Below, piece by piece: positions 1-35,716 of a stretch of DNA of 35,716 nucleotides. Source of the DNA: Bacteroidota bacterium (GTDB lineage: Bacteria > Bacteroidota > Bacteroidia > Bacteroidales > FEN-979). The stretch is from assembly GCA_016868575.1 (NCBI GenBank), contig VGGL01000019.1:1-35716 (forward strand), in the 5' to 3' direction. Position 1 is the stretch's first letter; every line of letters begins with the position of its first letter. The notes beneath the pieces are model-generated. The model worked only from the letters and a program-made list of their open reading frames with translations, did not search any database and was not told where the DNA came from. Made by a program: the position numbers and the translations under genes.

Positions 1-151
1 TCTACGACCTTTTCTAATACCCCAGCGGCGCCGTCATTGCGAGGAGCGCAGCGACGAAGCAACCTTTATTTATTACGATCGACATCATAACGAGGAGCGC
101 AGCGACGAAGCAACTTCATTGCGAGTCCCGAGAAATCGGGACGAAGCAACC
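1..151. repeat. Left copy of ~150-bp direct repeat (palindrome-rich)
   Basis: This stretch is nearly identical to 1778-1928, offset by exactly 1777 bp, with only two substitutions seen (in the segment after position 116). It contains three units of a short palindromic family that starts with CATTGCGAG or a variant and ends with GACGAAGCAAC. It abuts the stop codon of the GIY-YIG gene. The window begins inside the repeat, so its true left end is unseen; the right copy is preceded by a long perfect hairpin (1748-1786) whose last bases match the first bases of the window. Confidence 0.9.
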
Positions 152-152
152 C

Positions 153-446
153 CTATAAATCCTCAAACAAATCCCTCCACATCTTGTTCTTACCTTCGAT
201 CAATGCAATCTTTTTCCTTCGGGGACCAGCTTTGATCTGCTTCTCCCGGTAAATGGCATCTTTGATCGAATCGAAAATCTCGTAATAAACAAGCTTGTCA
301 ACATTGTACTGACTGGTAAACCCACTGTTCCTTTTTCCTTTATGCTCTAATACACGACGCTTCAGGTTGTTGGTAACACCGGTGTAAAGAACATGATTGC
401 TTCGGTTGGTAAGGATGTACATGTAAAACTGCCCTAATCTTTTCAT
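153..446 (-). CDS. Small GIY-YIG endonuclease family protein
   Basis: This 97-aa protein is essentially one GIY-YIG nuclease domain. It shows the YMYIL and LYTGVTN strands carrying the two motif tyrosines (about residues 8-26), then LKRRVLEHK with the conserved arginine, then AIYREKQIK with the acidic metal ligand (E68), and a C-terminal W-R-D-L. Such single-domain proteins are common in Bacteroidota and usually have no assigned role; cutting of DNA is inferred from the fold only. The stop codon directly abuts the palindromic repeats at 1-151, and a related array lies on the far side of the next gene. An internal ATG at residue 9 would still keep the whole domain. The gene diverges from the metallophosphoesterase gene. 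The family is certain, the biological role unknown. Confidence 0.88.
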   Translation of the reverse strand: MKRLGQFYMYILTNRSNHVLYTGVTNNLKRRVLEHKGKRNSGFTSQYNVDKLVYYEIFDSIKDAIYREKQIKAGPRRKKIALIEGKNKMWRDLFEDL

Positions 447-448
447 TC

Positions 449-474
449 TTCCGATCTTTACAGCTTAATCGGAA
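449..474. promoter_or_regulatory. Short inverted repeat in divergent intergenic region
   Basis: TTCCGAT and ATCGGAA form a 7-bp inverted repeat with a 12-bp spacer, immediately upstream of the GIY-YIG start and within the region shared with the divergent metallophosphoesterase gene. It could be an operator or chance; no T-tract follows, so it is not a convincing terminator. Confidence 0.25.
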
Positions 475-557
475 AATCTTCAAAAGGTTATGCAAATAGT
501 CATCAAAAGAATGAACACTTTACTATCTTTACAACTGTAAAAAGATCTTTCCAATTA

Positions 558-1688
558 ATGATCAGATATTTCATTCAAAAGCCATTATTCCTGATCCTGA
601 TTATTCTGACGGGAATCCAGGTATTTTCCCAACATCATGAATACCGATACTCCTTCTTCACAGCCGGTCATACCTACGGAAGCCCATCGAATGTTCAGTT
701 TGGACTTCATCAGCCGTTTGTGGAGCAGATCCCTTTCCTAAACGCTTACCCAGGAATGGGATTGGCCTTTCTTACTGGCGATGTGGTTGCTGTATCCAAT
801 GCCCAGTATTGGGATTCGGCCCAGGTGAATATCGACAGCATGAATATGCCCGTCTATATTGCTGCCGGAAACCATGATATGGGTGATGAGTTTCTCCTGC
901 GTTTCGGTCCGTACTATTCCTGTTTTAAGCACGATAGTGACCTTTTTGTCATTCTTACCCCAGGTCTTGATAACTGGAATATTACCGGGTCCCAGAAAGA
1001 ATTCCTTGTTTCAACACTCGACAGTTTTGCCCCACAATCAAGGTACGTGTTCATCATGCTTCATGAACTGATCTGGTGGAGCCCCGACAGCATCTTCAGG
1101 AATGTCACGATCAACTATATCGGTCACTACCCTGGAAGTACAAATTTCTGGAACGAAATAGAGCCCATTCTGAATGCATTGCCCAACAAGGTGGTGATGT
1201 ATGCCGGTGACCTTGGATGTACTGATTTTGTCTCTCCTTTCATGTATTATGCATACGACAATATTACCCTGATTGCAAGCGGCATGGGAGGTGGTGTCAG
1301 GGATAACATCATCATCACAGATGTATGTATTGATACCCTTATTTTCGACTTGTACGCATTGAATGGGGATGATCCGGACAAGCTTGGAGAACTGACCGAT
1401 TTCAGCTTGTTTCCACCTGGATTCCAGGATTTTGCGGAGGATGACCTGCTTATCTTCCCAAACCCCGTAAGAGGGGTCGTTAACCTGCAAATTCCGGATG
1501 AACTCAAGGGAGATAAAGATCTGGTATTATCTATTCATGATATGATGGGAAAGTTCGTTCAAAAGGAGAAAGTTGAAAATGTCCATGGAATCCTTCGAAT
1601 TGATATCCAGGCGCAAGCCAAGGGACTATACCACGTCGCGTTGAGCAACGGCCGGAAAGTGTATTCGGGGAAGATTGTGTTTGAATAG
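558..1688 (+). CDS. Secreted calcineurin-like metallophosphoesterase with T9SS sorting domain
   Basis: The 376-aa product has an N-terminal signal peptide (hydrophobic FLILIILTGIQVF, about residues 10-23, likely cut near VFSQ). A metallophosphoesterase fold follows: LTGDVV (72-77) and AAGNHDMG (102-109) match the family's metal-binding GD and GNHD blocks, followed by MLHE and YAGD segments. The first D-x-H block is not obvious; AGHTYG lies near its place. The last ~80 residues, beginning at FPNPVRG, form a type IX secretion C-terminal sorting domain, so the enzyme should be exported and possibly anchored at the cell surface. The substrate cannot be inferred. The gene stands alone between repeat arrays; a weak TATCTTTA box about 30 bp upstream may be its promoter. 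Confidence 0.85.
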   Translation: MIRYFIQKPLFLILIILTGIQVFSQHHEYRYSFFTAGHTYGSPSNVQFGLHQPFVEQIPFLNAYPGMGLAFLTGDVVAVSNAQYWDSAQVNIDSMNMPVYIAAGNHDMGDEFLLRFGPYYSCFKHDSDLFVILTPGLDNWNITGSQKEFLVSTLDSFAPQSRYVFIMLHELIWWSPDSIFRNVTINYIGHYPGSTNFWNEIEPILNALPNKVVMYAGDLGCTDFVSPFMYYAYDNITLIASGMGGGVRDNIIITDVCIDTLIFDLYALNGDDPDKLGELTDFSLFPPGFQDFAEDDLLIFPNPVRGVVNLQIPDELKGDKDLVLSIHDMMGKFVQKEKVENVHGILRIDIQAQAKGLYHVALSNGRKVYSGKIVFE

Positions 1689-1689
1689 G

Positions 1690-1723
1690 TTGCTTCGTCC
1701 CGCTTTCGCGGGACTCGCAATGA
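1690..1723. repeat. Palindromic repeat after the metallophosphoesterase gene
   Basis: GTCCCGC and GCGGGAC form a perfect 7-bp stem with a TTTC loop, framed by TTGCTTC on the left and TCGCAATGA on the right. It is the reverse-strand version of the CATTGCGAG...GAAGCAA family seen at 1-151 and 1892-2080. It starts right after the stop codon and could fold in the mRNA 3' end. Confidence 0.75.
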
Positions 1724-1747
1724 CGGCGCGAGCGCAGAAAAAATAGT

Positions 1748-1786
1748 GGTCGTAGAGCGGCGGGCTTCGCCCGCCGCTCTACGACC
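1748..1786. repeat. Perfect 18-bp inverted repeat, 3-nt loop
   Basis: GGTCGTAGAGCGGCGGGC is followed by TTC and then by its exact reverse complement. The last bases (TCTACGACC) are also the first bases of the window, so the left direct repeat probably carries the same hairpin just upstream of coordinate 1. No T-tract follows, so it reads as a repeat-borne palindrome more than a simple terminator. Confidence 0.85.
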
Positions 1787-1928
1787 TTTTCTAATACCCC
1801 AGCGGCGCCGTCATTGCGAGGAGCGCAGCGACGAAGCAACCTTTATTTATTACGATCGACATCATAACGAGGAGCGCAGCGACGAAGCAACTTCATTGCG
1901 AGTCGCGAGCAATCGGGACGAAGCAACC
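1778..1928. repeat. Right copy of ~150-bp direct repeat
   Basis: Second copy of the sequence at 1-151, beginning inside the right arm of the hairpin at 1748-1786. The two copies bracket the GIY-YIG and metallophosphoesterase genes. It runs straight into the 73-bp tandem array. Confidence 0.9.
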
Positions 1929-2080
1929 TTTATTCCCCATCATCGAACTCAGCGACGAAGCAACTTCATTGCGAGTCCCGAGAAATCGGGACGAAGCAAC
2001 CTTTATTCCCCATCATCGAACTCAGCGACGAAGCAACTTCATTGCGAGTCCCGAGCAATCGGGACGAAGCAACCTTTATA
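1892..2080. repeat. 73-bp tandem repeat array, two full units and a partial third
   Basis: Units start with TTCATTGCGAG at 1892, 1965 and 2038, exactly 73 bp apart. Each unit holds a stem of TCCCGA/TCGGGA type, then GACGAAGCAACC, a spacer with CCCCATCATCG, and a second GACGAAGCAAC. ORF-track entries across this region (for example 1746-2081 and 1969-2358) are translations of the repeat, not genes. The region 1689-2140 holds no other gene. Confidence 0.9.
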
Positions 2081-2140
2081 GTAACGACCAACCCCATCAA
2101 CAGTATGCACATTGTCGCCAAAACACCTATTTTTGCAGGC

Positions 2141-2812
2141 ATGAGAATATCGCGAAAAGAACGGTTTGCCCGCCTGATCGAATATTTCAGCGAGCACATG
2201 CCGCAGGCCGAAACAGAACTAATGCATACCGACCCCTACCAGCTCATTGTTGCCGTGATCCTCTCTGCCCAGTGTACCGACAAACGGGTGAATATGATCA
2301 CTCCGGCACTCTATCAGCGCTTTCCGGATGTTTCATCGCTGGCCGCCGCTTCTCATGAAGATGTTTTTAAACTGATCAAAAGCTGCAGCTATCCCAACAA
2401 CAAAACCAAACACCTGATCGCGATGGCTCAGATGGTGGTTCGGGATTTCAATGGCATCGTACCCTCTTCCCGGGAAGATCTTCAAAAACTCCCTGGTGTG
2501 GGCCGGAAAACAGCCAATGTGGTGGCTTCTGTGGCTTTCAGTAAACCTGCCATGGCCGTCGATACCCATGTTTTCCGGGTGGCTGCCCGCATAGGATTGA
2601 CGTGGAAAGCAAAGAACCCCCTGCAAGCCGAACTGCAATTGGTGCAGCATATTCCGGAGCGTAGGATCAACATTGCACACCACTGGCTGATTCTTCATGG
2701 TAGGTATATTTGTACTGCCCGAAAGCCAAAGTGTGACCAATGTGGCATCCGGGATTATTGCAAGTATTTTCAAAAAACTGTTAGTAAGTCGTCGGGTTTG
2801 ACCGGAAAATGA
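2141..2812 (+). CDS. nth: Endonuclease III (DNA glycosylase/AP lyase)
   Basis: Endonuclease III removes oxidised pyrimidines and nicks the resulting abasic site in base excision repair. The helix-hairpin-helix segment LPGVGRKTANVV carries the catalytic lysine, and VDTHVFRVAARIGL carries the catalytic aspartate. The C-terminal iron-sulfur ligands are intact with the family spacing C-x6-C-x2-C-x5-C (CTARKPKCDQCGIRDYC). I chose the ATG giving MRISRKERF (about 223 aa, normal length); the ORF track's earlier start only translates the upstream tandem repeat, though an ATG at 2105 is also possible. A TATTTTTG (-7-like) box at 2128-2135 lies just before this start and would give an almost leaderless message; this is weak. 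First gene of the nth-bcp-recA run. Confidence 0.95.
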   Translation: MRISRKERFARLIEYFSEHMPQAETELMHTDPYQLIVAVILSAQCTDKRVNMITPALYQRFPDVSSLAAASHEDVFKLIKSCSYPNNKTKHLIAMAQMVVRDFNGIVPSSREDLQKLPGVGRKTANVVASVAFSKPAMAVDTHVFRVAARIGLTWKAKNPLQAELQLVQHIPERRINIAHHWLILHGRYICTARKPKCDQCGIRDYCKYFQKTVSKSSGLTGK

Positions 2813-2857
2813 TCCCGGGGAATTGATAATTTTGCCTTTTCATCATTGCCAAATAGC

Positions 2858-3322
2858 ATGACATTTCTGAAGGTAGGATCCAAGGCGCCGGATTTCACGG
2901 CGAAAGATCATCAGGGTAAAGATATATCCCTGAAATCTCTCCGGGGGCAAAAAGTGATCCTTTATTTTTATCCGAAAGATGATACTCCCGGGTGTACTGC
3001 CGAAGCCTGTAATTTGCGTGATAACTTCGATGAATTGCGGGCTTCAGGATATGTTGTGGTTGGTGTTAGTGCCGACGATGAAACAGCTCATCAAAAATTT
3101 GTTGCAAAAAACAGATTACCTTTTGCCCTGATTTCGGATAAAGAGAAAAATATCATCAAAAAGTATGGCGCTTGGGGAACCAAAAAATTGTATGGCCGGG
3201 AGTACGAAGGAATTCTTCGCATCACCTATGTGATCTCTGAAGAAGGGACAATCAGCGATGTGATCACGGCGATGAAGACGAAGGATCATGCCAGGCAGAT
3301 TCTCGGGGAGCCAGGTAAATAA
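2858..3322 (+). CDS. bcp: Thiol peroxidase of the Bcp/PrxQ peroxiredoxin type
   Basis: This 154-aa peroxiredoxin reduces hydrogen peroxide and organic peroxides with thioredoxin as the usual donor. The motif DDTPGCTAEAC holds the peroxidatic cysteine (C46) and a resolving cysteine five residues later (C51), the atypical two-cysteine PrxQ arrangement. The thioredoxin-like fold is complete (VGSKAPDF at the start, VILYFYPKDDTPG, GVSADDE). I prefer the ATG at 2858 over the upstream TTG at 2846 in the ORF track, because MTFLKVGSKAPDF is the normal family N-terminus. It lies 45 bp after nth and 21 bp before recA, probably co-transcribed. Confidence 0.95.
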   Translation: MTFLKVGSKAPDFTAKDHQGKDISLKSLRGQKVILYFYPKDDTPGCTAEACNLRDNFDELRASGYVVVGVSADDETAHQKFVAKNRLPFALISDKEKNIIKKYGAWGTKKLYGREYEGILRITYVISEEGTISDVITAMKTKDHARQILGEPGK

Positions 3323-3343
3323 TCAAGAAAAACATCAACCATT

Positions 3344-4345
3344 ATGGAAACAAACAAGGAAAAACTGAAAGCATTACAGCTGACGATGGAGAAGATCGAA
3401 AAGTCTTATGGCCGTGGATCGATCATGCGGTTGGGCGATTCAGCTGTGGAGAGTGTCGAATGTATCTCAACGGGCTCTATCGGGCTCGATATGGCGCTGG
3501 GTATTGGCGGACTGCCCAAGGGCAGGGTCACAGAAATCTATGGACCTGAATCTTCGGGGAAGACAACCCTGGCATTGCATGCCATCGCCGAATCACAGAA
3601 AAAAGGAGGCATTGCTGCTTTTATTGATGCGGAACATGCCTTTGACCGCTTTTATGCACAAAAACTGGGGGTTGACATCGAGAATCTCCTCATTTCACAG
3701 CCCGATAACGGGGAACAGGCGCTGGAAATCGCTGATAACCTCATCCGTTCTGGCGCCATCGACATCATTGTAATCGATAGCGTGGCGGCTCTGACCCCAA
3801 AAAGTGAGATCGAAGGTGAAATGGGCGATTCAAAGATGGGATTGCAAGCACGGTTAATGTCGCAGGCTTTGCGGAAACTTACGGCAACCATTAGCAAAAC
3901 GAGCACCTGCTGCATCTTCATCAACCAGCTCCGTGAAAAGATCGGGGTCATGTTTGGAAATCCTGAAACTACCACCGGCGGGAATGCCCTGAAATTTTAT
4001 GCTTCCATCAGGCTGGATATCCGGAAAGTCACCCAGTTGAAAGATGCAGAAGAGGCTTACGGAAACAGGGTTCGCGTGAAAGTTGTCAAGAATAAAGTGG
4101 CTCCTCCCTTTAAAAAAGCTGAATTCGATATCATTTTCGGAGAGGGTATATCGCGGCAATTTGAAATACTGGATTTAGCTACAGAGTTGAATATCATCAA
4201 GAAGAGCGGATCATGGTTCAGCTATGGCGAGACCAGGCTGGGGCAGGGAAGAGATGCCGTAAAGAAGTTGCTGGTCGACAACGCGGAACTGGCCGATGAG
4301 TTGGAGTCGAAAATCCGTGAGACGTTTATCAGCAAAAGCGAATAG
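3344..4345 (+). CDS. recA: Recombinase A
   Basis: RecA forms ATP-dependent filaments on single-stranded DNA and drives strand exchange; in many bacteria it also promotes self-cleavage of LexA-type repressors. The 333-aa protein has a short N-terminal helix ([20 protein letters not shown]), Walker A GPESSGKT (67-74), the Walker B strand ending [10 protein letters not shown], the [21 protein letters not shown] segment spanning DNA-binding loops, and a short C-terminal domain. Its stop codon is followed immediately by the ATG of the TPR lipoprotein gene. The S24-family repressor at 13541-14344, which keeps its self-cleavage residues, would be a natural RecA-responsive partner; that link is inferred. 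Confidence 0.98.
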
Positions 4346-5389
4346 ATGATACGCTTTGGGATACCAAGTTTCCGAATCTTCTTGATCCTTGCTGTTATCC
4401 TTCCTGCTCTCTCGCTGAGCCCTTCGTGCGATCCTGATCAGAAGGAAAAGACAGCACAGGATAGTACAGCGTCACGGCTTCAATTCCTGAATGATAAAAT
4501 CGCCAAGGATTCCTCCAATGCTGACCTCTACAGGGAAAGAGCGGAGCTCTATTACGAAGCACGTGACCTCGACCTGGCGCTGACGGATATCAGCAAATCA
4601 CTGAGGTTGTACCCTTCAAATGTTCCCTCTCTCATTGTCCTTGCAGACATCTACCTCCTTTCCGGGAAGCCAGATAACTCGATAGAAGCCTTGAGAAAAG
4701 CAATGGCGCTGGAGCCCGGAAATGCAGAGGCCACACTAAAGCTTGCCAAACTCTATCTGATCCTGAAAGACTATCCTCAAACTTTTGAAATCATCAATGG
4801 CGCTATCAAACAGGATAAGATAAACCCTGAAGCATATTATATCAGAGGTATAGCTCTTCTTGAAACAGGAGATACAATCCGTGCCGTGAAGGATCTGCAA
4901 ACCACGGTTAGTCAGGATCAGGATCATTATAACGCCCTCATCGAACTGGGGGATCTCTATGCTATAAAGAAAGACCCGGTGGCTGCTGACTATTTCAGAA
5001 GTGCCACAAAGGTCCGGCCTGATCGCCCTGAGCCCTACTATATGCTGGGGATGTTTTACCAGGAAACCGAAAAATTCGATGAAGCTATTCAGGTTTACAA
5101 GCAGATAATCAGCATTGATAAGGGTTTTAAGAATGCATACTACAATACCGGATATATCAACCTGGTGTACAAAAGGGATTTTCCGGAAGCTATCCGCCAA
5201 TTCAGTGAAGCCATCCAGATTGACTCTACCTATGCTGAAGCCTATTACAACAGGGGATATGCGTATGAACTCTCAGGCCAGATGGCGCAAGCACGAAAGG
5301 ATTACCAACACACCCTGAAGATTGCAGTAAACTATCCCCTGGCGATCGAAGGCCTGAACAGGCTGGATAAAGCAGGGATCAGCAAATAA
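4346..5389 (+). CDS. TPR-repeat lipoprotein
   Basis: The 347-aa product starts with a hydrophobic signal segment (FRIFLILAVILPALSLSPSC) whose C28 is the likely lipidation site; the lipobox is imperfect (SPSC). The remainder is about eight tetratricopeptide repeats with the usual A-Y-Y-N-R-G and P-x-A-x-x-x-L spacing, for example AYYNRGYAYELSGQ near the end. TPR lipoproteins act as periplasmic or outer-membrane scaffolds for protein partners; the specific partner cannot be told. The ATG directly follows the recA stop codon with no gap, implying translational coupling. The 3' end overlaps the convergent Hpt gene by 11 bp. Confidence 0.85.
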   Translation: MIRFGIPSFRIFLILAVILPALSLSPSCDPDQKEKTAQDSTASRLQFLNDKIAKDSSNADLYRERAELYYEARDLDLALTDISKSLRLYPSNVPSLIVLADIYLLSGKPDNSIEALRKAMALEPGNAEATLKLAKLYLILKDYPQTFEIINGAIKQDKINPEAYYIRGIALLETGDTIRAVKDLQTTVSQDQDHYNALIELGDLYAIKKDPVAADYFRSATKVRPDRPEPYYMLGMFYQETEKFDEAIQVYKQIISIDKGFKNAYYNTGYINLVYKRDFPEAIRQFSEAIQIDSTYAEAYYNRGYAYELSGQMAQARKDYQHTLKIAVNYPLAIEGLNRLDKAGISK

Positions 5390-5726
5390 TGATTTCTGAA
5401 TGATCTTTTAACGCTGACTCCAGCAGATGAATGGATTGCAGGAAAGCTGCGTACTCCTGATTCAACTTGGCCACATCTCTGTTACTGATCGCATCCTCCA
5501 TCCGAAAAAAGCATTCGTTCAAAGTCGGATCAAAAAAGAAAGAAGCGCTTCCTTTTAACTGATGTATCTCCTTTTTTATTCCCTGCCAGTTAACATCGGT
5601 ATGCGCTTCATGGATGTGCTGCAATCTTCCGGGAAGTTGTGAGAGAAAATCACCGATGATCTCTTTCACCACATCCTTTGGAAAGGCGCTATAATAGTCG
5701 TTGAATTGTTGCCAGTCGATCATCAC
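5379..5726 (-). CDS. Histidine phosphotransfer (Hpt) domain protein
   Basis: This is a free-standing 115-aa Hpt protein, which relays phosphate between response-regulator receiver domains in multistep phosphorelays. The motif HQLKGSASFF carries the phospho-accepting histidine (H55), followed by the typical second helix pair. No histidine kinase or receiver protein is encoded nearby. It lies 26 bp downstream of the FeoB-associated peptide on the same strand, so it may be read through from the iron transport genes, which is an unusual companion. Two consecutive ATGs (5726 and 5723) are possible starts. The family is clear; the partner is unknown. Confidence 0.8.
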   Translation of the reverse strand: MMIDWQQFNDYYSAFPKDVVKEIIGDFLSQLPGRLQHIHEAHTDVNWQGIKKEIHQLKGSASFFFDPTLNECFFRMEDAISNRDVAKLNQEYAAFLQSIHLLESALKDHSEIIIC

Positions 5727-5752
5727 AGTAGTTTTTTGACCATCTGCTGTTG

Positions 5753-5908
5753 CTACACTTTTTCTTTGAGCGAAGCGATCGCACAGCCGTTACATCCATC
5801 CGTACAACCTGACGGTTGACGGAATTGCTTTCTCATTTCCGTAAAGATATAAAATACGGCGGTGATTACTGCGGAAGAAACAATCAAATAGGTTATGAAG
5901 AGTTGCAT
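5753..5908 (-). CDS. FeoB-associated Cys-rich membrane peptide (51 aa)
   Basis: This gene is too short for the ORF track; I translated it by hand. It gives one N-terminal transmembrane helix (LFITYLIVSSAVITAVFYIF), a basic stretch (RKQFRQ) and a cysteine cluster GCTDGCNGCAI (C-x3-C-x2-C), then ends LKEKV. Small proteins of this layout, placed right after feoB, are a known family (FeoB-associated Cys-rich membrane protein) thought to help ferrous iron uptake, perhaps as an FeoC-like accessory. It starts 10 bp after the feoAB stop codon, so translation is probably coupled. Confidence 0.85.
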   Translation of the reverse strand: MQLFITYLIVSSAVITAVFYIFTEMRKQFRQPSGCTDGCNGCAIASLKEKV

Positions 5909-5918
5909 GTTTCAGATA

Positions 5919-8447
5919 TTAGGTATGATTAAATAAAGAACCAACCTGGAAAACCAGCAGCGCCAGCAACCAGGCCAGGAAGGTGGTATAAAAAACTAAA
6001 AACAACGCCCATTTCCAGCTTCCTGATTCCCGTTTAACTGCAGCAATAACGGCCACACAGGGGAAATAGATCAGAATGAAGATCAAAAAAGCCAGAGAAG
6101 CCAAAGGGGTGAACAAAGACTGTCCCTTTTTACAACCATTGGCATAAGTTGCATGGCGGAGTGTTTCCCCGAGGGCGGTCTGATCTTCCGAGTCGGCGGG
6201 ATTAAACAACACCCCCATGGTACTGACAATGATCTCTTTGGCTGCTGCGCCGGTGACCAGACTGATACCCATGCGCCAGTCAAATCCAAGTGGTGTAATG
6301 ACTGGTTCAATGAACCTTCCAATGTAGCCTATGTAGGAATTGGATAATTTTTCATGGTACTTTTCATGAGCAATTCTTTTCAGGTCATGTTCTTTCTCGG
6401 CGATCAGCTTTTCTTTTTCAGGAGATGCGGGAGAGATCTTGGCTATCCGGTTGTCGTAGTCCGTGGTGACGGCTGTCATCCTTACATCCCACTTGTTCAT
6501 GGATTCTTTTTGCAAGGGGAAATACCCAAGCGCCCAGATGATGATCACGGCGATCAGGATGATTCCGCCCATCTTTCTAAGGTACTGTGCTCCTTTTTCC
6601 CACATGTGAAGCAAGGTTGATCTCATGGTAGGCAAGCGGTAGGGGGGGAGTTCCATGACAAACGGCGCCTCTTTCTCCCGGAACAGAAACCGCCTGAAAA
6701 GGAGTGAGGTCAACACAGCCAGCAAGATGCCGGTCATGTAGATCAGGAATATTACATTCCCTGCATGATGCGGAAAAAGCGCACCGGCGACCAGGATATA
6801 TACAGGTAACCTGGCGCTGCAGGACATAAAAGGGAGGATAAGCATGGTCAGCAGGCGTTCATTCCTGTTTCGCAGGGTCCGGGTAGCCATGATGGCCGGG
6901 ACATTGCATCCGAAGCCCATGATGAGGGGGATAAAGGATTTGCCATGCAGACCGATCCGGTGCATGAGCCGATCCATGATGAAGGCAGCCCTGGCCATAT
7001 AGCCAGTGTCTTCCATGATAGAGATAAAAAAGAAGAGGATCAGGATATTGGGCAGGAAAACGATGACGCTTCCAACCCCTTTGATGATTCCATCCACGAG
7101 CAGGTCTTTCAGTGGCCCCGCATCCATCCAATGACTCACGAGGTTGCCGGCCTGTGCAAACAACCATTCAATACCCTGCTGCGGATACTCTCCAAAGGTG
7201 AAGGTGGCCTGGAACATGATCCACAGAAAGGCAATAAAGATCGGAAATCCAAGGATCTTATGCGTTAAAAAGGTATCAACAACTTCGGTTTCATTCCGCA
7301 TCTTGCGGCTCTGGAGGTTTGGCTCCAGCGTTTCCCTCAGGGCCCCGGCAATGAATCCATACTTGACCCCGGTGATCAATTCCTGGCTTTCTTCCTTGAA
7401 GGTTTCTTCCAGTCTGCCAATCTCACTCCAAGCCGTATCGGCAACCTCTTCAACATGTTTTGAATCGCCCAACTCTTCCTTGATCTCCCTGTCTTTTTCC
7501 AGGAGTTTGATGGCGAAATACCTCGAAGAAACCGTATCGGTGATCGATTGATCCTGCCATATCTTATCCTGTATCCGCCGGATCGACTTCTCGATCTCAT
7601 CCCCATGATGAATATGGATATGCCGGAGGGTTGGATCGTTATCCTCGAAAACATCGATCACTTTTTCAAACAATGCCTTAAGTCCGACGCCTTTGGATCC
7701 GATTGTTGGAACCACAGGGATACCCATCAGTTTTCCAAGCATCAGATAATCCAGTTTGTCTCCACGGGCTTCCAATTCATCGAACATATTCAGGGCCACC
7801 ACCACTTTCATGTCCATATCGATCAACTGGCTCGTGAGGTAGAAGTTACGCTCCAGGTTGGATGCATCGACAACATTGATGATCACATCCGGTGTTGTTT
7901 TGAGCAGGTGGCGCCGGACGAAGATCTCTTCGGGTGTATACGCTGAGAGAGAGTAAGTTCCCGGAAGATCGGTAAGGTGAAAATGATATCCATGCAGAGA
8001 GAACCTGGCTTCTTTCATATCGACCGTCACGCCGCCGTAATTTCCTACATGTTCGCGTGATCTGGATGCGGAATTGAAAATGGTCGTTTTTCCACAGTTC
8101 GGATTTCCTACGAGGGCCACTTCGATGATTTTCCCTTTCTTTGAAATAGCCCTTCTGACGATTTCATCAGTGATCAGCGTATGTGGACTTGTCTCAGGAG
8201 ATGTTTCTGTCGTGATCTCATCCGGCCGTACCACTTCGATCAGGGCGCTCTCGGTCCTCCGAAGGGAGACGTTGTAGTCCATGATTTTGTACTCGATGGG
8301 ATCCTGCAAGGGTGCTGCCTTGATTACCCGTATGGGACGTCCTTTGACAAAGCCCATCTCTGACAAGCGGCGACGGAAAGCGCCACGCCCCCGAACCTTG
8401 ACGATGATCCCGGTCTCTCCTTGTCTGAGCCCCAGAAGGGTTCCCAT
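5919..8447 (-). CDS. feoB: Fused FeoA-FeoB ferrous iron transporter
   Basis: This 842-aa inner-membrane protein imports Fe(II). Residues 1-73 are an SH3-like FeoA domain (LRQGETGIIVKVRG, RRLSEMGF). A linker leads to the FeoB G domain: Walker A GNPNCGKT (114-121), DLPGTYSL (160-167), and NMFD (220-223) in place of the usual N-x-x-D. Then come the two Gate domains with many transmembrane helices; GFGCNVPAIMATRT is the conserved cysteine-containing pore motif, and GAAAKEIIVSTMGVLF belongs to the second Gate. A soluble charged loop of about 70 residues separates the Gates. FeoA-FeoB fusion is typical in Bacteroidota. A -7 box lies 28 bp upstream; no Fur box was recognised. Confidence 0.96.
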   Translation of the reverse strand: MGTLLGLRQGETGIIVKVRGRGAFRRRLSEMGFVKGRPIRVIKAAPLQDPIEYKIMDYNVSLRRTESALIEVVRPDEITTETSPETSPHTLITDEIVRRAISKKGKIIEVALVGNPNCGKTTIFNSASRSREHVGNYGGVTVDMKEARFSLHGYHFHLTDLPGTYSLSAYTPEEIFVRRHLLKTTPDVIINVVDASNLERNFYLTSQLIDMDMKVVVALNMFDELEARGDKLDYLMLGKLMGIPVVPTIGSKGVGLKALFEKVIDVFEDNDPTLRHIHIHHGDEIEKSIRRIQDKIWQDQSITDTVSSRYFAIKLLEKDREIKEELGDSKHVEEVADTAWSEIGRLEETFKEESQELITGVKYGFIAGALRETLEPNLQSRKMRNETEVVDTFLTHKILGFPIFIAFLWIMFQATFTFGEYPQQGIEWLFAQAGNLVSHWMDAGPLKDLLVDGIIKGVGSVIVFLPNILILFFFISIMEDTGYMARAAFIMDRLMHRIGLHGKSFIPLIMGFGCNVPAIMATRTLRNRNERLLTMLILPFMSCSARLPVYILVAGALFPHHAGNVIFLIYMTGILLAVLTSLLFRRFLFREKEAPFVMELPPYRLPTMRSTLLHMWEKGAQYLRKMGGIILIAVIIIWALGYFPLQKESMNKWDVRMTAVTTDYDNRIAKISPASPEKEKLIAEKEHDLKRIAHEKYHEKLSNSYIGYIGRFIEPVITPLGFDWRMGISLVTGAAAKEIIVSTMGVLFNPADSEDQTALGETLRHATYANGCKKGQSLFTPLASLAFLIFILIYFPCVAVIAAVKRESGSWKWALFLVFYTTFLAWLLALLVFQVGSLFNHT

Positions 8448-8475
8448 GTTAATCTGGATTAAATAAAAATTATTG

Positions 8476-8483
8476 CAAAAATA
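8476..8483 (-). promoter_or_regulatory. Bacteroidota -7 box for feoAB
   Basis: Reads TATTTTTG on the minus strand, an exact match to TAnnTTTG, 28 bp before the feoAB start codon. No clear -33 TTTG was found. Confidence 0.55.
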
Positions 8484-8560
8484 TAGAAATATTTGATATC
8501 CAACCCTGTGATCAAGTAAATAATAAACACCAGGTTGAAGGAAAACGAAAAGCTGAGATG

Positions 8561-10300
8561 TTACCTCAGCCCCATGGATTGGATGATAGCTTCAGTTTTT
8601 GCCTTTAATGAAGATTCAACCTTGCGTAGGTCATTTTTATTCTCCAGGGGATGCCGAATACTGAAGTAGAATTTAATTTTTGGCTCGGTACCCGAGGGCC
8701 GGGCGCTGATCCGGCTTCCATCCTCCAGGAAAAACTGCAGTACATTCGACTTAGGCAAATCGATGGGGATGGACAGACCGGAGGTTAAATCGCGTTCTTC
8801 CGGTGTAAGATAGTCCTTGATTTTGATGACTTTTGATCCGGCTATGGTTTGGAATGGATTCTTTCTGAAGTTCGTCATCATTGACTGGATCTCTTCAGTG
8901 CCCTTCTGACCTTTCCGCGTGATCGAGAGGAGAGAATCATAGGATACGCCAAACTGCAGGTACAGGTCAATCAGCACTTCGTATGGTGTTTTACCCTCTT
9001 CTTTCGCCCAGGCAGCGGCTTCGGCAATGAGGGAACAGGCAGTTACCGCATCTTTGTCCCTGACAAAATCTCCGATGAGGTATCCGAAGCTTTCTTCACC
9101 CCCGATGATGTATTGCATCTTCCCTTCCTGCTGACGGATAACATCGGCGATATACTTGAATCCGGTCAGGACATCGAAACAGGGAACATGAAAATAACCG
9201 GCAATATCATGCAGTATTTCGCCGGTCACGATCGTACTTACGATAAATTCCTTCCCGATGAGCTTGCCACGATCCTTCCATTGCTTCAGGACATAATAGA
9301 ACAGAACGGCCGCCGTCTGATTCCCGTTGAGAAGAACAAATTCTCCTGCATCATTTTTTACGGCAATACCTACACGATCGGAATCGGGATCAGTGGCCAT
9401 AACCAGTTCAGCGCCTGTTTTTTTTGCCTTTTCAATAGCCAAAGCCAGCGCAGCCGATTCTTCCGGATTGGGAGAAGGGGTGGTAGGAAAGTCCCCATCA
9501 GGGATAAACTGCTCTTCTACCTTGATAATATTGGTAAATCCAAATTGATGGAGCGCCTGGGGAACCATTTTCATCCCCGTTCCATGAAGTGGTGTATAGA
9601 CAATGGGCATGTCGTGATGTCGCCGGATGGCTTCCGGAGAGAGCGATTGTTGAAGAACCTTATCCAGGTACTTCCTATCTATTTCCGCTCCGACCATCTC
9701 GATATGTCCAGCTTCAGCATTGAACCGGACGGCTGAGATGTCGGTGATTTTTTCAACTTCCTGGATAACATTCACATCATGCGGGTTGATCATCTGTGCC
9801 CCATCATTCCAGTATGCTTTGTATCCGTTGTATTCTTTAGGGTTATGTGAAGCCGTGATCATTACGCCGGTATGACACTTCAACTCTCTGATGGCAAAGG
9901 AGAGCTCTGGTGTAGGCCGCATGTCGTCGAAGAGAAAAACCTTGAAACCATTGGCCGCAAACACTTCGGCAGTGATCCTGGCAAATGCCTTGCTGTTGTG
10001 TCTGCAATCATAGGAAACAGCAGCGCTGATTGCAGTGTCGGGATATACCGATTTGAGGTAGTTGCAAAGTCCCTGGGTAGCCATTCCAACGGTATACTTA
10101 TTCATCCGGTTTGTACCAACACCCATGATCCCACGCAATCCACCGGTGCCAAATTCCAAAAGGCGGTAAAAGGCATCGTTCAACTCTTTGGTATCATGAT
10201 CAATCAGATACTGCACCTGTTTCCTGGTTTCCTCATCAAATTGCTCGCCCAGCCAGCGTTTGGCGTTTTCAATGGCACTGTTTTCAACGGGATTGGTCAT
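8561..10300 (-). CDS. Phosphoglucomutase/phosphomannomutase family enzyme
   Basis: This 579-aa alpha-D-phosphohexomutase interconverts hexose 1- and 6-phosphates. TASHNPKEYNGYK contains the phosphoserine (S151), DPDSDRVG is the magnesium loop, GGEESFGY the sugar-binding loop, and RPSGTEPKIKFY the phosphate-binding loop of domain 4. The length and the GTGGLRGIMG N-terminus fit the PGM2-like branch. It is the last gene of a minus-strand operon and would feed glucose-1-phosphate into the nucleotide-sugar steps encoded upstream. Whether it prefers glucose or mannose phosphates cannot be read from sequence alone. Confidence 0.93.
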   Translation of the reverse strand: MTNPVENSAIENAKRWLGEQFDEETRKQVQYLIDHDTKELNDAFYRLLEFGTGGLRGIMGVGTNRMNKYTVGMATQGLCNYLKSVYPDTAISAAVSYDCRHNSKAFARITAEVFAANGFKVFLFDDMRPTPELSFAIRELKCHTGVMITASHNPKEYNGYKAYWNDGAQMINPHDVNVIQEVEKITDISAVRFNAEAGHIEMVGAEIDRKYLDKVLQQSLSPEAIRRHHDMPIVYTPLHGTGMKMVPQALHQFGFTNIIKVEEQFIPDGDFPTTPSPNPEESAALALAIEKAKKTGAELVMATDPDSDRVGIAVKNDAGEFVLLNGNQTAAVLFYYVLKQWKDRGKLIGKEFIVSTIVTGEILHDIAGYFHVPCFDVLTGFKYIADVIRQQEGKMQYIIGGEESFGYLIGDFVRDKDAVTACSLIAEAAAWAKEEGKTPYEVLIDLYLQFGVSYDSLLSITRKGQKGTEEIQSMMTNFRKNPFQTIAGSKVIKIKDYLTPEERDLTSGLSIPIDLPKSNVLQFFLEDGSRISARPSGTEPKIKFYFSIRHPLENKNDLRKVESSLKAKTEAIIQSMGLR

Positions 10301-10320
10301 TTTATAAGAACATTAAAGCT

Positions 10321-11187
10321 TCAATAGGTAAGCTGTTTAACACATTTACGGAGGCTGTCTTCCCATCCGGGGATTTTTATGCCGAATTCGGTTTTGATCT
10401 TCGTCTTGTCGAGCACCGAGTACTTGGGTCTGGTGGCCAGACTCGGAAATGATTTGGACGGAATGGGATGGACTTCGTATCGTTTTCCACTGATCCTGAA
10501 AGTATGGATTGCGAGGTCGAACCAGGTAACCGCGCCTTCATTGGCAAAATGATAAAGATGGAAGCCCTCTTTCAGCATGAACTTGGGCAACAATGTCAGG
10601 ATCAACAAAGCAAGATCATAAGCGTAGGTGGGAGAACCGGTTTGGTCAGAGACAACATCCAGCATGCCCCTCTCCCGGCCTTTGGCAAGGATTGTCTTCA
10701 CGAAATTGTTCCCGAAGGCGGAATAGAGCCAGGAGGTGCGGATGATGATGGCATTGCATCCCGATTCCCTGATCTGGTCTTCGCCTTTGAGTTTTGATTG
10801 GCCATAGACAGACAGGGGGTGAGGTGTATCTTCTTCTGTATAAGGGATCTTATGCTTGCCATCGAAGACAAAGTCAGTGCTGATATGGATCAGGAGTGCA
10901 CCTGAGGATACAGCGTATCTGGCAAGATGTCCAACCGCATCGGAATTCAAGGCAAAGGCTTTTTCCGGCTCTTCTTCAGCTTTGTCAACAGCGGTATAAG
11001 CAGCGCAATTGATGATAACGGATGGTTTCAGTTGTTGAAGATAGGCGTCAACTTTATTTTGATTTGTGAGATTAAGTTCCAGGACGTCGATACACGTGAA
11101 CTGGTAATCATGGAAGCGTTTAGACAGAATCCTCAGTTCAGAACCAAGTTGGCCTTTACTTCCGGTAATGAGGATGGGCAGTGACAT
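10321..11187 (-). CDS. rfbD: dTDP-4-dehydrorhamnose reductase (RmlD family)
   Basis: This 288-aa extended SDR enzyme makes dTDP-L-rhamnose from dTDP-4-keto-L-rhamnose in the family's standard reaction. The NAD(P)-binding start GSKGQLGSEL has the RmlD-specific GQLG form, and the catalytic Y-x-x-x-K is YGQSK. HISTDFVFDGK and RTSWLYSAFGNNFV are characteristic family blocks. The rmlA, rmlB and rmlC partners are not in this window, so rhamnose synthesis must be completed elsewhere. It lies 3 bp downstream of the UDP-xylose synthase gene. Confidence 0.92.
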   Translation of the reverse strand: MSLPILITGSKGQLGSELRILSKRFHDYQFTCIDVLELNLTNQNKVDAYLQQLKPSVIINCAAYTAVDKAEEEPEKAFALNSDAVGHLARYAVSSGALLIHISTDFVFDGKHKIPYTEEDTPHPLSVYGQSKLKGEDQIRESGCNAIIIRTSWLYSAFGNNFVKTILAKGRERGMLDVVSDQTGSPTYAYDLALLILTLLPKFMLKEGFHLYHFANEGAVTWFDLAIHTFRISGKRYEVHPIPSKSFPSLATRPKYSVLDKTKIKTEFGIKIPGWEDSLRKCVKQLTY

Positions 11188-11190
11188 GGG

Positions 11191-12135
11191 TTATTGCAAT
11201 ATTTCTTTGAAGTAGTTGATGGTATGTTCCAGTCCTTTTTCGAGTTGCACCGTTGGTTGCCATGATAGCAGCGACTGGGCTTTGGAAATATCCGGCCGGC
11301 GTTGTAAGGGATCGTCAGCAGGGAGGGGTTGATGGATGATCATGGATTTCGTTCCCGTAAGGGCGATGACCTTTTCAGCCAGTTCCAGGATGGTGAATTC
11401 TCCCGGATTGCCCAGGTTGACAGGCCCGGTGACCTGATCATCGGTATTCATCAGGCGGATGAGTCCGTCGATCATGTCATCTACATAGCAGAAACTACGT
11501 GTTTGAGAGCCATCTCCATAAATGGTGATGGGTTCTCCTTTCAGCGCCTGGACGATGAAATTGGAGACCACCCGCCCGTCATTGGCATCCATCCTGGGCC
11601 CATAGGTGTTGAATATCCTTGCGATTTTGATCCTGACTTTGTTTTGCCGGTGGTAATTGATGAACAGGGTTTCTGCCACACGTTTTCCTTCGTCGTAACA
11701 GGAGCGAGGGCCGATGGGGTTCACATATCCCCAGTAGGATTCATCTTGCGGATGCACCTGGGGATCGCCATATACTTCGCTGGTGCTGGCCTGCAGGATT
11801 TTAGCCCGGATCCTTTTGGCAAGACCCAACATGTTGATGGCGCCCATTACCGATGTCTTCACCGTTTTGATCGCATTGTACTGATAATGAACAGGTGAAG
11901 CAGGGCAGGCCAGGTTATAGATCTCATCAACTTCAGTGAAAGTAGGGACAGTGACATCATGCCGGATCATTTCAAAATAGGGGTGACCCTGAAGATGAAT
12001 GATATTCTGTTTATTGCCGGTAAAGTAATTGTCGAGGGCAATCACTTCATGACCTTCTTTCAATAGCCGCTCACAGAGGTGTGAGCCCAGGAATCCAGCG
12101 CCGCCTGTTACAAGGATCCTTTTTCTTTTCTGCAT
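11191..12135 (-). CDS. UDP-glucuronate decarboxylase (UDP-xylose synthase)
   Basis: This SDR-superfamily enzyme converts UDP-glucuronate to UDP-xylose, directly using the product of the neighbouring UDP-glucose dehydrogenase. [15 protein letters not shown] is the NAD-binding motif, [11 protein letters not shown] and [11 protein letters not shown] are typical of UXS, and SCYDEGKR holds the catalytic Y-x-x-x-K. I favour the ATG that gives [14 protein letters not shown] (314 aa); the ORF track's start at 12159 adds eight residues and would leave only 5 bp to the upstream gene. Pairing with ugd supports UXS over a generic epimerase. Confidence 0.92.
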
Positions 12136-12164
12136 ATGATGGTTGCTGTTATTGAACACTCATT

Positions 12165-13484
12165 TCAATGCCTGATCCCAATGCAGTGATAATCAAATTG
12201 GTTTTTCTTCATCTCCATCCGGTCATAGATGTTTCTTCCGTCGAAGATCACCGGTTGCTTCATCAGGTTTTTCATTTTCATGAAGTCGGGAAAACGGAAT
12301 TCAGGCCATTCGGTGACGATGGCCAGACAGTCGGCTTGCTGCAATACTTCGTATGGATCATTTGCATAATGAATCTTGTCTCCGATGATCCTCCGGGCTT
12401 CTTTCATGGCAACGGGATCATAGGCGACAACCCTGGCGCCGGCATCAAGTAAATACTGGATGATGACCAACGATGGCGCTTCGCGCATATCATCCGTCAA
12501 CGGCTTGAAGGAAAGCCCCCAGATAGCAACGGTCTTTCCATTGAGATCACCCTTGAAATAGTTGCTGATCTTATGGAAAAGAACTGATTTCTGGTCATCA
12601 TTGACCTGTTCGACAGCCTGGAGCACCCGTAATGGATACCCGTATTCCTCGGACGTGTGGATCAAGGCTTTCACATCTTTCGGAAAACAGGATCCGCCGT
12701 AGCCCACGCCCGGGTAGATGAATTTATTGCCAATCCTGGGATCTGAGCCAATCCCTTTTCTCACGAGGTTCACATCAGCTCCCACGAGTTCACACAGATT
12801 GGCTATGTCGTTCATGAAGCTGATCTTGGTGGCAAGCATGGCATTGGCTGCATATTTGGTCATCTCTGCCGATGTGATATCCATAAAGATGATCGGATGC
12901 CCGTTCAGGGTGAATGGTTTGTACAAGTTGCGCATGATCTCTTCGGCCCGTGTTGATTCCAATCCGACCACGATCCGGTCGGGTTTGAGAAAATCTTCCA
13001 CTGCTGCGCCTTCTTTCAGGAACTCGGGGTTGGAGGCCACATCGAAAGGCAGGTTTGCATGCCGATTGTTGAGTTCTGCCTGGATGGCTTCCTTAACTTT
13101 TTGTGCAGTGCCAACGGGAACCGTGCTCTTGGTAACAACAAGCAGATAGTTGTTCATGTGTTTACCGATCTGGCGGGCAACAGATAATACGTACTGCAGA
13201 TCAGCACTGCCATCTTCATCAGGAGGCGTTCCCACCGCATTGAAGATCACTTCGCAATCGCCAAGGGCAGAGGCCAGGTCGGTGGAGAAATGAAGACGAC
13301 CTTTGGAAATGTTCCGGTGCACCATTTCTTCAAGCCCTGGCTCAAAGATCGGGATGATCCCTTTCCGGAGATTTTCAATTTTTTCCTTGTCAATGTCTAC
13401 ACATGTAACATCGATGCCAACTTCAGCAAAACAAGTTCCGGTAACCAGCCCGACATAGCCGGTTCCAACAATCGTGATCTTCAT
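12165..13484 (-). CDS. ugd: UDP-glucose 6-dehydrogenase
   Basis: This 439-aa enzyme oxidises UDP-glucose to UDP-glucuronate with two NAD+. The Rossmann start is [15 protein letters not shown], the active-site cysteine sits in [12 protein letters not shown], and the C-terminal UDP-binding domain includes [17 protein letters not shown]. It is the first gene of the operon ugd - UXS - rmlD - phosphohexomutase, which together make activated sugars (UDP-GlcA, UDP-xylose, dTDP-rhamnose) for envelope or exopolysaccharide. A TATCTTTG box 28 bp upstream of the start is a good -7 element. Confidence 0.96.
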
Positions 13485-13512
13485 GAGGATGTTTTTGAAG
13501 AAAAATACGGCG

Positions 13513-13520
13513 CAAAGATA
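13513..13520 (-). promoter_or_regulatory. Bacteroidota -7 box for the ugd operon
   Basis: Reads TATCTTTG on the minus strand, an exact TAnnTTTG, 28 bp upstream of the ugd start and in the gap after the S24 repressor gene. Confidence 0.55.
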
Positions 13521-13540
13521 ATCACAAAATGCTTACCTGA

Positions 13541-14344
13541 TCAGAGTTTCAGTTTAAGTTGAATGGCACGGATGTCATCTTCCATTTTCCGGATGGATGT
13601 CATCATGGTTTTTTGTTCGGAAACTTGGTTTTCGGGCATTTCCGGACTGATATAATGGACAAACTGCCAAACTTCCCTGATTTCATTTACCTCCAGGGTG
13701 AAGGGGGGATACAGGGGGTTCAGTGAATGGAGCATTAACGTTCCTTCCGAGTCAATCCTGTTTTCCACAATTTTGAAGACAATCCCGTCATGGATGGTCA
13801 GGATGATGCAGGCATCTTTATCCTTGATGATGTTCCAGTCCTGCACGAAAACACCGGTAACGAATGCCCCATGGGGGATGGGGTGCATAGAATCACCGCT
13901 GATCTGGAAGGTACGGTATTTCTTGTTTTTCGATAGAAAGGGGAGGCGGAAAGTCGGAAGGATGCTGATGTACTCGGGATCGGCAAACCCGCTGGCATAT
14001 CCTGCTTTGGCTTTTTCGTTGACCAGTTCGATGTTATCTTCATTGTCATCGCTGACTGTAGTAGTCAGCACCCGCAGTTGTGAGCCTTTGATGAATACAT
14101 CGAATCCTTTTTCCAACTGGCGCACTTGACTTTCAGGGAGTTTGCCCAGGTCGATCTTGATCAGGGTATCGATGGCGATGCCGAAGTATCCTGAAAAGGC
14201 AGCCAGTGCTTCCAGGCCGGGCTGAGCCACGTTGTTTTCGTAGCCGCTCAGCGTGGAACGCTTCATCCGGAGGGCAAAAGCCACATCGTCCTGTGTTCTT
14301 CCCTGCCTCTTCCGCAGAAATTTGATATTGGAACTGAAATACAT
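13541..14344 (-). CDS. LexA-like XRE/S24 self-cleaving repressor
   Basis: This 267-aa protein joins an N-terminal XRE helix-turn-helix (residues 5-60, with RTQDDVAFALRMKRSTLSGYE) to a C-terminal S24 peptidase domain. The self-cleavage parts are intact: KAKAGY with a plausible Ala114-Gly115 scissile bond, SGDSM with the serine nucleophile (S152), and GIVFKIV with the general-base lysine (K191). A short charged coiled tail follows. It diverges from the Y-family polymerase gene, so it most likely represses that cassette and itself until RecA filaments trigger cleavage; this is inference from family and position. A -7 box and several AT-rich palindromes lie in the shared intergenic region. Phage CI-like repressors share this architecture, but no phage genes are nearby. 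Confidence 0.9.
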   Translation of the reverse strand: MYFSSNIKFLRKRQGRTQDDVAFALRMKRSTLSGYENNVAQPGLEALAAFSGYFGIAIDTLIKIDLGKLPESQVRQLEKGFDVFIKGSQLRVLTTTVSDDNEDNIELVNEKAKAGYASGFADPEYISILPTFRLPFLSKNKKYRTFQISGDSMHPIPHGAFVTGVFVQDWNIIKDKDACIILTIHDGIVFKIVENRIDSEGTLMLHSLNPLYPPFTLEVNEIREVWQFVHYISPEMPENQVSEQKTMMTSIRKMEDDIRAIQLKLKL

Positions 14345-14357
14345 AATAGAAGGATTA

Positions 14358-14368
14358 GAAAAATTTTC
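14358..14368. promoter_or_regulatory. Palindrome next to the repressor start, candidate operator
   Basis: GAAAAATTTTC is an 11-bp palindrome preceded by GGATTA. The same GATTAGAA string recurs at 14420. It lies between the repressor's -7 box and its start codon, a suitable place for autoregulation. AT-rich, so chance is possible. Confidence 0.35.
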
Positions 14369-14370
14369 AA

Positions 14371-14378
14371 CAAAGATA
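14371..14378 (-). promoter_or_regulatory. Bacteroidota -7 box for the S24 repressor
   Basis: Reads TATCTTTG on the minus strand, an exact TAnnTTTG, 26 bp upstream of the repressor start codon. Confidence 0.5.
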
Positions 14379-14418
14379 ATACTTTTTTAAAAAAATGATT
14401 AAATTGTAGGCGAAAAAA

Positions 14419-14435
14419 TGATTAGAAATTAATCA
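14419..14435. promoter_or_regulatory. Inverted repeat TGATTA-N5-TAATCA, candidate SOS-type operator
   Basis: A perfect 6-bp inverted repeat separated by GAAAT lies between the divergent repressor and Y-family polymerase genes. A further TGATTA half-site occurs at 14396-14401. The dyad with half-sites about one helical turn apart suits a dimeric XRE-S24 repressor. Function is inferred. Confidence 0.45.
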
Positions 14436-14439
14436 ACAG

Positions 14440-14497
14440 CCTCACCCCCGCCTTCGGCACCCCCTCTCCTGCAAGGAGAGGGGGCGGGGGGGTGAGG
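14440..14497. repeat. Palindromic element D, copy 1
   Basis: CCTCACCCCCGCC on the left pairs with GGGGGGTGAGG on the right; the inner CCCCCTCTCCT pairs with AGGAGAGGGGG around a GCA loop. It ends 10 bp before the start codon of the Y-family polymerase, so a long GC-rich hairpin would form in that message leader. Relatives lie at 16551-16625 and 30884-30939. Confidence 0.85.
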
Positions 14498-14507
14498 TCA
14501 TCGAACG

Positions 14508-15656
14508 ATGCTCTCTATTGCCCGCCATATCGTCCACCTCGACCTCGACTCATTCTTCGTGTCGGTAGAGCGCCTGTTGAACAGCAGCCTGAACGGGAAG
14601 CCCATCATCATTGGCGGCACATCTGATCGTGGGGTGGTATCCAGTTGCAGCTATGAGGCGCGGAAGTTCGGGGTCAGTTCAGCCATGCCCATGAAGATGG
14701 CCCGCACCCTCTGTGGTGATGCTATCATCATTCGGGGCGACATGGAGCTTTACTCCAAATATTCCCACATGGTTACTGACGTCATAGCTGAGCGGGCTCC
14801 GCTGTTCGAGAAGGCTTCCATCGACGAGCATTATGTTGACCTTACCGGCATGGACCGGTTCTTCGGAACACTGAAATGGACCCGGGAGCTGAGAAAGACC
14901 ATCATCAACGAAACAGGATTGCCTATCTCTTTCGGCCTTTCTGTCAACAAAACGGTATCCAAGATCGCTACCGGGGAGGCAAAGCCAAACGGGGAACTGG
15001 AGGTGCCGGGAGAGCAGGTCAGGCCTTTCCTTTCCCCGCTGTCGATCAGCAAGATCCCCATGATCGGCGAGAAGACCTATCGCCTGTTGCGCTCCATGGG
15101 CGTGGTGACCATCGACACCCTCAGCCATATCCCACCTGAAATGATGGAAAAAGCGCTTGGGAAAAACGGAAAAGTGATCTGGGAAAAGGCCAACGGCATT
15201 GACGGAACGCCCGTCATCCCTTATTCAGAGCAAAAGTCCATGAGTACAGAAACAACCTTTGAACAGGATTCCATCGACGTGGTGAGGATGCGGGAGATCC
15301 TGGTCAAAATGGTTGAAAAACTGACCTTTCAGCTCCGGGAACAACAGAAACTGACAGCCTGCGTGACGGTGAAGATCCGCTATTCCAACTTCGACACGCA
15401 CACCCTGCAGCAGCATGTCGCGTACACCTCTTTTGATCACATCCTGATCCCCCTGGTCAAGAGCCTCTTCGACCGGCTTTACCAGCGCCGCATGCTGATC
15501 CGACTGATCGGGGTGCGGTTCAGTAAACTCGTCTCCGGCAGCCAGCAACTCAACTTGTTTGAAGACAGCACCGAGCTGGTCAACCTTTACCAGGCCATGG
15601 ACCGGATACGGATGAGATACGGGAGGAAAGCGGTGAGGAGGGGAGTTGGGATATGA
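14508..15656 (+). CDS. Y-family (DinB/Pol IV-like) translesion DNA polymerase
   Basis: This 382-aa polymerase copies past damaged bases. HLDLDSFF supplies the first catalytic aspartate (D12) and a likely steric-gate aromatic (F17), and ASIDEHYVDL supplies D106 and E107. Finger and palm motifs (SSCSYEARKFGVSSAMP, GLSVNKTVSKIA) and the thumb IPMIGEKTYRLLRSMGV are present. A sliding-clamp binding peptide QLNLF sits at about 347-351 near the C terminus. All catalytic residues are kept, which distinguishes it from ImuB, an inactive Y-family relative. It is divergent from the S24 repressor and upstream of a DnaE2-type polymerase, so an SOS-like mutagenesis cassette is likely. The stop codon runs into a tandem 8-bp repeat. 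Confidence 0.93.
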   Translation: MLSIARHIVHLDLDSFFVSVERLLNSSLNGKPIIIGGTSDRGVVSSCSYEARKFGVSSAMPMKMARTLCGDAIIIRGDMELYSKYSHMVTDVIAERAPLFEKASIDEHYVDLTGMDRFFGTLKWTRELRKTIINETGLPISFGLSVNKTVSKIATGEAKPNGELEVPGEQVRPFLSPLSISKIPMIGEKTYRLLRSMGVVTIDTLSHIPPEMMEKALGKNGKVIWEKANGIDGTPVIPYSEQKSMSTETTFEQDSIDVVRMREILVKMVEKLTFQLREQQKLTACVTVKIRYSNFDTHTLQQHVAYTSFDHILIPLVKSLFDRLYQRRMLIRLIGVRFSKLVSGSQQLNLFEDSTELVNLYQAMDRIRMRYGRKAVRRGVGI

Positions 15657-15724
15657 AAATGGTGAAATGGTGAAATGGTGAAATGATGAAATGGTGAAAT
15701 GGTGAAATGATGAAATGGTGAAAC
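15653..15724. repeat. Tandem 8-bp repeat (GAAATGGT) with 24-bp higher-order period
   Basis: About eight copies of GAAATGGT follow the polymerase stop codon, arranged as two units of (GAAATGGT)x2-GAAATGAT and a trailing copy. The array overlaps the stop codon itself. Confidence 0.9.
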
Positions 15725-15778
15725 TTGTTGCGAGGAGCTTTATCCCGAAAGAAGTGAGGGAGAAGTGACGTGGCAATG
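15725..15778. repeat. Degenerate CATTGCGAG...GTGGCAATG repeat
   Basis: TTGTTGCGAGGAGC on the left and GACGTGGCAATG on the right match the ends of the family C elements (19212, 22032, 29577), but the middle is diverged and longer. It lies between the tandem repeat and the ORF6N gene. Confidence 0.45.
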
Positions 15779-15858
15779 GTGAAAATATTTTTAAAAGGAA
15801 GATGACTTTTGCGAATAATTTGGATTAAACAGTAATATGGGATGGAAAATGGATCAAT

Positions 15859-16188
15859 ATGAAGGAAGATATTATTTCTCAGATTTACATTCTTCGTGGA
15901 AGAAAAGTGATGCTTGACAGTGATCTGGCAAGAATTTATGGTGTTAAAACAGCACGTCTAAATCAACAGGTAAGAAGAAATATAGATCGCTTTCCTGATG
16001 ATTTTATGTTTGAATTGACCAGTGAAGAATCACGAAACTTGATGTTGCAATTTGCAATATCAAGTTCACAACATGCTGAGCAATTGATGCTTGTTTTTGA
16101 AGCACTTAGAGAATTGGTTCAGAAGAAAGAAGAACCACGAACTGCTATTGGATTTATTATCAGAAAGAATGAAGGATCACAAGAATAG
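15859..16188 (+). CDS. Shortened ORF6N-domain protein (internal deletion suspected)
   Basis: The first ~65 residues match an ORF6N DNA-binding domain (ISQIYILRGRKVMLDSDLARIYGVKTARLNQQVRRN, RFPDDFMFELT). Intact proteins of this type continue with a Y-x-F-T-E-Q-G-V-A-M-L block and an R-A-F-V-x-L-R stretch, both missing here. Instead residue ~75 (FAISSSQ) jumps to HAEQLMLVFEALRELV...RTAIGF, the usual C terminus. The 109-aa protein therefore looks like an in-frame internally deleted copy. It sits between the two polymerase genes, an unrelated location, next to repeats. Function is probably lost or altered. Confidence 0.75.
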   Translation: MKEDIISQIYILRGRKVMLDSDLARIYGVKTARLNQQVRRNIDRFPDDFMFELTSEESRNLMLQFAISSSQHAEQLMLVFEALRELVQKKEEPRTAIGFIIRKNEGSQE

Positions 16189-16204
16189 AATATCAGTGTA
16201 TTAA

Positions 16205-19186
16205 ATGCTGTTTTTCTCACATTCGTATTATTCTCTCCGTTATGGCACCCTTTCTCCGGAACAACTTGCGGCGGAGGCGGCTGCACGTGGCATCCGGTCA
16301 TTGGCATTGACCGACATTAATAACACCACGGGAGTTCCTGATTTTATCAAGGCATGCAAGGAGCACAATATCAAACCCATTGTGGGCATTGAGTTCCGGA
16401 ATGGGAATACCTGGGTGTATACCGGTATTGCCAGGAATAACGAAGGACTGCGGGAGCTGAATGAGTTCCTGAGCGAATGCAACATTCAGGGAAAGGCTTT
16501 TCCGGAGCGGGCACCGGTGTTTCATGATGCAATTTTGGTGTATCCAATGACCTCACCCCCGCCTCCGGCACCCCCTCGGATTCCTGCTTGCGCAGGAACC
16601 TGGGAGAGGGGGCAGGGGGGTGAGGCTGTCGCCATCCGGCCATACGACCTGCCAAAACTAACCTACTCTAAGAAAAACACCGACCTGTCTCGTGCCATCA
16701 TCTATCATCCCGTCACGTTCCTCAACGATGACGGCTACTTCCTTCACCGTAACCTGCGGGCAGTGGATGAGAATATCCTCCTGAGCCGTCTGCAGCCGGA
16801 ATACCTGGCCCATCCCTCGGAAAAGATGCTTCAAATGGATGAACTCCTTGCTTTCTACAAAGATTTTCCGCAAATTGTCAGGAATACGGAACGGATTGCT
16901 GAAGCTTGTTCGATCGAATTTGACTTTTCCTCGGTCAAAAACAAGAAAACCTTCACCGGCAGCCAGTATGATGATAAGATCCTCCTGGAAAAGCTGGCCA
17001 TGGATGGCTTTGACTACCGCTATGGCAAGAAAAGCAAGCTTGCACTCAGCCGCATCCGGCATGAGTTGGAGATCATCGACCGACTCGCCTTTTCCTCTTA
17101 CTTCCTGATCACCTGGGATATCATCCGATACTCCATGTCGCGTGGCTTCTACCATGTAGGCCGGGGAAGTGGAGCCAACAGCATCGTGGCTTACTGCCTC
17201 CGGATCACCGATGTGGATCCGATCGAGTTGGATCTCTACTTCGAACGCTTTATCAACCCTAAAAGGAGCAGCCCGCCTGACTTCGACATCGATTACTCCT
17301 GGAAGGAAAGAGACGAAGTACTCGACTACATCTTCAAACGTTATGGTCGCCGGCATACCGCCCTGCTCGGGGCCATGTCAACATTTAAGGGGAGTTCCAT
17401 CTTCCGGGAGCTTGGAAAGGTTTATGGATTGCCCAAGAAGGAAATTGACGAACTGGTGGAACGCCCCGAATCGGAGGTGAACCGAAACGAAATCACCCGG
17501 ACCATCCGCTACATTGCCCGCCAGATCATTGATTTCCCCAACATCCGGTCGATCCACGCCGGTGGCGTCCTGATTTCAGAAGAACCCATCTTCAGCTATA
17601 CGGCCCTTGACATGCCACCCAAAGGATTCCAAACCACCCAGTGGGATATGTATGTGGCCGAAGACATCGGCTTTGAGAAGATCGACATCCTCAGCCAGCG
17701 GGGCATTGGACATATCCGTGAATGTGCAGAGGTCATCCTGGAAAACCGCGGGATCAGCGTTGATGTACATAAGGTGCAGGAGTTTAAGAAAGATGAGCAG
17801 GTCAGGAAACAATTGCGGGTAGGGGAGAGCATTGGATGTTTTTATATCGAGAGCCCGGCCATGCGGGGCTTGCTGAAGAAACTCCGGTGTGAAAACTACC
17901 TGACACTGGTGGCGGCCAGCTCCATCATCCGCCCCGGCGTAGCCCGGTCGGGCATGATGCGGGAGTACATCCATCGCTTTCACCATCCCAATGACTTCAC
18001 CTATCTCCACCCGGTGATGGAAGCGCAACTGAAAGAAACCTACGGCGTGATGGTCTACCAGGAAGATGTCCTGAAGGTCTGCCATCACTTTGCCGGCCTC
18101 GACCTGGCGGATGCCGATGTGCTGCGCCGGGCCATGAGCGGAAAGTACCGGGCAAAGAAAGAATTCCAGCGCATTGTCGACAAGTTCTTTGAGAATTGCA
18201 AGAACTTCGGCTATCCTGATGCGACCACCAGGGAAGTATGGCGGCAGATCGAATCCTTTGCAGGCTACTCCTTCTCCAAAGCCCATTCAGCCTCCTATGC
18301 AGCAGAGAGCTACCAAAGCCTGTTCCTGAAAGCCTACTATCCGCTGGAGTTCATGGTAGCGGTGATCAACAACTTCGGTGGATTCTATAAAACCTGGGTC
18401 TATTTCAATGAAGCCCGGCGTTGCGGCGCCAACATCGAACTTCCCTGCGTGAACAGAAGCGAATACAAGACTTCCATCCGGGGGCAAGACATCTTCACGG
18501 GATTCATCCACATCGCTAACCTGGAAAACAAACTGGCAACCGCTATCCCGGAGGAGCAGAAAAGAAATGGCACATTCCGCGACCTGGAGGACTTTATCCG
18601 CCGCCTGCAGCCGGGATTGGAACAGCTGGTGATCCTGATCCGCTGCGGGGCATTCCGTTTCACCGGGATTCCCAAAGCACGCCTCCTCTGGGATGCCCAT
18701 ATGTTCGGGAAAAACCGCAGTCCGGCACCGGAACCCCATGCCCTGTTCCATGAACCTTCCCGACCGTACACCCTGCCCGACCTGGAAAAAAACCTCACTG
18801 CTGACGCCTATGATGAAATAGAATTGATCGGCTTTCCGGTCACCATGACCTACTTCGATTTACTGGAGACTGCTTTCCGTGGTGAGATCATGGCCGGGGA
18901 AATGACCGCTGCGGTGGGAAAGAAAGTACGCATGCTCGGCCACCTTGCAGCCATCAAATATGTGAAAACAATAAAAGGGGAACTCATGCATTTTGGCACT
19001 TTTCTGGATGTTCAGGGAGAATTTTTCGACACGGTTCACTTTCCCAATACCCTGAAAGCATATCCTTTCAGGGGAAATGGGATATACCTGATCTATGGTG
19101 AGATCACCCAGGAATTTGACTTCTCCAGCCTGACGGTTGAAAAAATGGCGAAAATGCCGATACGGAAAGACCCGAGAGGGATGTAG
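16205..19186 (+). CDS. dnaE2: DnaE2-type error-prone DNA polymerase III alpha subunit
   Basis: This 993-aa C-family polymerase is shorter than replicative DnaE, as expected for DnaE2. The N-terminal PHP domain is recognisable but weakened (SHSYYSLRYGT; LALTDINNTTGV). The palm contains GRGSGANSIVAYCLRITDVDP and the catalytic PDFDIDY (358-364). The fingers contain MVYQEDVLKVCHHFAGLDLADADVLRRAMSGK and FAGYSFSKAHSASYA. A C-terminal OB-like region follows. DnaE2 acts with Y-family partners in damage-induced mutagenesis, consistent with the upstream polymerase and repressor. Residues about 116-140 (SPPPPAPPRIPACAGTWERG) are not polymerase sequence but a palindromic repeat inserted in frame. imuA is absent. 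Confidence 0.93.
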   Translation: MLFFSHSYYSLRYGTLSPEQLAAEAAARGIRSLALTDINNTTGVPDFIKACKEHNIKPIVGIEFRNGNTWVYTGIARNNEGLRELNEFLSECNIQGKAFPERAPVFHDAILVYPMTSPPPPAPPRIPACAGTWERGQGGEAVAIRPYDLPKLTYSKKNTDLSRAIIYHPVTFLNDDGYFLHRNLRAVDENILLSRLQPEYLAHPSEKMLQMDELLAFYKDFPQIVRNTERIAEACSIEFDFSSVKNKKTFTGSQYDDKILLEKLAMDGFDYRYGKKSKLALSRIRHELEIIDRLAFSSYFLITWDIIRYSMSRGFYHVGRGSGANSIVAYCLRITDVDPIELDLYFERFINPKRSSPPDFDIDYSWKERDEVLDYIFKRYGRRHTALLGAMSTFKGSSIFRELGKVYGLPKKEIDELVERPESEVNRNEITRTIRYIARQIIDFPNIRSIHAGGVLISEEPIFSYTALDMPPKGFQTTQWDMYVAEDIGFEKIDILSQRGIGHIRECAEVILENRGISVDVHKVQEFKKDEQVRKQLRVGESIGCFYIESPAMRGLLKKLRCENYLTLVAASSIIRPGVARSGMMREYIHRFHHPNDFTYLHPVMEAQLKETYGVMVYQEDVLKVCHHFAGLDLADADVLRRAMSGKYRAKKEFQRIVDKFFENCKNFGYPDATTREVWRQIESFAGYSFSKAHSASYAAESYQSLFLKAYYPLEFMVAVINNFGGFYKTWVYFNEARRCGANIELPCVNRSEYKTSIRGQDIFTGFIHIANLENKLATAIPEEQKRNGTFRDLEDFIRRLQPGLEQLVILIRCGAFRFTGIPKARLLWDAHMFGKNRSPAPEPHALFHEPSRPYTLPDLEKNLTADAYDEIELIGFPVTMTYFDLLETAFRGEIMAGEMTAAVGKKVRMLGHLAAIKYVKTIKGELMHFGTFLDVQGEFFDTVHFPNTLKAYPFRGNGIYLIYGEITQEFDFSSLTVEKMAKMPIRKDPRGM
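16551..16625. repeat. Palindromic element D, copy 2, inserted in frame inside dnaE2
   Basis: The ends CCTCACCCCCGCC and GGGGGGTGAGG are those of the element at 14440-14497. The inner part differs: a second hairpin TTCCTGCTTGCGCAGGAA occupies the middle, so one palindrome appears nested in another. The 75-bp length keeps the reading frame and adds a proline-rich segment to the PHP region of the polymerase. Confidence 0.9.
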
Positions 19187-19211
19187 GGAGCTGGTGAGCT
19201 GGTGAGGTGGT

Positions 19212-19241
19212 CATTGCGAGCCGCGTAGCGGCGTGGCAATG
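19212..19241. repeat. 30-bp palindromic element C, copy 1
   Basis: CATTGC/GCAATG outer arms and GCCGC/GCGGC inner arms. Nearly identical to 22032-22061 and, reversed, to 29577-29606. Confidence 0.88.
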
Positions 19242-19288
19242 GAGATTTGAAAATAAAACAATGAGTCTCCTCTGAAAAGTCTTTTTAT

Positions 19289-19380
19289 GCCACTAAGGCA
19301 CTAAATCACAAAATTGCACAAATTTTATTTGTTTGATTAACAGCATTTTGTGTTTCTTTGTGTTTTTGTGGTTTAGTGGC
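19289..19380. repeat. 92-bp AT-rich inverted-repeat element
   Basis: Begins GCCACTAA and ends TTAGTGGC. Inside the ends, CACTAAATCACAAAA on the left corresponds to TTTTTGTGGTTTAGTG on the right. It could act as an imperfect hairpin after dnaE2, or be a miniature mobile element. With element C it accounts for most of 19187-19517; no gene was seen there. Confidence 0.65.
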
Positions 19381-19517
19381 GAAAATGAATGATGGCATTA
19401 TCGGAGTAGGCTCAACAATTAAACAATTTGGGACTTGGTTGTGGATATGTTGAAAGATGTTTTGGGAAGATATTAACATATTCGGAAAGATAATGGCATT
19501 CTCTATAATTTTGTAAT

Positions 19518-20390
19518 ATGAAGAACGGAAACGGGAATAGTGTTGAACTTTTTCTTGGTGATTGCAGGGAAGAGTTGAAACGAATCGATGATGACTCGGT
19601 TGATTTGATTGTAACTTCACCTCCCTATGCAGACCAACGGAAACAGATATATGGTGGCATTCATCCAGATCAATATGTTGAATGGTTTCTCCCTATTTCT
19701 GAGCAGTTGTTGCGGGTACTTAAGCCAACTGGTACATTTATCCTTAATATCAAGGAGCGGGTCCATGAGGGAGAACGCCATACCTATGTCCTTGAACTGA
19801 TCATGGAAATGAAAAAGCAAGGCTGGTTGTGGACTGAGGAATTTATCTGGCATAAAAAGAACTGTTACCCTGGAAAATGGCCAAACCGGTTCAGGGATGC
19901 CTGGGAAAGACTTCTGCAGTTCAATAAGGATCGGAAATTTGATATGTATCAGGATGAGGTGAGGGTGCCGACAGGGGATTGGGCAAAAACGCGATTAAAG
20001 AAATTGTCAGATACAGACAAAATTCGCGATAATTCAAAGGTTGGAAGTGGTTTTGGTAAGAACATCTCAAACTGGCTGAACAGGGATCTGGCCTATCCTA
20101 CCAATGTTTTACATTTGTCCACTGAATGTTCCAACAGAAACCACAGCGCTACTTTCCCTGAGGCACTTCCCGAGTGGTTTATTAAACTTTTTACCAAACC
20201 TGGAGATGTAGTACTTGACCCATTCATGGGCTCTGGTACAACTGTCGTCGTTGCACAACGCCTGAGCAGAAAAGCCATAGGTATTGATATTCTGTCCGAG
20301 TATCATGAGATCACCCTCCAAAGGCTTGATCCTGTTGTTGAATGGACGCTTTTTGAACCAAAAGTTAAATATGGGAACACTAAAACCTGA
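19518..20390 (+). CDS. Type II DNA methyltransferase, beta class (probable N4-cytosine)
   Basis: This 290-aa enzyme has the catalytic motif IV TSPPY at residues 33-37 near the N terminus and the AdoMet motif I DPFMGSGTT near residue 235. This IV-before-I order defines beta-class methyltransferases. SPPY, as opposed to DPPY/NPPY, favours N4-cytosine methylation, although N6-adenine cannot be excluded. It overlaps the restriction endonuclease gene by 20 bp and should protect the host from it. The pair is visibly more AT-rich than the polymerase genes before it, in line with horizontal acquisition. Confidence 0.92.
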   Translation: MKNGNGNSVELFLGDCREELKRIDDDSVDLIVTSPPYADQRKQIYGGIHPDQYVEWFLPISEQLLRVLKPTGTFILNIKERVHEGERHTYVLELIMEMKKQGWLWTEEFIWHKKNCYPGKWPNRFRDAWERLLQFNKDRKFDMYQDEVRVPTGDWAKTRLKKLSDTDKIRDNSKVGSGFGKNISNWLNRDLAYPTNVLHLSTECSNRNHSATFPEALPEWFIKLFTKPGDVVLDPFMGSGTTVVVAQRLSRKAIGIDILSEYHEITLQRLDPVVEWTLFEPKVKYGNTKT

Positions 20391-21141
20391 AGATCTGATC
20401 AAGTATGTTGAGGATAACATTCAATCTTTTCATGATAAACGATTGATAGGCCTGAAGGAGTTGAAATTATCGTCTATTCTGGCAAGAAAAAATCCATACC
20501 TGTTTAAAGCAAAAAATTACGAAAGCGCCGACAAGATTGTTATTGGCTTGGTTACAGCCTATTTATCTTCACAGGAGGAAACCTTATTTGGTGAATGGCT
20601 TGAAGGACTTGCAATTTTTGTTAGTACCAGGATTTTTGATGGCTGGAAATCTGGTATTACTGGAATAGATCTGGAGTTCAACCGGGAAGGGATCAGATAT
20701 ATTGTTAACGTAAAATCAGGGCCAAACTGGGGAAATTCGAGTCAAATCAAGAAGATGATCTCAGATTTTCAATCGGCCATCAAGACCCTTCGGACAAGCC
20801 ATTCCAATATGCATGTTGTGGCAGTGAATGGATGCTGTTATGGGAGGGACAGTAAACCTGATAAAAAAGGGATCTACTTTAAATATTGTGGACAAAGGTT
20901 CTGGGAATTCATCTCAGGCAATCCTTCACTTTATATTGAAATTATTGAACCTCTCGCGCATAGAGCAAAAGAGAAAGATCAGGAATTCATGGAAGTCTAT
21001 CCCAAGGTGGTTAACAAATTCATCTTAGAGTTTATTCAGGTTTATTGCCTTTCTGACGGAAGCATCAATTGGAATAAGCTTGTAGAGATGAATTCGTCAA
21101 TCTTGAAGCCTGGGGCCAGGAGAAGAAAATTGAAATCCTAA
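20371..21141 (+). CDS. PmeII-family type II restriction endonuclease
   Basis: This 256-aa protein resembles the PmeII family of type II restriction enzymes. It has an N-terminal helical region (NPYLFKAKN), then SSQEETLFGEWLEGLAIFV and GIDLEF...YIVNVKSGPNWGNSSQ. The last two form a PD-(D/E)xK-like core, with D100 and K115 as likely catalytic residues, and FWEFISGNP follows. I chose the ATG at 20371 because MGTLKPEDLIKYVEDNI is the family N-terminus; the ORF track's start at 20284 lies deep in the methyltransferase gene. The recognition site cannot be read from sequence. It converges on the kinase gene with an 11-12-bp gap. Confidence 0.88.
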   Translation: MGTLKPEDLIKYVEDNIQSFHDKRLIGLKELKLSSILARKNPYLFKAKNYESADKIVIGLVTAYLSSQEETLFGEWLEGLAIFVSTRIFDGWKSGITGIDLEFNREGIRYIVNVKSGPNWGNSSQIKKMISDFQSAIKTLRTSHSNMHVVAVNGCCYGRDSKPDKKGIYFKYCGQRFWEFISGNPSLYIEIIEPLAHRAKEKDQEFMEVYPKVVNKFILEFIQVYCLSDGSINWNKLVEMNSSILKPGARRRKLKS

Positions 21142-21153
21142 ACACTCTTCCAT

Positions 21154-21999
21154 TTATTCCACCTGCATATAATACGAAATCAATCCGTCGATTGGGGATT
21201 GCATCATGGTTCCTGGCTTTAATCCGTGGTGATGCAATGCTTCTTGGAGAATATCCTGGAAGTGGTAAGCGATGGAGCCGGTGAATGACACCGGGAAGTC
21301 CCGGTAATTGCTGTACTTCATGACATAATTCTCCAGAAATCGGGAGAAGGAGTCGTAGACAATTGCATGGATGGAAGGATCCGTGCGGTGTTCATGGATA
21401 AATCCGGAGAATGAAGCGAGAAACCTTCCGGGCTTGGGCTGGTTGTAGATGCCGTCAAGAATGTTTTCCAGGGTAAGGTTGAACTGTTTCTTGAATGCTT
21501 GCTCAATGTCCTGGGGAAGGAGGTGCCTTAGATAATGGGTGATGAAGACCTTTCCGATATTCGAGCCACCACCTTCGTCGCCCAGAATGAAGCCAAGGGA
21601 TCGGATATTTTCAATGATATCTTTTCCATCATACAGACAGGAATTCGATCCTGTTCCAAGGATGCAGGCAATGCCCGGATTTTCCCCGAACAGGGCTCTG
21701 GCAGCACCCAGAATATCATGGAATACTTCTGTTTGGGCATTTGGAAAATAAGCCGCCAACGCGGTTTTGATGATCTCGTGCTTAGCAGGTGTAGAACATC
21801 CGGCACCATAAAAGGAAATATACTGAATGGGCAATCCTTTGCAATCCGGCGCCAATTCATTCCCAATGATCTCCATGATGTCACCTGTGGATTGGTAATA
21901 CGGATTGATCCCGGCCGTTTTAATCCTCACATGGTCTTTATCAGACTCCAAAACCACCCAGTCAGTCTTTGTCGATCCGCTGTCAGCTATGAGATGCAT
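21154..21999 (-). CDS. BadF/BadG/BcrA/BcrD-family sugar kinase (N-acetylglucosamine kinase-like)
   Basis: The 281-aa product has the ASKHA phosphate loops of the family: ADSGSTKTDWVV at the N terminus, YGAGCS, LGTGSNSCLY (adenosine/phosphate) and LGDEGGGSNIG. Bacteroidota members annotated as N-acetylglucosamine kinase have this length and layout; phosphorylation of GlcNAc or a similar amino sugar, for example in wall recycling, is inferred. The ORF track's start at 22278 runs through element C and into the neighbouring gene's antisense, so MHLIADSGSTKTDW is the correct start. The last gene of the minus-strand block. Confidence 0.88.
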   Translation of the reverse strand: MHLIADSGSTKTDWVVLESDKDHVRIKTAGINPYYQSTGDIMEIIGNELAPDCKGLPIQYISFYGAGCSTPAKHEIIKTALAAYFPNAQTEVFHDILGAARALFGENPGIACILGTGSNSCLYDGKDIIENIRSLGFILGDEGGGSNIGKVFITHYLRHLLPQDIEQAFKKQFNLTLENILDGIYNQPKPGRFLASFSGFIHEHRTDPSIHAIVYDSFSRFLENYVMKYSNYRDFPVSFTGSIAYHFQDILQEALHHHGLKPGTMMQSPIDGLISYYMQVE

Positions 22000-22031
22000 C
22001 CTTTTGAATTTAGTGATTTGGTGATTGTTGT

Positions 22032-22061
22032 CATTGCGAGCCGCGCAGCGGCGTGGCAATG
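22032..22061. repeat. 30-bp palindromic element C, copy 2
   Basis: Same sequence as 19212-19241 apart from one base in the loop. Lies between the kinase start and dgkA, flanked by short GTGATT/TTTAGTGATT runs like those beside copy 3. Confidence 0.88.
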
Positions 22062-22103
22062 GTGATTTAGTGATTAGGTGAGTCTTTATCTCAAATTTAA
22101 AAA

Positions 22104-22490
22104 TTACAGCACCCATCGTCTTCCAAAGACAACAAGGGCAATTCCGATGGCGGTAATGGCAGCCAACAACACAGCGCCGGCGGCTATATCCTTGATCTTT
22201 CCTGCGGCCGGCTTGTGTTCGGGGGATACCAGATCTACCAGCCGTTCGATGGCGGTATTGAACATTTCTGCAATCCATACCAATCCGATGACGATGATCA
22301 ATAAACCCCAGTCAACCGGCGAAACACTGAAAATGAAACCTGCAGCAATCACTACGATGGTAGCAAGTGCATGAATCCAGGCATTGTGTTGTGTTTTAAG
22401 GCAGTACAACATGCCGCGAAAAGCATACTGAAAGCTCTTTCTTCTCCCGGCAAATGAAAATCTTTTTGGCTTAGAGGTACCTTCTGACAT
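22104..22490 (-). CDS. dgkA: Diacylglycerol kinase/undecaprenol kinase family protein
   Basis: This 128-aa integral membrane kinase has three hydrophobic helices and the conserved catalytic strip EMFNTAIERLVDL, followed by KIKDIAAGAVLL. The N-terminal SFQYAFRGMLYCLKTQHNAWIHA is also typical. Bacterial members phosphorylate diacylglycerol or undecaprenol for lipid and lipid-carrier recycling; which one applies here is not certain. Its start overlaps the end of the methyltransferase-like gene by 20 bp, so the two are co-transcribed. Confidence 0.92.
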   Translation of the reverse strand: MSEGTSKPKRFSFAGRRKSFQYAFRGMLYCLKTQHNAWIHALATIVVIAAGFIFSVSPVDWGLLIIVIGLVWIAEMFNTAIERLVDLVSPEHKPAAGKIKDIAAGAVLLAAITAIGIALVVFGRRWVL

Positions 22491-23034
22491 GCTGCATATA
22501 ATTCATGTAAGAATCACCAAATCTTGAAGAGAGGAACTTCTCTTCCTCCAATATCAGCTGGTGGTGTACGTAGACACCCATTAGCATGAGTGAGAAATTC
22601 AGCAGACTTGGAAAGTAGATATTGGAACCGATACAAATCAGGTAAGCTCCGACATACATCGGGTTTCGGCTGAAACGGTAAAGCCCTGTCGTACGAAGGT
22701 TCGTTTCCACATCAGGGATCCCCATCTTTGTTGAGCTCCCTAGGAAATAGAAGGAAGATAGCATGACGGCAACACCCGTCATCAACAAGATGACCGAAAC
22801 CCAGGTGATCAATAAAGAAATGGTGATCATGCCAATCTCAGGCCAGATGGCTTTGACCAAAAAGAGCGTCCATGATCCGAAAATACCTACTTTCCCGACA
22901 AGGAATTTTTTTTTTCCTGTAGTCAAGTTTCCAACAAACTGCCTTCCCCTCCTCTGTTCGCTGACGATCAACAGGATCAACCCGATACCGAGGAGGGAAA
23001 ATGAACTGATGATCAAGATGCTTGTAAGCGGCAT
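22471..23034 (-). CDS. Isoprenylcysteine carboxyl methyltransferase-like membrane protein
   Basis: This 187-aa protein has four to five transmembrane helices and the ICMT/PEMT-type signature GLYRFSRNPMYVGAYL, followed by EEEKFLSSRFGDSYMNYMQHVRRYL, which closes the AdoMet site. Bacteria do not generally prenylate proteins, so the true substrate (a lipid or isoprenoid) is unknown. It overlaps dgkA by 20 bp; the pairing hints at a lipid-related role. It lies downstream of the tRNA-Gly gene on the same strand. Confidence 0.85.
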   Translation of the reverse strand: MPLTSILIISSFSLLGIGLILLIVSEQRRGRQFVGNLTTGKKKFLVGKVGIFGSWTLFLVKAIWPEIGMITISLLITWVSVILLMTGVAVMLSSFYFLGSSTKMGIPDVETNLRTTGLYRFSRNPMYVGAYLICIGSNIYFPSLLNFSLMLMGVYVHHQLILEEEKFLSSRFGDSYMNYMQHVRRYL

Positions 23035-23073
23035 AATGAATAAGGCAAGATATTAGGAAGGATTTTGAGTCTG

Positions 23074-23146
23074 AGCGGTAAATGGGACTCGAACCCACGA
23101 CCCTTAGCTTGGGAAGCTAATGCTCTACCAACTGAGCTACTACCGC
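23074..23146 (-). tRNA. tRNA-Gly (CCC anticodon)
   Basis: The 73-nt cloverleaf starts GCGGTAG, with D arm AGCTCAGTTGGTAGAGC and anticodon stem-loop TTAGC-TTCCCAA-GCTAA giving anticodon CCC. The T arm is GTGGG-TTCGAGT-CCCAT, and the 3' acceptor strand is TTACCGC with U as discriminator, as usual for glycine tRNAs. The acceptor stem has one G-U pair. No CCA is encoded. A TATTTTTG -7 box lies 10 bp upstream. Confidence 0.95.
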
Positions 23147-23155
23147 ATGGTGATG

Positions 23156-23163
23156 CAAAAATA
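23156..23163 (-). promoter_or_regulatory. Bacteroidota -7 box for tRNA-Gly
   Basis: Reads TATTTTTG on the minus strand, an exact TAnnTTTG, ending 10 bp before the mature tRNA 5' end. It also lies in the short gap after the large secreted-protein gene. Confidence 0.55.
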
Positions 23164-23172
23164 AGAACTTTT

Positions 23173-26100
23173 TTAATCCCTCACACATCTTACTGCCAAA
23201 GCATTTGATTTCAGCGTTGGCTTGGAAGAAACACTGGGCGTTTGAACATGAAGACCATGGGCCAGCGCATGGTCATTTCCACTTTCCGTAGAAGTCCAGA
23301 ACAAGGTGGCATCATTCAGGAAAGCAGGGGAGATGTTTTGAAACAGGGCGCCTTGCATTTCAGCATTGAAGCCTGAGAATCCGCTGGCCTTCATAGCACT
23401 TCCTGCTGTTGACACATCACCAAGGAAGTTGAACAGGGTATTCCAATCGTCTTCCGAAGGAATATGCCATCCGGGAGGACAGATTCCCTGAAATTCTTCC
23501 AGGCGGGTATAAGACATTAACTCATCCCATTGATAGAGACCGCCGAATGAACCGCAATTCGCGTCCATGTTGGCATAACAGAATTTCTCCAGGATGCAGT
23601 TGTCTTTTTGCATCTTGTTGTCAGCGATCCGGGATCCGGCATCGAGGTTTTGTGCCATCCAGCACTGTGATCCGATCTGCACGGTCACATATTGCTTCCC
23701 CGGCTCCCGGATATCTGTGAGCATGCCTCCGCAGACAAATGGGGGGGATGCTACGACTGTGATGGTTGCCGTCGCACTGCTGGAACATCCAAAAGGAGCA
23801 TTTGTAAAAGTGTAAGTAATGGTATGGTTTCCAATGCCTGCTGTAGCTGGGCTGAAGGTACTGCCAGCAATACCAGGGCCCGAATATACTCCTCCGAGCG
23901 GTGTTCCGCCTGTCAGCGCAAATGGTTTCCCTTGCATGGTAGTGAGGTTGTTGCAGATGGTGAGCGCGGAAGGAGTCTGATAGCCCACAGCAATGTTCAA
24001 TGCCGATGGATCTCCGTTGCTGCAGATTCCATTGGCGCCAGCCACACTCAAAACGCCTGAAGTGGCTGATCCGGAGAAGTCGATGGTGGCGCTGGTTCCG
24101 CTGGGTGTTAGGGTGACTCCTGACCCTGAATAGGACCAGACATAGGATACTGCATTGGTGATGGGATCGATGGTGTAGGTGGCAGAGGAGCCCTGGCATA
24201 TGCCTGGAGGACCGGTGATCGGGCCTGCCGGGTAGGCGCGTGGATTAACGGTGATAGACCGTGAATTGGAGGTTCCGTCACCACAACTATTGATTCCATT
24301 GACAGTGATATTTCCGGTTGCAGCTGTCTGACTGAAATTCACCGTAATGGTATTGATGGAACTCGTCCCGCTTACACCCGGAGGAAGACTCCAACTGTAA
24401 GAAGTTGCATTGGCAATTGGGGGAACACTGTAAATGATTCCTGTTTCCGTCTGGCATACGGGTGAAGGGCCGGAGATCGCTCCTGCAGCACCTGGAAATG
24501 GAGCAACAGTGATAGGAAACAAGGAAGGAGTACCGCTACCACAGCTGTTCACGCCCATGACGCTGAGTTGCCCGGGCGTGGCTGCTGGACTGAATTGTAT
24601 CTGAACAGAGTTGGTATTACCGGGAGGCAGGATGGTCGCTCCGGTGCCGCTATACGACCAGGAATAGCTGGCTGCATTGGCAATCGCTGGAACTGAATAG
24701 GTATAGGTCTGGGTCAGGCAGACATTGGCTGTGCCTGAAATAACCCCTGCGGGGTCGGGGAGAGGATCGACAGTAATTGATTTTGTAGATGTCGGTCCAA
24801 CCCCACAATCTGGATTCCATCCCTGAACAGACAAAGTACCCGAGGTCGCATTGACTGCGAAATTAAGCGTAACCGATGACCCCGTTCCATTGATTGTCAC
24901 GCCTGTCCCGGAATAACTCCAGGTGTAGGATGTTGAACTTGGATCTGGAACAACAGAAAATGCTATTCCCAAAGCTCCCTGACAAACAGAATTGACCCCA
25001 GTAATGCTACCAAGGTTGGCTGGACTCTTTTTATAGGTGATAGTAACCTGTGCAGTCGAATTGGAAACTAGAAACCACCAGGTGTTAATGGTTTTTTGAT
25101 CACCCCAATCATTATCCCAGATATGGCAACCAGTGGCAGGAGGTACGGAACATCCCGGAGGAGTTGTGCTTGTTATTCCATTCACGAGAATATCATCCCA
25201 GTAGAATGCTGGATCGGGTAATGGAGGTACGGTTATTGGGCGAATCAGATTTACTTTGAATCCATTAACGTTTTCCTCCACATCCCATAGCGGTAAATGA
25301 GTCAATCCATTTGTAAATGACATGGTAAAGGGGAATGAAGAACCGCTCGGGACCTGTAATCCATTTGCATCTTTTCCGTCCCAGGTAATGGTATCCCACC
25401 CACCAGTAACGCTTTGTGTCAGTTCACGGTCTGCATATGGTGCTCCAAGTGTGTTTAACAGGAGCATGACAGAACCACTCCCAGGTCCAGTGGTCTTAAA
25501 TATAAAATCAATAGTTCCACTGTTGCATTTAGATTCGGTGAAAAGTGAATCCGCGATCAATTGCCCGATAGCTCCATCAGGATACGCTGTATGATCCGGA
25601 TCGTTTAAAAATATCTTGTATTGAGGATAATTATGCGGATTTGGCCCGGGTTGCGATTGTCTTGCCAGCTGAGTTGTGGATGGGGGAACAGCATAACACC
25701 CCGATTCATTGCATGAGAATGAGAAATCTCTTCCTTCAAAATTATTGGGATCAAACCTGGTAACAATTCCATCAATGGAGTAGATGTACATTAACCCTTC
25801 AAAAGTGTAGTATTGCCCAAACCCAGAGGATGGATTTCGTATCTGCCAACATTTTGAAAAGACCCTTCCATCAATCTTGGTCATAGTTGTTGTATTCACT
25901 ACAGTAATATCGAAATAGTCGAATTCCCTGCCGGAATTGTTGTTAAGTTGAAATGTCATGTAATAATCGCCGTTCATGGTTGGAGTACAGCTGTTCGAAG
26001 GATATCCGGTTGCATTCAGTATCTGTGGTCCAGCAACAGCCTGGGCATAGGTACTTATATAACCGGTTGGCGATGATGCTGTAGGTGTTGTACCTAACCA

Positions 26101-26415
26101 CGCTTCAGTGCCATCCGGAGCTCGTATGCGCCAGTTGATCGCTATTGGATTATTGCTGGTTCCCAGCCCAAAGTGTATTACTTCAGTTGTATAGTCTGAA
26201 ATATGAATATTCAAACGGTAATCTGCCGGTCCTCCCTCCAGAGCGAAAGGATCACGTTGATTTCCTCCAAAAATACCGTTTGCAGGCATTATATGTGCTT
26301 CATTCCCACTGTTTGGCATGATCTCCTTCGTCCCCTCAGCATATGCTACTTCATAGGCAAGAAGAATATTGAAAAGAAGAAAGAAAAGGAATTTTGAATA
26401 GTATTTTACTCTCAT
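23173..26415 (-). CDS. Large secreted PKD-repeat protein with C-terminal FISUMP domain
   Basis: The 1080-aa product starts with a signal peptide (YYSKFLFFLLFNILLAYEVAYA). A ~470-residue N-terminal region follows, with glycine- and asparagine-rich beta segments. It then has at least four PKD/Ig-like repeats of about 90 residues, each with a V-C-Q-G/T start, Y-x-W-S-Y-S-G-x-G and N-x-C-G-x-G-x-x-S. A C-terminal FISUMP domain (residues ~900-1080) includes QNLD, YQWDELM, CPPGWHIPSEDDW, FWTSTE and a final ALAVRCVRD. It is probably an adhesin or surface protein. No T9SS tail was found. The start is the ATG before RVKYYSK; the ORF track's longer version adds 21 residues lacking signal character. A TATCTTTG box lies 17 bp upstream. 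Confidence 0.87.
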   Translation of the reverse strand: MRVKYYSKFLFFLLFNILLAYEVAYAEGTKEIMPNSGNEAHIMPANGIFGGNQRDPFALEGGPADYRLNIHISDYTTEVIHFGLGTSNNPIAINWRIRAPDGTEAWLGTTPTASSPTGYISTYAQAVAGPQILNATGYPSNSCTPTMNGDYYMTFQLNNNSGREFDYFDITVVNTTTMTKIDGRVFSKCWQIRNPSSGFGQYYTFEGLMYIYSIDGIVTRFDPNNFEGRDFSFSCNESGCYAVPPSTTQLARQSQPGPNPHNYPQYKIFLNDPDHTAYPDGAIGQLIADSLFTESKCNSGTIDFIFKTTGPGSGSVMLLLNTLGAPYADRELTQSVTGGWDTITWDGKDANGLQVPSGSSFPFTMSFTNGLTHLPLWDVEENVNGFKVNLIRPITVPPLPDPAFYWDDILVNGITSTTPPGCSVPPATGCHIWDNDWGDQKTINTWWFLVSNSTAQVTITYKKSPANLGSITGVNSVCQGALGIAFSVVPDPSSTSYTWSYSGTGVTINGTGSSVTLNFAVNATSGTLSVQGWNPDCGVGPTSTKSITVDPLPDPAGVISGTANVCLTQTYTYSVPAIANAASYSWSYSGTGATILPPGNTNSVQIQFSPAATPGQLSVMGVNSCGSGTPSLFPITVAPFPGAAGAISGPSPVCQTETGIIYSVPPIANATSYSWSLPPGVSGTSSINTITVNFSQTAATGNITVNGINSCGDGTSNSRSITVNPRAYPAGPITGPPGICQGSSATYTIDPITNAVSYVWSYSGSGVTLTPSGTSATIDFSGSATSGVLSVAGANGICSNGDPSALNIAVGYQTPSALTICNNLTTMQGKPFALTGGTPLGGVYSGPGIAGSTFSPATAGIGNHTITYTFTNAPFGCSSSATATITVVASPPFVCGGMLTDIREPGKQYVTVQIGSQCWMAQNLDAGSRIADNKMQKDNCILEKFCYANMDANCGSFGGLYQWDELMSYTRLEEFQGICPPGWHIPSEDDWNTLFNFLGDVSTAGSAMKASGFSGFNAEMQGALFQNISPAFLNDATLFWTSTESGNDHALAHGLHVQTPSVSSKPTLKSNALAVRCVRD

Positions 26416-26432
26416 AACGGTAAAATCTGTCA

Positions 26433-26440
26433 CAAAGATA
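26433..26440 (-). promoter_or_regulatory. Bacteroidota -7 box for the FISUMP protein gene
   Basis: Reads TATCTTTG on the minus strand, an exact TAnnTTTG, 17 bp upstream of the chosen ATG. It supports that start over the ORF-track start at 26478, which lies upstream of the box. Confidence 0.5.
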
Positions 26441-26482
26441 ATACAAAGAACAACACAATGATAACGATCGTCCATCAAACAT

Positions 26483-26585
26483 CGTTGATCGATATTCCTC
26501 TGTTTGGTTCAAATTTCATCGTTGTTTCATTCCAGTGCCCCACGACCCTAGACCGGAAGAACCAAATATCGAACATTGATCAACG
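26483..26585 (+). repeat. Hairpin element R, copy 1
   Basis: The left arm contains CGTTGATC, GATATT and TGGTTC; the right arm contains GAACCA, AATATC and GATCAACG in mirrored order. The bulges are CCTCTGTT (left) and GAACATT (right), with a 48-nt loop. The same structure recurs 133 bp further on. Confidence 0.92.
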
Positions 26586-26615
26586 AGTTCCGAGATCAGA
26601 TCGGACATCAAATGT

Positions 26616-26717
26616 CGTTGATCGATATTCCTCTGTTTGGTTCCCAAATTCAGCGTTTTGGAATTGTTGTTCTTTGAAAATGGGATAGAAGAACCAAATA
26701 TCAATCATCGTTGATCA
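26616..26717 (+). repeat. Hairpin element R, copy 2 (right arm degenerate)
   Basis: The left arm is intact and begins exactly 133 bp after copy 1. The 47-nt loop has diverged. The right arm starts GAACCAAATATC but then changes to a different CGTTGATC-containing end. It lies just upstream of the four-helix-bundle gene. Confidence 0.8.
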
Positions 26718-26804
26718 AAACTCTTCTGTTAAAAAAAATATTCATCAGGATACGAACCTTTTCGTGTTTTTCCGATAAAGGATATAATCCTAAATCAAGA
26801 AAAA

Positions 26805-27179
26805 ATGAATCAAACCAGAAAATTCGATCTTGAGGATCGACTTGTGAAATTTGCTGTCGCTGTCTCTGCTCTGGCAGAGGGGTTACCGAGCACGATTAGC
26901 GGAAAATACCTATCTTCTCAGCTGATTAGGTCAGGATTTTCGCCAGCACTGAATTATGGAGAGGCAAAGAGCGCTGAATCAATCAATGATTTTATCCACA
27001 AAATGAAGATTGCTCTCAAGGAACTCCGTGAGACCTTTATTGCATTACGAATAATGCAGCACAAGAAATATGAGGGAATGGACAATCTTGTGGAATCTTG
27101 TTACGTTGAATGCAATGAACTCATTTCAATCTTTGTCAAGAGTATCCAAACAGCAGAAAAAAACCGAAAGCTTAAATAA
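26805..27179 (+). CDS. Four-helix-bundle protein (23S rRNA intervening-sequence protein family)
   Basis: The 124-aa product is all-helical and matches the four-helix-bundle family known from proteins encoded in 23S rRNA intervening sequences (TIGR02436 type). Recognisable blocks are FDLEDRLVKFAV, LSSQLIRSGFSPALNYGEA and KMKIALKELRETFIALRIM. Biochemical function is unknown for this family; related bundles include the accessory protein Avd of diversity-generating retroelements, but no reverse transcriptase or variable repeat is present here. It is isolated between hairpin R copies on both sides, reminiscent of IVS elements in rRNA, where the ORF is enclosed by a hairpin. The coding region is AT-rich. 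Confidence 0.88.
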   Translation: MNQTRKFDLEDRLVKFAVAVSALAEGLPSTISGKYLSSQLIRSGFSPALNYGEAKSAESINDFIHKMKIALKELRETFIALRIMQHKKYEGMDNLVESCYVECNELISIFVKSIQTAEKNRKLK

Positions 27180-27213
27180 CTGTTTTACAAGGAACAGATC
27201 GGACATCAAATAT

Positions 27214-27316
27214 CGTTGATCGGTATTCCTCTGTTTGGATCAAATTTCATCGTTGTTTCATTCCAGTGCTCCACGACCCAAGAATGAAAGATCCAAATAT
27301 CGAACATTGATCAACG
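27214..27316 (+). repeat. Hairpin element R, copy 3 (compensated arms)
   Basis: Same architecture with a 48-nt loop. The inner stem is TGGATC/GATCCA, not TGGTTC/GAACCA: both arms have changed so that pairing is kept. Confidence 0.92.
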
Positions 27317-27346
27317 AGTTCTGAGATCAGATCGGATATCAAATAT

Positions 27347-27449
27347 CGTTGATCGATATTCCTCTGTTTGGTTCAAATTTCATCGTTGTTTCATTCCAGG
27401 GCCCCACGACCTTAGAACGGAAGAACCGAATATCGAATAATGATCAACG
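27347..27449 (+). repeat. Hairpin element R, copy 4
   Basis: Starts exactly 133 bp after copy 3. The right arm reads GAACCGAATATC, leaving a U-G pair with the left arm if transcribed from the plus strand. 48-nt loop. Confidence 0.92.
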
Positions 27450-27479
27450 AGTTCTGAGATCAGATCGTCCGTCAAACAT

Positions 27480-27507
27480 CGTTGATCGATATTCCTCTGT
27501 TTGGTTC
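27480..27507 (+). repeat. Hairpin element R, copy 5 (left arm only)
   Basis: An intact 28-nt left arm exactly 133 bp after copy 4, with no right arm. It ends 23 bp before the -7 box of the aspartase-like gene. The ORF track's 27349 start translates copies 4-5 and is not a real start. Confidence 0.9.
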
Positions 27508-27530
27508 TCCAATCCCAATTCATTCCTTTG

Positions 27531-27538
27531 TATCTTTG
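27531..27538 (+). promoter_or_regulatory. Bacteroidota -7 box for the aspartase-like gene
   Basis: TATCTTTG, an exact TAnnTTTG, 20 bp upstream of the ATG at 27559. Confidence 0.55.
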
Positions 27539-27558
27539 TCTTCTCGAAAACTTGTCCA

Positions 27559-29013
27559 ATGTCACACCATTTCAAGCCACGGATTGAATCCGACAGTTTA
27601 GGAGAAAAAGAGGTTCCCGGTGGGGCGCTCTACGGCATCCACTCGCTGCGGGCAAGGGAGAACTTTCCCGACAGCATCCCGTTTCATCCCGAGTGGTACC
27701 GGGCCATTGGCCTGGTCAAGCAGGCCTGCTACCGCACCTACCGGAGCTTCAGGGAAGCAGTTGTGAATGATGGATTGCAGCACACCCTGAACTTCCGGCT
27801 GATCTCCGATGATTTGCTGGTCCCGCTCATCGATGCTTCAACAGAGGTGTCGGAAGGAGCCTATTTCGAGCATTTCATCTGTCCGGCGATCAGTGGCGGG
27901 GCAGGGACGAGCATCAACATGAATGTGAACGAGATCATTGCCAATGCAGCGCTGAAAATGCTTGGCAAGCATCCGGGGAACTACAAAATCATCGATCCGG
28001 TTGAACATGCCAATGTCTTTCAGTCGACCAATGATGTGATCCCCTCCTCTCTCCGGGTGGCTGCGATGTTCCTGCTGCATGACCTGGAAAACGCCATCAA
28101 TGACCTCCGTTTTGTGGTTGAACAACTTGAAGGAAACCACCGGAATGACCTGCGGATCGGGTACACGCAGATGCAGGAGGCGGTGCCCACATCATTCGGG
28201 AAACTCTTCAGCACATATAGTGAAGCCTTATCCCGTGACTGGTGGCGGGTCTCGAAATGCTTCGAACGGATCAAGGTGGTGAACCTCGGCGGGAGCGCCA
28301 TCGGTACCGGCATCGCTGTTCCCCGTTTCTTTATCATGGAAGTGGTGCAAACACTTCAGAACATCACCCGGCTGCCGGTCACCCGCAGTGAAAACCTGCC
28401 GGATGCAACCTCTAATCTCGATCCTTTCGTGGAAGTACATGCTATCCTGAAAGCCCATGCCGTAAATATTGAGAAGATGGTCTCAGACCTCCGGCTCTTA
28501 TCATCAGATTTGGTTGCCGGCCATGAAGTAAAATTACCTGCACGCCAGACAGGCAGCTCCATCATGCCTGGGAAGATCAACCCCGTTATACCGGAGTTTG
28601 TCATCTCCGCTGCACATAAAATTTATGCCCATGATGGCTTGATTGCTTCCCTCTGTGCCCAGGGTTGCCTGGAACTGAATGCCTATCTTCCGACGATCGG
28701 TCATGCCCTTCTGGAAAGCCTCAAGCTCTTGATCGCCTGTGACAAAACACTGAAAGAAAACCTGTTTCATGGGATGATAATCAACCCGATCTCCGGGAAA
28801 GAAAAACTGCTCAAAAGCCCGGCGATTGCCACCGCACTCGTCCCTTATGTGGGCTATCACAAGGCGGAAACACTTGCCAGGTTGATGAAGGAAAAAGCAT
28901 TTGATGTTTTAGAGGCCAACAAACAATTAAAATTGATCAGCGAAGACCAACTGACCGAGATTCTCAAGCCTGAAAACTTGCTAAAACTCGGGTTTTCAGT
29001 GAAGGAGATGTAG
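27559..29013 (+). CDS. Aspartate ammonia-lyase-like enzyme of the fumarase/aspartase superfamily
   Basis: The 484-aa enzyme has the three superfamily regions: GAGTSINMNVNE, QSTNDVIPSS / GYTQMQEAVPTSFG, and the catalytic loop signature GSSIMPGKINPVIPE with its serine. The GAGTS and N-x-N-E-I-I blocks favour aspartase over fumarase, so aspartate to fumarate plus ammonia is the likely reaction. The ATG at 27559 gives the usual start ending in RIESDSLGEKEVPGGALYG. It is close to hydF; aspartase-like genes recur beside hydE/hydF/hydG in other anaerobes, so a role in hydrogenase maturation (for instance ammonia supply) is possible but unproven. Confidence 0.88.
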   Translation: MSHHFKPRIESDSLGEKEVPGGALYGIHSLRARENFPDSIPFHPEWYRAIGLVKQACYRTYRSFREAVVNDGLQHTLNFRLISDDLLVPLIDASTEVSEGAYFEHFICPAISGGAGTSINMNVNEIIANAALKMLGKHPGNYKIIDPVEHANVFQSTNDVIPSSLRVAAMFLLHDLENAINDLRFVVEQLEGNHRNDLRIGYTQMQEAVPTSFGKLFSTYSEALSRDWWRVSKCFERIKVVNLGGSAIGTGIAVPRFFIMEVVQTLQNITRLPVTRSENLPDATSNLDPFVEVHAILKAHAVNIEKMVSDLRLLSSDLVAGHEVKLPARQTGSSIMPGKINPVIPEFVISAAHKIYAHDGLIASLCAQGCLELNAYLPTIGHALLESLKLLIACDKTLKENLFHGMIINPISGKEKLLKSPAIATALVPYVGYHKAETLARLMKEKAFDVLEANKQLKLISEDQLTEILKPENLLKLGFSVKEM

Positions 29014-29076
29014 AAGCTGATGTTGCACCTTTTGACCAGGCTTTGAGTTTTTGGATTTCACTACTTTTACATATTG

Positions 29077-29394
29077 ATGGACGAGCGGAAAGCATATATC
29101 ATTCATGAGGTTACATCCTGCATCAGGTCAATTGTTCCGGATGCGAAGATATTTCTTTATGGTTCAAGGGCCAGAGGGGATAACCGGGTTGATTCTGATT
29201 GGGACTTCCTCGTTTTAATCGAAGATTCTTTGAAATTGAATGAAATTGATGACCAAATTCGTGGATCTGTTCGTGAACTAGGCTGGAAGTTGAAAGAAGA
29301 TATCAGTGTGATGGTTCAGACAGACAAGCATGCCTATCTCTTCCAGTTGGCACCATTTTACCTGTTCATCAGAAAGGAGGGGATCGAAGTATGA
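29077..29394 (+). CDS. MNT-type nucleotidyltransferase (antitoxin-like)
   Basis: This 105-aa minimal nucleotidyltransferase has the motif FLYGSRARGDNRVDSDWDFLV, containing the GS and D-x-D metal-binding residues. MNT proteins pair with HEPN RNase toxins and in studied cases neutralise them by AMPylation. The following ORF overlaps it by 4 bp (ATGA) and is a shortened HEPN protein, so this was a HEPN-MNT module. I chose the ATG at 29077; the ORF track begins at a TTG one codon earlier. The active-site residues look intact although the partner is damaged. Confidence 0.88.
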   Translation: MDERKAYIIHEVTSCIRSIVPDAKIFLYGSRARGDNRVDSDWDFLVLIEDSLKLNEIDDQIRGSVRELGWKLKEDISVMVQTDKHAYLFQLAPFYLFIRKEGIEV

Positions 29395-29552
29395 ATCTCC
29401 GGGAGCCTGCAAATGGAAAGTACTATACGCTAAAGGAGCTCATTACTTTCAGAATGGAAAAAGCTTATGAATCTTTCAATGATTCTGAATTACTCTATTT
29501 TGAAAAAGTTAAGGCTTTTCTAGATGAAGCAAAGCGAATCAGTGAAACATAG
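29391..29552 (+). pseudogene. HEPN-domain toxin remnant (53 aa)
   Basis: This ORF is too short for the track; I translated it by hand. It begins ATGA-overlapped with the MNT gene. Residues 14-37 (LKELITFRMEKAYESFNDSEL) match the first helix of HEPN proteins, and the end (FEKVKAFLDEAKRISET) matches the last helix. The middle, about 70 residues that normally carry the R-x4-6-H RNase motif, is absent, so the product cannot be an active RNase of this type. The reading frame is preserved, indicating an in-frame deletion, not simple decay. Confidence 0.75.
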
Positions 29553-29576
29553 AAATGACAATAATCACTAACTCAC

Positions 29577-29606
29577 CATTGCCACGCCGCTGCGCGGCTC
29601 GCAATG
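29577..29606. repeat. 30-bp palindromic element C, copy 3 (reverse orientation)
   Basis: Reverse complement of the element at 22032-22061, including its loop. Flanked on both sides by short ATCACTAA/ATCACCAA runs (29571-29648) resembling those beside copy 2. It lies between the HEPN remnant and hydF. Confidence 0.88.
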
Positions 29607-29649
29607 ACAATAATCACTAAATCACCAAATCACCCAATCACCAAATTCA

Positions 29650-30882
29650 ATGTCTCGCGGAAAAGAACTCAAACCACACATCGGGATCTTCGGGCGAAGG
29701 AACAACGGAAAGAGCTCACTGATCAACAACCTGGCAGGACATGAAGTGGCCATTGTGTCGGATGTTGCCGGTACCACCACCGACCCGGTGAAAAAATCAA
29801 TCGAGATACCCGGCATTGGCCCTTGTGTGATCGTTGATACAGCCGGCATTGATGACACCGGTGAACTCGGATTAAAACGGATCGCCCGGACGAAAGATGC
29901 GTTGAAGGCCATCGATGCTGCCATTCTGGTGATAACGGATAATCAATTCGGAGAGCCGGAAAAGGATCTGGTCGTCTCTTTTGCCGATTATGGGATCCCT
30001 TATATGATCGTTCACAACAAAGCCGACAAGTCCCCACTCTCAGCGGAGCTGGACGATGAACTGATGCGCTCTTTCCAGCATCGGGCGATCGTTTTTTCTG
30101 CCACCCTGCCGGATGATCCCGGCATGATTATTCAGGAGCTCAAACGGCTCATCCCTGAATCGGCCTACCGTTCCACCTCCCTGGTGGGTGACCTGATCTC
30201 TTACGGCGATGTTGTTTTGCTGATCACTCCCATCGACATCGAAGCCCCGGAAGGCCGCCTGATACTGCCCCAGGTACAGGTCATTCGAGATGTACTCGAC
30301 AACGATGGTGTGGCTGTGGTTGTGAAAGAACGGGAAGTGGATGCCTACATCCGTAAGATGTCTCCCAAACCGGCACTCGTGGTGACTGACAGCCAGGTAT
30401 TCCTGAAGGCAGATGCCTCGATTCCTAAAGAGATTCCACTAACCAGCTTCAGTATTTTGCTGGCACGGCAGAAAGGTGATTTTGAGAATTACCTCAAAGG
30501 CACCCCGCATCTTTCCAGGTTGAAAGACAACGACCGGGTGTTGATCCTGGAATCGTGCACCCATCACGTCTCCTGCGATGATATCGGTCGTGTGAAGATC
30601 CCGCGGTGGCTTAACAATTTCTCTGGAAAGAAGTTGGAGTATGATACGGTTGCAGGATTAGGTAACTTGCCAAGAGACATCAAGGATTACGCAATGGTCA
30701 TCCAGTGTGGAGGCTGCGTCATCACCCGGAAACAGGTGATCAGCCGGCTGAAACCAGCCGTTGATGAAGGCATTCCGGTGACCAACTACGGCATGGCTAT
30801 CGCCTATGTGCACGGCATTTACAACCGGGCGGTGGCACCATTTATGAAGACTAAAGAGAATTTAAATACTGCATATCTTTAA
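29650..30882 (+). CDS. hydF: [FeFe]-hydrogenase H-cluster maturation GTPase HydF
   Basis: HydF is the scaffold on which the di-iron subcluster is built by HydE and HydG before transfer to the hydrogenase. The 410-aa protein has an N-terminal GTPase domain: GRRNNGKS (15-22), SDVAGTTTDP, DTAG (63-66) and NKAD near 120. A dimerisation domain follows, then the C-terminal 4Fe-4S domain with C-x-H (C303, H305) and, 46 residues later, QCGGC (C353, C356). Glutamine replaces the histidine often found before the last pair. hydE, hydG and the hydrogenase are not in the window; the aspartase-like gene upstream fits a hyd neighbourhood. Confidence 0.95.
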   Translation: MSRGKELKPHIGIFGRRNNGKSSLINNLAGHEVAIVSDVAGTTTDPVKKSIEIPGIGPCVIVDTAGIDDTGELGLKRIARTKDALKAIDAAILVITDNQFGEPEKDLVVSFADYGIPYMIVHNKADKSPLSAELDDELMRSFQHRAIVFSATLPDDPGMIIQELKRLIPESAYRSTSLVGDLISYGDVVLLITPIDIEAPEGRLILPQVQVIRDVLDNDGVAVVVKEREVDAYIRKMSPKPALVVTDSQVFLKADASIPKEIPLTSFSILLARQKGDFENYLKGTPHLSRLKDNDRVLILESCTHHVSCDDIGRVKIPRWLNNFSGKKLEYDTVAGLGNLPRDIKDYAMVIQCGGCVITRKQVISRLKPAVDEGIPVTNYGMAIAYVHGIYNRAVAPFMKTKENLNTAYL

Positions 30883-30883
30883 T

Positions 30884-30939
30884 GACCTCATCCCCTGCGC
30901 CCCTTCTCCTTCAAGGAGAAGGGGATGGGGGTTGAGGTC
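30884..30939. repeat. Palindromic element D, copy 3
   Basis: GACCTCATCCCC pairs with GGGGTTGAGGTC, and inner CCCCTTCTCCTT pairs with AAGGAGAAGGGG around a short loop. It starts 2 bp after the hydF stop codon, where it could serve as a 3' mRNA hairpin. It is a diverged relative of 14440-14497. Confidence 0.82.
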
Positions 30940-30974
30940 CTATATGTCAACCCTTTTCATTACCTATTAGGTGT

Positions 30975-31023
30975 TTTAACGACAGCAACGAACAACGAGC
31001 AACGAGCAACGAACAACGACTGA
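30975..31023. repeat. Short tandem repeat before the SDR gene
   Basis: About five imperfect copies of the 7-8-bp unit AACGAGC/AACGAAC run up to the SDR start codon. No promoter box was recognised in the gap after hydF. Confidence 0.7.
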
Positions 31024-31024
31024 C

Positions 31025-31720
31025 ATGACCATCATCATCACCGGAGCCAGCCGCGGAATAGGCTTTGAACTGGTAAAAGCATTTATTTCTGATCCCACAA
31101 ACCTCGTTTTTGCGATCTCGAGGAGCATCGAATACACGAAGAAGCTTGCGCGTGCCGGCGAGCTTCCAAAAAACCTGGTTCCCATCGCCATGGATTTGCG
31201 TGAGGAAAAGACCATCGAAAAGTTGATACCTGAAATCCGCAACTACACTGACAGGGTTGACATCCTGATCAATAACGCCGGAGCTGTGTTGCGGAAGAAA
31301 ATGGAGGTATGTACCCCGGAGGAATTTGATCATCTTTTCAGCATCAATGTGAAAGCACCGTTTTTCCTGATGCAAGCCTTGCTTCCCCTTTTTCATTCAG
31401 GAACCCATATCGTTAACATCAGCAGCATGGGCGGTTTTCAGGGAAGCGCGAAATTTGGAGGCCTGGCGCTTTATTCAGCCAGCAAGGGAGCGCTAAGCAT
31501 TCTCACCGAAGCACTGGCAGAAGAGTGGAAAAAACAAGGCATTTGTGTCAACTGCCTGGCGCTGGGAGCCGTGCAAACCGAGATGCTGGCCGAAGCTTTT
31601 CCCGGATACCAGGCACCAATGAAACCTTCCGAGATGGCTTCATTCATCCATGATTTTGCCATTCATGCCCACCGGTACATTAATGGAAAAGTGATCCCTG
31701 TATCCCTCAGCACACCCTGA
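31025..31720 (+). CDS. Short-chain dehydrogenase/reductase
   Basis: This 231-aa classical SDR has the cofactor motif TGASRGIG at residues ~6-13, NNAG, the catalytic serine in NISSMGG, and YSASKGA with the catalytic tyrosine and lysine. NAD(P)-dependent oxidoreduction is certain at family level, while the substrate is unknown. An arginine and no acidic residue lies near the end of beta-2 (AISRS), which leans toward NADPH. It stands alone between repeats and the T9SS protein gene. Confidence 0.9.
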   Translation: MTIIITGASRGIGFELVKAFISDPTNLVFAISRSIEYTKKLARAGELPKNLVPIAMDLREEKTIEKLIPEIRNYTDRVDILINNAGAVLRKKMEVCTPEEFDHLFSINVKAPFFLMQALLPLFHSGTHIVNISSMGGFQGSAKFGGLALYSASKGALSILTEALAEEWKKQGICVNCLALGAVQTEMLAEAFPGYQAPMKPSEMASFIHDFAIHAHRYINGKVIPVSLSTP

Positions 31721-31776
31721 ATTCAAATGCCATGAATGAACAAGAATGACGGATTCGGCGAATGGTATATTTTTTT

Positions 31777-31784
31777 TAATTTTG
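31777..31784 (+). promoter_or_regulatory. Bacteroidota -7 box for the T9SS protein gene
   Basis: TAATTTTG, an exact TAnnTTTG, 45 bp upstream of the ATG at 31830 in a very AT-rich leader. Confidence 0.4.
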
Positions 31785-31829
31785 CACTTTGGTAATCCTC
31801 TTAATTATTAATTTTAATTTTCATTCATC

Positions 31830-34193
31830 ATGCGATTTGTTTCCCTGTTTTTTCTTGTAACATTGCTTCTTCCGGGCTTACTTATGGCCCAGAACGATGT
31901 CATGAAGCCCACGCTGGTTGCGAAGGCTGTATACTTTGATGTCTCTCCTCCCATGAGTGAGATGACGCCCATCCCTTCCTCTGTGATAGATATGACGTGG
32001 AAAGATGGCGTTGTGAAAAACATGCTTTCTGTTCCGAAGAACAGAAATAAAGTACAAAAACCTGCCGGATTGGTTGATCCTGCCTTACAGACCTCAAAAG
32101 CGATCTACGCCCCAACACCTCCGATCCTGAGTATCGAAGGCATCGGCAATGTCAACAATGTCATGCCTCCCGATACTGACGGTGATGTAGGCCCCAATCA
32201 CTACTTCCAGATGATCAACCTCTCTTATGCAATTTGGGATAAATCAGGCAATCAGATATATGGACCCGTTAACAACAGCACTTTGTGGCAAGGCTTTCCG
32301 GGTCCCTGGGCCGGCACCAACGATGGCGACCCGATCGTACTCTATGATCAGTTCTCCGACCGGTGGATCGCTTCCCAGTTTGCCTTACCCAACTACCCCA
32401 ATGGTCCATTTTATGAACTTGTCGCCGTCTCCACAACCGGAAATCCCATGGGTAGCTATTACCGGTATGCCTTCCAGTTCAGCGATATGCCGGACTATCC
32501 AAAGCTCGGCGTATGGTCGGATGGTTATTACATGACCTGTAACAGGTTTACAGCCGGTTCTACCAACTATACGGGAACTGGTGTGGCTGCCTTTGAAAAG
32601 TCGAAGATGCTAACCGGCGATCCTTCCGCCCAGATGGTCTATTTTACTACCACCGCCTATCAAAATCCATGGAGTTTTGTACCAGCGGATGCGGATGGGA
32701 CAACCCCACCCCCTACCGGAGCCCCTGCGCTTTTTTCCTATTATGATGAAGGCTTCCCGGATAGGGTCGTATTGTACTCCATGGCAGTTAACTGGACAAC
32801 TCCGGCTTCCTCCACTTTTGGGTCATTGATCAGCCTCCCGGTAGATCCTTTTACAGCCAATGTTTCGGGGATTCCTCAACCCGGTACAACCAAGAAGCTG
32901 GAGCCTATCAACGACCGGCTGATGTATAAAATGCAATACCGTAATTTCGTAACACATCAATCAATGGTCGCTTCCCATACGGTCGACGCCAATGGAGCCG
33001 CCGGGATCAGGTGGTATGAATTCAGAAACACGGGGACAACCTGGAGTGTATACCAGCAAGGAACGTTTTCTCCTGATAATCATTACCGCTGGATGGGCAG
33101 CATTGCCATGGATGGCGCCGGAAATATCGCCATCGGGTATTCTGTGTCCAGTTCAACGGTCTATCCCTCAGTCCGTTATGCCGGACGGCTTGCCGGTGAC
33201 CCACTTGGACAGATGACCATCCCCGAGGAGATCATCGTTACCGGTGGCGGAAACCAGACCAGTTCCTGGGGAGGGAATGTCAGGTGGGGCGATTATAGCG
33301 CAATGTCAGTCGATCCAGCTGATGATGCAACCTTCTGGTATACCCAGGAGTACGCCCAGGTATCCGGCGGACAAAACTGGCATACCCGTATCGGCACATT
33401 CTCCTTTGCATCCATCCTCACAGCCAATGCCACAGCAACCCCGCAAGACGTCTGTTTGGGCAGTTCAACCCAACTAAATGCCAATGCAACCGGCGGATCG
33501 GGTACCTATACCTACTCTTGGACATCAGACCCTGCCGGATTTACCTCAAATATTGCTGATCCCATTGACACACCTACAGAGAATACACTTTATTTCGTCA
33601 CCGTAGATGACGGTACAAATAACATCACCGACAGCGTGGATGTAGAGGTAATTTTAGCTCCAACCGCTTTTGCCGGAAATGATACAATCGTTTGCTGGTA
33701 TGTGATTGAGGTACCTCTCCATGGTACGGCGACCAACCAGTCGGAAGTTCTTTGGACAACCAATGGCGACGGCTCTTTCAGTGCACCGGCCAGCCTCATA
33801 ACCTCCTATCTGCCCGGATCTGATGACCGCCAGAATGGGGGAGCTACCCTTACGCTGATGGCCTCCAACGGACCGGTCTGCAACCAGCAAGCATCTGATG
33901 ACCTCTACCTGACCATTGATGCCTGTACCGGAATGGATGAAAACCAGTCACAAACGATCGTTCAGGTCTATCCCAATCCGGGTAATGGCAACTTCATGGT
34001 TACAACCATGCAGGATAACCTGCGTGTTTCTGTCACCAATATGCAAGGGAAAGAGGTCTATAAGGCCCAAACAGCTGACAATACTGCAGGAAAGCTTATG
34101 ATGATTGACCTGACGGGAAAACCCGCCGGTATCTACATGCTGAAAGCGATTGGTTCCAACGGAACACAGGTACTGAAGTTGATCGTTCAATAG
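31830..34193 (+). CDS. T9SS-exported secreted protein
   Basis: The 787-aa product has a signal peptide (FVSLFFLVTLLLPGLLMAQ, cut after MAQ or nearby). A large ~500-residue N-terminal region has Trp/Tyr-rich blocks such as PPDTDGDVGPNHYFQMINLS and WGGNVRWGDYSAMSVDP, seen in secreted Bacteroidota proteins and possibly a propeller fold. An Ig/PKD-like domain (CLGSSTQLNANATGGSGTYTY) follows, then a second beta domain, and a T9SS type A sorting domain from YPNPGNGNF to LKLIVQ. It should cross the outer membrane through the type IX machinery. No catalytic motif was recognised. Confidence 0.87.
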   Translation: MRFVSLFFLVTLLLPGLLMAQNDVMKPTLVAKAVYFDVSPPMSEMTPIPSSVIDMTWKDGVVKNMLSVPKNRNKVQKPAGLVDPALQTSKAIYAPTPPILSIEGIGNVNNVMPPDTDGDVGPNHYFQMINLSYAIWDKSGNQIYGPVNNSTLWQGFPGPWAGTNDGDPIVLYDQFSDRWIASQFALPNYPNGPFYELVAVSTTGNPMGSYYRYAFQFSDMPDYPKLGVWSDGYYMTCNRFTAGSTNYTGTGVAAFEKSKMLTGDPSAQMVYFTTTAYQNPWSFVPADADGTTPPPTGAPALFSYYDEGFPDRVVLYSMAVNWTTPASSTFGSLISLPVDPFTANVSGIPQPGTTKKLEPINDRLMYKMQYRNFVTHQSMVASHTVDANGAAGIRWYEFRNTGTTWSVYQQGTFSPDNHYRWMGSIAMDGAGNIAIGYSVSSSTVYPSVRYAGRLAGDPLGQMTIPEEIIVTGGGNQTSSWGGNVRWGDYSAMSVDPADDATFWYTQEYAQVSGGQNWHTRIGTFSFASILTANATATPQDVCLGSSTQLNANATGGSGTYTYSWTSDPAGFTSNIADPIDTPTENTLYFVTVDDGTNNITDSVDVEVILAPTAFAGNDTIVCWYVIEVPLHGTATNQSEVLWTTNGDGSFSAPASLITSYLPGSDDRQNGGATLTLMASNGPVCNQQASDDLYLTIDACTGMDENQSQTIVQVYPNPGNGNFMVTTMQDNLRVSVTNMQGKEVYKAQTADNTAGKLMMIDLTGKPAGIYMLKAIGSNGTQVLKLIVQ

Positions 34194-34206
34194 TGTTTTC
34201 CACAAA

Positions 34207-34248
34207 ATTGAAAATTGTCGATTGTCAATCAAATTGTCCATTTTCAAT
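34207..34248. terminator. AT-rich inverted repeat after the T9SS gene
   Basis: ATTGAAAAT and ATTTTCAAT are complementary ends, with AATTGTC/GACAAT-type repeats between, starting 13 bp after the stop codon. It could end transcription, but there is no clean T-tract. Confidence 0.35.
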
Positions 34249-34285
34249 TGTACCTTGTACATCCATTCGCTCTGATTTCAGACCT

Positions 34286-34387
34286 CGTTGATCAATGTTC
34301 GATATTTGGTTCCCTTATTCCGACTTCCAGGAGCAGGAAGAAGAAAACGGCGAACGTATGAACCAAACAGAGGAATATCGATCAACG
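34286..34387 (-). repeat. Hairpin element R, copy 6 (reverse orientation)
   Basis: Both arms match copies 1-4 exactly, on the opposite strand and about 7 kb away. The 47-nt loop has diverged but shares a TTC-x-x-CGTTTT block with the copy 2 loop. It lies between the 3' ends of two convergent genes for T9SS proteins. Confidence 0.9.
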
Positions 34388-34402
34388 ATCTTTGAAGCGC
34401 GA

Positions 34403-35602
34403 TCATTTTATCACAGCAATCTTACCACTTATAGAATCTTTTCCGTTGTGCAGTGTATAGAAATACATGCCTGATCTCACATTCGTGGTTTGCCACTGGT
34501 ATTGGCCAACTGCCGGAGAAAGGTTTATTGAATGAACCGTCTCCCCGGTAATGGTATAAATGCCCAGGTAAACGTTTTCTGATGCCAATAATCCCTTGAA
34601 TGTGAAAGTAACCGATTCGCTGGCCGGATTGGGCGTTGTGATAACACTGCATTTTTCTCCCTTTTTAACGTCCGACATAGAAGTTGTCAGATCTGTTGCG
34701 CAAACCAGCCAGACATCATAATAACCATGTTTTCCGCACATAACATCGCCGGAACCATCCAGAGAACGGGTCCCTCCGACTAATATAAGTTTCCCGGGTT
34801 CAACTTCCAGAAGATCATCAAAGTAATCTTCAAGAAACCCACCGATGCATTGCTGCCATAATAAATCTCCGGAAGGGCTGATTTTAATAAGCCAGGCATC
34901 CCCGACAACACCCCCTGCGGGGGAATGATTTCCTGAAACATCTCCATTGTTAGAAGTAGTCACTGATCCAATATAATAATTCCCATCCATGGAGGGTATA
35001 ATGAAAGAAGAAGTTTCATAATACATCCCTCCGTAGCACTTCTGCCATTCCAAATTTCCAATTGAATCTATTTTCACCACCCAAACATCATTATCACCAT
35101 GGTTGCCGGTAACATCCCCATCATATGATCCGGTTCCTCCTGCAAGAAGATAGCCTCCATCAACAGTCAGAACAAAGTCATTAAAGCCGTCGCTTAAGCT
35201 CCCGCCATAGCAGTTCTGCCACTGGATATTTCCGGTAGAATCCAGCTTCACAACCCAGGCATCATAATCTTCATGGTAATTGCAATTGACATCGCCGTCA
35301 TTTCGGTGAATTCCTCCTGTAGCAAGGTATCCATTATCTTGAGTTTCTTTGATATTACATCCCCCATCAACGGAGGTGCTTCCCAGGCAGGTTTCCCATT
35401 CAAGGTTCAGGTTTTTATCCAGGTTCACTACCCAGAAGTCTTCCAGCCCATGGTTGTTTGAAACATCCCCATCAAGAGAATTTGAAGTACCACCAAGAAT
35501 ATATCCAGAATCTGAAGTCATCATGAAATTACCCTCAGTTTCCTTAAATGATCCTCCATAGCAATGCTGCCAAAGCTGGTTTCCAATACTATCAGAGACT
35601 GT
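34403..35602 (-). pseudogene. 5'-truncated T9SS repeat protein
   Basis: The readable protein contains about five repeats of ~55 residues with a core such as GDVSGNHG..DVWVVKLDSTGNIQWQ(K/N)CYGG and GGYLLAGGT, then a T9SS sorting domain (TPNPASESVTF to GKIAVIK). The ORF track starts at MMTSDSGY, but the frame continues upstream through another repeat (SIGNQLWQHCYGGSFKETEGNF). It then hits a TAA at 35603-35605, exactly where homology to the repeat ends (TVS/DSIGN). Signal peptide and first repeats are therefore missing, and the cut coincides with a sequence resembling an insertion-sequence end. Confidence 0.75.
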
Positions 35603-35716
35603 TTAAAAATTGAAGTATAAAATATTATTGTATTGATTAACATTCGAATGTGAATAAAAAGTAAAAAGGCTTTCGTCAATCGACGGATAGATTTCTTCAG
35701 TTTGTAATAACCAATA
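35597..35716. mobile_element. Possible insertion-sequence terminus running off the window
   Basis: Starting at GACTGTTTAAAAATTG the sequence no longer fits the broken gene. It is AT-rich, and the minus strand is open from the window edge in two frames, one rich in Lys/Arg and hydrophobic residues (KLKKSIRRLTKAFLLF). GACTGTTTAAAAA resembles terminal inverted repeats of some IS families. The other end and any transposase lie outside the window, so this is tentative. Confidence 0.4.

What the first reader, a model, noticed from the sequence alone, without database searches (positions are those of the whole stretch)
16551..16625. Palindromic element inserted in frame inside a DNA polymerase gene
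The ends and stem of the intergenic element at 14440-14497 recur inside dnaE2, adding about 25 residues (SPPPPAPPRIPACAGTWERG and flanks) between PHP-domain segments without breaking the frame. Protein-coding palindromic repeats are known in Rickettsia (RPE), but I know of no described counterpart in this lineage. The element also seems to carry a second palindrome nested in its loop.
Basis: partly seen in the sequence, partly recalled or inferred. Interest (0 to 1): 0.72.

Follow-up and report, generated by a model that had tools for sequence, protein, structure and literature searches.

The report
Repeat element translated inside error-prone polymerase
A short palindromic DNA repeat that usually sits between genes has landed in frame inside a flexible loop of a bacterial error-prone DNA polymerase, and related bacteria carry different translated repeats in that same loop; this looks like tolerated selfish DNA that turns into protein, as known from Rickettsia, in an undescribed family and at a striking hotspot.

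Summary
Observation confirmed. A 75-bp palindrome (16551-16625) lies in frame in a DnaE2-like gene and belongs to a multicopy family ('D') of its Bacteroidales MAG. It is a lineage-specific insertion: its left tip is this genome's own (CAATGA), D occurs in 24/43 genomes of the family but 2/57 of other families, and DnaE2 outside the family has a short native loop there. The 25 element codons replaced about 12 native residues; the model puts them in a disordered loop between two PHP-domain strands. At this same loop relatives carry D palindromes (two more), another palindrome, or translated 7/8-nt tandem arrays; two further DnaE2 loops are also filled. Arrays are in 28/39 family DnaE2 genes versus 0/39 outside; 9/30 Mfd, 9/30 ValS, 0/20 DnaE1, 0/30 GyrA, 0/30 UvrA. 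The pattern follows loop tolerance, not repair function. DnaE2 core is under purifying selection (dN/dS about 0.05). Best reading: mobile or slippage-born intergenic repeats that survive only where a permissive loop keeps the frame open, working like Rickettsia RPEs. In-frame REPs, including in DnaE2, were reported in other bacteria (PMC3733652), so this is a new variant of a known kind. Mover and any benefit are unknown.

The parts
16551..16625 (.). Element D copy (75 bp palindrome) inserted in frame in the DnaE2-like gene; codes T-SPPPPAPPRIPACAGTWERGQGGE-A
16545..16550 (.). Left tip CAATGA, the commonest outer tip of D copies in this genome (19 of 43 ends counted); the matching right tip is missing (GGTGAGG is followed by CTGTCG)
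16578..16600 (.). Nested palindrome GGATTCCTGC-TTGC-GCAGGAACC, body like CGTC-type REPs but without the CGTC tag
   Evidence: comparison with PMC3733652
14440..14497 (.). Intergenic D copy 10 bp upstream of the Y-family polymerase gene (58 bp, no nested palindrome)
16205..19186 (+). DnaE2-like DNA polymerase III alpha (993 aa; PHP, NTPase, finger, HHH domains) hosting the insert
18563..18577 (+). Loop 2 (about residues 787-791): no insert in the window's gene, repeat inserts in relatives
18710..18742 (+). Loop 3 (about residues 836-846): no insert here, long repeat inserts in relatives; disordered in the model
14508..15656 (+). Y-family (DinB/ImuB-like) polymerase, same presumed mutagenesis cassette
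13541..14344 (-). LexA-like HTH plus S24 peptidase regulator, divergent from the cassette
15657..15723 (.). Intergenic octamer array (AAATGGTG x8.4), the kind of array that is translated inside DnaE2 of relatives

Best explanation
The insert is a copy of a family-specific, mobile-like palindromic repeat (element D, here the composite form with a nested REP-like hairpin) that landed in an exposed, disordered loop at the PHP end of a DnaE2-like polymerase and replaced about 12 native loop residues. It survived because one reading frame through the element has no stop and the loop tolerates length and sequence change. The same loop and two others in this protein are permissive sites that have repeatedly taken up unrelated intergenic repeats (palindromes and 7/8-nt tandem arrays) across this Bacteroidales family, so translated selfish or slippage-born DNA becomes near-neutral protein sequence, working like Rickettsia RPEs. 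Shown: multicopy family, in-frame position, lineage specificity, recurrent unrelated inserts at the same loop, purifying selection on the core in relatives, disorder in the model. Inferred: neutrality, expression, and the mode of movement.
For: D copies: 24/43 genomes of the family, 2/57 others in the order. Left tip of the insert matches this genome's own copies, while G003/G014/G008 copies bear other tips. Loop 1 holds D palindromes in the window, G005 and G008, a different palindrome in G014/G018, and heptamer or octamer arrays in many others; outside the family it is short. At least 20 changes of loop content on the DnaE2 tree, the three D-bearing genes on separate branches. Arrays: DnaE2 28/39 in the family against 0/39 outside. 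Array units recur in intergenic DNA, e.g. AAAAGCG in G007. Other in-frame D or D-like copies: HATPase fragment and RlmI-like methyltransferase in the own genome; GH3 enzyme, polyferredoxin, Mfd and Eco57I-type methylase in relatives. Controls: DnaE1 0/20, GyrA 0/30, UvrA 0/30, but ValS 9/30 and Mfd 9/30. Model: residues 118-138 pLDDT under 50 between confident strands. dN/dS about 0.04-0.07 in the closest family pairs.
Against: No transposase could be linked: the three Y1_Tnp genes of the genome are not flanked by D. No close relative with an empty site is held (nearest core identity about 72%), so the exact insertion boundaries are inferred. No expression or proteome data. Nearly all genomes look like MAGs. 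Tandem arrays may have grown in place by slippage rather than been inserted.
Confidence: 0.82

Rival explanations
1. Repeats are preferentially taken up or kept in DNA repair genes because they modify repair or mutation rate, so the DnaE2 insert is adaptive (as speculated for intragenic REPs in PMC3733652).
For: DnaE2 is the most loaded gene tested (28/39) and Mfd is loaded (9/30); the literature lists DnaE2 and uvr genes. Three D palindromes at one loop out of about 155 counted copies is far above random placement (P about 2e-8 for a 120-bp target, rough Poisson).
Against: UvrA 0/30, yet the non-repair ValS 9/30; other D hosts are a sugar hydrolase, a ferredoxin and an RNA methyltransferase. 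Insert sequences are unrelated between relatives, which speaks against a selected sequence. The Poisson figure ignores that most coding sites are purged.
Confidence: 0.1
2. The proline-rich stretch is an ancestral loop that happens to resemble the intergenic element.
For: G005 has a similar TSPP...GGGEV stretch at the same place.
Against: Outgroups have a short charged loop and close clade-mates of G005 have arrays instead; the DNA is palindromic with a z-score of -4.2 and has 60-plus partial matches in the genome.
Confidence: 0.03
3. Disrupted gene or assembly artefact: the insert inactivates the polymerase or was misassembled.
For: Draft genome of 224 contigs.
Against: Frame stays open for 993 aa with the catalytic PDFDID motif; some 30 other genomes show in-frame inserts at the loop; core under purifying selection in relatives.
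Confidence: 0.04

Closest known systems
Rickettsia palindromic elements (RPE; Ogata 2000, 2002, cited in PMC10969869 and PMC3733652)
   Same: Dispersed palindrome inserted in frame in unrelated functional genes, coding a similar peptide in most copies, presumably in surface loops
   Different: Different host phylum and no sequence link tested; only about a tenth of D copies are in genes; D shares its landing loop with unrelated tandem arrays
CGTC- and GTAG-tagged REPs located inside genes (PMC3733652)
   Same: Small palindromes, mostly intergenic, some in frame, with DnaE2 and other repair genes named among the hosts; RPE-4 and RPE-6 belong to the CGTC families; the nested hairpin has a CGTC-1-like body (8-bp stem, 4-nt loop)
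   Different: D is longer and has no GTAG or CGTC tag; the nested copies lack the CGTC tag, although free copies at C10:11850 and 11917 in this genome have it; control genes argue against a repair-gene bias here
MITEs
   Same: Short, terminal inverted repeats, no coding capacity of their own
   Different: No parent insertion sequence and no clear target-site duplication found
Short heptanucleotide repeats (e.g. TAACTGA repeats of Beggiatoaceae, PMC4679880)
   Same: 7-nt units in intergenic arrays
   Different: Here many arrays are translated inside DnaE2, Mfd and ValS, with several unit types per genome

Membership tests
Rickettsia palindromic element (RPE) | Dispersed palindromic repeat of the genome | tested here: met
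Rickettsia palindromic element (RPE) | In-frame copies inside unrelated functional genes | tested here: met
   DnaE2, HATPase fragment, rRNA methyltransferase-like, GH3, polyferredoxin, Mfd, Eco57I-type methylase
Rickettsia palindromic element (RPE) | Homologous to an RPE family and found in Rickettsia | not tested
   No RPE sequence was compared; the host is Bacteroidales. Not filed as an RPE.
CGTC/GTAG REP | Tetranucleotide tag at one end of the palindrome | tested here: not met
   D ends are CCTCACC/GGTGAGG and the nested hairpin has no CGTC tag
CGTC/GTAG REP | RAYT gene flanked by the repeats (GTAG families) | tested here: not met
   Three Y1_Tnp genes, no D or nested motif alongside
MITE | Terminal inverted repeats shared with a resident insertion sequence; target-site duplication | tested here: inconclusive
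   Inverted tips CAATGA/TCATTG in many copies; no parent element searched for beyond Y1_Tnp; outer duplication not resolved
DnaE2 / ImuC error-prone polymerase | Second DnaE paralogue next to a Y-family polymerase and LexA-like regulator | tested here: met
DnaE2 / ImuC error-prone polymerase | Score above the curated error-prone polymerase model | tested here: not met
   NF004225 472 bits against a cut-off of 939; hence 'DnaE2-like'

The most novel reading that the evidence does not exclude
The PHP-end loop of this DnaE2-like polymerase is a preferred landing pad: a repeat-spreading process in this family repeatedly delivers intergenic repeats to the mutagenesis polymerase gene, and the resulting loop variation tunes the polymerase or its partners.
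Probability: 0.08. Interest if true: 0.85.

Novelty: new variant of a known kind. Interest (0 to 1): 0.52.

Why it matters
It shows, in a poorly known Bacteroidales family, selfish or slippage-born intergenic DNA becoming protein repeatedly at the same loops of a conserved enzyme, by palindromes and by 7/8-nt arrays alike. That gives dozens of natural replicates for an old question raised by Rickettsia RPEs: are such inserts merely tolerated or do they alter function. The contrast between loaded genes (DnaE2, Mfd, ValS) and clean ones (DnaE1, GyrA, UvrA) makes the tolerance model testable, and questions the earlier idea that repair genes as such are targeted.

Tried and rejected
RAYT as mover: Y1_Tnp genes found but not flanked by D. 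Repair-gene targeting: UvrA clean, ValS loaded. Ancestral loop: rejected by outgroups. A DNA search in G005 failed for query length, but the pattern search gave its two copies. Ogata 2002 is not in the library. L007, L016, L135 and L206 ORFs across D copies have no domain or look spurious and were not counted. My hand-made labels of loop content lump diverse inserts as 'other', so 20 changes is rough.

Full report
What is there. The window is contig 19 of a 2.84-Mb draft genome of 224 contigs, Bacteroidales-like by its named DnaE2 relatives. Bases 16551-16625 form a 75-bp palindrome whose ends and stem match the intergenic copy at 14440-14497. It lies in frame in a 993-aa ORF (16205-19186) with PHP, NTPase, finger and HHH domains of DNA polymerase III alpha; the genome has a separate DnaE1 of 1168 aa. 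A Y-family polymerase gene and a divergent LexA-like regulator lie beside it, so the gene is most likely a DnaE2/ImuC-type polymerase, although it scores below the curated error-prone model. The insert folds far better than shuffles (z = -4.2).

The element. The own genome holds 67 BLAST matches to the insert and 18 hits to a strict end-plus-stem pattern against none for the reversed control. I call it element D. Read across copies it runs CAATGACCTCACCCCC...CCCCCTCTCC-loop-GGAGAGGGGG...GGGGGTGAGGTCATTG. In the dnaE2 copy the inner hairpin is replaced by a second palindrome, GGATTCCTGC-TTGC-GCAGGAACC; several other own-genome loci have the same body inside a D or D-like G/C-rich stem, and two free copies carry a CGTC tag, so the composite is recurrent and the inner part resembles CGTC-type REPs. 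D is nearly confined to this family: 24 of 43 genomes against 2 of 57 from other families of the order. Outer tips differ between genomes (CAATGA here, TTCA in G003 and G014, TCAG in G008), and the dnaE2 copy has this genome's tip on its left, so the donor was probably local.

Insertion, not an ancestral loop. I compared about 75 DnaE2 proteins. Outside the family the site has a short loop (median 16 residues in the aligned segment); the window has 29. The element's 25 codons therefore replaced about 12 residues, a net gain of about 13. In the AlphaFold model (mean pLDDT 80) residues 118-138 fall under 50 between confident strands 109-114 and 140-144; the fold matches Pol III alpha.

The wider pattern. 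In relatives the same loop holds other repeats, in frame: D palindromes in G005 and G008; another palindrome in G014 and G018; octamer arrays (GCGAAATG, CATCAACT) and heptamer arrays (TCGTCAA, CCGTCAC, AAAAGCG) in many others. Two more loops, near residues 787 and 842, are likewise filled. On a tree of the core, loop content changes at least 20 times by hand-assigned label and the three D-bearing genes lie apart. Period-7/8 arrays occur in 28 of 39 family DnaE2 genes and 0 of 39 others. The units recur in intergenic DNA: in 179 kb of G007, 11 of 13 arrays were intergenic, mostly AAAAGCG, the unit also found in its dnaE2 loop. Core dN/dS in the closest family pairs is about 0.04-0.07, so the proteins look functional.

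Other genes and frames. Of 40 D places fetched from four relatives, four are in frame in genes with recognisable domains: a GH3 enzyme, a polyferredoxin, Mfd and an Eco57I-type methylase. In the own genome a HATPase fragment (122-codon ORF, possibly a broken gene) and an RlmI-like methyltransferase carry D-like copies. Six of nine coding copies, counting the three DnaE2 genes, use the frame giving SPP...ERGxGGE(V/A); three use the frame giving TPxPP/SP...EGE (by inspection). A full CAATGA tip closes one of the other frames with TGA, which may explain the bias.

Tolerance or targeting. Arrays are absent from DnaE1 (0/20) and GyrA (0/30) and UvrA (0/30), present in Mfd (9/30) and ValS (9/30). 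A clean repair gene and a loaded tRNA synthetase argue that loop tolerance decides, not repair function. DnaE2 is still the most loaded gene tested, significantly above Mfd (P = 0.0007), and I cannot exclude a preference. These P values treat related genomes as independent.

Known or new. Rickettsia RPEs are the model case (PMC10969869). PMC3733652 described in-frame CGTC and GTAG REPs in several bacteria, naming DnaE2 among the hosts, and suggested both flexible loops and a possible effect on repair. This case therefore belongs to a known kind; it is a new variant by its untagged family-specific element, its host lineage, and the repeated filling of the same loops by unrelated repeats. My literature search covered only open-licence papers.

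Limits. The genomes are drafts, mostly MAGs; no same-genus relative is held; no mover was found; and arrays may have grown in place by slippage rather than arrived from elsewhere.

Noticed in passing
window 15859-16188: A small ORF6N-domain gene sits between the Y-family polymerase and the DnaE2-like gene, splitting the presumed mutagenesis cassette.
   Followed up: no
window 1877-2079: Tandem array with a 73-bp unit containing a GCGACGAAGCAA-type repeat (2.8 copies).
   Followed up: no
window 27195-27507: Tandem array with a 133-bp unit, 2.4 copies, overlapping the start of a lyase-like ORF.
   Followed up: no
L331-L360 (ValS loci of the family): ValS of 9 of 30 family genomes carries short heptamer arrays in one or two loops (e.g. 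SPVTSHESRVTSHESRVT in L356).
   Followed up: partly
L241-L270 (Mfd loci of the family): Mfd shows two variable linkers filled with translated arrays or, in G008 (L264), a double palindrome.
   Followed up: partly
   Followed up: no
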